Source: Flavobacteriales bacterium
Lineage (GTDB): Bacteria; Bacteroidota; Bacteroidia; Flavobacteriales_E; Vicingaceae
Assembly: GCA_013359255.1 (NCBI GenBank)
Contig: JABWCF010000001.1
Location: 176,982-240,981 of the forward strand
Direction: 5' to 3'
DNA: 64,000 bases
Shown: one piece after another, positions 1 to 64,000 of the stretch
How the letters are laid out: each line of letters starts with the position of its first letter
Position numbering within the stretch: position 1 is the stretch's first letter
Position numbers and translations under genes: made by a program
Notes under the pieces: generated by a model
The model's database searches: none
Told to the model about the DNA's origin: nothing
What the model saw: only the letters and a program-made list of their open reading frames with translations

Positions 1-598
1 TGCGTTTGCGATAATTTACAGGTATTTCGCAACATTTCAGGTTCATTTTAGCTGCTTTTATTTGCATTTCAACGGTCCAACCGTATGTTTTATCCTGCAT
101 ATTAAGTGCAATAAGTTTGTTAAATGAAATGGCCCTAAAGGGGCCTAAATCGGTAAAATGTACTTTATAAAAAAAGCGAATTAACAAAGTAGCAAGTGCA
201 TTACCAAAAATTTGCTGTGGGGTAAGAGAACCTTTTTCTTTTTTTCCGAGCACTCTGGAACCTATTACCAAATCAAATTTTTTTTCAGTTATAGGCAAAA
301 TTAAGTTGGGTAATTGTTGCGGATAGTCTGAATAATCTCCATCAATAAATACAATAATATCGGGGTTGGGTATAAGTTGCCGGGCGTATTCAATTCCTTT
401 TAAACAGGCATAGCCATAGCCTTTTCTCTCTTCATTCAGCACAAAGGCACCGGCTTGTTTTGCGTACACTTCGGTGCTATCGGTTGATGCATTATTTACT
501 ACTACCACTTGTTGTACCCACTCTTTTGGAATTTCGTTAATTACGTTTACGATGGCTTTTTCTTCGTTGTAAGCGGGAATGATAGCTAATATATTCAT
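1..598 (-). CDS. Glycosyltransferase family 2 (partial, C-terminus beyond window start)
   Basis: Minus-strand reading from ATG at 596-598 gives MNILAIIPAYNEEKAIVNVINEIPKEWVQQVVVVNNASTDST...IVFIDGDYSDYPQQLPNLI..., a GT2 fold with the DGDYSD motif; open to the window edge. Confidence 0.88.
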   Translation of the reverse strand, partial: MNILAIIPAYNEEKAIVNVINEIPKEWVQQVVVVNNASTDSTEVYAKQAGAFVLNEERKGYGYACLKGIEYARQLIPNPDIIVFIDGDYSDYPQQLPNLILPITEKKFDLVIGSRVLGKKEKGSLTPQQIFGNALATLLIRFFYKVHFTDLGPFRAISFNKLIALNMQDKTYGWTVEMQIKAAKMNLKCCEIPVNYRKR

Positions 599-616
599 TT
601 TTTCTGGGTGCATTTT

Positions 617-2173
617 TCATGTGTTTTTTACTAAATGCACGCCTTCTTTTTGAATGATTAACGGATTTTTGTTGTAACGAGTGTGTTCATCAGAATTCTC
701 CAGTTTTAGAACACCGCGTGGACAAACATTAGCACAAATTCCACAACCTACGCAAGATGCCCGAACAATAGATTGTCCTCTTTGTGCATACCATCGTACA
801 TCAATTCCCATTTCGCAGTAGGTAGAGCAGTTTCCGCAAGAAATGCATTGATTTCCGTTAGTGGTAATTCTAAAACGCGATTTAAATCGTTGAATAATTC
901 CCATATAAGCTGCCAGTGGGCAACCGAAGCGGCACCATACGCGGTTTCCAAAAACAGGGTATAAACCAGTTCCTATTACTCCGGCAAATACGGAGCCTAT
1001 TAGAAAACCATATACTTTTTGAATTTCGTATGTGTTAAGTCCCAAAAATTCGTTTTGTTTACTAAAAAAGGTGTAAAGGGTAAGAACTGTCATTATAATA
1101 GAAAACAGAACTGTCGGATAGATAATCCATCTTTCTAGTTTCCATGATTTAATATTTTTGTTTGAGAGATGTCGAAAAGGGTCTCCTAAGGTTTCTGCTA
1201 ACCCTCCGCATCCACACACCCAAGAGCAGTACCATCTTTTTCCGAAGAAATAGGTAAACACCGGCACGGCAATCACAACAAGTAAAATTCCCCATAGGAG
1301 CATAAAAATACCCAATGTTCCGTTTTCTATTAACGTCTGGATATTCCACTCAAAAAAGAAATCATAATCGAGCGGCCAGATATTTTTTAAATCCATATAT
1401 GGCTTATTTAAACGCACCAAGATTTCAGGAATTAAAAAAGCAAATGCCAACTGAAAAAATAAAACAGAAATTGTTCTTATCATCTGGTAAGCATTATTTT
1501 TATATTTCAAAAACATTTTTATTCCCATTACACACATTACTACACTATACAGAAAACCATACAAGAACCATGGGCCCGCTTCATTTCCATTTAGAAATTT
1601 GCTAATAGGGTCAACTAACACTACCCAATTAATAATGTAGGCAGGAAACCAGTATAATAAAATATAGAATGCCAGTAGCCAAGCCGTTAGTATATAGGCT
1701 ATCCATTTTACCGAAGTAATAGGGAGAAAGAACGTGAAATAATTACTTTGTCTTTTTTTGTCGGAACTTAATATGTATAGTAATCCTCCAAGAGGACAGG
1801 CAACGAGAATGATAAAAAAGATACTCCATCGGATTTTAAAAGAATCATTTTTTACCGAAACTCTCAACAATTTGTATGCAAATTCCTGAGAACTGTCCCA
1901 CATTACTTTATCCCACTGTTTTTGTTTTTTTAGCAATGCATTTTTTTGTTGGTGTATTCGGATTATTTTATTTGCAAAAGAGAATAATTGTTGATGTTTT
2001 ATATGGGTTAAAGGAATGAGTTCGGCTAACAGGTTTTCTTTTTCTTGTTCGCTCAAAACATGTTCGAGTGCACAAGGTGTAAGGTAAAAGGTTCTTTTAA
2101 AAAGAGGCAATATCGAAAACAGTAGTAAGCCTGAAAAAAATAGTATTAATCCTATTATTCGAAGTAGTTTCAT
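617..2173 (-). CDS. Membrane 4Fe-4S polyferredoxin (NapH/CcoG-like)
   Basis: Multiple TM helices; WVCGCGGLAE and CRFGCPLAAYMG motifs; two C-terminal ferredoxin motifs CISCGNCSTYC and CVGCGICANVCPRG. Confidence 0.85.
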   Translation of the reverse strand: MKLLRIIGLILFFSGLLLFSILPLFKRTFYLTPCALEHVLSEQEKENLLAELIPLTHIKHQQLFSFANKIIRIHQQKNALLKKQKQWDKVMWDSSQEFAYKLLRVSVKNDSFKIRWSIFFIILVACPLGGLLYILSSDKKRQSNYFTFFLPITSVKWIAYILTAWLLAFYILLYWFPAYIINWVVLVDPISKFLNGNEAGPWFLYGFLYSVVMCVMGIKMFLKYKNNAYQMIRTISVLFFQLAFAFLIPEILVRLNKPYMDLKNIWPLDYDFFFEWNIQTLIENGTLGIFMLLWGILLVVIAVPVFTYFFGKRWYCSWVCGCGGLAETLGDPFRHLSNKNIKSWKLERWIIYPTVLFSIIMTVLTLYTFFSKQNEFLGLNTYEIQKVYGFLIGSVFAGVIGTGLYPVFGNRVWCRFGCPLAAYMGIIQRFKSRFRITTNGNQCISCGNCSTYCEMGIDVRWYAQRGQSIVRASCVGCGICANVCPRGVLKLENSDEHTRYNKNPLIIQKEGVHLVKNT

Positions 2174-3462
2174 GCAGAATAATGAATAGAAGTAGCAAAC
2201 AAATGGGATATCTCTTTTTCGTATTTAGTATAAAATTCGGGATTAAAATTAGCCTTGTTCAACTGCTCTATAACCTGGTTTATTGAAACCTTGTTTTTAA
2301 TCCACTCTTCGCAAACATTCTGTTTTAAACGTATACCTAGCGAATGAATTCCAATGATGCTTTTGCTTTGTTTATGGTATGCAATACGTAAGGCTTTATG
2401 TTGGGTTGTGTTTTCCCAATAAAAGCTATCGTATTCATTTTTTTGAATGCCACCCACCTGACCATAAACCTGAAACTCTAAATCGAAGAATTTTGCCGAA
2501 TTAAACCAAATACCCGGACGATAAATGGTTTTTTTTTCGCAAATTGTTTTTGCTACAGTTTCGCCCATTATTTTTCCGGTGTACCAAACCTGCTCAATAT
2601 CTTTGCGCAATGGTAAAGGTGATTTTTGCTGTGCACAATCTCCTATAGCGTATATATCTGAGCAGTTAGTTTCTAAGAATTCATTAACCAGAATTCCTTT
2701 ATCCACCTTAATGGTTGAAGTGCTTAAAAAATCAATATTTGGGATAACTCCGGTGCATACTCCTGCAAAATCACAAGGTATTATCTCATTTTGATTTGTT
2801 TTAATGGCAATAATTTTTCCATTTTCTCCAAGAAATTCTTCTACCTGTGTTTCACATCGAATGGCTATTCCATGTTGGGTTATTTCGTTTTCTACCAATT
2901 TTGCTTCTTGTGGGGGAAGGTTTTCTTGCCAGTATTTTTTTTCCCGCACTAAAAGGGTGGTGTGTATATTTCGGCTGTACAGCATTTCGGCCATTTCTGC
3001 GGCTATTAACCCCCCTCCTATAAGAATGGCTTTTTTACATTTTTGGGTATTTTCTTCCAACCTTTTTAAATCGTGTATCGAGTAGAAACCTTGTACGCCT
3101 CTTAATTCTTGGCCTTTCCAATGGTAAAAGGCAGGTTTAGAACCACAAGCTAATATGAGGATGTCAAAATGTAAAGTGGAGTTTTTAAGAGTAAGTTTTT
3201 TTTCTGAGGTATTTACTTTTATCACCTCGTCAAATAAAAGTTCAATCTTGTTTTTTTTCCAAAAATTATTTTCGTAAGGTTGGGTATGTTCAAATTTCAT
3301 TTGTCCCATGTATACGTACATAAGAGCCGGACGAGAAAAAAAATAGGGTGTTTCGTTAGAAACAATAGTAATGCGGTAATCGCTTCTTTTCCTTATTTCT
3401 CTGGCTGCTGTAGTCCCGCTGATGCCGTTGCCGATTATAACGATGTGTTGTTTATTTCTCAT
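2170..3462 (-). CDS. FAD/NAD(P)-dependent oxidoreductase (rubredoxin/nitrite-reductase-like pyridine nucleotide-disulfide fold)
   Basis: N-terminal IVIIGNGISGTTAAREIR FAD motif, ILIGGGLIAAEMAE NAD motif, DIYAIGDCAQ motif; 4 nt overlap with the next gene. Confidence 0.87.
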   Translation of the reverse strand: MRNKQHIVIIGNGISGTTAAREIRKRSDYRITIVSNETPYFFSRPALMYVYMGQMKFEHTQPYENNFWKKNKIELLFDEVIKVNTSEKKLTLKNSTLHFDILILACGSKPAFYHWKGQELRGVQGFYSIHDLKRLEENTQKCKKAILIGGGLIAAEMAEMLYSRNIHTTLLVREKKYWQENLPPQEAKLVENEITQHGIAIRCETQVEEFLGENGKIIAIKTNQNEIIPCDFAGVCTGVIPNIDFLSTSTIKVDKGILVNEFLETNCSDIYAIGDCAQQKSPLPLRKDIEQVWYTGKIMGETVAKTICEKKTIYRPGIWFNSAKFFDLEFQVYGQVGGIQKNEYDSFYWENTTQHKALRIAYHKQSKSIIGIHSLGIRLKQNVCEEWIKNKVSINQVIEQLNKANFNPEFYTKYEKEISHLFATSIHYSA

Positions 3463-3474
3463 GTGGAAACAAAT

Positions 3475-4071
3475 TTACAATAGATTAAAACGTTTTGCAT
3501 CTTCTTCGGTGTCCACATCGCTTAATTCTTCCAACAAAAAAAAAGGTATTTTTTTTTCTACAAGAAATTGTTCTGTTTTTTGCATAAGAGAATGATTGCT
3601 CCAGGGCATATTGGTAAAGAGTTCCGGGTAAAATGTGTTTAAGCCTAAAAGATAATATCCTCCATCGGTAGCCGGGCCTACAACGGTTTGGTGTGTTGCT
3701 AAAAAATGAAATGCTTTTTCTATATGTTGTGTTTTTATTTCGGGGCAATCGCTTCCTATGAGTACAATTTTTTTAAATCCACGCTGAAATGATTTTTCAA
3801 ATGCGTTTTTCATTCGTTCGCCCAGTGAATGACCTTGTTGTACCATTTTCTTTTTCATAAAATCGCTTTCATCAGTATGGGCTGTATAATTTGTGTAGTA
3901 TATATGTAATGAGCAATTTCTAAGAGGTTTGCATTGTTCAAGGGTGTATCGAAGCAGCGAATTATATATTTTAAGAGCCACCTCATTTCCGGTGGTTTTT
4001 GCTATTCGTGTTTTAACGCTACCAATCTCAAGATTTTTTGCAAAAACAATAAGCAGGTTTTGATTATTCAT
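3475..4071 (-). CDS. TIGR04282-type (DUF2064) arsenosugar-associated transferase
   Basis: MNNQNLLIVFAKNLEIGSVKTRIAKTTG...VLIGSDCPEI...VVGPATDGGYYLLGL. The track ORF starts at 4152, but the likely start is ATG at 4069-4071, giving ATGAATAA overlap with the upstream stop. Confidence 0.82.
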   Translation of the reverse strand: MNNQNLLIVFAKNLEIGSVKTRIAKTTGNEVALKIYNSLLRYTLEQCKPLRNCSLHIYYTNYTAHTDESDFMKKKMVQQGHSLGERMKNAFEKSFQRGFKKIVLIGSDCPEIKTQHIEKAFHFLATHQTVVGPATDGGYYLLGLNTFYPELFTNMPWSNHSLMQKTEQFLVEKKIPFFLLEELSDVDTEEDAKRFNLL

Positions 4072-4564
4072 ATACTGCATTTTTGGTAAGCAGCCATTTT
4101 TCCCATTTTTGTGAATAACCATGCACCTTATTGGTGGGTTTATTCTCAGCATTCACAAGGGGAAAGTTTAAATTAGCCCAATTAAATATTCCTCCATAAA
4201 GGTTAAATACATTTTTATAACCCATGGCTTTTATTTTTTCGGCCATTTTTTCACTACGGTATCCAACAGAGCAATACACCACAATAATGGCATTGGCGGG
4301 TATTTTATTCATGGCCGAAAAATCGGGGAAATCATATCCAATACATTGTGCATTTTCTATGTGCGAAATAAAAAATTCCTTTTTTTCACGAGCATCTAAA
4401 AAATAAATTTTGCTTGTTTTGTCTTTTACTTTTTCCGGCTTTATTAGTGGAATGGTATGATTTACCACCCGATTGGCCATATCGGTAAAGTTTTTATATT
4501 CTTGCGAAAAGGTTGATGAAGGCAGTACAGTTATTGCAAAAAATATGTATAAAAAATAGTTCAT
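4064..4564 (-). CDS. Rhodanese-like domain protein (secreted)
   Basis: Signal peptide; YFLDAREKKEFFISHIENAQCIGYDF...IVVYCSVGYRSEKMAEKIKAMGYKNVFNLYGGIFNW rhodanese active-site loop. Confidence 0.88.
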   Translation of the reverse strand: MNYFLYIFFAITVLPSSTFSQEYKNFTDMANRVVNHTIPLIKPEKVKDKTSKIYFLDAREKKEFFISHIENAQCIGYDFPDFSAMNKIPANAIIVVYCSVGYRSEKMAEKIKAMGYKNVFNLYGGIFNWANLNFPLVNAENKPTNKVHGYSQKWEKWLLTKNAVYE

Positions 4565-5607
4565 TCGGTTAGGCTACCTTGGCAACTTGAACCAGAACCG
4601 GCAGTGCATCCGAAGCAATGTTTTCCGGTGGCAATTTGGCGATGTTTCAAATGGTTAATGTTGAAATTGAAGAGGGTCTGGCCTGCTACGGTTAAAGGTA
4701 ATTGCAACATTTGATTAAAATCGCAGTCGTACAAGTTACCATTCCATGCTACAGAAATTGTGTTTTTGCACATAAGTCCATTTAATGTTTCCGGGTTATA
4801 AGCTGAAACAAGCATACTCATGTAATCTTCATAATTCCCTGAGTTTATAAGATATTCAAGAAATCGATTGATGGGCATATTGTGAATGGCAATAAGATTA
4901 TTGAAAGAGATATTGTAGGTTTTAAACAACTCTGTTTTGTATGCTTCTTCAAGGTTTTTTTGATTGGCCGACAGAAAGGCTCCGTTTGGGTTATACACCA
5001 AATCCAATATTAAATGTTTTTCTATTCCATACCCTATTTTGTTGAGCATTTGCAGTGCCTGAATAGATTTTTCAAAAACTCCGTTTCCTCTTTGTCGGTC
5101 GGTGCGTAGTGCGTTATAAAAAGGCAGTGAGCTCACAATGTGAACAGAATTGTTTTTAAAGAATTCTGGTAAATCATGGTAGTTAGCATTCGCTAGTATG
5201 ATAGTAAGATTGCAACGTACTATTATTTCTTTTATTTTGGTTTTTCTTATTTCTTCTACAAACCATCTAAAGTTTGGGTTCATTTCAGGTGCTCCTCCTG
5301 TAATATCAACACAACGAAAGTCATTTTCTTTTATAATTTTCAAGCAAACCTGCATGGTTTCTTTACTCATGATTTCTTTACGAGAAGGGCCTGCTTCTAC
5401 ATGGCAATGTTTACAGGTTTGATTGCACAGATAGCCTAAATTTACCTGAAAAACATCAATATGGGTTGATATAGGAGGAGGGTTGCCATTTTTTTTCAGC
5501 ACCTCAAAAAAAGAGGGAGTCTTTTTATTTTGAATTTCTGATGAAACATAATCTGAAAGGCTAGAAATAGCTTCAGTTTGCTGTAATTCCTTTTCTGATG
5601 TGTTCAT
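4561..5607 (-). CDS. arsS: Arsenosugar biosynthesis radical SAM protein ArsS (DUF3641)
   Basis: LGYLCNQTCKHCHVEAGPSRKE radical SAM CxxxCxxC motif, DITGGAPEMNPNFRWFV, C-terminal CFGCTAGSGSSCQGSL typical of the ArsS family. Confidence 0.9.
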   Translation of the reverse strand: MNTSEKELQQTEAISSLSDYVSSEIQNKKTPSFFEVLKKNGNPPPISTHIDVFQVNLGYLCNQTCKHCHVEAGPSRKEIMSKETMQVCLKIIKENDFRCVDITGGAPEMNPNFRWFVEEIRKTKIKEIIVRCNLTIILANANYHDLPEFFKNNSVHIVSSLPFYNALRTDRQRGNGVFEKSIQALQMLNKIGYGIEKHLILDLVYNPNGAFLSANQKNLEEAYKTELFKTYNISFNNLIAIHNMPINRFLEYLINSGNYEDYMSMLVSAYNPETLNGLMCKNTISVAWNGNLYDCDFNQMLQLPLTVAGQTLFNFNINHLKHRQIATGKHCFGCTAGSGSSCQGSLTE

Positions 5608-5942
5608 TACATCATTATTTTTTTCGCTTTATTCATCATTTGTACCCCGTGTACCAAACTGGCTCCGCCTCTTATTGCGGTGGCTACATGCACAGCTTCC
5701 ATTAATTGTGCTTCGCTAAATCCTTTGGTTACACTTTCTTGTGTATATGCGTCAATACAGTAGGGGCATTGAACGGCATGTGCAACAGCTAATGCGATAA
5801 GGGCTTTTTCTTTTTCGCTCAAGGCTCCGTCTTTAAACACATGTTGGTAGTAATCAAAAAATTTTTCGGCAAGTTTGGGTTCAAATTCGCTGATGTTCCC
5901 AAATTTTTTTAAATCATCTGGATTGTAGTATGTTTTCTCCAT
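5607..5942 (-). CDS. Arsenosugar biosynthesis-associated peroxidase-like (AhpD/carboxymuconolactone decarboxylase family) protein
   Basis: EKALIALAVAHAVQCPYCIDAYTQESVTKGFSEAQLMEAVHVATAIRGGASLVHG (CxxC AhpD motif), overlaps the arsS start. Confidence 0.88.
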   Translation of the reverse strand: MEKTYYNPDDLKKFGNISEFEPKLAEKFFDYYQHVFKDGALSEKEKALIALAVAHAVQCPYCIDAYTQESVTKGFSEAQLMEAVHVATAIRGGASLVHGVQMMNKAKKIMM

Positions 5943-5945
5943 GTT

Positions 5946-6647
5946 TTATTCGTTTAGTTTCCAGTTATACTGTGAAAAAGAAATTTTTGTTTTTGTCTCT
6001 ATTTTTATTTTTGAATATTGATTGATGAAATCTGCTAGCGTGCCGTTTTTAGTAAAGTCTTCCTTATACCAACTGAATAGTTCAGAAAGAATTGCTTTGT
6101 TTTTGTTAAGAGTGTTTTTTGTGGTATCGTTTATAAAATCTATTGTTTGGGAGAGGAGTTGTATTTCTATTTTTTCGGCTTCGTAGGCTTCGCTTCGTAG
6201 TTTAGGGCAAGAGGCAGCAGCACATACCAATGCAAAATGAATACGTGGCTCGTTAAATTTTTTTCGAATCATCTGATGTTCAATTTCGTTTAGTGTGTAG
6301 GTTTTGTTTTCTATTTTTATGAAAGGAATATCCCAGGGCTTATCAATATTAGTAATGCTTGCCATAGGGTAATATTTTAACACCAGCTGTATGGTAAAGG
6401 CATTATAAGCGTTAATCCAATAAGCTAACTCTTCGTTTGATGAATACGTTTGGTCGGGGGCTTTTTTCGCAAGTTGAAAAAGGTATTTATCAAGCAACTC
6501 TCTATCCGTTTTAAATCCCTGATAGTTTACATTACCTTTTTCTGATACATGTTTCTTTAAAAGTTGGTTCCACATTTCATGTGAAACTTTTGCCTCCGAA
6601 ACAAACGGAATACAAAAAAAGACAAGATAAAGTAGCTTGTTTACCAT
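5946..6647 (-). CDS. DUF547 domain-containing protein (secreted)
   Basis: Start ATG at 6645-6647 (MVNKLLYLVFFCIPFVSEA signal peptide); ELAYWINAYNAFTIQLVLKYYP and IHFALVCAAASCPKLRSEAY DUF547 motifs. The track ORF begins further upstream, at 6689. Confidence 0.85.
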   Translation of the reverse strand: MVNKLLYLVFFCIPFVSEAKVSHEMWNQLLKKHVSEKGNVNYQGFKTDRELLDKYLFQLAKKAPDQTYSSNEELAYWINAYNAFTIQLVLKYYPMASITNIDKPWDIPFIKIENKTYTLNEIEHQMIRKKFNEPRIHFALVCAAASCPKLRSEAYEAEKIEIQLLSQTIDFINDTTKNTLNKNKAILSELFSWYKEDFTKNGTLADFINQYSKIKIETKTKISFSQYNWKLNE

Positions 6648-6749
6648 AAAGGTTTTGTATGTTACAAATATACGTAAATACCATGCCAAAGGCGTAGAGA
6701 AAACTTGTGAGATAGATTGTTTTTTGTGATGAATAGAAATACGGTGGTT

Positions 6750-7271
6750 TTAAAAAAGGTGTTTAATTTCTTTTTTAAGCAGAGTAATAGCCATTTCCGA
6801 TGGATTATTTTCCGATTGAGAGATAATATTTAATAGTTGTTTACTCAACTCCATTCCATCGGCTTCGGGGCCTATTTTAATGGCCACATTATTTATGAGT
6901 TTAATTAATTCTTCTTTCACAGCCTTTACGGTATTCCATGCATTTACCGAAATATATAATTGCTGGGTAACATTATGGTCGTACTCCTGCCGAATGGCTT
7001 TTACCATTTCACTTTGTAAAAGACGGGCACTCATACCAGGTTGGTAAGTACGCATTACCAAACTTTGCAATGTAGTGCGTTCTAGCAATAGTACAACACG
7101 TTCGTATGCCTGCAAACGGATAGGTAAAACAGTTTGCTGATTGTTTTTTTTAATTTCTACCATTAATTTCCGATATTCATTATCCAGAAATTTTTTTAAT
7201 ACAAGAAAAGTTGCGGCAAATACTACTATAGAAGGTAAAACGTATTTTAAAATCTCTAAAAATTCATTCAT
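6750..7271 (-). CDS. Conserved hypothetical membrane-anchored protein
   Basis: 173 aa, single N-terminal TM, intact ORF with good coding character; resembles a Bacteroidota family of unknown function. Confidence 0.7.
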   Translation of the reverse strand: MNEFLEILKYVLPSIVVFAATFLVLKKFLDNEYRKLMVEIKKNNQQTVLPIRLQAYERVVLLLERTTLQSLVMRTYQPGMSARLLQSEMVKAIRQEYDHNVTQQLYISVNAWNTVKAVKEELIKLINNVAIKIGPEADGMELSKQLLNIISQSENNPSEMAITLLKKEIKHLF

Positions 7272-7317
7272 GGTTGTAAGTTTGTAATCTATTTAACGGG
7301 CAATGTACAAAATTATT

Positions 7318-7325
7318 TAGATTTG
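7318..7325 (+). promoter_or_regulatory. Putative Bacteroidota -7 promoter element (TAGATTTG)
   Basis: Matches TAnnTTTG, 30 bp upstream of the aminotransferase ATG. Confidence 0.45.
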
Positions 7326-7355
7326 CCTTAAACTATACAAAACTACCAGTATAAA

Positions 7356-8549
7356 ATGCACAGCTTAGCCAAACGCATGGAGAACCTAGTAGAGTCGCAA
7401 ACACTCGCTATGGCTCGTAAAAGCAGAGAACTGCAGGAACAGGGAATAGATGTAATAAGCCTAAGCATAGGGGAGCCCGATTTTGATACCCCCGAGTTTA
7501 TTAAAGAAGCCGCTTTTGAAGCTATTCGAAATAATTTTACACATTATACCCCTGTCCCCGGTTTTTTAGATTTAAGGCAGGCTATTTGCACCAAGTTTAA
7601 ACGAGATAATCATTTGGAGTACAAGCCCGATGAAATTGTGGTATCTACCGGAGCCAAACAATCTATTATTAACGTAATTCTTGCTTTAATTGGAAAAGGC
7701 GATGAAGTGTTGTTGCCTGCCCCCTATTGGGTTAGCTATTACGAAATGATTAAGCTATCGGAAGGAACTCCCATAGCTATACCCTCTTCTATAGATAAGG
7801 ATTTTAAAATTACTCCGGAGCAACTCAGAGCGGCTATTACACCCAATACAAAACTTTTTATATTTAGTTCTCCCTGCAATCCCAGCGGATCTTACTATAA
7901 CGCACACGAACTCGAAGCTCTGGCTCATGTGTTTGCCGAATTTCCGAATGTAATTGTGGTTTCTGATGAAATATACGAACACATTAATTTTACAGGAAAA
8001 CATACCAGTTTTGCTTCTATAAAAGGAATGTTTAACAGAACGGTTACTGTAAATGGAGTGTCGAAAGGTTTTGCTATGACCGGTTGGAGAATTGGTTACA
8101 TAGGAGCACCCAAGTGGCTTGCTGATGCCTGCACAAAAATTCAAGGGCAGTTTACTTCGGGTACTTGCAGTATTTCTCAAAAAGCAGCAAAAGCAGCTAT
8201 TTTAGCCGATCCGCTTATTACAGAACCTATGAAAAATGCTTTTTTAGAAAGAAGAGATTTAGTGCTCGATATGCTTTCGCAAATAAAGGGGTTAAAGCTC
8301 AATAAACCGCAGGGGGCGTTTTACGTATTTCCCGATGTACAATATTTTTTCGGAAAAAAGTATAAAAATTATGTAATTAATAATTCGTTTGACTTAGCTA
8401 TGTACTTGCTCAACGATGCCAATGTAGCCATTGTTACAGGCGAAGCTTTTGGTGATACCCATTGCATACGAATTTCGTACGCAACTTCGAAAGAACTGCT
8501 TAAAACAGCTATGACACGAATGAAGGTGGCTTTAGAAAAATTAGAATAA
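7356..8549 (+). CDS. PLP-dependent aspartate aminotransferase family protein
   Basis: SLSIGEPDFDTPEFIKEAA, FSSPCNPSGS, VVSDEIYEHI, VNGVSKGFAMTGWRIGY (PLP lysine). Confidence 0.93.
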   Translation: MHSLAKRMENLVESQTLAMARKSRELQEQGIDVISLSIGEPDFDTPEFIKEAAFEAIRNNFTHYTPVPGFLDLRQAICTKFKRDNHLEYKPDEIVVSTGAKQSIINVILALIGKGDEVLLPAPYWVSYYEMIKLSEGTPIAIPSSIDKDFKITPEQLRAAITPNTKLFIFSSPCNPSGSYYNAHELEALAHVFAEFPNVIVVSDEIYEHINFTGKHTSFASIKGMFNRTVTVNGVSKGFAMTGWRIGYIGAPKWLADACTKIQGQFTSGTCSISQKAAKAAILADPLITEPMKNAFLERRDLVLDMLSQIKGLKLNKPQGAFYVFPDVQYFFGKKYKNYVINNSFDLAMYLLNDANVAIVTGEAFGDTHCIRISYATSKELLKTAMTRMKVALEKLE

Positions 8550-8551
8550 AC

Positions 8552-9550
8552 TTGAACAAAGAAGAATTACCACAATTGTTTACCCAATTCGCCAATGTAA
8601 AAGCCTTGGTAATAGGTGATATAATGCTAGATTCGTACATTATAGGCACAGCCTACCGCATTTCGCCCGAAGCTCCTGTGCCGGTTGTAAATGTGCAAAA
8701 AAAGGAAAATAGGCCGGGTGGGGCAGCCAATGTGGCTGTAAACTTAAAATCACTCGGTGCACAAGTTTCGATGTGTGCAGTGTTGGGGAATGACGAAGAG
8801 GGAAACCTCTTACTTTCTTCCTTAGAAAAAGCCGGTATTTATACCGATGGAATAATTAAAGACGAAACACGCAATACCACTACTAAAACACGTATTGTGG
8901 CCAGTAATCATCAAATGCTTAGGGTAGACAGCGAAAACTGTGAGCCTGTAAATCAAAATATAGTAAGCGATTTAGTGAAGTATGTTCAATCGAAAATAGA
9001 AAAAAAACAATGCGATGTAATCATTTTTGAGGATTATGATAAAGGACTTTTAAGCGAATTGTTTATTCAGAAAGTAGTAGAAATAGCAAACTATCATAAA
9101 ATTCCTGTAGTGGTAGACCCTAAGAAAAATAATTTTTTCAGCTATAAAAAGGTAACACTTTTTAAGCCCAATCTTAAAGAGTTGAATGAAGGATTGAATG
9201 TATGTATACCTAAAAACGATCTTCCGGCTATTCAGTGTGCCGTAAAAGAATTAAATCAAACGCTAAATGCAGAAACCATTATGCTCACGCTTTCTGAAAA
9301 CGGGGTATTGCTTTACACTTCCAACACGTTTAAGCATATCAAAGCACACTCAAGGCAAATTGCCGATGTATCGGGTGCAGGAGATACTGTAATAAGCGTT
9401 GCAGCACTCTGTGTGGCAATGAATGTAAAGACCGATTTTATGGCTGAATTATCGAACATTGCCGGAGGCTTGGTTTGCGAAAAAGCAGGAGTTGTGCCCG
9501 TAAATAAAGATGAATTATTTAAAGAAGCCTCAAGAATAATTTACAAATAA
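8552..9550 (+). CDS. rfaE1: D-glycero-beta-D-manno-heptose-7-phosphate kinase (PfkB family), TTG start
   Basis: RISPEAPVPVVNVQKKENRPGGAANVAVNLKSLGA, IFEDYDKGLL, VVDPKKNNF, DVSGAGDTVISVAAL; kinase domain only. Confidence 0.87.
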   Translation: MNKEELPQLFTQFANVKALVIGDIMLDSYIIGTAYRISPEAPVPVVNVQKKENRPGGAANVAVNLKSLGAQVSMCAVLGNDEEGNLLLSSLEKAGIYTDGIIKDETRNTTTKTRIVASNHQMLRVDSENCEPVNQNIVSDLVKYVQSKIEKKQCDVIIFEDYDKGLLSELFIQKVVEIANYHKIPVVVDPKKNNFFSYKKVTLFKPNLKELNEGLNVCIPKNDLPAIQCAVKELNQTLNAETIMLTLSENGVLLYTSNTFKHIKAHSRQIADVSGAGDTVISVAALCVAMNVKTDFMAELSNIAGGLVCEKAGVVPVNKDELFKEASRIIYK

Positions 9551-9553
9551 GAA

Positions 9554-11383
9554 ATGACCCTCCATTCATTTAGAGAAAAGGTAAATCTGGCTATTTACGA
9601 TAGCAAGGAAAAAGTAGATTGGATTAGAAAAGCAGTTATACTCTTTGTTTCTGTAGTTTCTATTATTACATTGGCTATTTATTACGGCTATCCGCAAACT
9701 GCCGAAACAAAAAAGCTTTTAATTAATATTATTCAAGCCGGATTTTTAGTATACGTCATTAATTATTGTGTTCAGTTTATTTACGATTTTGAACCTCTTA
9801 ATTTTATAAAACGTACCTGGTTCGAAGCGATAATTATGGCGTTACTTATTGCAGAGGGTATTAGCCATTCGTTAACTGGAAATCTTTTGCTTATTTCATT
9901 GTTTGAGCGAATAGGTGTAGTAAACATTTCTGGATACTATGCCTTGTTTGTGCAGTTTTATTTTTTGTTGGTAATACTTACCGAAGTTGTAGTGCGAAGC
10001 AATGTACTGCCCAAATTTCAACTTGACCCTTCGGCTGTTTTTATTTTTACATTTATATTTATTTCACTCTTAGGTGCCGTATTGCTTATGATGCCAGAAA
10101 TGACGACCATGCACGGCTCTATGAATTTTTTAGATGCTCTATTTACTTCAACCAGTGCCACCTGTGTAACGGGGTTAATTGTGGTTGATACAGCTACTTT
10201 TTTTACCGCAAAGGGGCAATTTATTATTATGATGCTTATTGTAGTAGGTGGAATAAATATTATTTCTTTCGGCTCTTTTATTGCACTAGCTTCAAAAGTG
10301 GGAGTAACATTAAAACATCATTCGGTAGTAGAAAATTTTGTAAATAAATCTTCTATGTTCAGTTCAAAATCAATGCTGGGCAGAGTATTGCTATGGGTAT
10401 TTATAATAGAACTGATGGCAACTGTTCTTATTTATCTTTCGTGGTCGGATGCCGTTCCGTTTAAAAATTTTGGCGACAAGGTTTTTTATTCCGTTTTTCA
10501 TGCTGTTTCGGCTTTTAACAATGCCGGCTTTTCTATTTTAACCGATGGCTTGTATAATACTGCAGTACGAGATAATTCTGCTTTACAAATAATAATTGCT
10601 TTAGTAATCTTCTTTGGTTCTTTGGGTATACTTACTTTAATTGATTTGTTTAGTTTCAGAAACATATTGGATAGAATTAGAAACCCTTGGAAACAATGGC
10701 AATTTGGCACTAAAATAGCTTTTTACTTTTCGGTAGCATTGGTAATTTCGGGTGCGGTTTTGTTTTATGTACTGGAAGCAAATAATTCACTTTACGATAA
10801 AACCATCTTTCAATCGGTAGTTCATTCTTTTTTTCAATCGGTAACTACCCGTACAGCCGGATTTAATACCATAGACTTGGTTTATGTAAGCACTCCTGCT
10901 TTATTTATTATGGTTTTTTTAATGTTTATTGGTGCTTCTTCGGGTTCAACAGGGGGAGGCATTAAAACCTCAACATTTGCTTTAATATTTGCAGCGGTTA
11001 TTTCGTCTATCCGCGATGATAAAAATGTATCATTGTTTAAGCGTACTATTTCAAACGAACTAATTTTAAGAGCATTTGCAGTGTTATTATTTTTTATTTC
11101 GGGTATATTGATATCTACTCTTCTTTTGTGTATTTCCGAAACCAATATTCTTCTTAATCCGAAGTACGGTTTTTTTGCCTTGTTTTTTGAGGTAGTTTCG
11201 TCTTATTCTACCGTAGGTCTTTCGATGGGTATAACCAGTGAATTAAGTGTAATGGGTAAAATAATTATTACCTTAAGCATGTTTGTGGGAAGGGTTGGAG
11301 CATTAACAATTGCCTTTGCTGTAGGTAAAAGAGTAATCAGCAATAAATATAAATATCCTCAGGGTTATACCATGGTGGGTTAA
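9554..11383 (+). CDS. TrkH family potassium uptake protein
   Basis: 609 aa polytopic protein; selectivity-loop-like TSTSATCVTGL, SAFNNAGFSIL, TTRTAGFNTIDL, GASSGSTGGGIKTST, SYSTVGLSMG. Confidence 0.92.
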   Translation: MTLHSFREKVNLAIYDSKEKVDWIRKAVILFVSVVSIITLAIYYGYPQTAETKKLLINIIQAGFLVYVINYCVQFIYDFEPLNFIKRTWFEAIIMALLIAEGISHSLTGNLLLISLFERIGVVNISGYYALFVQFYFLLVILTEVVVRSNVLPKFQLDPSAVFIFTFIFISLLGAVLLMMPEMTTMHGSMNFLDALFTSTSATCVTGLIVVDTATFFTAKGQFIIMMLIVVGGINIISFGSFIALASKVGVTLKHHSVVENFVNKSSMFSSKSMLGRVLLWVFIIELMATVLIYLSWSDAVPFKNFGDKVFYSVFHAVSAFNNAGFSILTDGLYNTAVRDNSALQIIIALVIFFGSLGILTLIDLFSFRNILDRIRNPWKQWQFGTKIAFYFSVALVISGAVLFYVLEANNSLYDKTIFQSVVHSFFQSVTTRTAGFNTIDLVYVSTPALFIMVFLMFIGASSGSTGGGIKTSTFALIFAAVISSIRDDKNVSLFKRTISNELILRAFAVLLFFISGILISTLLLCISETNILLNPKYGFFALFFEVVSSYSTVGLSMGITSELSVMGKIIITLSMFVGRVGALTIAFAVGKRVISNKYKYPQGYTMVG

Positions 11384-12510
11384 GCCGGGCATGTTTCCAT
11401 ACCATAATCTTTTATTATATTATACACACTATCTCTTTCAACCGGGTTTCTGCCTACTTGTTTTATTAATTCTATAATTTGTTCGGTTGTCATTACGGGA
11501 GTTTGCTCTTCAGCTCCTGCCATGGTGTATATTTTTGTAGAATCATCAACGGTGCCATCAATATCATCTACACCAAATGCAAGCGATAGTTGTGCTATAT
11601 TTCTGCCAATCATGGGCCAGTAGGCTTTTATGTGCGAAAAGTTGTCTAAAAAGATTCTTGAAATGGCGTAATTTCTCAAGTCTTCAATAACCGAACATTC
11701 GGGAACGTGAGCCATATCGTTTCCGGTGTTTCGAAATTTCAGCGGAATAAAAGCATTAAAACCTTTTGTTTGATCTTGCAAATTTCTTAGTCGTTCCATG
11801 TGTTCTACGCGGTGTTCGTAGCTTTCAATGTGTCCGTACAAAATAGTAGCATTGCTTGGCATATTCAAACGGTGAGCCGTTTCGTGTATCTGAAGCCATT
11901 CTTCGGAACTGCATTTGTCTTTGCAAATTTGAGAACGTATTTCTTCATTAAAAATTTCGGCCCCACCACCGGGTAAGGAGTTTTGCCCTGCTTTTTTTAA
12001 TAGTTGCAATCCTTCTTCGTAGCTAACACCCGCCTTTCGGCACATATACTCTAATTCCACAGCTGTAAATGCTTTAATGTGTATATCGGGCCGAATGGTT
12101 TTAATGTTTTTTATGAGAGTGGCAAAATAATGCAAGCCCATTTTGGGATGAACTCCGCCTACAATGTGCACTTCGGTTACATTTTTACCTTCGTAGCTTT
12201 TAATTTTATCGTAGATATCCTGTTCGCTCATTTCCCATGCATCGTATGTAGAACGTTCTCTGATAGCTCTTGAATAGGAACAAAATTTACAATCGAAAAC
12301 ACAAATATTGGTGGGTTCAATATGAAAGTTTTTATTAAAGTAGGTGTAGTTGCCGTGTTTTTGTTCGCGAATGTAGTTGGCCAAGGAACCTACAAATCCC
12401 AACTCTGCATGTTTAAATAGGTACACGCCTTCATCGAAACTGAGGCGTTGATTTTGGTACACCTTTTCTGCAATGTTGTTTAATGTGGTATCTTTTGTAA
12501 ATGTTGGCAT
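11380..12510 (-). CDS. mqnE: Aminofutalosine synthase MqnE (radical SAM)
   Basis: TNICVFDCKFCSYSR radical SAM motif, VHIVGGVHPKMGLHYF, SLPGGGAEIFNEEIR; likely start MPTFTKD at 12508-12510. Stop overlaps the convergent trkH stop by 3 nt. Confidence 0.92.
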   Translation of the reverse strand: MPTFTKDTTLNNIAEKVYQNQRLSFDEGVYLFKHAELGFVGSLANYIREQKHGNYTYFNKNFHIEPTNICVFDCKFCSYSRAIRERSTYDAWEMSEQDIYDKIKSYEGKNVTEVHIVGGVHPKMGLHYFATLIKNIKTIRPDIHIKAFTAVELEYMCRKAGVSYEEGLQLLKKAGQNSLPGGGAEIFNEEIRSQICKDKCSSEEWLQIHETAHRLNMPSNATILYGHIESYEHRVEHMERLRNLQDQTKGFNAFIPLKFRNTGNDMAHVPECSVIEDLRNYAISRIFLDNFSHIKAYWPMIGRNIAQLSLAFGVDDIDGTVDDSTKIYTMAGAEEQTPVMTTEQIIELIKQVGRNPVERDSVYNIIKDYGMETCPA

Positions 12511-12565
12511 AGTGCGGGTTTCTGTATAGTAGTAGAAACACAAAGTTAGCGTATTTGTTCTATAA

Positions 12566-12600
12566 AAAAAACCTGTAGCTTATAAACTACAGGGTTTTTA
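12566..12600 (-). terminator. Intrinsic terminator
   Basis: AAAACCTGTAG-CTTATAAA-CTACAGGGTTTT hairpin flanked by A/T runs, just downstream of the M43 protease stop. Confidence 0.75.
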
Positions 12601-12617
12601 CTATGAGGAGGTATTAA

Positions 12618-13874
12618 TTATTTTGAAATTACAATTTTTTGGGTGGCTTTTTGGCCTTTGGCAGAAACTTCTAAGAAATAGATGCCGCTGTTAACTTTTT
12701 CAGTGCTTATTTGGTGATTAACAAATAAAGCGTTTTTAATAGTATGTTGATAAACCACTTCGCCTAACACGTTGAAGAGGGTAAAAATGATTTCTGTATT
12801 TTCGGGAAGTTGAATTTGTAAATTTATGTTCTCTTTTGCCGGATTAGGCCAAATTTGAAGTTGATTAGAAAGTTTATAACGCTCAATTGAAGTGGATTGA
12901 CATCCATTAGAAGTTTTTAAACTAACCCTCGAAGTGTTAATGGTGGCCCACATACGGGTTTTTTGCCCGGAGGTAAACATGTTCATGCAACGGTCGTCAC
13001 TGTAGTCCATGTAGTTTTGGTAGTTATCGCCATTAGGTCCGTTAGTGCAGGATACCTGATTGCCGGAAGGGCAACCAAAAGTTTCATCGCCTTGGTTGGG
13101 AGTATCGTTAACATTATCTGAGCCATTGCACGCCCCACCGTCATCACCCCAAATGTGAAACAAATTAAACCAATGGCCTACTTCGTGGGTTGTAGTTCTC
13201 CCTTCGTTGTATGGGTAGGTAAGAGAAAAACTACCATCGGCTTTATCGCCAAAATATTTATATCCTATTACCACCCCATCGGTATTGGCTTGTCCGCCAG
13301 GAAATTGTGCGTATCCTAAAATGCCTCCGCTTAGGTTGCATACCCAAATATTTAGGTATTTGTTTCTGTCCCAGGCATTGCTTCCTCCGCTGGCATTAAA
13401 TTTTACACCGTTATCCATAGAAAAAGAAGTTTTTGTGGTTTCTTTTCGAACAATGCCGTTTGTCCAGTTTCCGTTAGGGTCGCGAGTGGCTAAGCAAAAT
13501 GAAATTTTTGAGTCGGTAGCAATCGATTTGAAGTGTGCAGGGGTTTTGGTGGTATCGGAATTGAGACGTTGAAAATCTTTGCTGAGTTTGTTTATTTGAG
13601 ATATAACTTGTGCATCAGGAATATTTTCGGCTCCTGTTCGCCACACAACATGAACCACTACCGGAATTATAATGTCGGCTGCTTCGGGTTGTTGGCTGTT
13701 GTTTTCTATCCATTCTTGTATAGATTCTTCTAAAGCTGCGTGGTTAGCTTTGTATTGGGGGTCGGCTTCAAACAACTGTTGCATATATTCCGTAGTATGG
13801 CAGCGTTGTGTTTGTTGGGCATTTACTACTTGAAGTATAAAAAATGATGCAAAAGCGAATATAACTTTTTTCAT
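12618..13874 (-). CDS. Secreted M43-family zinc metalloprotease with T9SS type A sorting domain
   Basis: Signal peptide; TTHEVGHWFNLFHIWGDD zinc motif; NYMDYSDDRCMNMFTSGQ; C-terminal LQIWPNPAKENINLQIQLPEN...GIYFLEVSAKGQKATQKIVISK. Confidence 0.92.
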   Translation of the reverse strand: MKKVIFAFASFFILQVVNAQQTQRCHTTEYMQQLFEADPQYKANHAALEESIQEWIENNSQQPEAADIIIPVVVHVVWRTGAENIPDAQVISQINKLSKDFQRLNSDTTKTPAHFKSIATDSKISFCLATRDPNGNWTNGIVRKETTKTSFSMDNGVKFNASGGSNAWDRNKYLNIWVCNLSGGILGYAQFPGGQANTDGVVIGYKYFGDKADGSFSLTYPYNEGRTTTHEVGHWFNLFHIWGDDGGACNGSDNVNDTPNQGDETFGCPSGNQVSCTNGPNGDNYQNYMDYSDDRCMNMFTSGQKTRMWATINTSRVSLKTSNGCQSTSIERYKLSNQLQIWPNPAKENINLQIQLPENTEIIFTLFNVLGEVVYQHTIKNALFVNHQISTEKVNSGIYFLEVSAKGQKATQKIVISK

Positions 13875-13980
13875 AAGAATGAATTTTAACGAACGATAAA
13901 GTTACTTTTTATTAGAATAAATTACAATTTTAAATTTTGCAGAATTTGATAGCATATATGTAAGTTGTTGAATTGCAGTT

Positions 13981-14160
13981 GTCTATTGCGGTTTGGTTGT
14001 TTTTTTGAAAGTAAAAGCAACCCTGCTAAGCACAAGGGCGTCTTATTGTGCAGGAGACCCAATATTAGTTAATCAGATAGGTAATTTTTAACTTTTCCTT
14101 CTCCTACTTTTGGATTTATGCAAAGCCGCCCTCTATTCTGCCTGAGGGCGGCTTTTTTTT
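13981..14160 (+). ncRNA. Candidate structured small RNA (unassigned) ending in an intrinsic terminator
   Basis: GCACAA(14030-14035)/TTGTGC(14046-14051) stem whose loop GGGCGTCT can pair with AGACCC (14055-14060), i.e. H-type pseudoknot potential; followed by a strong terminator on + with no + CDS. Boundaries are approximate. Confidence 0.35.
14122..14160 (+). terminator. Intrinsic terminator
   Basis: AAAGCCGCCCTC-TATTCTGCCT-GAGGGCGGCTTTTTTTT; the T-tract lies on + although the adjacent CDS (14159-16906) is on -. Confidence 0.8.
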
Positions 14161-16906
14161 AGCACATAATACAATAATTTGATTCGGGATTATGGGTAAA
14201 GGTTGTATTTATATCGGTTAATTCAAGAATAAGTTGAGCTAGATAGAACTCAAACTCGTTAAAATTCTCTGCAGTAATGGGCGTACTGTTGTTTAGCATC
14301 ATTAAATTAGAAGGGTTACGTAGGCTTATTATAGCTGCTGTTGCGTTCGAATGTGAATGTTGTTTGTAGTAAAGCCAATTATAGAAAAAGAGCTGAAGTG
14401 CTTTTGATTTTTCTTTCTCTGTAAATAATTCTTTAATGCTTTCGAAAGTTAAATTTTTGTTCTCTACTTTTCCCGATTTGTAATCTATAATGTATGTGGT
14501 GGTTTTATCAGATTCAATTTTATCTATGGTGCCTTTAAACAAGATGGGAAAAGGGAGTGTATTCAGTTGGGTATTAAAAGTTAGTTTTTGTTCTAGGCTA
14601 ATAATGGCCATTTTCTTTTTATTGACTGAAAAATCGTTTTGGGTAATTCCTATCAATTTTTGAAGATATTTTCTACAGATTTCGAGAGCCAGAAAATTTT
14701 TTCCGGAAAGGAAATATTCTTTTGAATAGTTTTCTTCTATGGTTTCCTGCAAGTTTTTTTCTATTTTTTTTTGCATTTGAGTTAGGTCTTCACTGCTTAT
14801 TTCTTTTCCAATATAGGGCAAGTAGAGCTTTTCCAGTGTTTTGTGTAGTATGGTTCCAATGGTATGGTCTTCAATGTTTTCTTCTACAGTATTTTCTTCG
14901 CTAAGACCTAAGATGTATTTGTTGTAAAAATCTTGTTTACAATTTATGTATGTGTTGAGGTGGGTAGCCGATATGCCCGATGTGAAAATTTCTTTAATTC
15001 GGTTAAGTGCAAATTCGTTGTTTTGTATGGGCTGGTTGTTGTAGAGGCCTGTAGAAAAGGGAATATTTACAATGAGCTTTTTTATGTTAACAGAATTGTT
15101 TTTTGCCGGAAGTTCTTCTTCAATTTGTGTAATAAAGCGGCTTTTTTCTGCACCGGCAAAAGATAAATGATCGGAATTGTATATAAGATGAATGTTTTTT
15201 GTTCTTTGCAGTAGACGGTAAAAATGATATGAAAAAATAGCATCTTTTTCTTTGTAAACAGGCAAACCGAAATTTCTTTTTATAGCAAACGGAATAATGC
15301 TGTTTATTTGTTTTGAAGCAGGTAAATTTCCTTCGTTTAAAGAGAGCACAATTACGTTTTGAAAGTCGAGTGTTCGGGTTTCAAGGACTCCCATTATTTG
15401 AACACCCTCCAGGGGTTCTCCAAAAAATGGAAGTGTTTCAGTTTGTAAAAACCGGGTAAAGAATTGTTGGAAAACATTTAGTGTTTCAATAAAATGATAG
15501 GATTGTATTAGTGCAGATAGTTTATGAAATAGGTTTAAAAAATAAAAGAGATGTTCGTTTTCTATGGCATTTTCGGAAAAATGTTTTTTTATATTTTCAA
15601 TAAGGAGAACACTTTCTCTTATGAAATCGATGGGTGTTTCTGTCGGTTCTAAAAAGTGGGGTTGTGGGGTGTGCGGATTGGCTTTGCTCCAGTCGGAAGA
15701 GTTGAAAAATACTTTGTTGTTTTTCAAAATGTACTTTTCAGTTTCTATTTTTTCATTTGGGTAGAGTTTTGCAAAATAAGGGTGTTTAAGTAAGGCCAGC
15801 AAATCTTTGTAGTAAAAGCCTCTGTTTTTTTGATGAGCCGAAAATTTTTGTTTATTTAGGTGTAAGCGAATAAGGGCTTGGAAAAACGAGGCCGTGCCTG
15901 TGTTTTTAAGTGGATAGCCCATAGTAATATTTACCTTATTAATATTTTCTGGTAAGCTATCGAGCAGCGGAATAAGCAGCGATTCATTGGCTAATACCAA
16001 AGCGGTATCATTGTATTCGTTGGGTTTAATGGTATCGATTAATGAAGCGGCCAATTTAGTTTGCGAAATGTTTCCGGTAATTCCGTAAATAGTAATTACT
16101 TTTTTATCGGTTTCTAAGTTACCGTAAAAAACGGTGCTTCTATTGGGGTTATATTTTAAAATATGTTTCCGCAAAAAGGCTCCGGCTTCGTGGTGTACAT
16201 CATTAAGATAGTAGAGGTCGGCATCCCAAAAAACATGAGCTTTTTCTGTTTTTAGTAAGGTGTTTAGAACCTTTTCTTCGGAGGTGGTAAGGGCATTAAA
16301 TCCGGCAAAATAAATTTTTTCGTAAGCATTTAGTTTTTGATTTCTCCATTCTTCGTTTTCAATATTTTCAGCTACCATACGAAAGGCCATGCCGGTGTAT
16401 GCTTTTTTTTGTTTAGATAATTCTTCTTTGAATCGGGTGTAATAAAAAGGTAGTTTTTCCCAAAATTTAAGATATTGTTTTTGAAAGGGTGTTAGTTCTT
16501 CTTGTTCCGGACTCCATACTTCCAAGGCTCTGTCGGCATTAAGCGAGGTAAAAAAATGATCGGAATCAATAAGGTATTGGTCTAATTCGTTGAAATCGTT
16601 GAGCAGTGTAGTGGCCCATGAAGCAAACAAATCAATGGTTTCGGCATTATTTTTTTCTATATCGAGGTGTACCCTATAGAAAATAAATAGTTGTTCGAAT
16701 GTGTCGGCAATGTGTAATTCCGATAATTGAACAAAAAAATCTTCGATGCCCAAAATAGTGGGAGAGAATACCGGTTTTTTGTATAAATCGGAGAGATGTT
16801 TTCTTAAAAAAACTCCGGCTCTTTTGTTGGGCGAAACAATGCAAACACCTTTAGGGTTGGGGTGATTGGCGTATATATGCTGAGCTAATTGTTCAAGGAA
16901 TTTCAT
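14159..16906 (-). CDS. PD-(D/E)XK nuclease family protein (AddB-like helicase/nuclease)
   Basis: 915 aa; C-terminal GTILHKTLEKLYLPYIG...LPFPILFKGTIDKIESDKTTTYIIDYKSGKVE PD-(D/E)XK motif; degenerate helicase region (VIVLSLNEGNLPA, IHLIYNSD). Confidence 0.87.
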   Translation of the reverse strand: MKFLEQLAQHIYANHPNPKGVCIVSPNKRAGVFLRKHLSDLYKKPVFSPTILGIEDFFVQLSELHIADTFEQLFIFYRVHLDIEKNNAETIDLFASWATTLLNDFNELDQYLIDSDHFFTSLNADRALEVWSPEQEELTPFQKQYLKFWEKLPFYYTRFKEELSKQKKAYTGMAFRMVAENIENEEWRNQKLNAYEKIYFAGFNALTTSEEKVLNTLLKTEKAHVFWDADLYYLNDVHHEAGAFLRKHILKYNPNRSTVFYGNLETDKKVITIYGITGNISQTKLAASLIDTIKPNEYNDTALVLANESLLIPLLDSLPENINKVNITMGYPLKNTGTASFFQALIRLHLNKQKFSAHQKNRGFYYKDLLALLKHPYFAKLYPNEKIETEKYILKNNKVFFNSSDWSKANPHTPQPHFLEPTETPIDFIRESVLLIENIKKHFSENAIENEHLFYFLNLFHKLSALIQSYHFIETLNVFQQFFTRFLQTETLPFFGEPLEGVQIMGVLETRTLDFQNVIVLSLNEGNLPASKQINSIIPFAIKRNFGLPVYKEKDAIFSYHFYRLLQRTKNIHLIYNSDHLSFAGAEKSRFITQIEEELPAKNNSVNIKKLIVNIPFSTGLYNNQPIQNNEFALNRIKEIFTSGISATHLNTYINCKQDFYNKYILGLSEENTVEENIEDHTIGTILHKTLEKLYLPYIGKEISSEDLTQMQKKIEKNLQETIEENYSKEYFLSGKNFLALEICRKYLQKLIGITQNDFSVNKKKMAIISLEQKLTFNTQLNTLPFPILFKGTIDKIESDKTTTYIIDYKSGKVENKNLTFESIKELFTEKEKSKALQLFFYNWLYYKQHSHSNATAAIISLRNPSNLMMLNNSTPITAENFNEFEFYLAQLILELTDINTTFTHNPESNYCIMC

Positions 16907-17613
16907 TCTTCGAGCAATAATTTAAATCCTACGCCATGTATATTTATTATTTTAATTCGAGAATCTTCGGAAAGATATTTTCTAAGTTTTGTAATAAAAA
17001 CATCCATGCTTCTTCCGCTAAAATAATCATCATTTCCCCAAATACTGTTTAAAATAATTTCTCTTGCAAGCACTTGGTTTTTATGTATGCACAAAAGTTT
17101 TAACAAATCGGCTTCCTTTTTAGTAAGTAACTTTTTTTTGTTGTTGATAGTTAGTATTTGATTACGAAAATCGAAATCGTATTTACCTATGGTAAAAAGG
17201 TCTTTATCGCCTTTTGTATTTACGTTGGTTTTGTTCCGGGTTCGTTTTAAAATAGCCTCAATTCTTAAAACCAGTTCATCAAAATTAAATGGTTTCGTAA
17301 TGTAATCGTCTCCTCCAATTTTAAACCCTTTTATTTTATCTTCATTCATGCTTTTGGCTGTAAGAAAAATTATAGGCACTTCGGCATTTTGTTTACGAAT
17401 ATCTTCGGCCAAGCTAAAACCATCTTTTTTAGGCATCATTACATCGAGTAAACAAAGATCAAACGCTTCGTTTAAGAATGTTTGTAAGCCCATTTGCCCG
17501 TCTATACAAAGTTTTACATCGTATCCGGCTTTTTTCAGGTTGTCTTGTACTACAAAGCCTAGGTTGGTATCGTCTTCAACCAGTAAAATTTTTATTTTAA
17601 CAGTTTTATTCAT
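16903..17613 (-). CDS. OmpR-family response regulator
   Basis: ILLVEDDTNLGFVVQDNL, LCLLDVMMPKKDGF, IFLTAKS receiver; winged-helix LTKKEADLLKLL...GRSMDVFITKLRKYL. Confidence 0.94.
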   Translation of the reverse strand: MNKTVKIKILLVEDDTNLGFVVQDNLKKAGYDVKLCIDGQMGLQTFLNEAFDLCLLDVMMPKKDGFSLAEDIRKQNAEVPIIFLTAKSMNEDKIKGFKIGGDDYITKPFNFDELVLRIEAILKRTRNKTNVNTKGDKDLFTIGKYDFDFRNQILTINNKKKLLTKKEADLLKLLCIHKNQVLAREIILNSIWGNDDYFSGRSMDVFITKLRKYLSEDSRIKIINIHGVGFKLLLEE

Positions 17614-18892
17614 TGATGTTGGGTAGTGTGATGGTAAATGTACTTCCTTTTCCTTCTTTACTTTTTAGTTTTATATTTCCGTTGTGTAGTTCTATCATTG
17701 TTTTAACGTAGTTTAGCCCTAGTCCGAAACCTTTTACATTGTGAATGTCGCCCGAAGGAACTCTATAAAATTTTTCAAAAATATTTTTCTGATGAAGCAA
17801 TGGTATTCCTATTCCTTTATCGCTGATGTGAATTAGCAAATCGGAATTCTTATTTTCTGTGGTTATGGCAATATTTGGCTGATTTATGCTGTATTTAAAA
17901 GCATTGTCGAGTAAATTAAAAATGATGTTGGTTAAGTGCACTTTGTCTCCAAAAACAAAATCATTTTTTGCATTCAAGTTTAAGGAAATTATGCCATCGG
18001 CTTTTTTAATAAGCGGTTCCATACTGTTTACACTACGTTGTATGAGTTGGTGTATGTTTAATTTTTCGTTCTGTAATTGTATTTCTTCCTTTTCGAGCAT
18101 AGCCATTTGCAATACTCGATCAACCTGTTTTTTTAATCTTTCGTTTTCTTCTTTAATAATTTGAGCATACATTTTCAGTCGCTCCGGATGATCATGTAAA
18201 TTTTCCGAAATAAGTACATCGCTAGACAGGGATATGGTAGAAATAGGGGTTTTTAGTTCGTGGGTCATATTATTTATAAAATCGTTTTTTATTTCAGAAA
18301 GCCGTTTTTGTTTTAAAATAACAGCTATGGTATAACTGAAAAACGAAATGATAAGCAGAATTAAGGCAGAAGAGAATACCCAAATTCCCATACCACTTAC
18401 AATATAACTTGTTTTCTTAGGAAAGTAAACGCCAAAATAATGACCGTCATTATTCCATTCCATGGTATCGGAAGTGGCTGCCAAGGAATTTTTTTCTTCT
18501 GAACCTAGCGGTATGTAGTTGCCAAAAACAATAGAATCGGTAAAACAATCGTAAATTACATACTCATAGTCTGTTTTTAGATTTCGTTTCTCAAATTCCT
18601 GATTCAATAATGTTTCTAACAGGTAAGGGTGTAATGTATCGTTAATCTGAGCAATAAAATAGTTCGATGAAATTTGTTTTACAGGATTTGAAATAGAATA
18701 AGTATCGTGGTTTATAGAAAGAATATTTTTTACCACATCGTTAAGTGCCAGTTGAACTTGATCGTTAAATTGTTTTTCTTGCAGGTTAAAAGCCTTTGTA
18801 ACCCAGTAGATTTGGGTTGCAATAACCCCTCCGAGCGAAATGGTGGCCAACACAATGATATTACGGATTATTTTTCTTTTCACACGAAACAA
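17606..18892 (-). CDS. Sensor histidine kinase
   Basis: Two TM segments; FINNMTHELKTPISTISLSSD H-box; NIIFNLLDNAFKYS N-box; GIGIPLLHQKNIFEKFYR; GFGLGLNYVKTMIELHNG. Confidence 0.94.
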   Translation of the reverse strand: MFRVKRKIIRNIIVLATISLGGVIATQIYWVTKAFNLQEKQFNDQVQLALNDVVKNILSINHDTYSISNPVKQISSNYFIAQINDTLHPYLLETLLNQEFEKRNLKTDYEYVIYDCFTDSIVFGNYIPLGSEEKNSLAATSDTMEWNNDGHYFGVYFPKKTSYIVSGMGIWVFSSALILLIISFFSYTIAVILKQKRLSEIKNDFINNMTHELKTPISTISLSSDVLISENLHDHPERLKMYAQIIKEENERLKKQVDRVLQMAMLEKEEIQLQNEKLNIHQLIQRSVNSMEPLIKKADGIISLNLNAKNDFVFGDKVHLTNIIFNLLDNAFKYSINQPNIAITTENKNSDLLIHISDKGIGIPLLHQKNIFEKFYRVPSGDIHNVKGFGLGLNYVKTMIELHNGNIKLKSKEGKGSTFTITLPNINE

Positions 18893-18959
18893 GTAATTTG
18901 AAATGGTGAAGTTCGGTTTTTCGTTTTAAAATGAAAAGATGAAGTGATGAATTTATACG

Positions 18960-18999
18960 AAACGTAGCAGGAGTGGCTTTAACCACTCCTGCTACGTTT
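18960..18999. terminator. Perfect 17-bp inverted repeat, likely (bidirectional) terminator
   Basis: AAACGTAGCAGGAGTGG-CTTTAA-CCACTCCTGCTACGTTT, just 3' of the T9SS remnant on the minus strand. Confidence 0.65.
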
Positions 19000-19015
19000 G
19001 TTAGAAAAAAGAAAT

Positions 19016-19186
19016 TTATTTCCCCACTACCATTTTTTTAGTGTCAATCATTTTACCATCTACCACAATGCTGTACTGGTAAATGCTTTGACTAAGGTTG
19101 GCGGCATATACTTTTAATTGACCTTTTCCGCTTTGTTTAATATCAACGGTCTTAATAATACGACCCTGCATATCGGTGAAGCCATC
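19016..19186 (-). pseudogene. 3' remnant of a T9SS C-terminal-domain / tail-fibre-like secreted protein
   Basis: Minus frame reads DGFTDMQGRIIKTVDIKQSGKGQLKVYAANLSQSIYQYSIVVDGKMIDTKKMVVGK*, bounded upstream by an in-frame TGA (19187-19189) and repeat DNA; no signal peptide or body. Confidence 0.72.
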
Positions 19187-19198
19187 TCATCATCTGTT

Positions 19199-19284
19199 CG
19201 TTATTGCGAATGTAGTGAAGCAAACTTTTTAATGCGGAGTAAAAAGCAGGGGATTGCTTCGGTCGTTTCTCCCTCGCAATTACG
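19199..19284. repeat. Interspersed imperfect inverted repeat (CG(T/A)ATTGCGA...GAAGCAA type)
   Basis: Left arm CGTTATTGCGAATGTAGTGAAGCAA (19199-19223) and right arm TTGCTTCGGTCGTTTCTCCCTCGCAATTACG (19253-19284) are inverted relative to each other. Confidence 0.55.
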
Positions 19285-19349
19285 GGGAAGGGTATTACTT
19301 CAAGTGTTTTGAGATGCCAAAAACAGATTGAGAAGAGAAAAAGGTTTAT

Positions 19350-19545
19350 TTCGTTTCCCATTGTTCTCGATACGCTCTGCTACTCGAACGGACAAAGAAG
19401 GAGCTAAAACAATAAAAAAAATGTCACTTCGAGTAGCGAGGAACGAGCGTATCGAGAAGAACAGTTTTTATCTCAACCCCTTTGTCTGTTCTAGATACGG
19501 TTTAATTCCGTTAGCTCTGCATTAAACCTACTAGAACGGACAAAA
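19350..19545. repeat. Cluster of TGTC(A/C)(C/G)TTCGAGTAGC...GTATCGAGAA interspersed repeats in both orientations
   Basis: Inverted copy about 19360-19400 (TTCTCGATACGCTCTGCTACTCGAACGGACA), direct copy 19422-19462 (TGTCACTTCGAGTAGCGAGGAACGAGCGTATCGAGAAG), degenerate copy about 19485-19545. Confidence 0.65.
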
Positions 19546-19640
19546 AAATAATAGGAGTAGGGTTTAATTTTCCAATACTCAAATTTTATCTTTTAGTGGA
19601 GTAGCTTTGCAAGTCAATATTTTTACAAAATGGCTGATAT

Positions 19641-19886
19641 ATGGCATCTTTTCCTCAATACCGAAAGTATAAAAACAATAAAAGCTATTTTAAAATACTA
19701 TCGGAGCAGGAGTTTTATGAAATCCAACTGCAGAGAAACCAAAAAAACATTTACCATGTAAAAGTTAAAGTTTTACCGGATAGAAATTATTTACACGATA
19801 TGCTTTACAACTATGAAGATTACTGGGATAAGTGCGATGAAAATGAAATCAAATTTATCGAAACACATTTAAAAACAAGCAGTTAA
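19641..19886 (+). CDS. Small conserved hypothetical protein
   Basis: 81 aa ORF (an ATG at 19630 is out of frame), no overlap with other genes, immediately upstream of rpmG. Confidence 0.55.
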   Translation: MASFPQYRKYKNNKSYFKILSEQEFYEIQLQRNQKNIYHVKVKVLPDRNYLHDMLYNYEDYWDKCDENEIKFIETHLKTSS

Positions 19887-19939
19887 AAGCAGAAAGCAAC
19901 AAAAAAATAAAATCATTTTAATTCATTCAATAAAAATAG

Positions 19940-19947
19940 TACATTTG
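19940..19947 (+). promoter_or_regulatory. Putative Bacteroidota -7 promoter element (TACATTTG)
   Basis: TAnnTTTG match 20 bp upstream of the rpmG ATG. Confidence 0.5.
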
Positions 19948-19967
19948 CCGTCCCAAAAAAAGTAAAA

Positions 19968-20150
19968 ATGGCAAAGAGAGGTAACAGAATACAGGTTATT
20001 TTAGAATGTACCGAACACAAAGACAGCGGAAAACCAGGTACAAGCCGGTATATCACAACCAAAAACCGCAAAAATACCCCAGATAGGTTGGAACTGAAAA
20101 AGTATAATCCAATCCTAAAAAAAATAACTGTTCACAGAGAAATTAAATAA
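19968..20150 (+). CDS. rpmG: 50S ribosomal protein L33
   Basis: [60 protein letters not shown]. Confidence 0.96.
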
Positions 20151-20158
20151 TATAAGAA

Positions 20159-20314
20159 ATGGCAAAGAAAGTAGTAGCAACCTTAAAAAAGGGCGATGGA
20201 AAAAGTGTAACCAAAGTAATTAAAATGGTACGCTCGCCCAAAACTGGAGCCTATACCTTTAAAGAGGAAATAGTGCCCAATGAATTGGTAAAAGAATTTT
20301 TAGCAAAGAAATAA
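20159..20314 (+). CDS. DUF4295 domain-containing small protein (absent from supplied ORF track)
   Basis: MAKKVVATLKKGDGKSVTKVIKMVRSPKTGAYTFKEEIVPNELVKEFLAKK* between rpmG and ftsY, the usual Bacteroidota context. Confidence 0.88.
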   Translation: MAKKVVATLKKGDGKSVTKVIKMVRSPKTGAYTFKEEIVPNELVKEFLAKK

Positions 20315-20335
20315 CCCGTACCTGCGGAATTTACA

Positions 20336-20367
20336 GAAGCTTCTCTTGCCGGAGAGGCTTTTTTTAT
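20336..20367 (+). terminator. Intrinsic terminator
   Basis: AAGCTTCTC-TTGCC-GGAGAGGCTTTTTTT. Confidence 0.65.
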
Positions 20368-20377
20368 TTAAAAAAGT

Positions 20378-21328
20378 ATGTCGTTTTTTAATTTTTTCAG
20401 CAAATCCAACAAAGAGACTTTAGATAAAGGTCTTCACAAAACCAAAGAAGGATTGATGGGTAAACTAGCTCGTGCCATTGCAGGCAAAAGCACAGTAGAT
20501 GAAGAAGTGCTAGACAATTTGGAAGAAAGCCTCATTTCGGCCGATGTAAGCGTAGAAACCACCCTAAAAATTATTGATAAAATACAAAAAAGAGTTGCCA
20601 AAGAAAAGTATGTTAATACTTCCGAATTGCATACCGTTTTAAAAGACGAAATAATCTCTTTACTATCGGAAAACAAAAGCGTAAACGGTAGTTTTTTAAA
20701 AGACAATTTGCCAAAACCGTATGTTATAATGGTAGTAGGAGTAAATGGTGTAGGTAAAACCACAACCATTGGAAAATTGGCATACCAATTTAAAAATCAA
20801 AATCAAAAAGTGCTTTTAGGAGCCGCAGATACTTTCAGAGCAGCCGCAGTAGATCAACTGAAAATATGGTCGGAAAGAGTAGGCGTTTCTATCGTATCTC
20901 AGGGCATGGGAGCCGACCCCGCATCGGTGGCATACGATACACTTAACTCGGCAAAAGCACAAGGATCCGATGTGGTAATAATAGATACTGCGGGAAGGTT
21001 GCACAATAAAGTAAACCTAATGAACGAACTTACCAAAATCAAAAACGTAATGAAAAAGGTGTATCCCGATGCACCTCATGAAGTACTTTTAGTGTTAGAT
21101 GCTTCTACAGGGCAAAATGCCTTAGAGCAGGCCAAGCACTTTACGGCAGCCACCGAAGTAAATGCCTTAGCACTTACTAAATTAGACGGAACCGCCAAGG
21201 GCGGAATAGTGCTTAGTATTGCCGAGCAGTTTAAAGTTCCTGTAAAATACATTGGTGTAGGAGAAAAAATGGAAGATTTACAACTGTTTAATAGCGGGGA
21301 GTTTGTTGATAGTTTATTCAAAAAATAA
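20378..21328 (+). CDS. ftsY: Signal recognition particle receptor FtsY
   Basis: VVGVNGVGKTTTIGKLA, AADTFRAAAVDQL, VIIDTAGRLHNK, LTKLDGTAKGG. Confidence 0.97.
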   Translation: MSFFNFFSKSNKETLDKGLHKTKEGLMGKLARAIAGKSTVDEEVLDNLEESLISADVSVETTLKIIDKIQKRVAKEKYVNTSELHTVLKDEIISLLSENKSVNGSFLKDNLPKPYVIMVVGVNGVGKTTTIGKLAYQFKNQNQKVLLGAADTFRAAAVDQLKIWSERVGVSIVSQGMGADPASVAYDTLNSAKAQGSDVVIIDTAGRLHNKVNLMNELTKIKNVMKKVYPDAPHEVLLVLDASTGQNALEQAKHFTAATEVNALALTKLDGTAKGGIVLSIAEQFKVPVKYIGVGEKMEDLQLFNSGEFVDSLFKK

Positions 21329-21392
21329 CCCCAATTCTTAAAATTGTTTAACTTTCCGCATTATTTTTGGAAAAACAAATACCGATTATACT

Positions 21393-23177
21393 ATGAAAAA
21401 AAATGTATTCCTTCTGTTCTTAACGGCACTATCTACCTCTGTATTCGCAACCCTATCCACACCACAACTTTCCTTGCCTGCCGATGGTGCCACAGTAATT
21501 ATGCCTAATGCCTTTTTAAAATGGGAACCGGTTACCAATGCAACGTATTACAGAATACAAGTAGATACCAATGCTAATTTTACCAATCCGAAAAGTTTTA
21601 TTTCTATTCCAACCGGTTTTTATTGTGCCAACTTATTATTCGGAACAGATTATTATTGGAGAATTAAAGCTAAAAGCCCCAGCGATTCTTCAGTTTGGTC
21701 TAATGCGTTTTTGTTCACTACATTTTATAACGAGTTTACGTTGAACACACCTAAAATGGTAAATGCAAAAGCTACTTTTACAGTTAGTGCCAATGCCGAT
21801 ATAACCAGTGATGTACTTACTATTAACGGAGTAAATCTAACCGAAGGTCTGCATTTTATAGCAGGTGGTTCTGCAAATGCCACAGCCACAAATATTGCCA
21901 ATGCTATTAATATTCATGTAAGTTTAATGGGGGTGGTAACAGCAACCACTTCTAACAACAAAGTAGATGTTTGGGCCGTGGCAAACGGCACTTTTGGAAA
22001 TGGTATTCCGGTTTCTTTTACCGCAGGAGGAGCCGCAGGAGGCTCTTGGAACGGAGCCTCTTTAACAAACGGCAGTTTTGGAATAGAGGCTGTTAAGGGG
22101 AATCTAACGTGGAACGCCATTACCGGTGTAAATTCTTATCAATACGAAATAGATATTACCCCATTATTCAACTCTCCAAACAACAAAAAAGGAATAGTGC
22201 CCTTCGGAACCAACTTAGCCGAAGTCGATCAGTTGTTTTTTGATACCTATTATTATTGGAGATTAAGAGCCATTCACTCACAAGATACCAGCGGATGGTC
22301 TGCCTACTTAACTTTTAAAACTCCAGCAGAAATAATACATCTTTCACCTGCTCCTTCTTTTACCGGAGCAATGGCTAATCAACAAATGAAATGGAATTTA
22401 ATGGCTGGTGTGCAGGAATATGACGTGCAATACGATACTACATCTAATTTTAATTCTACCGAGTTAAAAACAATCTACAATGTTTTTAGTCCGCTTAATT
22501 ATGCAAATGCCATTAAACTGCATTTTAATCAAAAATATTACTGGAGAGTAAGAGGTGTTCACGATTTTGATATTTCCGGATGGTCAACCTCGTGGAATTA
22601 TACCACCATTAATCAAATTCCTTTATACCAACCGGCTAATACATCTTCAACTTCTTCGCCTATTCCAACATTTGTTTGGAAAAATGTAACCGGCATAACA
22701 AAATATGAATTGCAATTAGATGTAAACAGCAACTTTACAACCCCCACCACTTATGTGGTAAATCAAAACGGATCTGATTCTGCTTATACATTACAAAATG
22801 CATTGGTTATGAATCAAATCTATTTTTGGAGAGTAAGAGCCATGCACTCAAACGACACCTCTTCGTGGTCTGTTCCGTTTTCTTTTACCGCTTCAAATAC
22901 TTCGGTTGCCGAAACTATTTCAAAAGCTTCTATTAATGTTTTTCCTAACCCTGCCAAAGAGGTTGTAAATATTAGTGTGTCAAATATGTCATCCTCTTTC
23001 GTAAATGTAATTTTAATTGATATGCTTGGAAAAACGGTATTTGAAAGTATTCACACCATCAATACTTCTGACCAAAACATTAATATAGATTTAAGTAAAG
23101 TGAATCAGGGTATATATTTTATTAATGTAATATCCGAAAACGAAAAACTTACAAAACGAATCGTGGTAAACAAATAA
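21393..23177 (+). CDS. Secreted protein with Fn3-like repeats and T9SS type A sorting domain
   Basis: Signal peptide; repeats ending YYWRIKAKSPSDSSVWS / YYWRLRAIHSQDTSGWS / YYWRVRGVHDFDISGWS / YFWRVRAMHSNDTSSWS; C-terminal INVFPNPAKEVVNISVSN...NQGIYFINVISENEKLTKRIVVNK. Confidence 0.9.
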   Translation: MKKNVFLLFLTALSTSVFATLSTPQLSLPADGATVIMPNAFLKWEPVTNATYYRIQVDTNANFTNPKSFISIPTGFYCANLLFGTDYYWRIKAKSPSDSSVWSNAFLFTTFYNEFTLNTPKMVNAKATFTVSANADITSDVLTINGVNLTEGLHFIAGGSANATATNIANAINIHVSLMGVVTATTSNNKVDVWAVANGTFGNGIPVSFTAGGAAGGSWNGASLTNGSFGIEAVKGNLTWNAITGVNSYQYEIDITPLFNSPNNKKGIVPFGTNLAEVDQLFFDTYYYWRLRAIHSQDTSGWSAYLTFKTPAEIIHLSPAPSFTGAMANQQMKWNLMAGVQEYDVQYDTTSNFNSTELKTIYNVFSPLNYANAIKLHFNQKYYWRVRGVHDFDISGWSTSWNYTTINQIPLYQPANTSSTSSPIPTFVWKNVTGITKYELQLDVNSNFTTPTTYVVNQNGSDSAYTLQNALVMNQIYFWRVRAMHSNDTSSWSVPFSFTASNTSVAETISKASINVFPNPAKEVVNISVSNMSSSFVNVILIDMLGKTVFESIHTINTSDQNINIDLSKVNQGIYFINVISENEKLTKRIVVNK

Positions 23178-23202
23178 TTTTTTTTGTTGTTTTAAACAAA
23201 AA

Positions 23203-23234
23203 AAACTGCCGCCAAGTGCGGCAGTTTGTTTTTA
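23203..23234 (+). terminator. Intrinsic terminator
   Basis: AAACTGCCGC-CAAGT-GCGGCAGTTTGTTTTT. Confidence 0.8.
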
Positions 23235-23246
23235 ATGTGAATACTA

Positions 23247-24557
23247 ATGCGAACTAAATCGATAAATAAAAAAAAGGTAAATATTATTACACTAGGTTGC
23301 TCTAAAAACGTCTTCGATTCAGAAGTGTTAATGGGACAATTGCATGCCAATCAGTTTGAAGTAAGCCATGAAAAAGAAAACACAAATGCCGGTATTGTAA
23401 TTATAAACACTTGTGGTTTCATAGATTCAGCAAAACAGGAATCGATAAATACCATTCTTCAATTTGCCCAAGCCAGAAAAAAAGGCCAGATTGAAAAACT
23501 AATAGTTTCAGGTTGTTTATCCGAACGATACAAGACCGAATTAGAAAAAGAAATTCCGGAAGTAGATGCCTATTTCGGAACCAAAGAATTACCTCATTTG
23601 TTAAAAACACTAAATGCCGATTATAAACATGAATTAGTAGGCGAAAGGATACTTACCACACCTAAACATTACGCCTATTTTAAAATTGCTGAGGGTTGCG
23701 ATAGACCTTGCTCCTTTTGTGCTATTCCGCTGATGAGAGGAAAACACGTTTCATTTCCTATACAGGAATTAGTTACAAACGCCCAAAAACTTGCTGATAA
23801 TGGAGTAAAGGAGTTAATATTAATTGCACAGGATTTAACCTACTACGGACTCGATTTATACAAAGAAAGAAAACTTTCTGAATTACTAAGTCGTCTTTCC
23901 GATGTAAATGGGATAGAATGGATACGCTTGCACTATGCCTATCCAAGCGGATTTCCATTAGATGTAATAGACGTAATGAAACAAAAAAGCAATATTTGTA
24001 AATACCTGGATATTCCACTACAACATGCCTCGAATAAAATGCTGGAAGCTATGCGAAGAGGTACTACAAAAGAAAAAATTACCGCCCTGATAAATGATAT
24101 AAGAAATAAAATTCCGGAAATTGCGATACGAACCACGCTTATTACAGGGTATCCGGGCGAAACAGAAAAAGATTTTGAAGAGTTAAAAGATTTTGTATTA
24201 AAAATGCGATTCGACCGCTTGGGGGTTTTTCCCTATTCGCACGAAGAAAATACGTATGCTTTTGCTTTTAAAGATGATGTGCCCGAATCGCTGAAAGTAG
24301 CACGGGCAAATGAAATTATGCAATTGCAACAAGAAATATCTTTATCATATAATCAAGAAAAAATAGGAAAAAAAATGAAAGTACTTTTCGATAAAAAGGA
24401 AGGAAACTATTTTGTAGGTCGTACCGAGTACGACTCGCCCGATGTGGATAATGAAGTGCTTCTGGAAGCCCAAGAAGCCTACGTAAGAATAGGCGATTTT
24501 GCTAATGTAGAAATAACCGGAGCCAGTGAGTTTGACCTTTTTGCCAAGTTGATTTAA
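23247..24557 (+). CDS. rimO: Ribosomal protein S12 methylthiotransferase RimO
   Basis: TLGCSKNVFDSEVLMGQL, INTCGFIDSAKQES, EGCDRPCSFCAIPLMRGKHVS, C-terminal TRAM. Confidence 0.95.
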   Translation: MRTKSINKKKVNIITLGCSKNVFDSEVLMGQLHANQFEVSHEKENTNAGIVIINTCGFIDSAKQESINTILQFAQARKKGQIEKLIVSGCLSERYKTELEKEIPEVDAYFGTKELPHLLKTLNADYKHELVGERILTTPKHYAYFKIAEGCDRPCSFCAIPLMRGKHVSFPIQELVTNAQKLADNGVKELILIAQDLTYYGLDLYKERKLSELLSRLSDVNGIEWIRLHYAYPSGFPLDVIDVMKQKSNICKYLDIPLQHASNKMLEAMRRGTTKEKITALINDIRNKIPEIAIRTTLITGYPGETEKDFEELKDFVLKMRFDRLGVFPYSHEENTYAFAFKDDVPESLKVARANEIMQLQQEISLSYNQEKIGKKMKVLFDKKEGNYFVGRTEYDSPDVDNEVLLEAQEAYVRIGDFANVEITGASEFDLFAKLI

Positions 24558-24560
24558 CCA

Positions 24561-26135
24561 ATGAAAATAGCAGAAATACCATACACGCAAACACCACTTT
24601 TAACTACGTTAGTAAAAGATTATTTAGAAAATAAATTGCCTGTTGAGTGGGGTGGTATCTATCCCGATTGGAAAGATGTTGAGAAAAAAATTGAACAAAG
24701 AAAATCATTTACACATCGTCAGCTTTTAGTACAAATTATAAATAAACAATATCACTCAGTTGCCCTTAATGAAAAAGTAAAAAACAATATCTATTCTCTA
24801 CAAGAAAGCAATACATTTACGGTAACCACAGGGCATCAGTTGTGCCTGTTTTTGGGCCCGCTTTATGTAGTTTATAAAATACTGCATTGCATTAAATTAG
24901 CAAATGAGTTAAATCAAAAAAATAAGCAGTACCATTTTGTGCCTGTATTTTGGATGGCTTCGGAAGACCACGATACACAAGAAATAAACCATGTTTTTGT
25001 GAAGGGTGAAATGATAAAATGGAATGTAAGCGAACCTATACCTGCCGGAAAACTTTCTACAGAAGGAATAGAAAAGGCTATTGAACAACTTCATAAATCG
25101 CTTGGATTGCAACAACATTCAGAAGCAATCATATCACTTTTTAAAGAAGCTTATTTGAATCATAAAAATTTAGCACAAGCTACTCGTTACATAATAAACG
25201 AACTTTTTGGTTCGTACGGAATAGTGGTTATAGATGGAGATGAAAGAGAATTCAAAAAAATAGTTAAACCTATTTTTAAAAAAGAAATAAACGAACAATG
25301 CATAGAAAAAAACGTGGAAAAGGCCATTCAATACATGGTGCCACATTCTTATAAAATTCAGGCAAATCCACGCAACTGTAATATTTTTTGGCTCCATGAA
25401 AATCAAAGAATACGTATAGAAAGAGTAGAAGATAAATTTTATCTTTCCGGCACAAACCAGATATTCACTAAAGAAGAAATACTGAATAGAATAGACGAAA
25501 CTCCGGAGAAATTCAGTCCCAATGTGTTGATGAGGCCTTTGTATCAGGAAACGGTGTTGCCCAATTTGGCAAATGTAGGAGGAGCTGCAGAAACGGCATA
25601 TTGGTTAGAACTTACCGAGGTTTTTAAAGAACTGAATATTCCTTTTCCTTTGTTGTTTTTAAGAGCTTCAGTTGTTCTAATAGAAGAAAAAACTGTACAA
25701 AAAATAAAAAAAACAGAACTAAAAGTGGAAGATTTTTTTTCGGAAGAAGGCGAGCCGGAAAGAAAATATCTAAAAAAAAATAATTTAGTGTTTAAAACAG
25801 AGAGCCCTTTGTTAACAGCCTTTTTAGAAGAGTTGCAGCAAAATATTGTACATATCGATGCATCGCTAGAAACAAGTGCAAAAGCAACTGCCCAAAAAAT
25901 AAAAAACGAGTTAGAACAATTAGAAAAGAAAGTACAACGTGCTATAAAACTTAAAAACGAAGTACAACTCGAGCAGATAAAAAAAAGCAAAGAGAAATTA
26001 TTTCCACAAAATAAAATGCAGGAACGTACTGTAAATTTTTCCGAGTATTTTGTAAACACCCCTCATTTTATGGGTTATATCTATGAAGCAATTGATGTTA
26101 GCGGAAAAAATATTACAGTACTTAAATGTTTATAA
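24561..26135 (+). CDS. bshC: Bacillithiol biosynthesis cysteine-adding enzyme BshC
   Basis: FTVTTGHQLCLFLGPLYVVYKI, FVPVFWMASEDHDTQEINH, VLPNLANVGGAAETAYWLEL. Confidence 0.94.
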   Translation: MKIAEIPYTQTPLLTTLVKDYLENKLPVEWGGIYPDWKDVEKKIEQRKSFTHRQLLVQIINKQYHSVALNEKVKNNIYSLQESNTFTVTTGHQLCLFLGPLYVVYKILHCIKLANELNQKNKQYHFVPVFWMASEDHDTQEINHVFVKGEMIKWNVSEPIPAGKLSTEGIEKAIEQLHKSLGLQQHSEAIISLFKEAYLNHKNLAQATRYIINELFGSYGIVVIDGDEREFKKIVKPIFKKEINEQCIEKNVEKAIQYMVPHSYKIQANPRNCNIFWLHENQRIRIERVEDKFYLSGTNQIFTKEEILNRIDETPEKFSPNVLMRPLYQETVLPNLANVGGAAETAYWLELTEVFKELNIPFPLLFLRASVVLIEEKTVQKIKKTELKVEDFFSEEGEPERKYLKKNNLVFKTESPLLTAFLEELQQNIVHIDASLETSAKATAQKIKNELEQLEKKVQRAIKLKNEVQLEQIKKSKEKLFPQNKMQERTVNFSEYFVNTPHFMGYIYEAIDVSGKNITVLKCL

Positions 26136-26163
26136 ATTGCTAAATTTTATTTATTATCCTTGT

Positions 26164-26171
26164 TATCTTTG
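26164..26171 (+). promoter_or_regulatory. Putative Bacteroidota -7 promoter element (TATCTTTG)
   Basis: TAnnTTTG match inside the 5' end of the annotated guaA ORF; suggests initiation downstream of 26160. Confidence 0.45.
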
Positions 26172-26174
26172 CCC

Positions 26175-27704
26175 ATGCAGGAAATGATACTTATCTTAGA
26201 TTTTGGTTCTCAATACACTCAATTAATAGCACGCAGAATAAGAGAACTGAATGTATATTGTGAAATTCACCCCTTTAACAAACTTCCGGAAAATCTTTTA
26301 TCGGTTAAAGGTGTAGTGCTTTCGGGTAGCCCTTTTTCAGTACGAGATATAAACGCTCCTCATCCCGATTTATCAAATATTAAAGGCAAAATGCCAATGC
26401 TGGGAGTTTGTTACGGAGCACAATATTTATCGCACTTTTTTGGCGGTGAAGTAGCCCCGTCTGATACGAGAGAATACGGCAGAGCAAATTTAAAATTTAT
26501 AAATACAGAAAGCTCTTTATTAAAAGGCTTAAAAGAAAACACGCAAGTATGGATGTCTCATGCCGATACCATCAAAAAACTTCCTCAAAATGCATACATT
26601 ATTGCCAGTACGGCCGATGTAGAAATTGCAGGTTATTCAATCAATAACGAAGAAACATACTGCATTCAGTTTCACCCTGAAGTGTACCATACTACAGAGG
26701 GGGCCGCATTGCTCAAAAATTTTGTAGTAAATATTTGTGGCTGCACTCAAAACTGGACTCCCGATTCCTTCATTGAAACCACTATTGCCGAATTGAAAAA
26801 AAAGCTAGGAAATGATAAAGTGGTATTAGGCCTATCGGGAGGAGTAGATTCTACTGTGGCAGCAGTACTTTTACACAAAGCCATCGGAAAAAAATTGCAC
26901 TGTATATTTGTTGATAACGGGCTGCTTCGGAAAAACGAATTCGAAAATGTATTAGACCAATACAAACACTTAGGACTTAACGTAAAAGGAGTAGATGCGA
27001 AAAATAATTTCTACTCCGCCCTCGATAAACTGTCAGATCCGGAACAAAAACGAAAAGCCATCGGAAAAGTTTTTATAGAAGTGTTTGATAGTGAAGCACA
27101 CCGAATAAATGATGTAAAGTGGTTGGCACAAGGAACCATCTACCCCGATGTAATAGAATCGGTATCTGTAAACGGCCCTTCAGCAACTATTAAATCGCAT
27201 CACAATGTGGGTGGATTACCCGATTATATGAAGCTAAAAATTATTGAACCCCTGCGTTTGCTTTTTAAGGATGAAGTAAGAAGAGTTGGAAACGCATTAG
27301 GGCTTCAACCAGAATTATTAGGCCGACATCCTTTTCCTGGTCCGGGGCTTGCCATTCGCATACTAGGCGAGATTACTCCTGAAAAGGTACGTATTTTGCA
27401 AGAAGTAGATTATTTATTTATAGAAGGACTGAAAAAAGCAAATTTATATAACGATGTTTGGCAGGCAGGCGTTATACTTTTACCCGTAAAATCGGTAGGT
27501 GTAATGGGTGATGAACGAACCTACGAAAACGTAGTAGCACTACGTGCAGTTTCTTCTACCGATGGAATGACAGCCGACTGGTGCCATTTGCCTTATGAGT
27601 TTTTGGCTCAAACATCTAACGAAATAATTAATAAAGTAAAGGGGGTAAACCGAGTGGTGTACGATATTAGTTCTAAACCCCCAGCAACAATAGAATGGGA
27701 ATAA
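26175..27704 (+). CDS. guaA: GMP synthase (glutamine-hydrolysing)
   Basis: [66 protein letters not shown]; start at 26175 or 26184. Confidence 0.96.
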
Positions 27705-29521
27705 TGAAGAAACTAAAAATAGTTTTACTGCTGCTGTTTTTTGCAGGAATTTCGGGTTTTGCTCAAATCGAATCGGGCACTGAAACGGTTACTGTAAACG
27801 GAAAAAAGTATTATTTATATACAGTAGAAAAAGGAAACACGCTATATTCTATTTCCAAGCAATTCAATACACCACTCGAAATCATTATACTCGAAAATCC
27901 TCACATAAAAGATAAACCCATTAACAAAGGCGATGTACTTAAAATTCCGGTAAAGCATACTGAAGAGAGCACCTTCTACAAAAACGGAGAATTTATATAC
28001 CACAAGGTAAAACAAGGCGAAACGATTTACGCCATTGCTAGAGAATATAATATTAGTGCTAATGATATCTTGGCAAACAATCCGGATGCAGGCGATGAAT
28101 TAAAACCGGAGCAAATGCTAAAAATTCCTGTTTCAAAAATAAAAAAACAATACTCTGAGTCGTTACCAATACCGACAAATAAAAAAACACATCTGGTAAA
28201 CAAAGGCGAAACCTTGTACTCTCTTTCTAAGCTATATAATGTGCCTGCCGATTCCATATTAAAGGCAAATAACGGGTTGCCTAGTGGTTTAAAAGAAGGA
28301 GAAACCATCTTTATTCCGGAAATAGCAGTTAAAAATTCCACAGTACAACTAAGTACTGCTACCATAAAAAACTCGTTTACTGCTACCGGACTAAAAAATA
28401 CCTATCATGTAGCTTTGATTTTACCTTTTTTTGTTTATCAAAACACCGAATTAGAGCAGGCTCAAAGTGGAAAACCCATTGATGAACAATATGTATTTCC
28501 CCGATCAAAAATTGCATTCGAGTTTTATCAGGGAGTGTTGCTTGCACTCGATTCGTTAGAAAAAAGACTTGGGAAAGATAAGTTCAAATTATTTGTTTTT
28601 GATTCAGGAAGAGATACAAATAATATTTCAGAAATTTTGGTAAAGCCCGAAATGAAAACGATGGATTTAATCATTGGCCCACTTTATTATTCAGCTTTTG
28701 TTAAAACAGCCGAATTTGCAAAAGAATATCAGATTCCCATTGTTTCGCCCGTTGCCATAAATAATAAAGTGTTGCTCGGAAACCCTTATGTAATGAAAAC
28801 GCAGCCTTCTAAAACCGTACAAATTACGCGTTTTGCAGAATATGTAGTAGACTCCTTTCGTTTAGATAATGTAATAATAATACAGCCGGCTGATCAGGAA
28901 TCAGCTTCTTCGGCTACCCTTTTCAATACGGCTTACAAAAATTATTTAACTCAAAAACGAGATACTTCAGCATCTTCATTTCCAAAAATTATTGCATGGG
29001 GTTCCGGAAGCATAAGCACACTAAATACTGCCCTTTCTAAAGAAAAAAGAAATTTTATTTTTATCCCCACTTCCAGTCAAATTTTTGCAACAGAACTTAT
29101 TAATTCATTAAGCGGCTTACATGAATCTTATCGAGTTTCTATAGGAGGCCTTGAAAATTGGCTTAAATACGAAAATATAGATATTGCCTATTTCAATAGG
29201 TTTAATTTGCATGTAGTAAAAGGAGGGCATGTGAATAGCGAAAATTCTAATTCTTTAGCAATAAGGAATGAATATGTTAATAAATTTGGCACATATCCCG
29301 GCAGTTATGCCATGTCGGGCTTTGAAACTACCTTATTCTTTTTAGAAAGATTGAACGAATTTGGCAAAGGATTTATGGATCAATTAAGAAACTATTACAC
29401 TGAAAATAACCCCTATACGAACTTTAAATTTTTGAAAACAGGTCCCGAAAGTGGTTTTGAAAACACCTCTTCTACCATTGTGTACTACAGGGATTATATG
29501 TTAATAAAAGAGAATAGGTAA
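27704..29521 (+). CDS. LysM-repeat secreted protein with periplasmic-binding (ABC substrate/receptor-ligand-like) domain
   Basis: Signal peptide; LysM repeats YTVEKGNTLYSISKQFNTPLEIII, HKVKQGETIYAIAREYNIS, HLVNKGETLYSLSKLYNVP; C-terminal substrate-binding-like region. ATG overlaps the guaA TAA. Confidence 0.86.
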   Translation: MKKLKIVLLLLFFAGISGFAQIESGTETVTVNGKKYYLYTVEKGNTLYSISKQFNTPLEIIILENPHIKDKPINKGDVLKIPVKHTEESTFYKNGEFIYHKVKQGETIYAIAREYNISANDILANNPDAGDELKPEQMLKIPVSKIKKQYSESLPIPTNKKTHLVNKGETLYSLSKLYNVPADSILKANNGLPSGLKEGETIFIPEIAVKNSTVQLSTATIKNSFTATGLKNTYHVALILPFFVYQNTELEQAQSGKPIDEQYVFPRSKIAFEFYQGVLLALDSLEKRLGKDKFKLFVFDSGRDTNNISEILVKPEMKTMDLIIGPLYYSAFVKTAEFAKEYQIPIVSPVAINNKVLLGNPYVMKTQPSKTVQITRFAEYVVDSFRLDNVIIIQPADQESASSATLFNTAYKNYLTQKRDTSASSFPKIIAWGSGSISTLNTALSKEKRNFIFIPTSSQIFATELINSLSGLHESYRVSIGGLENWLKYENIDIAYFNRFNLHVVKGGHVNSENSNSLAIRNEYVNKFGTYPGSYAMSGFETTLFFLERLNEFGKGFMDQLRNYYTENNPYTNFKFLKTGPESGFENTSSTIVYYRDYMLIKENR

Positions 29522-29866
29522 TAATTTCTTAGAGGATAATATTGGAATGACACATTTGGAGCCAAAGGATAAAGAATAGACCTAATGTACGGTGTTAATT
29601 TTACACCCGTTGTATCCATTGGGAAATGATAACAATTGAGATAAAAAAAGTAAGTGGTTGATGTGGGGTATACATGCACAAGATAAATTTGAAAGATATT
29701 AACACAACATTGCATTTGCTTATAATTAATATAAATATAATCAAACTATTAGCCTTGTAAGTTTTCAACAATTAGTAGTCTGCATAAATCTTTTTTAATT
29801 TTTTTGGCAACTCTTTATTATGATGTGCGTCATATCGCTAACTTTAACGCATAAAGCCAATCGTAT

Positions 29867-32800
29867 ATGAAATTAAAAAAGTTATCGCTCTATCTTTTTT
29901 TACCTGTTGTTCTATTATTTTCAAACATTGCTGAAACTAAAGCCTGCCATGCTATAGCTTTAGTTAATTTTAATCAGCAAAACCCTATACCGGGAGCTAT
30001 ACAAGTAACAGCCGCTTCAGATATGCCCACATGTGGTTGTGCTGTTTATTGGTTAGATGTTGAAGTACGCTGTATGAACGATCCATGGAATGCAGGGCCT
30101 TTTAACCCGGGTTTTTGGGGTCCGTTGAATACATATCCTTTTTTCCAATCAGCACAGATGAACAAGCCTAATTGTGTTGTTCAAAACTATCCTTGGGTAA
30201 CTATACCTTACAATGGATTGTGCCCTGGTATTCAGTACAAATATAGAATGAGAGAAAACCACAATGGTCAGGTAGGGCCTTGGACTCCTGACCAATATTT
30301 TGTAGTGCCTGGTGTGGCAGCTCCTTTAGTGGGGCAAGTGGTTGCAAATACAACAAATATATGTCAAGGAAACTGTGCTAACCTTACTGCAAGTGTTACT
30401 GGTGGCTGCAATTTAGCTACCACTTACACTTGGAATAATGGATTAGGAACCGGACCCAATAAAACGGTTTGCCCGGCAGTTACCACAACTTATACCGTAA
30501 CCATTACCGAAGCGTGCAGTAATACACAAACAACTGCTTCAATCACAATAAATGTGGTTCCTCCGGCAGTAGCAGGAACCGCCACAGTAACTCCCAATCC
30601 GGTATGTTTTGGCACACCTGTAACGTTAACCCTTACAGGCTCTGCAGGAAATGTGCAGTGGCAACAATCTACAAATGGAGGCGGAACCTGGACAAACATT
30701 CCGGGGGCTACCACTACTGTGTATAATACAGCCGGACTTACTGTTAACACTTGTTTTCGTGCGGCCGTTACAGGCTGTAATGGTACAGTATATTCAAATA
30801 TGGTGTGTGTAACGGTAAATCCTATACCCACCGTGAATGTAAATAGTGTAACTATTTGTGCAGGTCAAACAGCTACACTTACAGCAACCCCTTCTGCACC
30901 GGGAGGTACTTATTTATGGTCTCCGGGAGGGTTTACTACGCAAACTATAAATGTTAGTCCAGGAACCACTACTGTCTATACTGTAACTTATACATTAAAT
31001 GGTTGTACTGGTACAGGTACTGGTACGGTAACCGTAAACCCACAACCTACGGTAAACGTAAATAGTGTAACCATTTGTGCGGGTCAAACGGCTACTCTTA
31101 CTGCTACACCGAGCGTGGGAGGAGGAACGTATTCATGGTCTCCAGGAGGCTTTACCACGCAAACGATTAATGTTAGTCCAGGTTCCACTACAACTTATAC
31201 GGTTACGTATACTTTGAACGGTTGCGTAGCAACTGGAACTGGTACGGTAACTGTAAACCCACAACCCACCATCAACGTAAACAATGTAACTATTTGTGCA
31301 GGGCAAAATGCCACATTAACTGGTACTCCAAGTATTGGTGGCGGCACATATTTGTGGACGCCCGGCAATCAAACTTCACAAAGTATTACAGTTTCACCTG
31401 GCTCTACCACTACTTATACAGTAACCTATACTTTGAATGGTTGTGTAGCAACCGGAACCGGCACGGTAACTGTAAATCCACAACCTACGGTAAACGTAAA
31501 CAGTACCAGTATATGTAATGGACAAAATGCGACCTTAACGGCAACGCCTAGCGTTGGAGGAGGAACGTATTCATGGTCGCCCGGTGGTTTTACTACACAG
31601 TCGATTACGGTTTCTCCCGGATCCACTACTACTTACACAGTAACCTATACTTTGAATGGTTGTGTAGCAACCGGAACCGGTACTGTAACGGTTACAACTA
31701 ATCCAACAGTAACAGTAAATAATGATTCTATTTGTGCCGGCCAAACGGCCACATTAACTGCCACTCCTTCTGCTCCGGGTGGTACATATTCTTGGGTTCC
31801 GGGTGGATTTACTACACAAACGATAAATGTTTCTCCGGGTGCTACTACTACTTACACAGTAACATATGATATTACAGGTTGTATTGGAACGGGTTCCGGA
31901 ACGGTTACTGTTTTTCCTCAACCTGTGGCGTCATTTACCACAGCGAATGTTTGTTTTGGAACAGCGGTTTCGTTTAATAACACAACCACAATAGGAGGTG
32001 GTGGAGTAATAGCTTCTTGGAACTGGAATTTTGGTGATGGTAATACTTCTACACAGCAATCGCCTTCACACAATTATGCGGCACCCGGCACATATACGGT
32101 TACATTAACAGCAACCTCTACAGATGGCTGCGTTGATGTGTTCACCACAACAGTTACGGTACATCCTGAACCGATTGCAAATTTTACTTATATTGCTGCA
32201 TGTGATGGTTTCCCAATTATATTCAATGACCAATCGAGCGTATCTTCCGGAAGTATTACTCAATGGCAATGGAATTTTGGAGACGGGTCACCATTAGATA
32301 ATAATCAAAACACCTCGCATACTTATCCTTCATCAGGTACATATAATGTTACCTTAACGGTTATAACTAATAACGGTTGTACACATACTGTTACTATTCA
32401 GGTAACTGTTTTACAAAAACCTATTCCCGCTTTTGCAGCGAACAATGTATGTTTAGGCAATGCTATGTCGTTTCAAGATCAAACAAGCCCAAGTGCAAGT
32501 TCATGGTTTTGGAATTTTGGAGATGGAAATACATCTTCAGCTCAAAATCCTTCTCATACTTATGCTGCACCAGGAACCTATGTTGTTAAATTTATAGCTT
32601 CTTTAGGTTCTTGTTTGGATAGTATTACACAAACAGTAACAGTTCATCCACTACCACAGCCATCTTTTACGTATGCGGCAGGTTGTCCTTCTCAGGCAAC
32701 TCAGTTTAACAATACTTCTACCATTTTAAGTGGTACAATAACTAATTGGAACTGGAGTTTCCCTAGTGGTACCCCGAGTTCATCAACAGCACAAAACCCT

Positions 32801-34669
32801 TCAACTACCTATCCTAGCGGAGGAGCATATAATGTAACATTAGTAGCTACTTCCAATAATGGATGTGTGGATAGTATTACACAAACAGTAGTGATTCCCT
32901 ATACGCCTATTGCCAATTTCTCTGCAATCACCGTTTGTGTTGGTACGGCTACATGTTTCTCTGATTTATCTAACGTGCAGAATGGTAATATTACAACATG
33001 GCAGTGGGTATTTGGCGATGGAAGCCCTGTAAATAACCAGCAAAATCCTTGTCATACGTATGCAAATGCCGGTACATATACAGTAACACTCATAGTAACA
33101 AGTAATGACGGTTGTGCTGCTTCGGCAACAATAAATATTACGGTTAATCCCAATCCTATTGCTAGTTTTACAGTAAGCAATATTTGCAGAGATAATTTTG
33201 CGGCTTTCAACAATACTTCTACGGGAGCAACAACGTATTCATGGGCATTTGGAAACGGAGTTACTTCTACCAGTCAAAATCCGGTATATCAATATCCTGC
33301 CCCCGGTACGTATAATGTAACGCTGATAGCTAATAGTGGTGCCGGATGTGCCGATACAATTACTTTACCGATTACAGTGTATCCTGAACCGGTGGCCAAT
33401 TTCAATTTTGTAAATGCTTGTGACGGTAATCCGATAAATTTCACCGATGCATCTACCATAGGAGGAGGAGGCTCTATTACACAATGGAATTGGAATTTTG
33501 GAAATGGAAATACGTCAACTCAGCAAAATCCTTCTGAAATATATAGTGCAGATGGCAGTTATTTGGTAACACTAATTGTGACCACAGCAGACGGTTGTAC
33601 TGATACTATTTCGAAACAAATTACGGTATATCCATTGCCTGTGGTAGATTTTACTCCAACCGATGTGTGTTTGGGAACCCCCACTCAGTTCACTAATTTG
33701 TCTACTGTTTCAAGTGGCAGCAATGTAGGTTTTAGCTGGCAGTTTGGTAATGGGGGAAGCAGTTCTCAACAGAACCCCATGTACACTTACAACCAACCCG
33801 GTACGTACAATGTAACGCTTACTGTTACGACAAACAATGGTTGTACCGGAACCATAACTAAGCAGGTTACTGTTCATCCAAATCCAACAGTAAATTTTGC
33901 AATAAGCGATACGGCTAGTTGCTCTCCCGTTTGTGTTAATTTTTATGATTTAAGTACGGTAATAGGAAATAGTTCTATTGTTTCATGGAGTTGGAATTTC
34001 TCAAATGGCACATCAACCATACAGAATCCAAGTAACTGTTTTACTGCCGGAGCAATTAACCCGGTGAGTTATACTGTGAAACTAATTGTTACTACAAACT
34101 TTGGCTGTGTAGACTCGGTTACTAAAACAAATTTAATAACCGCCTATCCAAATCCCGTTGCTAATTTTGAAGCTGACCCATGGGAAAGTGATATTTACAG
34201 ACCCAAAGTTAATTTTACGGATATTTCTGCCGGTGCTAGCAAATGGTTATGGAATTTTGGAGATGGACAGACTTCTGTAATTAAAAATCCTTCAAATACC
34301 TATCAGGATTCCGGCACCTATACGGTTACAATGTATATAGAAAATCAATGGGGATGTGCAGATACCATTTCTAAAACAATTCGTATCAATCCCGATTTCT
34401 CTATCTTCATTCCTAATGCGTTTACACCAGATGGTGATGGTATAAATGATTCGTTTGGAGCAGTAGGTTATGGCATTACAGAATACAATATGTATATATT
34501 TGACAGATGGGGAGAGTTGATTTTCGAAAGCCATAAATACGGAGAGAATTGGAATGGAACCACTTCCGGCAAAGAGTCCCAAATTGGAGTTTATCCTTAT
34601 CGGATAGATATAAAAGACATAAATTTAAAATCTCATAGTTTTATAGGACATATAAATTTGGTTAAATAG
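29867..34669 (+). CDS. Giant secreted Ig-like/PKD-repeat protein with T9SS type B (gliding-motility-associated) C-terminal domain
   Basis: 1600 aa; five about 73-aa TVNVNSVTICAGQTATLTATPS... repeats, many WNWNFGDGNTSTQQSPSHNY PKD units, C-terminal FIPNAFTPDGDGINDSFG...YNMYIFDRWGELIFES...GVYPYRIDIKD. Confidence 0.94.
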   Translation: MKLKKLSLYLFLPVVLLFSNIAETKACHAIALVNFNQQNPIPGAIQVTAASDMPTCGCAVYWLDVEVRCMNDPWNAGPFNPGFWGPLNTYPFFQSAQMNKPNCVVQNYPWVTIPYNGLCPGIQYKYRMRENHNGQVGPWTPDQYFVVPGVAAPLVGQVVANTTNICQGNCANLTASVTGGCNLATTYTWNNGLGTGPNKTVCPAVTTTYTVTITEACSNTQTTASITINVVPPAVAGTATVTPNPVCFGTPVTLTLTGSAGNVQWQQSTNGGGTWTNIPGATTTVYNTAGLTVNTCFRAAVTGCNGTVYSNMVCVTVNPIPTVNVNSVTICAGQTATLTATPSAPGGTYLWSPGGFTTQTINVSPGTTTVYTVTYTLNGCTGTGTGTVTVNPQPTVNVNSVTICAGQTATLTATPSVGGGTYSWSPGGFTTQTINVSPGSTTTYTVTYTLNGCVATGTGTVTVNPQPTINVNNVTICAGQNATLTGTPSIGGGTYLWTPGNQTSQSITVSPGSTTTYTVTYTLNGCVATGTGTVTVNPQPTVNVNSTSICNGQNATLTATPSVGGGTYSWSPGGFTTQSITVSPGSTTTYTVTYTLNGCVATGTGTVTVTTNPTVTVNNDSICAGQTATLTATPSAPGGTYSWVPGGFTTQTINVSPGATTTYTVTYDITGCIGTGSGTVTVFPQPVASFTTANVCFGTAVSFNNTTTIGGGGVIASWNWNFGDGNTSTQQSPSHNYAAPGTYTVTLTATSTDGCVDVFTTTVTVHPEPIANFTYIAACDGFPIIFNDQSSVSSGSITQWQWNFGDGSPLDNNQNTSHTYPSSGTYNVTLTVITNNGCTHTVTIQVTVLQKPIPAFAANNVCLGNAMSFQDQTSPSASSWFWNFGDGNTSSAQNPSHTYAAPGTYVVKFIASLGSCLDSITQTVTVHPLPQPSFTYAAGCPSQATQFNNTSTILSGTITNWNWSFPSGTPSSSTAQNPSTTYPSGGAYNVTLVATSNNGCVDSITQTVVIPYTPIANFSAITVCVGTATCFSDLSNVQNGNITTWQWVFGDGSPVNNQQNPCHTYANAGTYTVTLIVTSNDGCAASATINITVNPNPIASFTVSNICRDNFAAFNNTSTGATTYSWAFGNGVTSTSQNPVYQYPAPGTYNVTLIANSGAGCADTITLPITVYPEPVANFNFVNACDGNPINFTDASTIGGGGSITQWNWNFGNGNTSTQQNPSEIYSADGSYLVTLIVTTADGCTDTISKQITVYPLPVVDFTPTDVCLGTPTQFTNLSTVSSGSNVGFSWQFGNGGSSSQQNPMYTYNQPGTYNVTLTVTTNNGCTGTITKQVTVHPNPTVNFAISDTASCSPVCVNFYDLSTVIGNSSIVSWSWNFSNGTSTIQNPSNCFTAGAINPVSYTVKLIVTTNFGCVDSVTKTNLITAYPNPVANFEADPWESDIYRPKVNFTDISAGASKWLWNFGDGQTSVIKNPSNTYQDSGTYTVTMYIENQWGCADTISKTIRINPDFSIFIPNAFTPDGDGINDSFGAVGYGITEYNMYIFDRWGELIFESHKYGENWNGTTSGKESQIGVYPYRIDIKDINLKSHSFIGHINLVK
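30821..31914 (+). repeat. In-frame tandem repeat array, 219-bp period, about 5 units
   Basis: The ACTTA(T/C)AC(A/G)GT motif recurs at about 31192, 31411, 31630 and 31849 (219 bp steps); encodes the Ig-like repeats. Confidence 0.85.
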
Positions 34670-34693
34670 GTTTAGTGTAATTGGTTAAAAAAT

Positions 34694-34727
34694 AAAAAGC
34701 CCCGTGTCATTTGGCACGGGGCTTTTT
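34694..34727. terminator. Bidirectional intrinsic terminator between convergent genes
   Basis: AAAAAGCCCCGTG-TCATTTGG-CACGGGGCTTTTT. Confidence 0.85.
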
Positions 34728-34744
34728 ATTTTTTTAAAAATATA

Positions 34745-35401
34745 TTATTCTCTTAGGTCAACAATTTCTGCTTTTGGATATTTTGTTTTATTGAAGGTAA
34801 ACTTTGAGTCTTCTACATTAAAGTCGGGTTCGAAAGTTTTTACCTGATATGTAAAGATGGTTCCGTCCTTTCCTGAAATTTTAATTTTATTGATTTGTTT
34901 GGCCGCAGCATCGATAGTAAGGGTTATGGTATGGTATGATTTTTCTTTTGGTTTTATTGGATATAAGTTTATGATGTGCATGGTTTTTCCTTCTGTTTTT
35001 TCTTCTTTTTCATATTTGTATTTAAATCCTTTTTCGTACATGGTAAAAATGTTGTTTGGACTAATAGTTTCATCGCTTTCTGTATCAGATGGAATCGCAT
35101 TAATTTGTACTTCGTTCGCTTCTTTGATGTATGTGTAAATTGCTTTTCCATCGGAAAAAACCTCTTGTTCTGCTAAAACTAAATGAAATTTATTCCCTTT
35201 AGAAATAAGCGTTCCGGTTTGTTTTTCATTTATTTTTTCGGTTTTATTTTCCATGGTGTAAGTAAAATCGGTTTTAAACGATTTATATGCTTTGGTTTTG
35301 GTAGAAACAGCATCTAAAATTTCTTTTGCTTTTGCATCTTGAGAAAAAGAGGGTAAAGATAAAAGCAGCGAGGCTCCGGCAATAATAAATTGGTTTTTCA
35401 T
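34745..35401 (-). CDS. lolA: Outer membrane lipoprotein carrier protein LolA
   Basis: Signal peptide; KEILDAVSTKTKAYKSFKTDFTYTMEN..., ...ITLTIDAAAKQINKIKISGKDGTIFTYQVKTFEPDFNVEDSKFTFNKTKYPKAEIVDLRE. Confidence 0.83.
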   Translation of the reverse strand: MKNQFIIAGASLLLSLPSFSQDAKAKEILDAVSTKTKAYKSFKTDFTYTMENKTEKINEKQTGTLISKGNKFHLVLAEQEVFSDGKAIYTYIKEANEVQINAIPSDTESDETISPNNIFTMYEKGFKYKYEKEEKTEGKTMHIINLYPIKPKEKSYHTITLTIDAAAKQINKIKISGKDGTIFTYQVKTFEPDFNVEDSKFTFNKTKYPKAEIVDLRE

Positions 35402-35411
35402 AAAATAGGGG

Positions 35412-37817
35412 TTATGATTTGTATCCGTTGTCTTTCAAATATTGTTCCAAACTCATTTCATCGGTTATTTTAACCTGTCTTGCTTTGCTGCCTTCAAAAG
35501 GGCCTATTATGCCGGCTGCTTCTAATTGATCTATTAGCCGGCCGGCTCGGTTATAACCTAATTTAAGTTTACGTTGTAACAGTGATGCAGAACCTTGCTG
35601 ATGTTGAACGATGATTTTGGCGGCTTCAACAAATAGGGCATCAATATCTTCAGAAGAAAAGTCTGTAGCTGCAGCGTTTCCCGATTCATCTACAAACTCG
35701 GGCAATAAAAAGGCATCGGGATAGCCTCGTTGCGAACCAATGAATTCGGTAAGTTTCTCTACTTCGGGGGTGTCTATAAAGGCACATTGAACGCGGGTTA
35801 AATCGTTTCCTGTAGAAATAAGCATATCGCCTCTGCCAATAAGTTGTTCGGCTCCTCCTGAGTCTAAAATAGTTCTTGAATCAATTTGAGATGAAACTCT
35901 AAATGCCAAGCGGGCAGGAAAGTTTGCTTTTATTACACCTGTAATGATGTTGGTAGATGGGCGTTGGGTGGCAATAATTAAATGAATCCCTATTGCTCTG
36001 GCTAATTGTGCTAAACGAGCAATGGGGGTTTCCACTTCCTTTCCGGCTGTCATAATTAAATCGGCAAATTCATCAACAATAACCACAATGTAGGGCAAAA
36101 AACGATGCCCGTTGTTGGGATTTAATTTTCGTTGTATAAATCGTTCGTTGTACTCTTTTATATTTCTAACACCTGCCTCTTTTAGTAATCCATAGCGGGT
36201 ATCCATTTCTATGCATAAAGAATTTAAGGTATATAAGGCTTTCTTAGTGTCGGTAATAATAGCTTCTTCGGCATCGGGGAGTTTGGCTAAAAAATGCCGA
36301 ACAATTTTAGAATAGGGGGTTAGTTCTACTTTTTTAGGATCTATTAAAACGAGTTTTAACTGCGAGGGATGTTTTTTGTAAAGAAGAGAAGCAAGAATAG
36401 CATTTATTCCAACTGATTTTCCTTGTCCGGTGGCTCCGGCCATAAGTAAATGAGGCATCTTGGAAAGATCAGTTACAAAAGTTTCGTTCGAAATAGTTTT
36501 TCCTAATGCAATAGGGAGGTCCATCTTTGCATGCTGAAATTTTTCAGATGCCAATACTGCTCGCATAGAAACAATATCGGGGTTTTGGTTGGGCACTTCA
36601 ATACCTATGGTGCCTTTTCCGGGTATAGGTGCAATAATTCGAATACCGAGTGCTGCAAGACTAAGTGCAATATCATTTTCGAGGTTTTTTATCTTAGAAA
36701 TACGCACTCCGGGGGCAGGAACGATCTCGTATAATGTAACGGTGGGGCCAATAGTGGCTTTTATGTGGTCAATTTTAATGCTGTAATTTTCTAGAGTTCG
36801 GAGTATTTTTTCTTTGTTATTTTCGAGTTCTTCTTTATTAATGCTAAGTTGGTTATTGCCGTGGTTTTCTAGTAAATCGAGCGAGGGAAATTGGTATGAC
36901 GATAAGTCTAATGTGGGGTCGAATTCTCCAAATTCTTTAACGGCATTTTGTATTTCTTCATCGCTCAATATTTCTTCTTTATTTTCTGTGCTTTCTACAG
37001 AGAAACCAATACCGTCATTCGATTCGAAAACGATTTCTTTTTTTTCGGGTTCAACGATTTCTTCATCAATCGTTTCTTTTTCCTCTTCTTTTATTGGTGT
37101 TTCTGTAATCGTTTCTTCTTTTAGAGTGTTAACAATCAATTCAGGTTCTTTTATATCTTCATCTTCCTTTTCTTCTTCTTCTTTATCTTTTTTCTTAAGG
37201 AAGTTAAAGTTTATATTAAAAACTACCACTAGAAAAACGAGTAATATAAATAGAAGTAAAAAACCGGTTCCTAATTTTCCGATTATGCTATTTAACCAAA
37301 TGTTTGTATAAAAACCGAAGGAACCTGCTAAAATAATATAGTGAGGAATTACATAAGCGAGTAAAACAGGAACAGTTAATAAGATGAGTATGGAATATCT
37401 AATAATTTTTAAGGCAGATGAGGGTGTTGAATTTAATAAAAAATGTATACCCAGCATGGAGAATATGGCTATGAATGAGAAAGAAGCTATGCCAAAGGTT
37501 TTGTAAATAAAAAAATGCCCTGTTAAGGCACCTATTTTTCCGAGCCAGTTTTCTACGGTTAATTCATTATTAAAGAGTAATTCTGCTGCCGGGTAAAAGA
37601 GTTTATCTTGGTCGCTTTTCCAAGTAAAAAGGTAAGAGGTAAATGATGCAAATAAATAGAGAGAGAGGAGCAAGAATAATAAGCCTAGAATGCGTTGAAA
37701 TTTTTCGTTTTGTAAAAACCGAAACGTGTTTTTTAGAGAGAAGGGAGCAACTTTTTCTACTTCTTTTTGGGAAGAAGTTTTTGGTTTATATTCTTTTTTA
37801 AATTGGTTTTTGCTCAT
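35412..37817 (-). CDS. ftsK: DNA translocase FtsK
   Basis: N-terminal TM region, acidic linker, HLLMAGATGQGKSVGINAI Walker A, YIVVIVDEFADLIM, C-terminal gamma winged-helix SLLQRKLKLGYNRAGRLIDQLEAAGIIGP. Confidence 0.96.
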   Translation of the reverse strand: MSKNQFKKEYKPKTSSQKEVEKVAPFSLKNTFRFLQNEKFQRILGLLFLLLSLYLFASFTSYLFTWKSDQDKLFYPAAELLFNNELTVENWLGKIGALTGHFFIYKTFGIASFSFIAIFSMLGIHFLLNSTPSSALKIIRYSILILLTVPVLLAYVIPHYIILAGSFGFYTNIWLNSIIGKLGTGFLLLFILLVFLVVVFNINFNFLKKKDKEEEEKEDEDIKEPELIVNTLKEETITETPIKEEEKETIDEEIVEPEKKEIVFESNDGIGFSVESTENKEEILSDEEIQNAVKEFGEFDPTLDLSSYQFPSLDLLENHGNNQLSINKEELENNKEKILRTLENYSIKIDHIKATIGPTVTLYEIVPAPGVRISKIKNLENDIALSLAALGIRIIAPIPGKGTIGIEVPNQNPDIVSMRAVLASEKFQHAKMDLPIALGKTISNETFVTDLSKMPHLLMAGATGQGKSVGINAILASLLYKKHPSQLKLVLIDPKKVELTPYSKIVRHFLAKLPDAEEAIITDTKKALYTLNSLCIEMDTRYGLLKEAGVRNIKEYNERFIQRKLNPNNGHRFLPYIVVIVDEFADLIMTAGKEVETPIARLAQLARAIGIHLIIATQRPSTNIITGVIKANFPARLAFRVSSQIDSRTILDSGGAEQLIGRGDMLISTGNDLTRVQCAFIDTPEVEKLTEFIGSQRGYPDAFLLPEFVDESGNAAATDFSSEDIDALFVEAAKIIVQHQQGSASLLQRKLKLGYNRAGRLIDQLEAAGIIGPFEGSKARQVKITDEMSLEQYLKDNGYKS

Positions 37818-37918
37818 TTTGAATTTCCAAAAGTACGAATATGCACCATGTATATGGGTGGCGGCAAAGAAAAAAGGGACATGAAGCCCCTTCTTTTTAT
37901 AAACAGCAAATTGTTATT

Positions 37919-38593
37919 TTATCTTCCACCACCATACATTTTCATAAGTTCTTCTTGTGTTACCTCTTTGTAATCTGCCGGTGCCTCAAATTCTGCCGAG
38001 GATAGTTTTTCTTTTTTTATTTCATTAACAGTAACGGTCATTCGCATAGTTTCTTGAGCAATTTCATACTCCATAGGGAAGCCTTTTAATGTTTCGTATT
38101 CTTTAGGTTTGTTCGGAAGATAGTCTGAAGCTAACTCCTCGGTATAAAAAAGTGAAAGTACTTCTCCTGATGTTTTACTATGTATTTCGGCTTTTTTACA
38201 AGTATATCCTGCTATTTGTTTGGTTTCGTTAAGGTAAACAATGGAATAATCATTTGCATCTTCTTTTGTTTCATTAGTTTCAATAGGTGAAAGCATTTTG
38301 TATTTGCTGCCCATAATATCCATTAGAGTAATTACTTGTTTATTCTTTTTGTTAGTAATCACAACGGTGCTTCCTGCCATTCCCATATTTTGTTCCATTC
38401 TAGAATTTTCTCCTTTTATTTTAATAATAAAATCTTTAGGCATCATGGATGCGTAGGCAGCAAAGGCTTCGTCCATTTCAGTGTAATCAATTCTAAATTT
38501 TATAGTGCCTTCAAAATCTGATTTTTTTTGAGAGAGCACAATTGTGCTAAATAGTACTAGCAGAGTAAAAAGTGTGGTTTTAAGCAGACGCAT
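37919..38593 (-). CDS. Secreted hypothetical protein (DUF4412/GLPGLI-like), tandem paralog A
   Basis: Signal peptide; ETKQIAGYTCKKAEIHSKTSGEVLSLFYTEEL shared with the neighbour. Confidence 0.75.
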   Translation of the reverse strand: MRLLKTTLFTLLVLFSTIVLSQKKSDFEGTIKFRIDYTEMDEAFAAYASMMPKDFIIKIKGENSRMEQNMGMAGSTVVITNKKNKQVITLMDIMGSKYKMLSPIETNETKEDANDYSIVYLNETKQIAGYTCKKAEIHSKTSGEVLSLFYTEELASDYLPNKPKEYETLKGFPMEYEIAQETMRMTVTVNEIKKEKLSSAEFEAPADYKEVTQEELMKMYGGGR

Positions 38594-38605
38594 TATGATT
38601 CGGTT

Positions 38606-39304
38606 TTATTGGTTAAAGCTTTCAAAAATTTCTTCCATTTCTTTATCCATTCTATCAATGGAAACATGTTGGTATCCTTCGGGTTGTTTCAGGGAATTAT
38701 CCTCAACACTGCCAAAAGAAACATTTTTAGCGGTTATACGCATACATAAACCGTATTTTTCTAGTTGATACTCCATTAATACGCCTTTAATTTCTGAATA
38801 TTGCGTGGCCCAATTGGGTTCATCGATATCTATTTCATCGGTATAAAAAATATCAAAAACTTCTCCCGAATTTTCTACCGTAACGGTTGCTTTTTTGCAG
38901 AGATAGCCTGCAATTTCTTTTGTTTCAGACGAAGGGGTAACAATGTAAGTGGGCATTATTTGATTCATTTCATTTACCCCCTCTTCGTTTAATGTAAGAA
39001 TGTATTTTTTGTTAATGAGTTTTACAAAGTGAGTAAATTTTTTGTCGTTGCAGTCTATAATAAAGCAAGTTCGAAACATGCCCATTCCTGCTGAAAGTTC
39101 TGTAATGAACGTGTTGTTTTTAAATCGTTGTTCCATCGATTTTGGCAAAAAATCGAGCATAAAATGAGAAGGGTCCATTTTGGGATAGGTAACTTCAAAC
39201 TCAATGACACCCTCGCTGTTACTTGAAAATTTTTTCCCACAGCCACTAATCAATGCAATAAGAAGAGAGAGAAATAGAAAATATAATATCGACCAACGAA
39301 ACAT
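38606..39304 (-). CDS. Lipoprotein, tandem paralog B of 37919-38593
   Basis: Lipobox LIALISGCGKK; ETKEIAGYLCKKATVTVENSGEVFDIFYTDEI matches the neighbour. Confidence 0.75.
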   Translation of the reverse strand: MFRWSILYFLFLSLLIALISGCGKKFSSNSEGVIEFEVTYPKMDPSHFMLDFLPKSMEQRFKNNTFITELSAGMGMFRTCFIIDCNDKKFTHFVKLINKKYILTLNEEGVNEMNQIMPTYIVTPSSETKEIAGYLCKKATVTVENSGEVFDIFYTDEIDIDEPNWATQYSEIKGVLMEYQLEKYGLCMRITAKNVSFGSVEDNSLKQPEGYQHVSIDRMDKEMEEIFESFNQ

Positions 39305-39431
39305 TTACTTATACCGGTTCTTTATTTAAAGCGATAAAATTAACCAATTATACAATACAAAGGGCAAAAGCTAATTTGCATATAATCAGATTTTTACTTT
39401 TATTAAAATGCGTTGGAAAAACGTATTTCAT

Positions 39432-40832
39432 TTAAGAATAGCCTAAGATTTTAAGCATAGATTTAAAGCTTTGTTCCTTGGCAAATAGTTTTGTAGTAAA
39501 TTCTCCATTTTCGTCAATATCAATCACCACATGTTTAGGGCTTGGAATAAGGCAGTGTTTTATTCCGCCAAAACCGCTTAAGGATTCCTGATAGGCTCCG
39601 GTATTAAAAAAGGCTATATAAAGAGGCTCTGGATCTTTTTCTTCGTTTTGAGGTAAAAAGACCTGATTTACGTGTGCTTCTGAATTGTAGTAATCTAAAC
39701 TATCACAGGTTAAACCTCCAATATTTACGCGTTTAAAAGGTTTATCCCATTTATTTATGGCAAGTAAAATATAGCGTTGGTTAATGGCCCATGAATCGGG
39801 TAAAGTAGTGATAAAAGAGTTATCAATCATGTACCATGCTTCTATATCATTTTGTATTTTTTCGTCAATAATAGAGTAAATATTTATGCCACTTTCACCC
39901 ACGGTAAAGGTTCCGAATTCGGTAAAAATATTGGGTTCTTCTATGTTATTTCGATTACAAAATTCTTTTATCTGACCAATAATTTCTTCAATCATATATT
40001 CATAATCGTAACCAAATCCCAACGAGTTTTTAATAGGTAACCCCCCGCCTATATTTAAAGAATCTAATTCGGGACAAATCTTTTTAAGTTCCATGTACAC
40101 ATTTAAACATTTTAGTAGTTCGCTCCAGTAGTAGGCATTGTCTTTAATCCCAGTATTTATAAAAAAATGCAGCATTTTTAATTTAAATTTTTTGCTGTTT
40201 TTTATTTTTTCCAGATAGAAGTTATTGATATCCCTATACCTGATTCCCAGTCTCGATGTGTAAAACTGAAAAGAGGGTTCTTCCTCTGAGGCGATTCTGA
40301 TTCCCACATTACAAACTCCCCTTTTAACATGTTTTTCGTAGTAGTCTATTTCTTTTTTATTGTCTAAAATAGGAATGGCATTAAACCCTTCGTTGAGTAA
40401 TTCGGTTATCTGTTGTAAATACATAGGACGCTTGTACCCGTTGCAAATAACATAGTGTTCTTTGGTTAGCTTTTTTTCTTTATACAATGCCTTTAGCAAT
40501 GGAATATCGTAGGCCGATGAGGTTTCTATATGTGCATCGTTTCTTAGAACTTCTTCCAACACAAAAGAAAAATGCGAGCTTTTTGTACAATAACAATAAG
40601 TGTATGTACCTTTGTAGTCAACTTTTGCCATGGCTACATTGAACATTCTTTTTGCCCGGCTAATTTGCATTCCTATTTTAGGAAGGTAGCTTAGTTTAAG
40701 CGGAGTGCCATATTGTTCAATAATATCCATAAGCGGAATTCCGTAGTAAAAGAGTTCGTTCTCTTTCACTTCAAAACCTTCTTGGGGAAAATCGAAGGTT
40801 TGTTCTATTAGGTCCTGGTAACTGTTTTTCAT
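39432..40832 (-). CDS. Arginine decarboxylase-like PLP fold-III decarboxylase
   Basis: YTYCYCTKSSHFSFVLEEVLRNDAHIETSSAYDIPLL, LNIGGGLP, FTEFGTFTVGESG, TCDSLDYYN. Confidence 0.82.
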   Translation of the reverse strand: MKNSYQDLIEQTFDFPQEGFEVKENELFYYGIPLMDIIEQYGTPLKLSYLPKIGMQISRAKRMFNVAMAKVDYKGTYTYCYCTKSSHFSFVLEEVLRNDAHIETSSAYDIPLLKALYKEKKLTKEHYVICNGYKRPMYLQQITELLNEGFNAIPILDNKKEIDYYEKHVKRGVCNVGIRIASEEEPSFQFYTSRLGIRYRDINNFYLEKIKNSKKFKLKMLHFFINTGIKDNAYYWSELLKCLNVYMELKKICPELDSLNIGGGLPIKNSLGFGYDYEYMIEEIIGQIKEFCNRNNIEEPNIFTEFGTFTVGESGINIYSIIDEKIQNDIEAWYMIDNSFITTLPDSWAINQRYILLAINKWDKPFKRVNIGGLTCDSLDYYNSEAHVNQVFLPQNEEKDPEPLYIAFFNTGAYQESLSGFGGIKHCLIPSPKHVVIDIDENGEFTTKLFAKEQSFKSMLKILGYS

Positions 40833-40867
40833 TTTTATGTATTAAAGTAAGTGGATTACATTAGAGG

Positions 40868-40875
40868 CAAAAGTA
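40868..40875 (-). promoter_or_regulatory. Putative -7 promoter element for the decarboxylase (TACTTTTG on minus)
   Basis: TAnnTTTG match 35 bp upstream of the minus-strand ATG. Confidence 0.45.
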
Positions 40876-40889
40876 TAATTTAACTTAGT

Positions 40890-40897
40890 TAGATTTG
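40890..40897 (+). promoter_or_regulatory. Putative -7 promoter element for the arginase (TAGATTTG)
   Basis: TAnnTTTG match 19 bp upstream of the ORF start. Confidence 0.45.
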
Positions 40898-40916
40898 TAA
40901 ATATATTATTAAGAAA

Positions 40917-41897
40917 GTGAAAAAAGCCATGAATCCAATTCGAATTATTGAAGTAAAATCCGAAATAGGAGCAGGAACAAGAGGTGCCAGCCTTGGAATT
41001 GATGCCATTAAAATTGCAGCACTCGATTTTGGAAGTACCTTTTTTAAAAAGTATAAATCTATTAAAATACCTACCGAAAATAAACTTCTTTTAGATCCGG
41101 TGGCACAGGTGTATGCCAAACGGATTAAGGGTATTTTTTCTATGTTAGATAAGGTAAGTAAAGAAATTAAAAAGACTATCGAAGCAAAAGGTTTTCCTAT
41201 TGTATTGGCTGGCGACCATAGCACGGCTGCCGGAACCATATCGGGTTTAAAAATGGCGTATCCTAAAAAGAAACTGGGCATTATTTGGATTGATGCACAT
41301 GCCGATTTACACTCGCCCTATACTACCCCTTCTGGTAATATGCACGGTATGCCTTTAGCTATGGTGTTGGCCGAAGATAATTTAGATTTAAAAGTGAACC
41401 ATCCCGATAAAACAACCATAGAATATTGGGAAAAAATAAAGCAACTTGGCGACATTACTCCCAAAGTGCATTACGATGATATCGTGTTTATTGCTCTACG
41501 CGACACGGAAAGTCAGGAAGATTACCTGATAAAGAAAAATAAAATGAAAATTTTTGCAATGCTAGAAATTCGTAGAAAAGGGGTTGAACGAATTGCCATT
41601 GAAGCGTTAAATTACTTAGACGATTGCGATTTAATATACATTTCTTTCGATGTAGATAGCATGGATTCTTCAATTTCTAAAGGTACTGGAACCCCGGTGC
41701 CAAACGGAATTACCGAACGCGAAGCCGGAAATTTATGTTTCCATTTAATGCGCAATAAAAAAGTGTGTTGTTTTGAAGTGGTTGAAGTAAACCCGACTTT
41801 AGATAAAGAAAACCAAATGGCCGAAAATGCTTTTGAAATTCTTTCGAAAACCGTAAATCAGTTAAACCAACGTTTCCAAATTAAAGATGAAGATTGA
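40917..41897 (+). CDS. Arginase family protein
   Basis: VLAGDHSTAAGTISGLK, GIIWIDAHADLHSPYTTPSGNMHGMPLAMVL, YISFDVDSMDSSISKGTGTPVPNGIT. Confidence 0.9.
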   Translation: MKKAMNPIRIIEVKSEIGAGTRGASLGIDAIKIAALDFGSTFFKKYKSIKIPTENKLLLDPVAQVYAKRIKGIFSMLDKVSKEIKKTIEAKGFPIVLAGDHSTAAGTISGLKMAYPKKKLGIIWIDAHADLHSPYTTPSGNMHGMPLAMVLAEDNLDLKVNHPDKTTIEYWEKIKQLGDITPKVHYDDIVFIALRDTESQEDYLIKKNKMKIFAMLEIRRKGVERIAIEALNYLDDCDLIYISFDVDSMDSSISKGTGTPVPNGITEREAGNLCFHLMRNKKVCCFEVVEVNPTLDKENQMAENAFEILSKTVNQLNQRFQIKDED

Positions 41898-43674
41898 AGT
41901 TGAACTAGCCAAACTAGTGGCACAGGCCATAAGTAATTTATTTAACTACCCAATAGAAGAAGGTTCGGTAACTTTCCAAAAAACACGCCCCGAATTTGAA
42001 GGAGACACTACTTTGGTCGTTTTCCCTTTTACAAAAGCAAGCAAAAAGTCACCCGAAGAAACAGCTAAAGAAATAGGTGAATTTTTACTAAAAAACTCAA
42101 CATCTGTTCAAAAATACAATGTGGTAAAAGGATTTTTAAATTTAGTGTATACCGATACGGTTTGGATTGAATTTTTTACTTCACATTATACCCATCATCA
42201 ATTTGGCATTACCTCTATACCAACAGGTAAAACCATTATGTTAGAATATTCTTCACCAAATACCAACAAACCCTTGCACTTGGGACATATTCGTAATAAT
42301 TTGTTAGGTGTATCGGTTTCTCGTTTACTCGAAGCCAACGGGCATAAAGTTGTAAAAGCCAATTTAATTAACGACCGCGGCATACACATCTGTAAATCTA
42401 TGTTGGCATGGCAACAATGGGGAAATGGAGAAACCCCCGAATTGTCTGGAATGAAAGGCGATAAATTAGTGGGTAAATACTATGTTGAATTCGATAAGAA
42501 ATACAAAACAGAAGTAGCCGAATTAATGGCTAACGGCCTTACTAAAGAAGAAGCCGAAAAAAAATCACTCTTAATGCAGCAGGCTCAAGAAATGCTTCGC
42601 AAGTGGGAGGTTGGTGATAAAGAAGTTCGGAAAACATGGGAAATAATGAATGAATGGGTGTATCAAGGATTTAACGAAACATACAAACTATTAGGTGTAT
42701 CTTTTGATAAAATATACTACGAATCGAACACATACCTCTTGGGCAAAGAGGTGGTAGAGTACGGGTTACAGAAAGGAGTTTTATTTAAAAAACAAGACGG
42801 TTCCGTGTGGTGCGACCTTACAGCCGATGGGCTCGACCAAAAATTATTATTGCGTTCTGATGGCACTTCGGTGTATATGACTCAGGATTTGGGAACAGCC
42901 ATAAAACGCTTCGAGGAATTTCCTCAATTAACCCAGTTAATTTATACCGTAGGAAATGAACAAGACTATCATTTTCGGGTATTGTTTTTAATTCTTCAAA
43001 AACTAGGTTATCAATGGGCAAAAGAATGTTACCACCTTTCATACGGAATGGTAGAACTGCCCGAGGGTAAAATGAAATCACGCGAAGGAACAGTGGTAGA
43101 TGCCGATGATTTAATTCGGGAAATGATTGAAACGGCAAAGCAAACTTCCGAAGAGTTAGGAAAGCTCGATGAATGCACGGCAGAAGAAAAAAATAAGTTG
43201 TATTATACCATTGGCTTAGGAGCTTTAAAGTACTTTATACTAAAGGTGGACCCCAAAAAGAAAATGCTTTTCAATCCAAAAGAATCTATAGATTTCAACG
43301 GAAATACCGGTCCTTTTATACAATACACGTATGCTCGCATCTGCTCTATTTTACGCAGAGCCGGAGAGTCTGCTTCTAATCATTCATTGTTGAACATAGC
43401 TAATTTTACAACAGAAGAAAAAGAATTAATTAAATGTCTTTCATTATTTCCGGAGGTAGTTAAAAAAGCAGCCGAAGAATACAATCCCGGAGAAGTGGCA
43501 AACTATATTTATGACTTGGCCAAAACATACAACCATTTTTATCAAACAGTTCCCATTCTTCGCGAGAGCGATGAAATGCTAAAATCCATTCGCGTAGAAA
43601 TTAGTCGTTTTACAGCATCGGTAATAAAAAACGGAACGTATTTATTGGGTATAGAAGTGCCAGAAAGAATGTAA
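41887..43674 (+). CDS. argS: Arginine--tRNA ligase
   Basis: EYSSPNTNKPLHLGHIRNNLLG (HIGH), LINDRGIHICKSML, MKSREGTVVDADDLI (KMSK-like), C-terminal DALR domain. Confidence 0.97.
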   Translation: MKIEVELAKLVAQAISNLFNYPIEEGSVTFQKTRPEFEGDTTLVVFPFTKASKKSPEETAKEIGEFLLKNSTSVQKYNVVKGFLNLVYTDTVWIEFFTSHYTHHQFGITSIPTGKTIMLEYSSPNTNKPLHLGHIRNNLLGVSVSRLLEANGHKVVKANLINDRGIHICKSMLAWQQWGNGETPELSGMKGDKLVGKYYVEFDKKYKTEVAELMANGLTKEEAEKKSLLMQQAQEMLRKWEVGDKEVRKTWEIMNEWVYQGFNETYKLLGVSFDKIYYESNTYLLGKEVVEYGLQKGVLFKKQDGSVWCDLTADGLDQKLLLRSDGTSVYMTQDLGTAIKRFEEFPQLTQLIYTVGNEQDYHFRVLFLILQKLGYQWAKECYHLSYGMVELPEGKMKSREGTVVDADDLIREMIETAKQTSEELGKLDECTAEEKNKLYYTIGLGALKYFILKVDPKKKMLFNPKESIDFNGNTGPFIQYTYARICSILRRAGESASNHSLLNIANFTTEEKELIKCLSLFPEVVKKAAEEYNPGEVANYIYDLAKTYNHFYQTVPILRESDEMLKSIRVEISRFTASVIKNGTYLLGIEVPERM

Positions 43675-43697
43675 ATTTATTTAGCTGAAAAAATATT

Positions 43698-44939
43698 TCA
43701 GGGAGCTACATTTTGCATAAGCACTCCGCAAATCCATGCCCCATAAGTGCCTAAAGCATATCCTAGCACAGCCAGTAAAACGCCCACAGGGGCTAAGCTA
43801 GAATGAAATGCCGAAGCCACAATGGGAGCCGATGCGGCTCCTCCAACATTAGCTTGGCTTCCTACAGCTACAAAGAAAAAAGGAGCTTTTATTATTTTGC
43901 CTACTACTAACATTATTCCCACATGTATCAGCATCCAGCAAATACCTATAAGAAACAAAGCGGGAGTATCTAGAATGGAAACAATATTCATTTTCATGCC
44001 AATAGTTGCTACTAAAATATATAAAAACAAACTGCCAATTTTTGAAGCACCTACCCCTTCGAGTTCTCTAGCTTTGGTAAAAGAGAGTAGCAGCCCTCCG
44101 GTGGTGGCAATCACCACAATCCAAAAGAACCCCGAGTTTAAACTAAGATGATTTAGCTGCGGATAATGAGTGTTGAAAAACGGAGCTAAAATATCGGCAC
44201 CAAAGTGCGATACCCCAGTAACCAAAAGCCCTACAGCAACTATTAGAACCAAATCGGTGGTAGAAGGAATGCGTGTAATACTATCTCGGTATTTTTCTAT
44301 GCGTGTTTTCAACTCTTCAATTGCTGTAGAATCGGCTTTAAGCCATGCATCAATTTTTTGAGAAATTCCTGCACCATAAAGCAAAAACGCCATCCAAATA
44401 TTGGCTACAATTACATCAACTGTAATCATAGCACTAAAAAGCGAATCGCTTGCTCCAAAAACTTCTTTCATAGCGGTTTGATTAGCTCCTCCTCCAATCC
44501 AACTTCCGGCAATGGTAGTTAACCCTCTCCATATGGCTTCTGGCCCTTCTCCTCCTACAACATCGGGAGCCAACCACGAGAACAATAAAACGGTGAGTGG
44601 CCCTCCTGCCACTATACCCAAGGTGCCTGCCAAAAACATTACGAGTGCTTTGGGACCAAGTTTTAAAATACCTTTAAAATCTATGCTTAATGTTAGTAGA
44701 ACCAAGCTAGCTGGCAGCAAATAACGCGAAGCAACAAAATACAATTGAGAGGTTTCTGGATTTATAATTCCAAACGTGTTGAGCAATGAGGGTAAAAAAT
44801 AACAAAGCAATAATGAAGGAATGTATTTGTAGAATGTGGAAAAGAAACCGGTTTTTAATGATGAAGTATAAAAAACAAAGGCCAAAATACCTATCAGAAT
44901 TCCTAGTATTACAGCATCGTTGGTAATTAAAGGCTCCAT
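43698..44939 (-). CDS. DUF819 family membrane protein
   Basis: 413 aa polytopic; GSWIGGGANQTAMKEVFGAS, VGSQANVGGAASAPIVASAFHSSLAPVGVLLAVLGYALGTYGA. Confidence 0.9.
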   Translation of the reverse strand: MEPLITNDAVILGILIGILAFVFYTSSLKTGFFSTFYKYIPSLLLCYFLPSLLNTFGIINPETSQLYFVASRYLLPASLVLLTLSIDFKGILKLGPKALVMFLAGTLGIVAGGPLTVLLFSWLAPDVVGGEGPEAIWRGLTTIAGSWIGGGANQTAMKEVFGASDSLFSAMITVDVIVANIWMAFLLYGAGISQKIDAWLKADSTAIEELKTRIEKYRDSITRIPSTTDLVLIVAVGLLVTGVSHFGADILAPFFNTHYPQLNHLSLNSGFFWIVVIATTGGLLLSFTKARELEGVGASKIGSLFLYILVATIGMKMNIVSILDTPALFLIGICWMLIHVGIMLVVGKIIKAPFFFVAVGSQANVGGAASAPIVASAFHSSLAPVGVLLAVLGYALGTYGAWICGVLMQNVAP

Positions 44940-45043
44940 TTTTTTCTTTTTTGTAAAAGAAAGAAAAACTTGCCACTAATTAGGGGGTATAATCATAAAA
45001 ATTTTTTTAGAAAGTTGAATATGAGTATATTTCGCCAATAATT

Positions 45044-48000
45044 ATGAAGAGAAATATTTTATTCTTTTTCCTGATTCTTTTATGCTCATATTCTCTTGTA
45101 TACGCACAACATGTACGTTTTCGGAGAATATCTACAGATGAAGGATTGATGAACAGCATGGTAAATGCCATAACGCAGGATAGTGCTGGGTTTATGTGGT
45201 TTGCTTGTTCTAACGGATTGTGCCGGTATGATGGAAAGAATTTTGTATACTTTCAGCACAATCCCACAGATACCTCTACCATAAACGAAGGGCTTGTACG
45301 TACTCTTTTTTACGATACCGAAGGGTATATGTGGGCAGGAGGATTAGGCTGTGGCTTGGTTAACATTAATTGCAGAACTCTTCAATTACAAAAACTAAGC
45401 AGGCTCAATGCCGATTCATCTATTTTTTTACCTAGCAACTCGGTAACTTCTATAAAGCCTTATGGTAATTCCTTGTATATTTCTACGCTAGATGCAGGAA
45501 TATGGGAATACAATAAAAAGAATAAAAAATTTTCGAAATTGTTTGGTGCCAATCAATCGTCATTCGTGCCGTACAGAAATATTTTTATCACCCCTAATGG
45601 GGTAATGTGGATAGCTACCAGTACAGAGGGAGTGTGGAAATATAATTTAAAAAACAAAGAACTTAAAAAGTTTAATGAATCAAATACTTCCGGAGAAAAC
45701 ATTGTTTATAATAAAGTACGGAACGTATTTGTAGATAAAGAAGGATGGGTATGGTTAAGTTTTTGGGAAAAAGGAAATGGTGTGTTAATGACAGGAAAAG
45801 AACATTTTATTTCCAATGTAGAGAACCACCCTTTTTTCGGTAAACTGCTTAAAACGGGATTGGTATCGCAATTTATGCAAGATAGAGAAAACAATATCTG
45901 GCTTTGTACTGCCGAAGAAGGAGCTGTTCGTTTTAATAAGAAAAAACAAAAAACAAAAAGTTATACCAATAGTTTAAGCAATTTAGAATCGATTGGCAAC
46001 AACACAGTTCTATGTGCATACAGCGACAACACAGGAGCTTTGTGGTTTGGAACGTGGAAAGGAGGGGCACAAGTAGTAAATCCCAAATTATCGCGTTTTG
46101 GTTTGTATATAGCAGAAGATGCGAATTCTCATGCCCTTCATAATTCAACCGTAACATGTTTTACACAATTAAATTCCGGAAATATTTTGATGGGAACGGG
46201 AGATGGGGTTTCGGAATTTAATCCTATGAAAAATACTTTTTCACGTTTCGATTTCGATTCGGTAAACAATATATACCATTTGCAAAATGCACATATATAT
46301 TCTATTGCCGAAGATAAAAACGAAAATGTTTGGGTGGCTGTGTTTGGCTCAGGGATATATGTTTTCAATAAAAAAAGAGAATTAATTAAACGGTATATAG
46401 ATGGAGAAAAAGGAGGATTATCTTCTCAAATTATTCAAAAAATTTTAACTACAAAATCTAACAAAATATATGCTGCATCTAGTTTTAATGGATTGAATAT
46501 TTACGATTCTCAGGCTGATAAATTTCATTTTTTAACACATTCAGAGGCAGATTCTTTATCGCTTAGCAGCAACGAAATTCTTTGTTTGTTAGAAGCTAAA
46601 AACGAAAATATTTGGATTGGTACAAAAGGTGGAGGGCTAAATCTTTTTAATCCGAAAACCATCAGTTTTAAAAGATTTTTTAGCGATAAAAAGAATCCAA
46701 AAAGTTTGCTAAGCAATCATGTAAATACACTCTGTTACGATAAGCTGGGTGGCTTATGGGTTGGAACCAATGTAGGCATTTGCCGCTATTCCGAAACAGA
46801 TCATTCGTTTACAAACTATTCGCATTATGATGAATTAATTCAGTCGGAAATTTATTCTATTAACGAAGACGAAAAGGGCAACTTATGGATCATTACTTCT
46901 AATGGGTTGGTATGTTTTAATCCGCTCAATGGAAAAATAAAACAATACAATAAAAACAATGGAATTCAGGGAGGCGAGTCAATTCAAAATGCGAACTTAG
47001 TTACAAAAGATAACCGAATTTGCACGGGAGGTCTTTCTGGTTTTAATATTTTTCGCCCTTCAGAAATAAGCGATATTCCTAATAATGCAAACATTGTCTT
47101 TACAGGTTTCTCAGTATTAAATAAACCATTCAACACAGAAAAAGATGCGGTCTTTATAAACCAATTAACCCTTAATTACAAAGATTACTTCTTCTCTGTA
47201 AATTTTTCGCATCTTGATTTTTCGGATCCCTCTCAGAATACATACGCATACAAACTAGAAGGGTTTAATACCGAATGGGTTTATATTGGCACTACACAAT
47301 CGGTTACCTTTACCAATTTAAATCCGGGCAGCTATATACTGAAGATAAAAGCGGCCAACAGTATGGGTGAGTGGAGTATCCGGCAAGCCCTTTTAAAAAT
47401 TACAATTATTCCTCCTTTTTGGAAAACATGGTGGTTTTACTCACTATGTATCCTAGCTTCAATTTTATTGCTTTACCTGTTTGTACGGTATCGAGAAAAG
47501 AAATTACAACACGAAAAATTAAAACTAGAACATAAAGTAGAAGAAAGAACCAAAGAATTACAATACGAAAAACTAAAGGTAGAAGAAGCCAATAAAGATA
47601 TTAAAGACAGTATAACCTACGCCAAAAGAATACAAGATGCCATATTGCCATCGGCCGAATTTATGGATACACATATGCCGGAGCATTTTGTATTATATAA
47701 CCCGAAAGACATTATTAGTGGAGATTTTTATTGGATGGATAAATTAGGAAACACCTTGTTTTTTGCTGCAGCCGATTGTACCGGACATGGAGTGCCAGGA
47801 GCCATGGTAAGTGTAGTATGCAGCAATGCCCTCAATAAAACAGTGGTAGAATTGGGAATAAGTGAGCCGGGTTGTATTTTAGATATGGTTCGAAAAATAG
47901 TAGTTCAAACTTTCGAAAAGAGCGATAAAAATGTAAAAGACGGAATGGATATTTCTCTTTGTAAACTCGATATTTCAGAAAAAAATTTCTGTACCTTGCA

Positions 48001-48358
48001 ATGGGCTGGAGCCAATAACCCCCTTTGGATTATACGTAATGCCAATCATAATGAAATTTGCGAAATTAAACCCGATAAACAACCCATAGGAAAAGTAGAA
48101 AATCCAACGTCTTTTACTACACATACTCTAGAGCTACATAAAGGAGATGCAATATTTATATTTACCGATGGTTTTGCCGACCAATTTGGCGGTGAAAAAG
48201 GTAAAAAATTTATGTATAAATCATTAAAAAATTTACTCTTATCTTTTCAAGATAAAGGCATGAATGAACAAAAACGAATATTAAAACAAGAATTCGATAA
48301 TTGGAAAGGAAGTAACGAACAGGTAGATGATGTGTGTGTGATTGGAGTGAGAGTGTAA
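45044..48358 (+). CDS. Two-component-regulator-propeller / Y_Y_Y sensor fused to SpoIIE-type PP2C phosphatase
   Basis: Signal peptide; FRRISTDEGLMNSMVNAITQDSAGFMWFACSNGLCRYDG propeller blades; Y_Y_Y (YAYKLEGFNTEWVYIG...); TM; SGDFYWMDKLGNTLFFAAADCTGHGVPGAMVSVVCSNAL, IFIFTDGFADQFGGEKGKKF. Confidence 0.93.
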   Translation: MKRNILFFFLILLCSYSLVYAQHVRFRRISTDEGLMNSMVNAITQDSAGFMWFACSNGLCRYDGKNFVYFQHNPTDTSTINEGLVRTLFYDTEGYMWAGGLGCGLVNINCRTLQLQKLSRLNADSSIFLPSNSVTSIKPYGNSLYISTLDAGIWEYNKKNKKFSKLFGANQSSFVPYRNIFITPNGVMWIATSTEGVWKYNLKNKELKKFNESNTSGENIVYNKVRNVFVDKEGWVWLSFWEKGNGVLMTGKEHFISNVENHPFFGKLLKTGLVSQFMQDRENNIWLCTAEEGAVRFNKKKQKTKSYTNSLSNLESIGNNTVLCAYSDNTGALWFGTWKGGAQVVNPKLSRFGLYIAEDANSHALHNSTVTCFTQLNSGNILMGTGDGVSEFNPMKNTFSRFDFDSVNNIYHLQNAHIYSIAEDKNENVWVAVFGSGIYVFNKKRELIKRYIDGEKGGLSSQIIQKILTTKSNKIYAASSFNGLNIYDSQADKFHFLTHSEADSLSLSSNEILCLLEAKNENIWIGTKGGGLNLFNPKTISFKRFFSDKKNPKSLLSNHVNTLCYDKLGGLWVGTNVGICRYSETDHSFTNYSHYDELIQSEIYSINEDEKGNLWIITSNGLVCFNPLNGKIKQYNKNNGIQGGESIQNANLVTKDNRICTGGLSGFNIFRPSEISDIPNNANIVFTGFSVLNKPFNTEKDAVFINQLTLNYKDYFFSVNFSHLDFSDPSQNTYAYKLEGFNTEWVYIGTTQSVTFTNLNPGSYILKIKAANSMGEWSIRQALLKITIIPPFWKTWWFYSLCILASILLLYLFVRYREKKLQHEKLKLEHKVEERTKELQYEKLKVEEANKDIKDSITYAKRIQDAILPSAEFMDTHMPEHFVLYNPKDIISGDFYWMDKLGNTLFFAAADCTGHGVPGAMVSVVCSNALNKTVVELGISEPGCILDMVRKIVVQTFEKSDKNVKDGMDISLCKLDISEKNFCTLQWAGANNPLWIIRNANHNEICEIKPDKQPIGKVENPTSFTTHTLELHKGDAIFIFTDGFADQFGGEKGKKFMYKSLKNLLLSFQDKGMNEQKRILKQEFDNWKGSNEQVDDVCVIGVRV

Positions 48359-48436
48359 TGGTTATTTCAATTTTAAAAATTTAATGCAGTAGTAAATACT
48401 ACAACATACCTTTACTTGACTAATCCATTATAAAAT

Positions 48437-50758
48437 ATGAAAACTAAAATAGTGGTCCTTATATTCTTTTTTATTGGTAAATACTCACATTCAGCAAATA
48501 TCGATTCCTTAAAAACAATTTTACATAAATTAAAGAATGATACAACTAAAGTAAATTTATTAATAAATATATCGGAAGAATATTGGACTATAAACGTTGA
48601 TTCTTCTCTAAAGTATTCTACCGAGGCAAGTGTATTATCTTCTACGTTATCTTTTAATAAAGGTAAGGCGAATGCATTATCCTCACAAAGTAGCGCCTAT
48701 TATTATCAGGGACATTTAGATAGTGCCATAAGTATTGGTACTAGAGCCTTATCAATAAAAATTAAACTAGGAAATAAGAAATTAATAGGCAAATCATATA
48801 ATAATATAGCTATGTTTTATGACGAGACAGGTAATTACGACTCTGCTATTACTTTATACAATAAGGCTTTATCTGTTTTTGAAGAAATTAAAGATAAAGA
48901 AGGGACGGCCTCTACCTATGGAAACATGGGCGTAATGTATCGTTATATGGGTAATTATGTTATTGCCATTGATTATTTTTTGAAAACTTTACGCATATTA
49001 GAAAACATAGGGAATAAAAAGGGTGTAGCAACAACCTGTACCAACTTAGGGGTTTTATATGCCAATCAAAAAGAGTATAAAGAAGCACTAAAATATTTTA
49101 AAAATACCTTGCAGTTATATGAAGAGTTGAAAGATACAGATGGTATCAGAAAAGCTCATCAAAATTTAGGGAGCCTATTTTATTTTACCCAGAATTTAGA
49201 CACGGCCTTATATCATTTTAAAATAGCAGAAAAAATGCTTTTAAAAACTACGCAAGCTTTTAACTTAGTTTCGCTTTATGATAATATGGGTAGTGTTTAT
49301 AAATTGAAAAAACAAAATAAAACAGCTCTCTCATTTTATTTAAAGGCAATGAATATAGCCGACAGTTTGGGAAACGAAAATAGTAAGTCTTCTTTGTATT
49401 GTAATTTAGGTCTCTTACATATCGAAATGGGAAAATATAACGATGCTATTTCATACTGTTTAAAGGAATATGAATTAGCTGTTAAAATGAAAAATGTTAG
49501 TAACATCAGCTCAGCATGCAATTGTTTGTATTCTGCATACGATAAGAAAGGTAATTTTCCTTTAGCATTTAAATATTATAAAGAATATATTCTATATAGA
49601 GATAGTATATTAAATGAAAGTAACACCAAAGAAATTACCCAAAAGCAGATGGAATATGCATATGAAAAACAACAACTTGCTGATAGTATTAAAAGGGAGG
49701 CAATATTTAAAATGAATGAATATACACATAAACAAGATATTAAGAATCAGAAAATATACTCTTATACCGCTTTGGTAGGATTGCTGATAATGGCTGTTTT
49801 TGTATTTGTTCTGTACAGAGGAAATATTCAGAAAAGAAAAAACAATATTCAACTTGAAGAAAAAAATAAAATTATTAGTTATCAAAAGTTGGTAGTAGAA
49901 GAAAAACACAAAGAAATCACCGACAGCATTAACTATGCCGAGCGGATACAACGCAGCTTTTTGGCTACTACAGAAATGTTAGATAAAAACCTTGGTGTAA
50001 CTTCGAGTAACCCAAAGTATGATGGCGTATCGAAAAGTGAACGCAATTACTTTGTCTTTTTCCGCCCTAAAGACGTAGTAAGTGGCGATTTTTACTGGGC
50101 AGCCGAATTAAATAACGGAAACTTTGCATACTGTTGTGCCGATAGCACCGGGCATGGTGTACCCGGAGCCATTATGAGTATTTTAAATATTTCGAGTTTA
50201 GAAAAATCCATAGAAACCCAAACCGAACCACACCAAATACTTGCAGAAACTAGAAGAATCATCATAAACCGATTAAAAAAAGACGGCAGCCTGGAGGGTG
50301 GCAAAGATGGTATGGATTGCAGTTTGTTGGTATTAGATAAAGAAAGAAAAAAACTTTCTTTTGCCTTAGCCAATAATCCTGTTTTTATTGTACGCTCTGT
50401 TGCTTCGAGTAGCCTGAAGTATGATGGTACATCGAGAAGCGATGCCACTGAACTCATCGAATTTAAACCTGATAAAATGCCCGTTGGCAAGCACGAAAAA
50501 GATACCGAACCTTTTAATCTACACACTATAAATGTGCAACTGGGCGATGTTATTTACACTCTTACTGATGGATTTTCCGATCAGTTTGGCGGCAACAAAG
50601 ACAAAAAGTTCATGATTAAAAATGTAAAAGAATTGTTTTTACAAATAGCCCATTTACCCATGTCCGAACAAGAACAAAAATTAGCCGATGAATTTGAGAA
50701 ATGGAAAGGAGCTAATCATCAGGTAGATGATGTGTGTATCATAGGCGTGAGAATATAG
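48437..50758 (+). CDS. TPR-repeat sensor fused to SpoIIE-type PP2C phosphatase
   Basis: TPRs (YNNIAMFYDETGNYDSAITLYNKALSVFEEI etc.), TM, coiled coil, SGDFYWAAELNNGNFAYCCADSTGHGVPGAIMSILN, TLTDGFSDQFGGNKDKKF. Confidence 0.93.
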   Translation: MKTKIVVLIFFFIGKYSHSANIDSLKTILHKLKNDTTKVNLLINISEEYWTINVDSSLKYSTEASVLSSTLSFNKGKANALSSQSSAYYYQGHLDSAISIGTRALSIKIKLGNKKLIGKSYNNIAMFYDETGNYDSAITLYNKALSVFEEIKDKEGTASTYGNMGVMYRYMGNYVIAIDYFLKTLRILENIGNKKGVATTCTNLGVLYANQKEYKEALKYFKNTLQLYEELKDTDGIRKAHQNLGSLFYFTQNLDTALYHFKIAEKMLLKTTQAFNLVSLYDNMGSVYKLKKQNKTALSFYLKAMNIADSLGNENSKSSLYCNLGLLHIEMGKYNDAISYCLKEYELAVKMKNVSNISSACNCLYSAYDKKGNFPLAFKYYKEYILYRDSILNESNTKEITQKQMEYAYEKQQLADSIKREAIFKMNEYTHKQDIKNQKIYSYTALVGLLIMAVFVFVLYRGNIQKRKNNIQLEEKNKIISYQKLVVEEKHKEITDSINYAERIQRSFLATTEMLDKNLGVTSSNPKYDGVSKSERNYFVFFRPKDVVSGDFYWAAELNNGNFAYCCADSTGHGVPGAIMSILNISSLEKSIETQTEPHQILAETRRIIINRLKKDGSLEGGKDGMDCSLLVLDKERKKLSFALANNPVFIVRSVASSSLKYDGTSRSDATELIEFKPDKMPVGKHEKDTEPFNLHTINVQLGDVIYTLTDGFSDQFGGNKDKKFMIKNVKELFLQIAHLPMSEQEQKLADEFEKWKGANHQVDDVCIIGVRI
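49997..50041 (+). repeat. Interspersed-repeat-like insertion inside the TPR-SpoIIE CDS, copy 1
   Basis: GTAACTTCGAGTAACCCAAAGTATGATGGCGTATCGAAAAGTGAA encodes VTSSNPKYDGVSKSE, lacking in the paralog at 45044-48358. Confidence 0.7.
50399..50449 (+). repeat. Interspersed-repeat-like insertion inside the TPR-SpoIIE CDS, copy 2
   Basis: GTTGCTTCGAGTAGCCTGAAGTATGATGGTACATCGAGAAGCGATGCC encodes VASSSLKYDGTSRSDA, same frame as copy 1, lacking in the paralog. Confidence 0.7.
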
Positions 50759-50766
50759 TATATTTG
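50759..50766 (+). promoter_or_regulatory. Putative -7 promoter element (TATATTTG)
   Basis: TAnnTTTG match 8 bp before the GT2 ATG; would give a near-leaderless transcript. Confidence 0.4.
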
Positions 50767-50774
50767 CCATACTA

Positions 50775-51722
50775 ATGTACAAAGGAAAAAAAATAGCAGT
50801 GGTTGTGCCGGCATACAACGAAGAAAAACTCATTTCTCGTGTAGTTGAAACCATGCCTCATTTTGTAGATAAAATAATAATTGTAAACGATAAAAGTAGA
50901 GATAGTACAGGGGAAGTAATAGATGCACTTGCACTACAAAACGAAAAAATAAAACCCATTCATCATACTAAAAATAGCGGAGTGGGTGGAGCCATTGCCA
51001 GTGGGTATAAATGGGCTTGCGATAATAATTTCGATGTAGCTGTTGTAATGGCCGGTGATGCACAAATGGACCCCAACGATTTGCTCAATATTATAGAACC
51101 CGTTGTAAACGGTGAAGTAGATTACTCCAAAGGTAATCGTTTGTTTACAGGTGAGGCGTATAAAAAAATACCGAAACTAAGGTATTTTGGAAATTCGGTT
51201 CTTTCGTTTTTTACCAAAATAGCTTCGGGTTATTGGCATATTGCCGATTCGCAAACCGGTTATACTGCCATCAGCCTAAAAGCACTAAAATTAATAGACT
51301 GGGATAAAATGTATAAACGCTACGGCCAACCTAACGATATATTGGTTCGGCTCAATGTTTTTGATTTTAAGGTACGCGATGTGCCGGTAAAACCCGTGTA
51401 TGGTATTGGAGAAAAATCGGGCATTAAAATACGGAAAGTAATTTTTACTATTCCTTGGTTGCTGCTCAAATTATTTCTTTGGCGAATGAAAGAAAAATAC
51501 ATTATTAGAAATTTCCATCCCTTGGTATTTTTTTATTTTTTAGGAACGATATTTTTCTTTTTTACCCTTTTTTTATTTATACGCTTATTTTATATGTGGT
51601 ACATCAGCGGAAACATTCCGCCCATTAATGCCTTGGCAGCCATGTTTTCATTTATGAGCAGCAGTTTATTTACTCTCTTTGCCATGTGGTTCGATATGGA
51701 AAACAATAAGGAGTTGAAATAA
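50775..51722 (+). CDS. Glycosyltransferase family 2 (DPM1-like) with C-terminal TM helices
   Basis: KIAVVVPAYNEEKLISRVVETMPHFVDKIIIVNDKSRDST, VVMAGDAQMDPNDL; two C-terminal TM helices. Confidence 0.92.
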   Translation: MYKGKKIAVVVPAYNEEKLISRVVETMPHFVDKIIIVNDKSRDSTGEVIDALALQNEKIKPIHHTKNSGVGGAIASGYKWACDNNFDVAVVMAGDAQMDPNDLLNIIEPVVNGEVDYSKGNRLFTGEAYKKIPKLRYFGNSVLSFFTKIASGYWHIADSQTGYTAISLKALKLIDWDKMYKRYGQPNDILVRLNVFDFKVRDVPVKPVYGIGEKSGIKIRKVIFTIPWLLLKLFLWRMKEKYIIRNFHPLVFFYFLGTIFFFFTLFLFIRLFYMWYISGNIPPINALAAMFSFMSSSLFTLFAMWFDMENNKELK

Positions 51723-51796
51723 GCCAGAAAAAAATAATCCGATTAGTCTGTAACACTTTTAATTTATTTCCCCCGTTGTGCATTTGTAAGAAAATT

Positions 51797-51925
51797 TGTC
51801 AATTCGAGTGAATTTCACGATTGAAATGAGTGAAATTTGTATCGAGAATACAAATTTTCAATACATAAAGGTGTCGGTTCGAGTTTTTTCTGAAAGTAAA
51901 AGTATTGAGAATACAAACCTTTTTT
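51797..51925. repeat. Two degenerate copies of the TTCGAGT...(G)TAT(C/T)GAGAA interspersed repeat
   Basis: TGTCAATTCGAGTGAATTTCACG...TTTGTATCGAGAATACAAA and TGTCGGTTCGAGTTTTTTCTGAAAGTAAAAGTATTGAGAATACAAA. Confidence 0.6.
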
Positions 51926-51955
51926 TTGAAAATCCTTTTAAATGCACATCGGGTG

Positions 51956-53182
51956 TTACTTGATTTTTATCAATTTTTTTATTGAATAAAAATTCTCATC
52001 AAAAATTTCTAAAAAATAAATTCCTTCAGTTAAAAGCGAAGTATTTATTTTTTCCGAATCGGCAGTGATGTATTGAAGAAGATGCACCGTTTTACCATTC
52101 AAATCTTTTATTCGTAACGTGCCGTTTTGTAAGGGGGCAGAAAAAGAAACCAATAGATTATCCGAAAAAGGATTGGGATAAAAAGAAACAATTTGAGAAA
52201 AATGTTTCTCTGAAATTTCGGTTGGAAAACTGCAAGTCGTTGGATTATGTATATTTGGAATAGTAAAATTCATACCGGCAATCATATAATTTACTTGTCC
52301 CTGCGTAAACATATTTCTGCAGGCATCCTCCGAGTAATCCATATAATTCATAAACATCACTCCGGGGCTGTTGGGCGAACATGCATCTACCAAAGGAAAA
52401 GAAGGGCAATTGGTAGAGTAATTCGCCTGATTGGGCGTATCATTTATAAAATCTGTTCCGGCACAAGTGCCATTATCATCTCCCCAAATATGTTTTAATC
52501 CAAAGTAGTGCCCCATTTCATGTACAATACTTCTGCCTTTGTTATAAGGATAACCATTGGTAAGTCCTATGTGGTTGTAGTGGCAAACTATACCGTCATC
52601 ACCCGGTAAAAAATTACCTTTAGGTGCTGTATAAGCAGTAGATCCGGTTAAGTTACAAATCCAAATATTAATATACTTTTCGGTGTTCCAAGAATCGCTT
52701 CCCCCCATATTGGTTCGTTTAATGGGGTCCGGAACAGCATAGTTTACAGGCGAAGCGAAAGAGGTAGTAGCAGTTTGCACTCTTAAAATACCGGTTGTAG
52801 ATTGCCCGTTTGGGGTTTGCTTTGCTAAACAAAACTCAACATCTAAAGCTCCCGAAACCGATTTAAACGCAGAAGGGGTGTTGTTGGTATCTGCATTTTT
52901 TCTTTGAAAATCGTTATTTAAAATATCCAATTGCCGATAAATTACCGAATCGTGTATGTTTTGTTGCGGGGCATTGTAAACGATATGAAAAACCAACGGA
53001 ATAACAGTGGTGGTTTTATTACTCTTTACCGAAGGAAATTCTTTTTGAATATATTCGTTTAATTGGACGTAGAAATTTTTCCCTTTTTCGGAAGTAATAA
53101 AATGCTCGGTGCCACAGATTTCTTGTGTGTACGAAAGTGTAATGGAACAAATAAAAAAGAAAAAGAGAATAATGTATTTCAT
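51956..53182 (-). CDS. Secreted M43-family zinc metalloprotease with T9SS type A sorting domain
   Basis: SIVHEMGHYFGLKHIWGDDNGTCAGTD zinc motif; FMNYMDYSEDACRNMFTQGQ; C-terminal VSFYPNPFSDNLLVSF...EGIYFLEIFDENFYSIKKLIKIK. Confidence 0.92.
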   Translation of the reverse strand: MKYIILFFFFICSITLSYTQEICGTEHFITSEKGKNFYVQLNEYIQKEFPSVKSNKTTTVIPLVFHIVYNAPQQNIHDSVIYRQLDILNNDFQRKNADTNNTPSAFKSVSGALDVEFCLAKQTPNGQSTTGILRVQTATTSFASPVNYAVPDPIKRTNMGGSDSWNTEKYINIWICNLTGSTAYTAPKGNFLPGDDGIVCHYNHIGLTNGYPYNKGRSIVHEMGHYFGLKHIWGDDNGTCAGTDFINDTPNQANYSTNCPSFPLVDACSPNSPGVMFMNYMDYSEDACRNMFTQGQVNYMIAGMNFTIPNIHNPTTCSFPTEISEKHFSQIVSFYPNPFSDNLLVSFSAPLQNGTLRIKDLNGKTVHLLQYITADSEKINTSLLTEGIYFLEIFDENFYSIKKLIKIK

Positions 53183-53231
53183 AATTTCTTGGTTTAAGTA
53201 GTGTAAGTAAAAGTACAGAAAAAGTGTTGGG

Positions 53232-53903
53232 TTAAGATTTTCCCTGCACTACAATTACAAACTCTCCTTTAATTTCTTTCGATGTAAAATGCACTAACAA
53301 TTCTTTTAACGTTCCTCTTGCGGTTTCTTCATGTAGTTTGGTTAATTCTCGCGAAATGCTTGCCTGTCTTTCTTCGCCAAAAACTTCAATCAATTGCTCA
53401 AGCGTTTTTAAAATTCGGTAAGGCGATTCGTAAAAAATAAGAGTACGTGTCTCTTCTTTCAAGGCTAGCAAACGACTGTTTCTTCCTTTTTTGTGTGGCA
53501 AAAAACCTTCAAAACAAAATCGTTCGCATGGTAAACCGGAGTTAATTAATGCCGGTACAAAAGCGGTAGCCCCGGGTAAACATTCTACTTCTATGTTTTC
53601 TTTAATACATTCTCTTACCAGCAAAAAGGCAGGGTCAGATATGCCGGGTGTACCTGCATCACTAATCAAAGCCAATGTTTCGCCCGCTTTAAGTTTTTGT
53701 ATAATGTGGTTTAGGTTTTTGTGTTCATTATGCTGGTGAAAACTAATCATTGGTTTTTGGATAGAGTAATGCTGAAGCAATTTGCTGCTTTGCCGGGTAT
53801 CTTCGGCTAAAATCACATCGGACATTTTTAAAACCTCTAGGGCACGTAAGGTAATATCTTGTAAATTCCCAATGGGTGTGGGTACAATATAAAGTTTTGG
53901 CAT
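53232..53903 (-). CDS. rsmI: 16S rRNA (cytidine(1402)-2'-O)-methyltransferase
   Basis: LYIVPTPIGNLQDITLRALEVL, ILAEDTRQSSKLLQHY, LISDAGTPGISDPAFLLV, CFEGFLPHKKGRNSRL. Confidence 0.96.
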   Translation of the reverse strand: MPKLYIVPTPIGNLQDITLRALEVLKMSDVILAEDTRQSSKLLQHYSIQKPMISFHQHNEHKNLNHIIQKLKAGETLALISDAGTPGISDPAFLLVRECIKENIEVECLPGATAFVPALINSGLPCERFCFEGFLPHKKGRNSRLLALKEETRTLIFYESPYRILKTLEQLIEVFGEERQASISRELTKLHEETARGTLKELLVHFTSKEIKGEFVIVVQGKS

Positions 53904-54021
53904 ACCTCAAAAGTAGGCTTATAAATTAAATCTGTTTATTGTTTTTTAACTCTTTTCATTTTTTTGTGTTTCTTCTTGTTTTGTCTTACCTCTGTAACAT
54001 GAATCGTATAATATGCTCATT

Positions 54022-54589
54022 ATGAAATATTTACCCCCCCCCATTTTTTACTGTCATTTGGTTTTTAAACAAATCGAAAGCAAGTATCACATTTCTTTTT
54101 TTTCTTTATTCAGTTTGTTTTTATTCTCAAAATACAGTATCGTTTAATTATACCGGTGATGCCCAATATTGGACAGTGCCAGATTGTGTATTCAGTTTAA
54201 GTGTTGACGCAGTGGGAGCAAAAGGTGGCTGTTTAAACGGTGGAAAAGGAGCAAAAGTAACTGGAACAATTTTAGTAACACCGGGGCAAATTTTACAAAT
54301 CAATGTTGGAGGAATGGGAGGATATATAACTGCCGGGTGGAATGGAGGAGGAATAGGGAAACCTGGACAAACAGCATCTTGTGGAGGTGGTGGAGCATCA
54401 GATATAAGAATTGGGGCATTCAACTTACAAGATAGAATAATTGTAGCAAGTGGTGGAGGCGGTATGGGTGGTGGCAACAATCTTAATAAAGGTGGCAATG
54501 GGGGGGGGCAAACCGGTAATAACGGACTTTCATCATGGGGGAATGGTGGGTATGGAGGAACGCAAAATTCGGGAGGTAATGGCAAATAA
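54022..54589 (+). pseudogene. Glycine-rich secreted protein; signal-peptide region frameshifted at a C9 tract and C-terminus truncated relative to the homolog at 63035
   Basis: The frame containing MPDCVFSLSVDAVGAKGG... extends upstream as ASITFLFFLYSVCFYSQNTVSFNYTGDAQYWTV; ATG 54022 joins it only if the C9 run (54034-54042) loses 1 or gains 2 bases. Confidence 0.55.
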
Positions 54590-54614
54590 CCTTTAAAAAA
54601 TAAATTACACATAT

Positions 54615-55166
54615 ATGAAAAGCAAAACATTATTTTTTTTCATTACAGGAGTAATTCTTTATACTATTGTTTCTTGCAGAAAAGGAGAAAAAGACCCTTT
54701 TTTATCGCTTACCCCTCGTAATGCCCGATTATTAAAAGGCGAATGGATATTAATAAAAGGCGAAAAAAAATATACTCGCGATTTAAACCCAATACAAAAT
54801 TATACAGCTTCTTTTTCTAATGATTTGCTTACTGTTACACACTCCAATAATCCCGGTGCAGATACAAGTATGCTTTACAGCATGAAGATAGATTTTAATA
54901 AAAAAGGAAATTTTACCTATACGGTTGAAATGGCTCAGAATATTCATTTTATGGAAGAATATTGGAATTGGCAAAAAACAGAAAAGGGGAAAACATTTTT
55001 GTATGCTCCCATTAACCCCCGTTTTGTCTTAGGCGGAAGTTTATGGAGGGTGGTAGGCTTATCCTCTAAAAAAATATATTTGGAATATGTAAAAACCGAT
55101 GTAGCTACATCTCTTATGAACGATTTATACCATGAGGAAGTTTTTCTTGAATTCGAGAAAAAATAA
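54615..55166 (+). CDS. Hypothetical lipoprotein
   Basis: Signal peptide with lipobox-like ILYTIVSCRKG; 183 aa intact ORF. Confidence 0.7.
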   Translation: MKSKTLFFFITGVILYTIVSCRKGEKDPFLSLTPRNARLLKGEWILIKGEKKYTRDLNPIQNYTASFSNDLLTVTHSNNPGADTSMLYSMKIDFNKKGNFTYTVEMAQNIHFMEEYWNWQKTEKGKTFLYAPINPRFVLGGSLWRVVGLSSKKIYLEYVKTDVATSLMNDLYHEEVFLEFEKK

Positions 55167-55371
55167 TAAGTGAATTGTTTATGACTGTCTTAAACTATCA
55201 ACTCTCATAAAAAGCAAGTAAAACTTTTCTTTGTTTTCTATTTTTAAATGGTCGAACTTCGGGGTAGCTTACACTCATTGCCGTTTCCATTTTTGGCCTA
55301 AAAATCAAGTTTTTAGCTATAGGTGCAACCTTTTTAACGAAATTTGCATCTACCTAAACAGAAACGTAAAA

Positions 55372-55911
55372 ATGACCGATGAGCAACTTGTTGAAGGATG
55401 CGTAAAAAAACAGGCTCTTGCCCAAAAGACATTATACGATAAATATAGTCGTAAAATGTTGGGTGTATGTTTACGCTACGCTTCCAGCACCGATGAGGCA
55501 CAAGATATTTTACAAGACGGGTTTATAAAAGTATTTGATAAAATAGAGGCATTTAACGCAAAAGGTTCTTTGGAAGGTTGGATTAGAAGAGTAATGGTAA
55601 ACACCGCATTGGATAATTTCAGAAAGAATAAAAAACACATGAATCAAACCGATGTAGACGATGTAAAATACCTACTGAAAGCAGATAACTTTGTGGTTGA
55701 ATCGTTGGAAGCCAAAGCCCTGCTTAAGATAATACAAACATTGCCCACCGGTTTCAGAACCGTGTTTAACCTCTATGCCATAGAAGGGTATTCACATAAA
55801 GAAATTGGGGTAATGCTCGATGTTTCCGAAGGTACTTCAAAATCGCAATATTCCAGAGCTAGAGCATACATACAAAAAATATTAGAAAAAGAAAATATAA
55901 CCACACGATAG
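55372..55911 (+). CDS. ECF-type RNA polymerase sigma-70 factor
   Basis: MTDEQLVEGCVKKQALAQKTLYDKYSRKMLGVCLRYASSTDEAQDILQDGFIKVFDKIEAF; sigma4 YAIEGYSHKEIGVMLDVSEGTSKSQYSRARAYIQ. The track ORF starts earlier (55231) without sigma homology. Confidence 0.93.
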   Translation: MTDEQLVEGCVKKQALAQKTLYDKYSRKMLGVCLRYASSTDEAQDILQDGFIKVFDKIEAFNAKGSLEGWIRRVMVNTALDNFRKNKKHMNQTDVDDVKYLLKADNFVVESLEAKALLKIIQTLPTGFRTVFNLYAIEGYSHKEIGVMLDVSEGTSKSQYSRARAYIQKILEKENITTR

Positions 55912-57005
55912 TGAAAAATATAAACGACATAGAAGAACTTTTCAGTAAAAGTTTCGAAAACTTCGAGCAGGAGGTAAATCCTTCTGTTTGGACGAATGTG
56001 CAGCAAGCCATACAAACCCCTGCGGCACCCTCATCTGCTGCAAGTGCTGCCGGTAAAGGCATTGCCTTAAAATATGCAGCCATCGCCATCCTTTCTGTTG
56101 CTACCGTTACCGGTGCTTATTTTATTGCCAAGGAATTTAATGCAAACCAAAATGAAACGCAATCAGCACTTTCGGTGCAAGAAGAAGGTAAAACGGCCAC
56201 GAACAATAAAACCCATATTGGAACAGAACCCCAATCGGATTTAAATAATAATTCTTCAGAAATTATACACCATACCATACAAACTAACAGAACAGAAACG
56301 AAAACCGAAAAGGAAATAAACAACGAAATAAAAATGAGTGCCAATTCAGAAAAAGAGAATACTTTAACAAGCACTAAACCCGAATTTGTTTCTGAAAATA
56401 ACACCGTTACTGCCGAGAAGAATAAACAAAATGCAGAGCAAAAAGAACAAGTAAAAGAAAATACAAAAGAAACTGTAGTCGTTTCAACATTCGAAATAGA
56501 TGCAGAAGTAAACGTGCTGGAAGATTACGACAATAAAACCATTGCTTTCAGTATTGAAAACGAAGTAGAAAAAGTAGAATGGAATTTTGGCGATGGAAAT
56601 TCTTCCTCTCTTTTGAGTGGATTGCACCGCTATTCTAATTTCGGAGAGTATGTGGTAATAGCCACTGCCTGGAGTAAAAACGGACAGAAAAAATCTATTA
56701 AAAAAACAGTAAACCTGCAATTAACATCGAGCATTGATTTTGTGCCGAATGTAATTACTCCCAACAATGATGGCTCTAATGATGTGTTTAATGTAAAACT
56801 TAGCAATATGCAAGTGTTCCACTTAATTATTGTTGATAGATTCGGGGTTACAGTATTTGAAACAACCAACACTGAAATTACTTGGAATGGAAATGATTTA
56901 AACGGTAGTCCTTGTAAAAACGGAACTTACAGTTACGTTATTAAAGCAGTGGGCACCGATAATAAAACCCATAATACAAACGGCACCATTCAGCTTTTAA
57001 GATAA
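55911..57005 (+). CDS. Anti-sigma-like membrane protein fused to PKD and T9SS type B (gliding-motility-associated) C-terminal domain, GTG start
   Basis: TAGTG coupling to the sigma gene; N-terminal FENFEQEVNPSVWTNVQQAI, one TM (YAAIAILSVATVTGAYFIA), PKD (VEWNFGDGNSSS), C-terminal FVPNVITPNNDGSNDVFNVK...GTYSYVIKAVG. Confidence 0.83.
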   Translation: MKNINDIEELFSKSFENFEQEVNPSVWTNVQQAIQTPAAPSSAASAAGKGIALKYAAIAILSVATVTGAYFIAKEFNANQNETQSALSVQEEGKTATNNKTHIGTEPQSDLNNNSSEIIHHTIQTNRTETKTEKEINNEIKMSANSEKENTLTSTKPEFVSENNTVTAEKNKQNAEQKEQVKENTKETVVVSTFEIDAEVNVLEDYDNKTIAFSIENEVEKVEWNFGDGNSSSLLSGLHRYSNFGEYVVIATAWSKNGQKKSIKKTVNLQLTSSIDFVPNVITPNNDGSNDVFNVKLSNMQVFHLIIVDRFGVTVFETTNTEITWNGNDLNGSPCKNGTYSYVIKAVGTDNKTHNTNGTIQLLR

Positions 57006-57037
57006 ACCTCCTTTTTAGTACAATGGTGACGAAAATG

Positions 57038-57070
57038 AAAAGGCTGCGACAGGATTGCAGCCTTTTTTTA
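57038..57070. terminator. Intrinsic terminator between convergent genes
   Basis: AAAAGGCTGC-GACAGGATT-GCAGCCTTTTTTT. Confidence 0.8.
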
Positions 57071-57072
57071 TT

Positions 57073-58335
57073 TTAAAAACTCAAACAAAAATCCCGAATA
57101 AGCCTAAAGTAATCTTCGAATTTTGTAAGAGGCAATGTTTCCGGCCTATCATAAATATCGTGATAGGCACTAAGGCCTCCCATTGTGTAAATGTAAAAGC
57201 AAGGCACTCCGTTTTTAGCAAAAAAATAATGGTCGCTGTTTGCTGCAGGGCCCCTCTTTTTTACTTGTTTTAAATACTTGTTTAGGGAATTAATTTCTTG
57301 CATTTTTAAAAATTCTTTTTCGTGCAAAGTAGCATTTACTACCGTTACACCCTCATCGCCCGTTCCGGTAATATCAAAATTTATTAGAAATTTAATTTTA
57401 TTCAACGGAATGAGTGGCTGTTGAACAAATGCGGCAGAGCCTAATAATCCGGCTTCTTCACCACCAAAGGCAATAAAAACAGTGCTGTATCGGTGGGGTG
57501 TTTTAGAAAAATATTCGGCTAAGTTTAATAGCATGGCCACTCCACTAGCATTATCGTTGGCTCCCGGAAAATAAACAGAATGCCCCATTTTGCCCAAATG
57601 GTCGTAGTGGGCAGTAAACACCAAAAACGAATCGGGAACTTCGGCTCCCTTTAAATAGCCAACTATATTCCGGCTTTCAAATTTTTCAAGAAATGTGTTT
57701 TCAATGTCTAGGGTTATTTTTTTTGTGTGTAGAGGCAGAACTTCAGCTTTCATATCAATCGATGCAAAAGTCTTGCAGGAGGTAGATTTTCCCCAAGTAA
57801 GTTTATTTTGTTTCAGCAAAATTATTCCGGAAGCACCCATTGGGTTTTCCAGCAAAAAGTCAAAATCCTTTTTGTTTTCTTCCGCTTTAAACAAATCCAA
57901 CACAATTAACTTATTGGTAAAAAAGTTTTTTTTTGCCAACTTGTAAAGAGTTTTTTTATTAGGAACATTATTTTTGTTGTACCAAACCAAATCAAAAGTT
58001 CCTTTTATCGAGGCCGATGAAGGATTTATCAAAAAATCAACTCCAGGTTCCAGGAGTTTATCATCGGCATACATACTTATTTTGCCGTTAAAGATATTCA
58101 AAGGGTAAATAAAAGGCTGAAGGTAGTTATCTCCAAGCGGATTTAGTTCTAACTTTTTAAATTCACTAGCAATATAGTGGGCCGCTTTTTTCTCTCCCTC
58201 ATCAGGCCCACCCCTACCTGCCATGTATGGAGAGCAAAGCGTATCGATAACAAAACGGGCGTAAGAAATATTTTGAGCCTTTGCACTATATATTAAGGAG
58301 AGGCCACAAAAAGAAAAAAGTAATTTGGAAAACAT
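57073..58335 (-). CDS. Secreted M28 family peptidase
   Basis: FTAHYDHLGKMG, PGANDNASGVAMLLNLAEYF, VFIAFGGEEAGLLGS, NFDITGTGDEGVTV. Confidence 0.92.
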   Translation of the reverse strand: MFSKLLFSFCGLSLIYSAKAQNISYARFVIDTLCSPYMAGRGGPDEGEKKAAHYIASEFKKLELNPLGDNYLQPFIYPLNIFNGKISMYADDKLLEPGVDFLINPSSASIKGTFDLVWYNKNNVPNKKTLYKLAKKNFFTNKLIVLDLFKAEENKKDFDFLLENPMGASGIILLKQNKLTWGKSTSCKTFASIDMKAEVLPLHTKKITLDIENTFLEKFESRNIVGYLKGAEVPDSFLVFTAHYDHLGKMGHSVYFPGANDNASGVAMLLNLAEYFSKTPHRYSTVFIAFGGEEAGLLGSAAFVQQPLIPLNKIKFLINFDITGTGDEGVTVVNATLHEKEFLKMQEINSLNKYLKQVKKRGPAANSDHYFFAKNGVPCFYIYTMGGLSAYHDIYDRPETLPLTKFEDYFRLIRDFCLSF

Positions 58336-58947
58336 TTATAAAAAACGCCTTTCAACTATTTTATAAAAACTAATTACTTGGGCATTATCTTCATCCCATT
58401 GGTGAGAATTTGCCCATTTTGTTTTAATAAGACCCTGAGCATTTTCAAACGAAGATTGGTTTTCTATTTCATCAATGGCATTCATCAAATCTTCCATTTT
58501 TCCTTTAAAAAGTTCGTTGGCAAAGAGGTAACGTTCATTTATTCCTAGGTGTTTTTTTATGTTAGAAATAGGCGTTCCTTCTAAGAGGCTACTTTTTCTT
58601 TTTTCAGGAATATTTGTTTCGGGTTTTAAGGTTTGAGTGGAGGAAAGGGAGTTGTTTTCGGCTTTTACAGTAGGAGCAGAGGTTTCTACAGGAGTTTCAA
58701 TAATTGGGGTAACGGGTTCATTCGAAGAAAAAGATTGAGCCGGAACTTGTTCTTTTAAACTTTCTTCGGCAATAAGAATGTGTTTGTATAAAACGGCTTT
58801 TTCGTAGAGCCTGTTCACTCTTGCCATCATTACGTTTATTTCTAAGGAAGGAACATGTTCCATGTTAGAAACACTATCTGATTGTTCTTTTAGTTTGTCT
58901 ACTAAATTTGTTAACTCTTTTCTTATCTTAGCCACATCGTAATTCAT
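58336..58947 (-). CDS. Conserved hypothetical protein
   Basis: 203 aa, intact, helical N-terminus plus conserved-looking C-terminus (HLGINERYLFANELFKGKMEDLMNAIDEIE). Confidence 0.75.
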   Translation of the reverse strand: MNYDVAKIRKELTNLVDKLKEQSDSVSNMEHVPSLEINVMMARVNRLYEKAVLYKHILIAEESLKEQVPAQSFSSNEPVTPIIETPVETSAPTVKAENNSLSSTQTLKPETNIPEKRKSSLLEGTPISNIKKHLGINERYLFANELFKGKMEDLMNAIDEIENQSSFENAQGLIKTKWANSHQWDEDNAQVISFYKIVERRFL

Positions 58948-58991
58948 AGGGGGAATTTTTAAATAAAAGTTAAACGGTAAAGTTCAGCAAA

Positions 58992-59564
58992 ATGTTTCTT
59001 GAAAACACAATTAATAATACCAAAAGAACCGGTTGGATAGAAGTGGTTTGCGGCTCAATGTTTTCGGGTAAAACGGAGGAATTAATACGCAGATTAAAGC
59101 GAGCACAAATTGCTAAACAAAAAGTAGAAATTTTTAAACCCGAAACCGATACCCGATATCATCAGGAAAAGGTGGTGTCGCACGATTCTAATGAGATTCA
59201 TTCAACGCCTGTGCCTTCGTCTTCAACTATTTTGTTATTATTAAACGAGGTGCAAGTGGTAGGAATTGATGAAGCTCAATTTTTCGATTTAGAACTGGTA
59301 AATGTTTGTAATCAAATGGCCAACATGGGCATTCGGGTTATTGTAGCGGGGCTGGATATGGATTACACCGGAAAGCCCTTTGGGCCTATGCCTGGACTTA
59401 TGGCTATAGCCGAGTACGTAACTAAGGTACATGCTGTTTGTGTAAAATGCGGTAATTTGGCTAACCACTCGCATCGGATTATAGAAAACAGCAATTTAGT
59501 GCATTTAGGAGAAACAGAAAGTTACGAGTCGCTTTGTAGAAATTGTTTCTATGAAATGAGGTAA
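58992..59564 (+). CDS. tdk: Thymidine kinase
   Basis: [53 protein letters not shown], four Cys of the zinc site. Confidence 0.97.
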
Positions 59565-59568
59565 AAAG

Positions 59569-59988
59569 CTATTCGTTTCTATTGGGTTCGTATTTCTTCT
59601 CAAAATCTTCGAGCGAAATTTTATTGGAATGATGATCATTACAATTTTTACACTCAAGCACTTCTATTAATTTATTTTCTACACTTTTTAAATCGGGATG
59701 GTACTTTCCGCAGTGTTTTTTTATTTCGTTTATTTGTTGTATATTCTTACATCCATCATGGTATCGGTATGCCACAATATCAGAAGGAGCAATAGATTTT
59801 AGCGGCTCTATATTTTTAAGCACATCGCACATTTGATTGTTTATTTCAATTAATTTTTCGCAGTAATTATCCATTTCCGACCGAGTAAGAACTTCGTCTT
59901 TTTTACACGAGTTCTCTATCATTAGAGTAAGAAGTTTATCTAAATCATTTTTATTAAGCCAAATAATAAAGGGAGTTAATTTTTCCAT
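59569..59988 (-). CDS. Hypothetical protein
   Basis: 139 aa intact ORF, 3' end adjoining the tdk stop; C-terminal LECKNCNDHHSNKISLEDFEKKYEPNRNE. Confidence 0.55.
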   Translation of the reverse strand: MEKLTPFIIWLNKNDLDKLLTLMIENSCKKDEVLTRSEMDNYCEKLIEINNQMCDVLKNIEPLKSIAPSDIVAYRYHDGCKNIQQINEIKKHCGKYHPDLKSVENKLIEVLECKNCNDHHSNKISLEDFEKKYEPNRNE

Positions 59989-60137
59989 ACAATATTATAT
60001 AGAGGTAAAAGTTAAGAGTAGCTATTTACACAATATTAAAAAATATTACGATAAGTGCAAAATAATTACAAGTATTAATGAAATAGGTTTTTATACCTAC
60101 TAATTTGTACTTTCGTAGTCTTGATAGGCTGTTTACT

Positions 60138-60527
60138 ATGTTCAAAATACACGAGAAACTAAAAAAGATAAGACAAATTAGAGGGTATAACCAAGCCGAT
60201 ATGGCAAAACAATTAGGAATGTCTGTAGCTTCCTATTCTCGTATAGAAGCAGGAAAAACAAACTTAAATATAGATTGCCTAAAAAAAATATGTAAAGTGT
60301 TAGAGATAGAACTGATAGATCTGCTCGAAAATAATATCCAGTTTTTAGCCGAACCCAAAGTAGGTTACGAGAAAAGAGCTACTCTTAAAGAACATCAAGA
60401 AAAGAAAACAATAGAATCACTTATAGAAGAGAACAACTTGCTATTGAAAACAATGCTAAATTTGTTGGAGCAACAAAAAGAAACCAACAACAAATTGCTG
60501 ACATTTTTAATAAAAAGAAAAAAATAG
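60138..60527 (+). CDS. XRE-family helix-turn-helix regulator
   Basis: LKKIRQIRGYNQADMAKQLGMSVASYSRIEAGKTNLNIDCLKKICKVLEI; coiled-coil C-terminus; likely start ATG 60138. Confidence 0.88.
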   Translation: MFKIHEKLKKIRQIRGYNQADMAKQLGMSVASYSRIEAGKTNLNIDCLKKICKVLEIELIDLLENNIQFLAEPKVGYEKRATLKEHQEKKTIESLIEENNLLLKTMLNLLEQQKETNNKLLTFLIKRKK

Positions 60528-60528
60528 A

Positions 60529-62976
60529 TTGAGTTCTCAACCTTACCATATAAAAGAAATAGCCGAGATTCTAAATGCAAAAACACTTCAAAACGGAAAG
60601 AATGTGTTGGTGCAAACATTAGCCATTGATAGCCGTAGTATTTTATGGCCATTCCAAACACTGTTTTTTTGTTTAGCTACCAAACAAAATAACGGACATA
60701 AATACATTTCCGAGGCGTATCAGAAAGGGGTAAGAAATTTTATTATTTCAGAAGAAATACAGATAGGATTATTTCCGGAAGCCTCTTTTTTAAAGGTAGA
60801 AAACACGCTTAACGCATTACAACTTTTAGCCCAACAACATAGAAACAGATTTAATATTCCGGTCATTGCCGTTACCGGTAGCAACGGAAAAACCATTGTA
60901 AAAGAATGGTTGTTTCAATTACTACAATTCGATAAAAATATTGTACGAAGCCCAAAAAGTTACAACTCTCAAATTGGGGTTCCTCTATCTGTTTGGCAAA
61001 TCAATAGTCTGCACCAACTAGGTATTTTCGAGGCAGGAATTTCTATGCCTTGCGAAATGGAAAAACTAGAACAAATCATTCAGCCCGATATCGTTATTAT
61101 TACCAACATTAAAGAAGCACATTTAGAAAATTTTACCGATAAAGCCAACCTTGTAAGCGAAAAAGTAAAACTTGCCAAAAAAAGTAAAGTGCTTGTTTAC
61201 AACAAAGCTTACACTGAAATAGAAGATGAATTGCTAAAGCCGGAATACAATCATATTCTTCGTTTAGGTTGGGATATGCTCAATTATACAGTAAATGAAC
61301 ATGGCAGTAAAATAAATTTTCAGTTAAATAATCAGAATAACCAATTCGAATTACCCTATACCGATTTGGCTTCAATAGAAAATGCGATACACTGTTACGT
61401 AACACTGCTGTATTTGGGTTATACATCTCAAACAGTAAGTCAAAAAATGTTAGAACTCACTCCGGTGGCCATGCGATTGGAAATTAAAAAGGGAATAAAC
61501 CACTGCACTCTAATTAACGATACGTATAATTCCGATATAGCTTCACTCGAAATAGCTCTCGATTTGTTAAACCAACAACACCAACATCAAACCAAAACCC
61601 TTATTTTGTCCGATATATTACAAAGTGGCAAAAACGAAGTTGTTTTGTATAAAGAAATAGCCGCCTTAGTTAATAAAAAGAATGTTCACAAATTAATTTG
61701 TATCGGAGAAAATATCACAAAAAATGCCACTTCTTTTAAATCAGATACTTCGTTTTTTCCAAACACGAACACATTCTTAGAATCCGGATGCTTAGAAAAA
61801 TTCAGCAATGAAGCTATACTGGTTAAAGGTTCCAGAGTGTTTGGGTTTGAACTCATCATCAACAAACTACAACAAAAGAAGCACGAAACTGTGCTGGAAG
61901 TGAATTTAAGTGCACTTATTAATAACTATAATTTTTTTAAATCAAAATTGCAACCGCAAACCAAAGTAATGGCTATGGTAAAGGCTTTTTCATATGGTGC
62001 CGGAACATACGAAATAGCAAATGCCCTGCAACACTACCGGGTAGATTATTTAGCCGTGGCTTTTGTAGATGAGGGTGTAGAATTGCGTAAAGCCGGAATT
62101 TCAGTGCCTATTATGGTTATGAATCCCGAAATATCAGCATTTGAAAATTTAATAGAATACAATTTAGAACCTGAAATATACAGTTTCCGAATATTACATG
62201 CATTTACCGAAGAACTTCAAAAGCATTCTATAAATGAGCCTTATCCTATACATCTAAAAATAGATACAGGAATGCACAGACTTGGATTTTTAGAAAATGA
62301 AATCGATGAGTTAGCCGCCAATATTGGGAAATACAAAAACATTCGGATAGCTTCCGTTTTTTCGCACTTGTCGTCTAGCGATGAAATCTCTTTAGATTTT
62401 TTTACAAATCAACAGATTGATACTTTTAACAAGGTTTGTAGCAATTTAATTGAAAAAAATCAATATCCCTTTATTCGCCACATTTTAAACTCGAATGGCA
62501 TCTTACGTTTTCCTCAAGCACAGTTCGAAATGGTTCGTTTAGGTATAGGTTTATTTGGAATAGCCTACCAAAACATAAAGGAATTACAATCTGTAGTATC
62601 TTTAAAAACAACCATATCGCAAATTAAAAAAGTGAAGCAGGGTGATGCCGTAGGGTATAATTGCAAAGGCATAGCAGAAGCAGATACCAATATAGCAATT
62701 GTACCCATTGGCTATGCCGATGGCTTAAGTAGAAAACTGGGAAATGGAAGTTGGAAAATGCTCATAAATGGAAAGGAAGCCCCTATTATGGGCAATGTGT
62801 GTATGGATATGTGTATGTTGAATATTGCCGAAATTCAATGCAAAGAAGGCGATGAGGTAATTGTATTTAATGAACTACATTCTATCAACCTTTTTGCAGA
62901 AGTATCTGAAACTATTCCATACGAAGTACTTACTTCTATAAGCCCACGAGTAAAAAGAAATTATTTATGGATATAG
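60529..62976 (+). CDS. Bifunctional UDP-N-acetylmuramoyl-tripeptide:D-Ala-D-Ala ligase / alanine racemase (MurF-Alr fusion), TTG start
   Basis: IAVTGSNGKTIVKEWLFQLL and NDTYNSDIASLEIAL (MurF); VMAMVKAFSYGAGTYEIANAL PLP lysine, LKIDTGMHRLGF, GYADGLSRKLGNGSWKMLINGK (Alr). Confidence 0.95.
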   Translation: MSSQPYHIKEIAEILNAKTLQNGKNVLVQTLAIDSRSILWPFQTLFFCLATKQNNGHKYISEAYQKGVRNFIISEEIQIGLFPEASFLKVENTLNALQLLAQQHRNRFNIPVIAVTGSNGKTIVKEWLFQLLQFDKNIVRSPKSYNSQIGVPLSVWQINSLHQLGIFEAGISMPCEMEKLEQIIQPDIVIITNIKEAHLENFTDKANLVSEKVKLAKKSKVLVYNKAYTEIEDELLKPEYNHILRLGWDMLNYTVNEHGSKINFQLNNQNNQFELPYTDLASIENAIHCYVTLLYLGYTSQTVSQKMLELTPVAMRLEIKKGINHCTLINDTYNSDIASLEIALDLLNQQHQHQTKTLILSDILQSGKNEVVLYKEIAALVNKKNVHKLICIGENITKNATSFKSDTSFFPNTNTFLESGCLEKFSNEAILVKGSRVFGFELIINKLQQKKHETVLEVNLSALINNYNFFKSKLQPQTKVMAMVKAFSYGAGTYEIANALQHYRVDYLAVAFVDEGVELRKAGISVPIMVMNPEISAFENLIEYNLEPEIYSFRILHAFTEELQKHSINEPYPIHLKIDTGMHRLGFLENEIDELAANIGKYKNIRIASVFSHLSSSDEISLDFFTNQQIDTFNKVCSNLIEKNQYPFIRHILNSNGILRFPQAQFEMVRLGIGLFGIAYQNIKELQSVVSLKTTISQIKKVKQGDAVGYNCKGIAEADTNIAIVPIGYADGLSRKLGNGSWKMLINGKEAPIMGNVCMDMCMLNIAEIQCKEGDEVIVFNELHSINLFAEVSETIPYEVLTSISPRVKRNYLWI

Positions 62977-63034
62977 ATGAAATGAATTTGTACACATTTT
63001 ACTAACTTGGGCACTTAATAGAAAACCAATCAAA

Positions 63035-64000
63035 ATGAAAAAACAATTATCCATTATCGCAGGCATATTAAGTGTCTTTACCATAAGTGCACAATGCCCG
63101 CAAATTACCTGTCCGAGCAACATTACAGTAAATAACGCGCCAGGCACATGTGCTGCGGTGGTCAATTACGTAACCCCTGTGGGAACAAATCCTTGCGGAA
63201 CCGATTCTGTAATATTCAATTACACAGGCAGTATGCAAACATTTACGGTTCCTCAAGGTGTTACTAATGTTACAATTACAACCTATGGGGCTCAAGGTGG
63301 GAAAGCATACTATAGCGGAAACCTTATTGGAGTGGGTGGATTAGGAGGTAAAGTGAAAGGAGATTTGATAGTTAATCCAGGAGATCAACTAAATATTTTT
63401 GTTGGTGCTGCTGGACAAGATGGAGTTAGCGGTGTGGGAGGTGCGGGTGGTTATAATGGAGGAGCAAAGGGCGGGTTTCATGTTCCCGGTGGCGACCAAG
63501 CAGGCGGAGGGGGGGGAGGTGCTTCTGATATAAGAAAAAATGGAAACACCTTGAACGATAGAATACTTGTTGCCGGAGGCGGTGGAGGAACGTCCTCTTG
63601 TAGCGGATCTCCCTTCAATGGTGGCAGTGGAGGCGGCCTTACTGGAAATGCAGGAAGTGGTTGCCAAAATGGAAGTGAAGGAGGAGGGGCTACACAAAAC
63701 GCAGGTGGAACGGGTGGAATTTATGGAGGATGGTGTAATGCAAATCCTGGAACAATAGGGGTTGGTGGAGAAGGATGTAGTCCTTCTGGTGGTGGTGGAG
63801 GTGCAGGAGGATATTATGGAGGAGGTGGAGGAGCTTGGGGAGCAGGTGGAGGTGGAAGTGGATATGCAGCACCAGGATTTACAAATGTTGTTCATGTTAA
63901 CGGTTATCAATCCGGCAACGGTCAAATAGTTATTTCATGGACAGGCGGCCCTGCCACAACCACCCAAACAGCGGGTTTACCCGATGGAGCAACGTTCCCT
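63035..64000 (+). CDS. Secreted HYR-domain protein with embedded Gly-rich domain (partial, continues past window end)
   Basis: ATG 63035-63037; MKKQLSIIAGILSVFTISAQCPQITCPSNITVNNAPGTCAAVVNYVTPVGTNPC...[Gly-rich]...ISWTGGPATTTQTAGLPDGATFP; open to 64000. Confidence 0.85.
   Translation, partial: MKKQLSIIAGILSVFTISAQCPQITCPSNITVNNAPGTCAAVVNYVTPVGTNPCGTDSVIFNYTGSMQTFTVPQGVTNVTITTYGAQGGKAYYSGNLIGVGGLGGKVKGDLIVNPGDQLNIFVGAAGQDGVSGVGGAGGYNGGAKGGFHVPGGDQAGGGGGGASDIRKNGNTLNDRILVAGGGGGTSSCSGSPFNGGSGGGLTGNAGSGCQNGSEGGGATQNAGGTGGIYGGWCNANPGTIGVGGEGCSPSGGGGGAGGYYGGGGGAWGAGGGGSGYAAPGFTNVVHVNGYQSGNGQIVISWTGGPATTTQTAGLPDGATFP

Follow-up and report, generated by a model that had tools for sequence, protein, structure and literature searches.

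Short palindromic repeats lie in frame in two loops of a SpoIIE-type phosphatase from a Flavobacteriales bacterium

The window (the whole stretch of DNA that was analysed, 64,000 nt) contains two adjacent forward-strand genes with SpoIIE domains, the second of which carries two short in-frame blocks that match an interspersed repeat. The features concerned are listed here.

45044-48358, forward strand: adjacent paralog with a SpoIIE domain and no insert at site 1 or site 2 (matches the domain query at 49% identity)
48437-50758, forward strand: host gene, 773 aa, TPR repeats and a C-terminal SpoIIE/PP2C-type phosphatase domain (Pfam TPR and SpoIIE)
49994-50041, forward strand: in-frame insert 1 (site 1), GVTSSNPKYDGVSKSE, repeat core 50000-50037
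50402-50449, forward strand: in-frame insert 2 (site 2, the hotspot loop), ASSSLKYDGTSRSDAT, repeat core 50402-50439
19426-19459, forward strand: intergenic TTCGAG-family member with a different centre (GCGAGGAACGAGC)
19364-19388, reverse strand: intergenic member with a short centre (GCAGAGC), in the opposite orientation to the copy at 19426
51803-51849, forward strand: looser relative between genes, downstream of the 773-aa gene, TTCGAGTG-AATTTCAC..GAAATTT-GTATCGAGAAT, read from the sequence

The SpoIIE domain of the host gene was recognised by Pfam (PF07228, E 6.9e-19), and the product qualifies as a SpoIIE/PP2C phosphatase by domain and by fold. In an HMM alignment, the net gain was 16 codons for each insert (49994-50041 and 50402-50449). 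A preliminary description of this DNA had reported two segments 402 nt apart, identical at 32 of 41 positions, read in the same frame and missing from the neighbouring paralog. Both figures were reproduced (the cores start at 50000 and 50402), the two segments fall in one frame of the TPR and SpoIIE gene, and inspection of 45044-48358 found neither peptide there. When the full window was scanned with the 38-nt intergenic consensus, insert 1 was identical at 33 of 38 positions and insert 2 at 31 of 38; these were the only two places in the 64,000 nt with at least 26 of 38, and the best matches in 20 shuffled windows were 20-23.

The element is an imperfectly palindromic short interspersed repeat of ~38 bp with the core CTTCGAG-centre-TATCGAGAAG, and intergenic copies of this TTCGAG family reach ~50 bp with the ends CTGTCA...TGACAG. 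Folding compared to shuffles gave z values of -3.8 for the extended intergenic form, -0.9 for the 38-nt core and +0.5 for other centres, so that only the extended form folded better than its shuffles. The exact subfamily (ACTTCGAGTAGCCCGAAGCATGAGGG..TATCGAGAAG) is intergenic at C1:118459, C7:453 and C18:206213 of the window's genome, with six more intergenic copies in the genome of a sister species of the same genus. Eight copies within 3 mismatches are present in the window's genome, three intergenic and five in SpoIIE genes, and the coding copy in a paralog at C31:13059 is identical to the C18 intergenic copy over 41 nt. The preliminary description would have been refuted had no other genomic copies existed, which is not the case given those on C1, C7 and C18. 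Its comparison of the segments to the intergenic repeat at 19422-19462 was right as to family but not as to subfamily: that copy belongs to a sister subfamily with another centre, and the exact match lies elsewhere in the genome. An AAATTTC-centred copy related to the 51803-51849 element is present at C2:169559. By eye, window positions 19200-19290, next to the TTCGAG-family copies, hold a degenerate pair of CGTC-type repeats (gttattgcga...gattgcttcggtcg...cgcaattacg). Near-identical TTCGAG-family copies with a GCGAGGAATGAGC centre stand at the starts of contigs C11, C13 and C21 of genome G000 (positions ~50-140), which suggests that a longer repeat broke the assembly there.

Five of the six reading frames of the element are open. 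All coding copies of the TTCGAG family that were found, including one in a leucyl-tRNA synthetase (LeuRS) gene, are read from the same strand in the T-S-S register. The peptide of L213 is also in this register; it was printed in another because the scan had matched an upstream TTCGAA. Since independent insertions are few (about five to eight), the shared register is only suggestive, and inserts of the CGTC type are read in two frames or more. The earlier proposal of selection for one open, soluble frame fits the five open frames, but selection itself remains unproven.

Both inserts are gaps in the alignment to the solved SiaA-PP2C domain 6k4e. An AlphaFold model built from 28 sequences had a mean pLDDT of 83.5, and its best fold match was again 6k4e (TM 0.72 by query). 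In the model the two insert blocks are coil between regular elements (block pLDDT 53-54), site 1 between the long helix and the first strand and site 2 in a hairpin with strands 159-165 and 180-186 on either side. Mapping the sites on a PP2C structure, a check that had been proposed at the outset, thus placed both at gaps and in low-confidence coil.

Both inserts are common to three paralogs, the window gene on C4 and two genes on C31, and are therefore not private to the 48437-50758 gene; two genes of the sister species likewise carry both. In the relatives L049, L050 and L062 (66-69% identity) both sites are empty, reading LKEYFVFF and IVRNNELLEFKPDK. Outside the clade, orthologs have empty sites (L049, L050, L062 and L087) or unrelated inserts, so that the same peptides as ancestral loops in distant orthologs, the other outcome that would have overturned the initial reading, were not seen. 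SpoIIE-domain matches numbered 3-31 per genome in the 15 genomes searched. Five genomes (G000, G001, G005, G018 and G029) have about 30 such matches each, a large paralog family.

Insertions into related SpoIIE domains are concentrated at one place. A first profile survey of 162 domains found insertions of at least 8 residues in 40 at site 2 and in 14 at site 1, with few elsewhere; a second survey with stricter coverage (151 domains) found insertions of at least 8 aa at site 2 in 48. Half of these long loops (24 of 48) matched one of five palindromic repeat families (TTCGAG 8, CGTC type 6, G-rich 6, GTGGCTGAG 3 and CACTGAGCG 1), compared to 0.9% of random windows, a contrast that is somewhat generous because the motifs were composed after the loops had been seen. 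The other 24 loops contained no recognisable repeat. Parsimony mapping onto a FastTree phylogeny gave 15 changes in whether site 2 holds a repeat; for the TTCGAG family alone the numbers were 3 (site 1) and 4 (site 2). For several site-2 inserts of other families, further copies lie between genes of the genome concerned; for the inserts of L143, L130, L079 and L093 no copy besides the coding one was found. The insert of L053 is of the CGTC type and begins CGTC-AT. Unrelated repeat families have thus been captured repeatedly by a single loop in this large family of paralogous phosphatases.

Because queries taken from SpoIIE inserts would be biased, copies in other genes were sought with intergenic copies of three families in two genomes. 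The 62 places classified were 49 intergenic, 7 in SpoIIE genes and 6 in other ORFs, a count inside and outside coding sequence of the kind that had been proposed as a check. The two genomes were chosen for having SpoIIE inserts, so the SpoIIE enrichment is ascertained and is not a blind estimate. The LeuRS gene, from another genome, carries a TTCGAG-family element at a gap relative to solved LeuRS; further coding hosts include TsaB, RecG and MetH, and the N-termini of MurG and MurD (gene names by eye from the sequence) and signal peptides also host repeats. Repeat-coded peptides (LPSGGSGWASA and SLPFGEGRGGAFA) end the apparent signal peptides of exported proteins in L234 and L252 (G023) and L272 (G024). 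RmlB (L318) and TsaB (L298) are partial cases: the loop that the repeat occupies is variable and has gained ~6-10 residues. AroA (L284) was not counted as a host, its alignment showing a replacement with no added length. A peptide-motif scan of 464 kb of the window's genome found no coding host beyond the SpoIIE copy. The multi-family hotspot at site 2 and the invaded housekeeping genes go beyond the preliminary description.

In two of these hosts the insertion includes a domain. A DUF559 endonuclease domain lies in frame inside RecG in two genomes (L271/L333 in G024, L305 in G029) and inside MetH in L329 (G023); in L280 (G024) the corresponding site of MetH holds a shortened remnant. The MetH protein with the domain has 148 extra residues between its matches to residues 756 and 772 of the methionine synthase chain 9ssp. 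In both RecG and MetH the domain is bounded by repeat-coded peptides of the G-rich family, which also fill SpoIIE loops. At L335 (G023:C181) a DUF559 domain follows an 8-amino-7-oxononanoate synthase-like protein in the same open frame. No report of in-frame DUF559 insertion was found in the literature, most subscription papers not being covered. The G-rich family has the look of a DUF559-bearing element that has lost its interior, and DUF559 is a possible mobiliser for that family. It was rejected as a mobiliser of the TTCGAG family, the domain being absent from the window's genome and the sister genome. The window's genome has two Y1_Tnp genes with no TTCGAG-family copies within 1.5 kb, so no link to a Y1 transposase was obtained. 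Neither a target-site duplication nor an autonomous parent was established for the window's family. The claim of a small mobile repeat invading proteins accordingly stands as regards in-frame invasion by a repeat; mobility is only inferred and no mobiliser was found.

We consider it very probable that the two segments are repeat copies that entered a pair of surface loops in frame, in an ancestral phosphatase of the SpoIIE type, and then spread among paralogs by gene duplication or conversion. The homology to the repeat, the empty sites, the shared register and the coil location are all demonstrated. That the segments are instead serine/lysine-rich linkers resembling a repeat by chance can hardly be entertained; loops of this kind are commonly rich in Ser and Lys and differ in length, and half of the long site-2 loops contain no repeat, but the match is at the nucleotide level (31-38 of 38, compared to at most 23 in shuffles) and includes the coding copy that is identical to an intergenic one over 41 nt. 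A single insertion at site 1 whose peptide was later copied to site 2 by within-gene conversion would account for the agreement of the two coding copies within the host gene (30 of 38 positions) and for the filling of both sites in all three paralogs and the sister species. We regard it as unlikely: L077 and L093 have site 1 filled and site 2 empty, in another paralog group (G024, G029) site 2 holds a separate copy with a different centre, and the two sites of the window gene, at 30 of 38, are no closer to each other than site 2 is to intergenic copies (31-32 of 38).

Separate from how the inserts arose is why they persist. Repeat capture might diversify loops that contact partners and so tune the specificity of paralogous phosphatases, and the concentration of inserts in a single PP2C loop, the repeated gain of different families there and the share of SpoIIE genes among coding copies in the intergenic-query sample (7 of 13) would suit such adaptive retention. 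We are doubtful of it, since paralog redundancy and a permissive hairpin account for the same pattern, housekeeping genes carry inserts too, the insert peptides vary between orthologs and no selection test stands behind the claim. A contribution of the inserts to phosphatase specificity is possible, with no assay data. Returning to insertion of mobile repeat copies, we infer that the element transposed as DNA by means of a mobiliser not identified here, and that an insert would have survived only if its net length was a multiple of three, its frame was hydrophilic and without stops (TSSSPKHEGVSRS) and the receiving loop was exposed to solvent. SpoIIE loops would be over-represented because many paralogs per genome lower the cost of an insertion. 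The insert peptides are predicted from DNA, without expression data, and the genomes are partly MAGs.

The closest known systems are Rickettsia palindromic elements (RPEs), GTAG/CGTC REPs and MITEs. RPEs are described as ~150 bp palindromic elements in Rickettsia (PMC10969869). Like them, the window's repeats are palindromic and interspersed, lie in frame in unrelated protein genes (SpoIIE and LeuRS, with RecG, MetH and TsaB for another family), favour one frame with a conserved peptide and have intergenic copies in the same genome. Size, family and host do not agree: the core is ~38-50 bp, the host belongs to the Bacteroidota, the sequence is outside the RPE families and insertions are concentrated on SpoIIE loops. 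The analogy to RPEs drawn at the outset is therefore borne out in the way the repeats behave but not as membership of the RPE family. GTAG/CGTC REPs are small and palindromic and have been described inside ORFs, repair genes among them, in several species and genera, with different REPs at about the same recB site in two Xanthomonas species and CGTC repeats noted in Bacteroidetes (BMC Genomics 2013, PMC3733652); the main text of that paper does not mention SpoIIE or report a loop hotspot common to several families. The window's family resembles these REPs in being small, palindromic and present in ORFs, and the L053 insert is of their CGTC type; it differs in having no constant GTAG or CGTC terminal tag (e.g. 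CTTCGAGTGCCGACG lacks GTAG) and no Y1 transposase association of the GTAG type. Its short non-autonomous form recalls MITEs, as does the resemblance of the G-rich family to a shortened DUF559-bearing element. Intergenic copies of the window's family have CTGTCA/TGACAG-like ends, but neither transposase-matched terminal repeats nor target-site duplications were shown. We found no report of in-frame invasion by palindromic repeats in Bacteroidota, in a literature search that did not cover most subscription papers.

Protein invasion by palindromic repeats was previously known mainly from Rickettsia and some Proteobacteria; what is new here is its occurrence in uncultured Flavobacteriales-type bacteria. 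A wider proposal, which we find arguable without quite being persuaded, is that in this bacterial family a number of palindromic repeats, among them at least one family derived by internal deletion from a DUF559 element, regularly spread in frame through proteins, the essential enzymes RecG and MetH keeping an unspliced endonuclease domain and the SpoIIE loops acting as a repeat trap. If true, such elements would form a class that is mobile, resides in proteins and is maintained without being spliced out. Because many inserts exist alongside empty-site paralogs, whether they are tolerated junk or raw material for protein function is directly testable. The results extend small-palindrome protein invasion to uncultured Bacteroidota, in which essential enzymes are also invaded.
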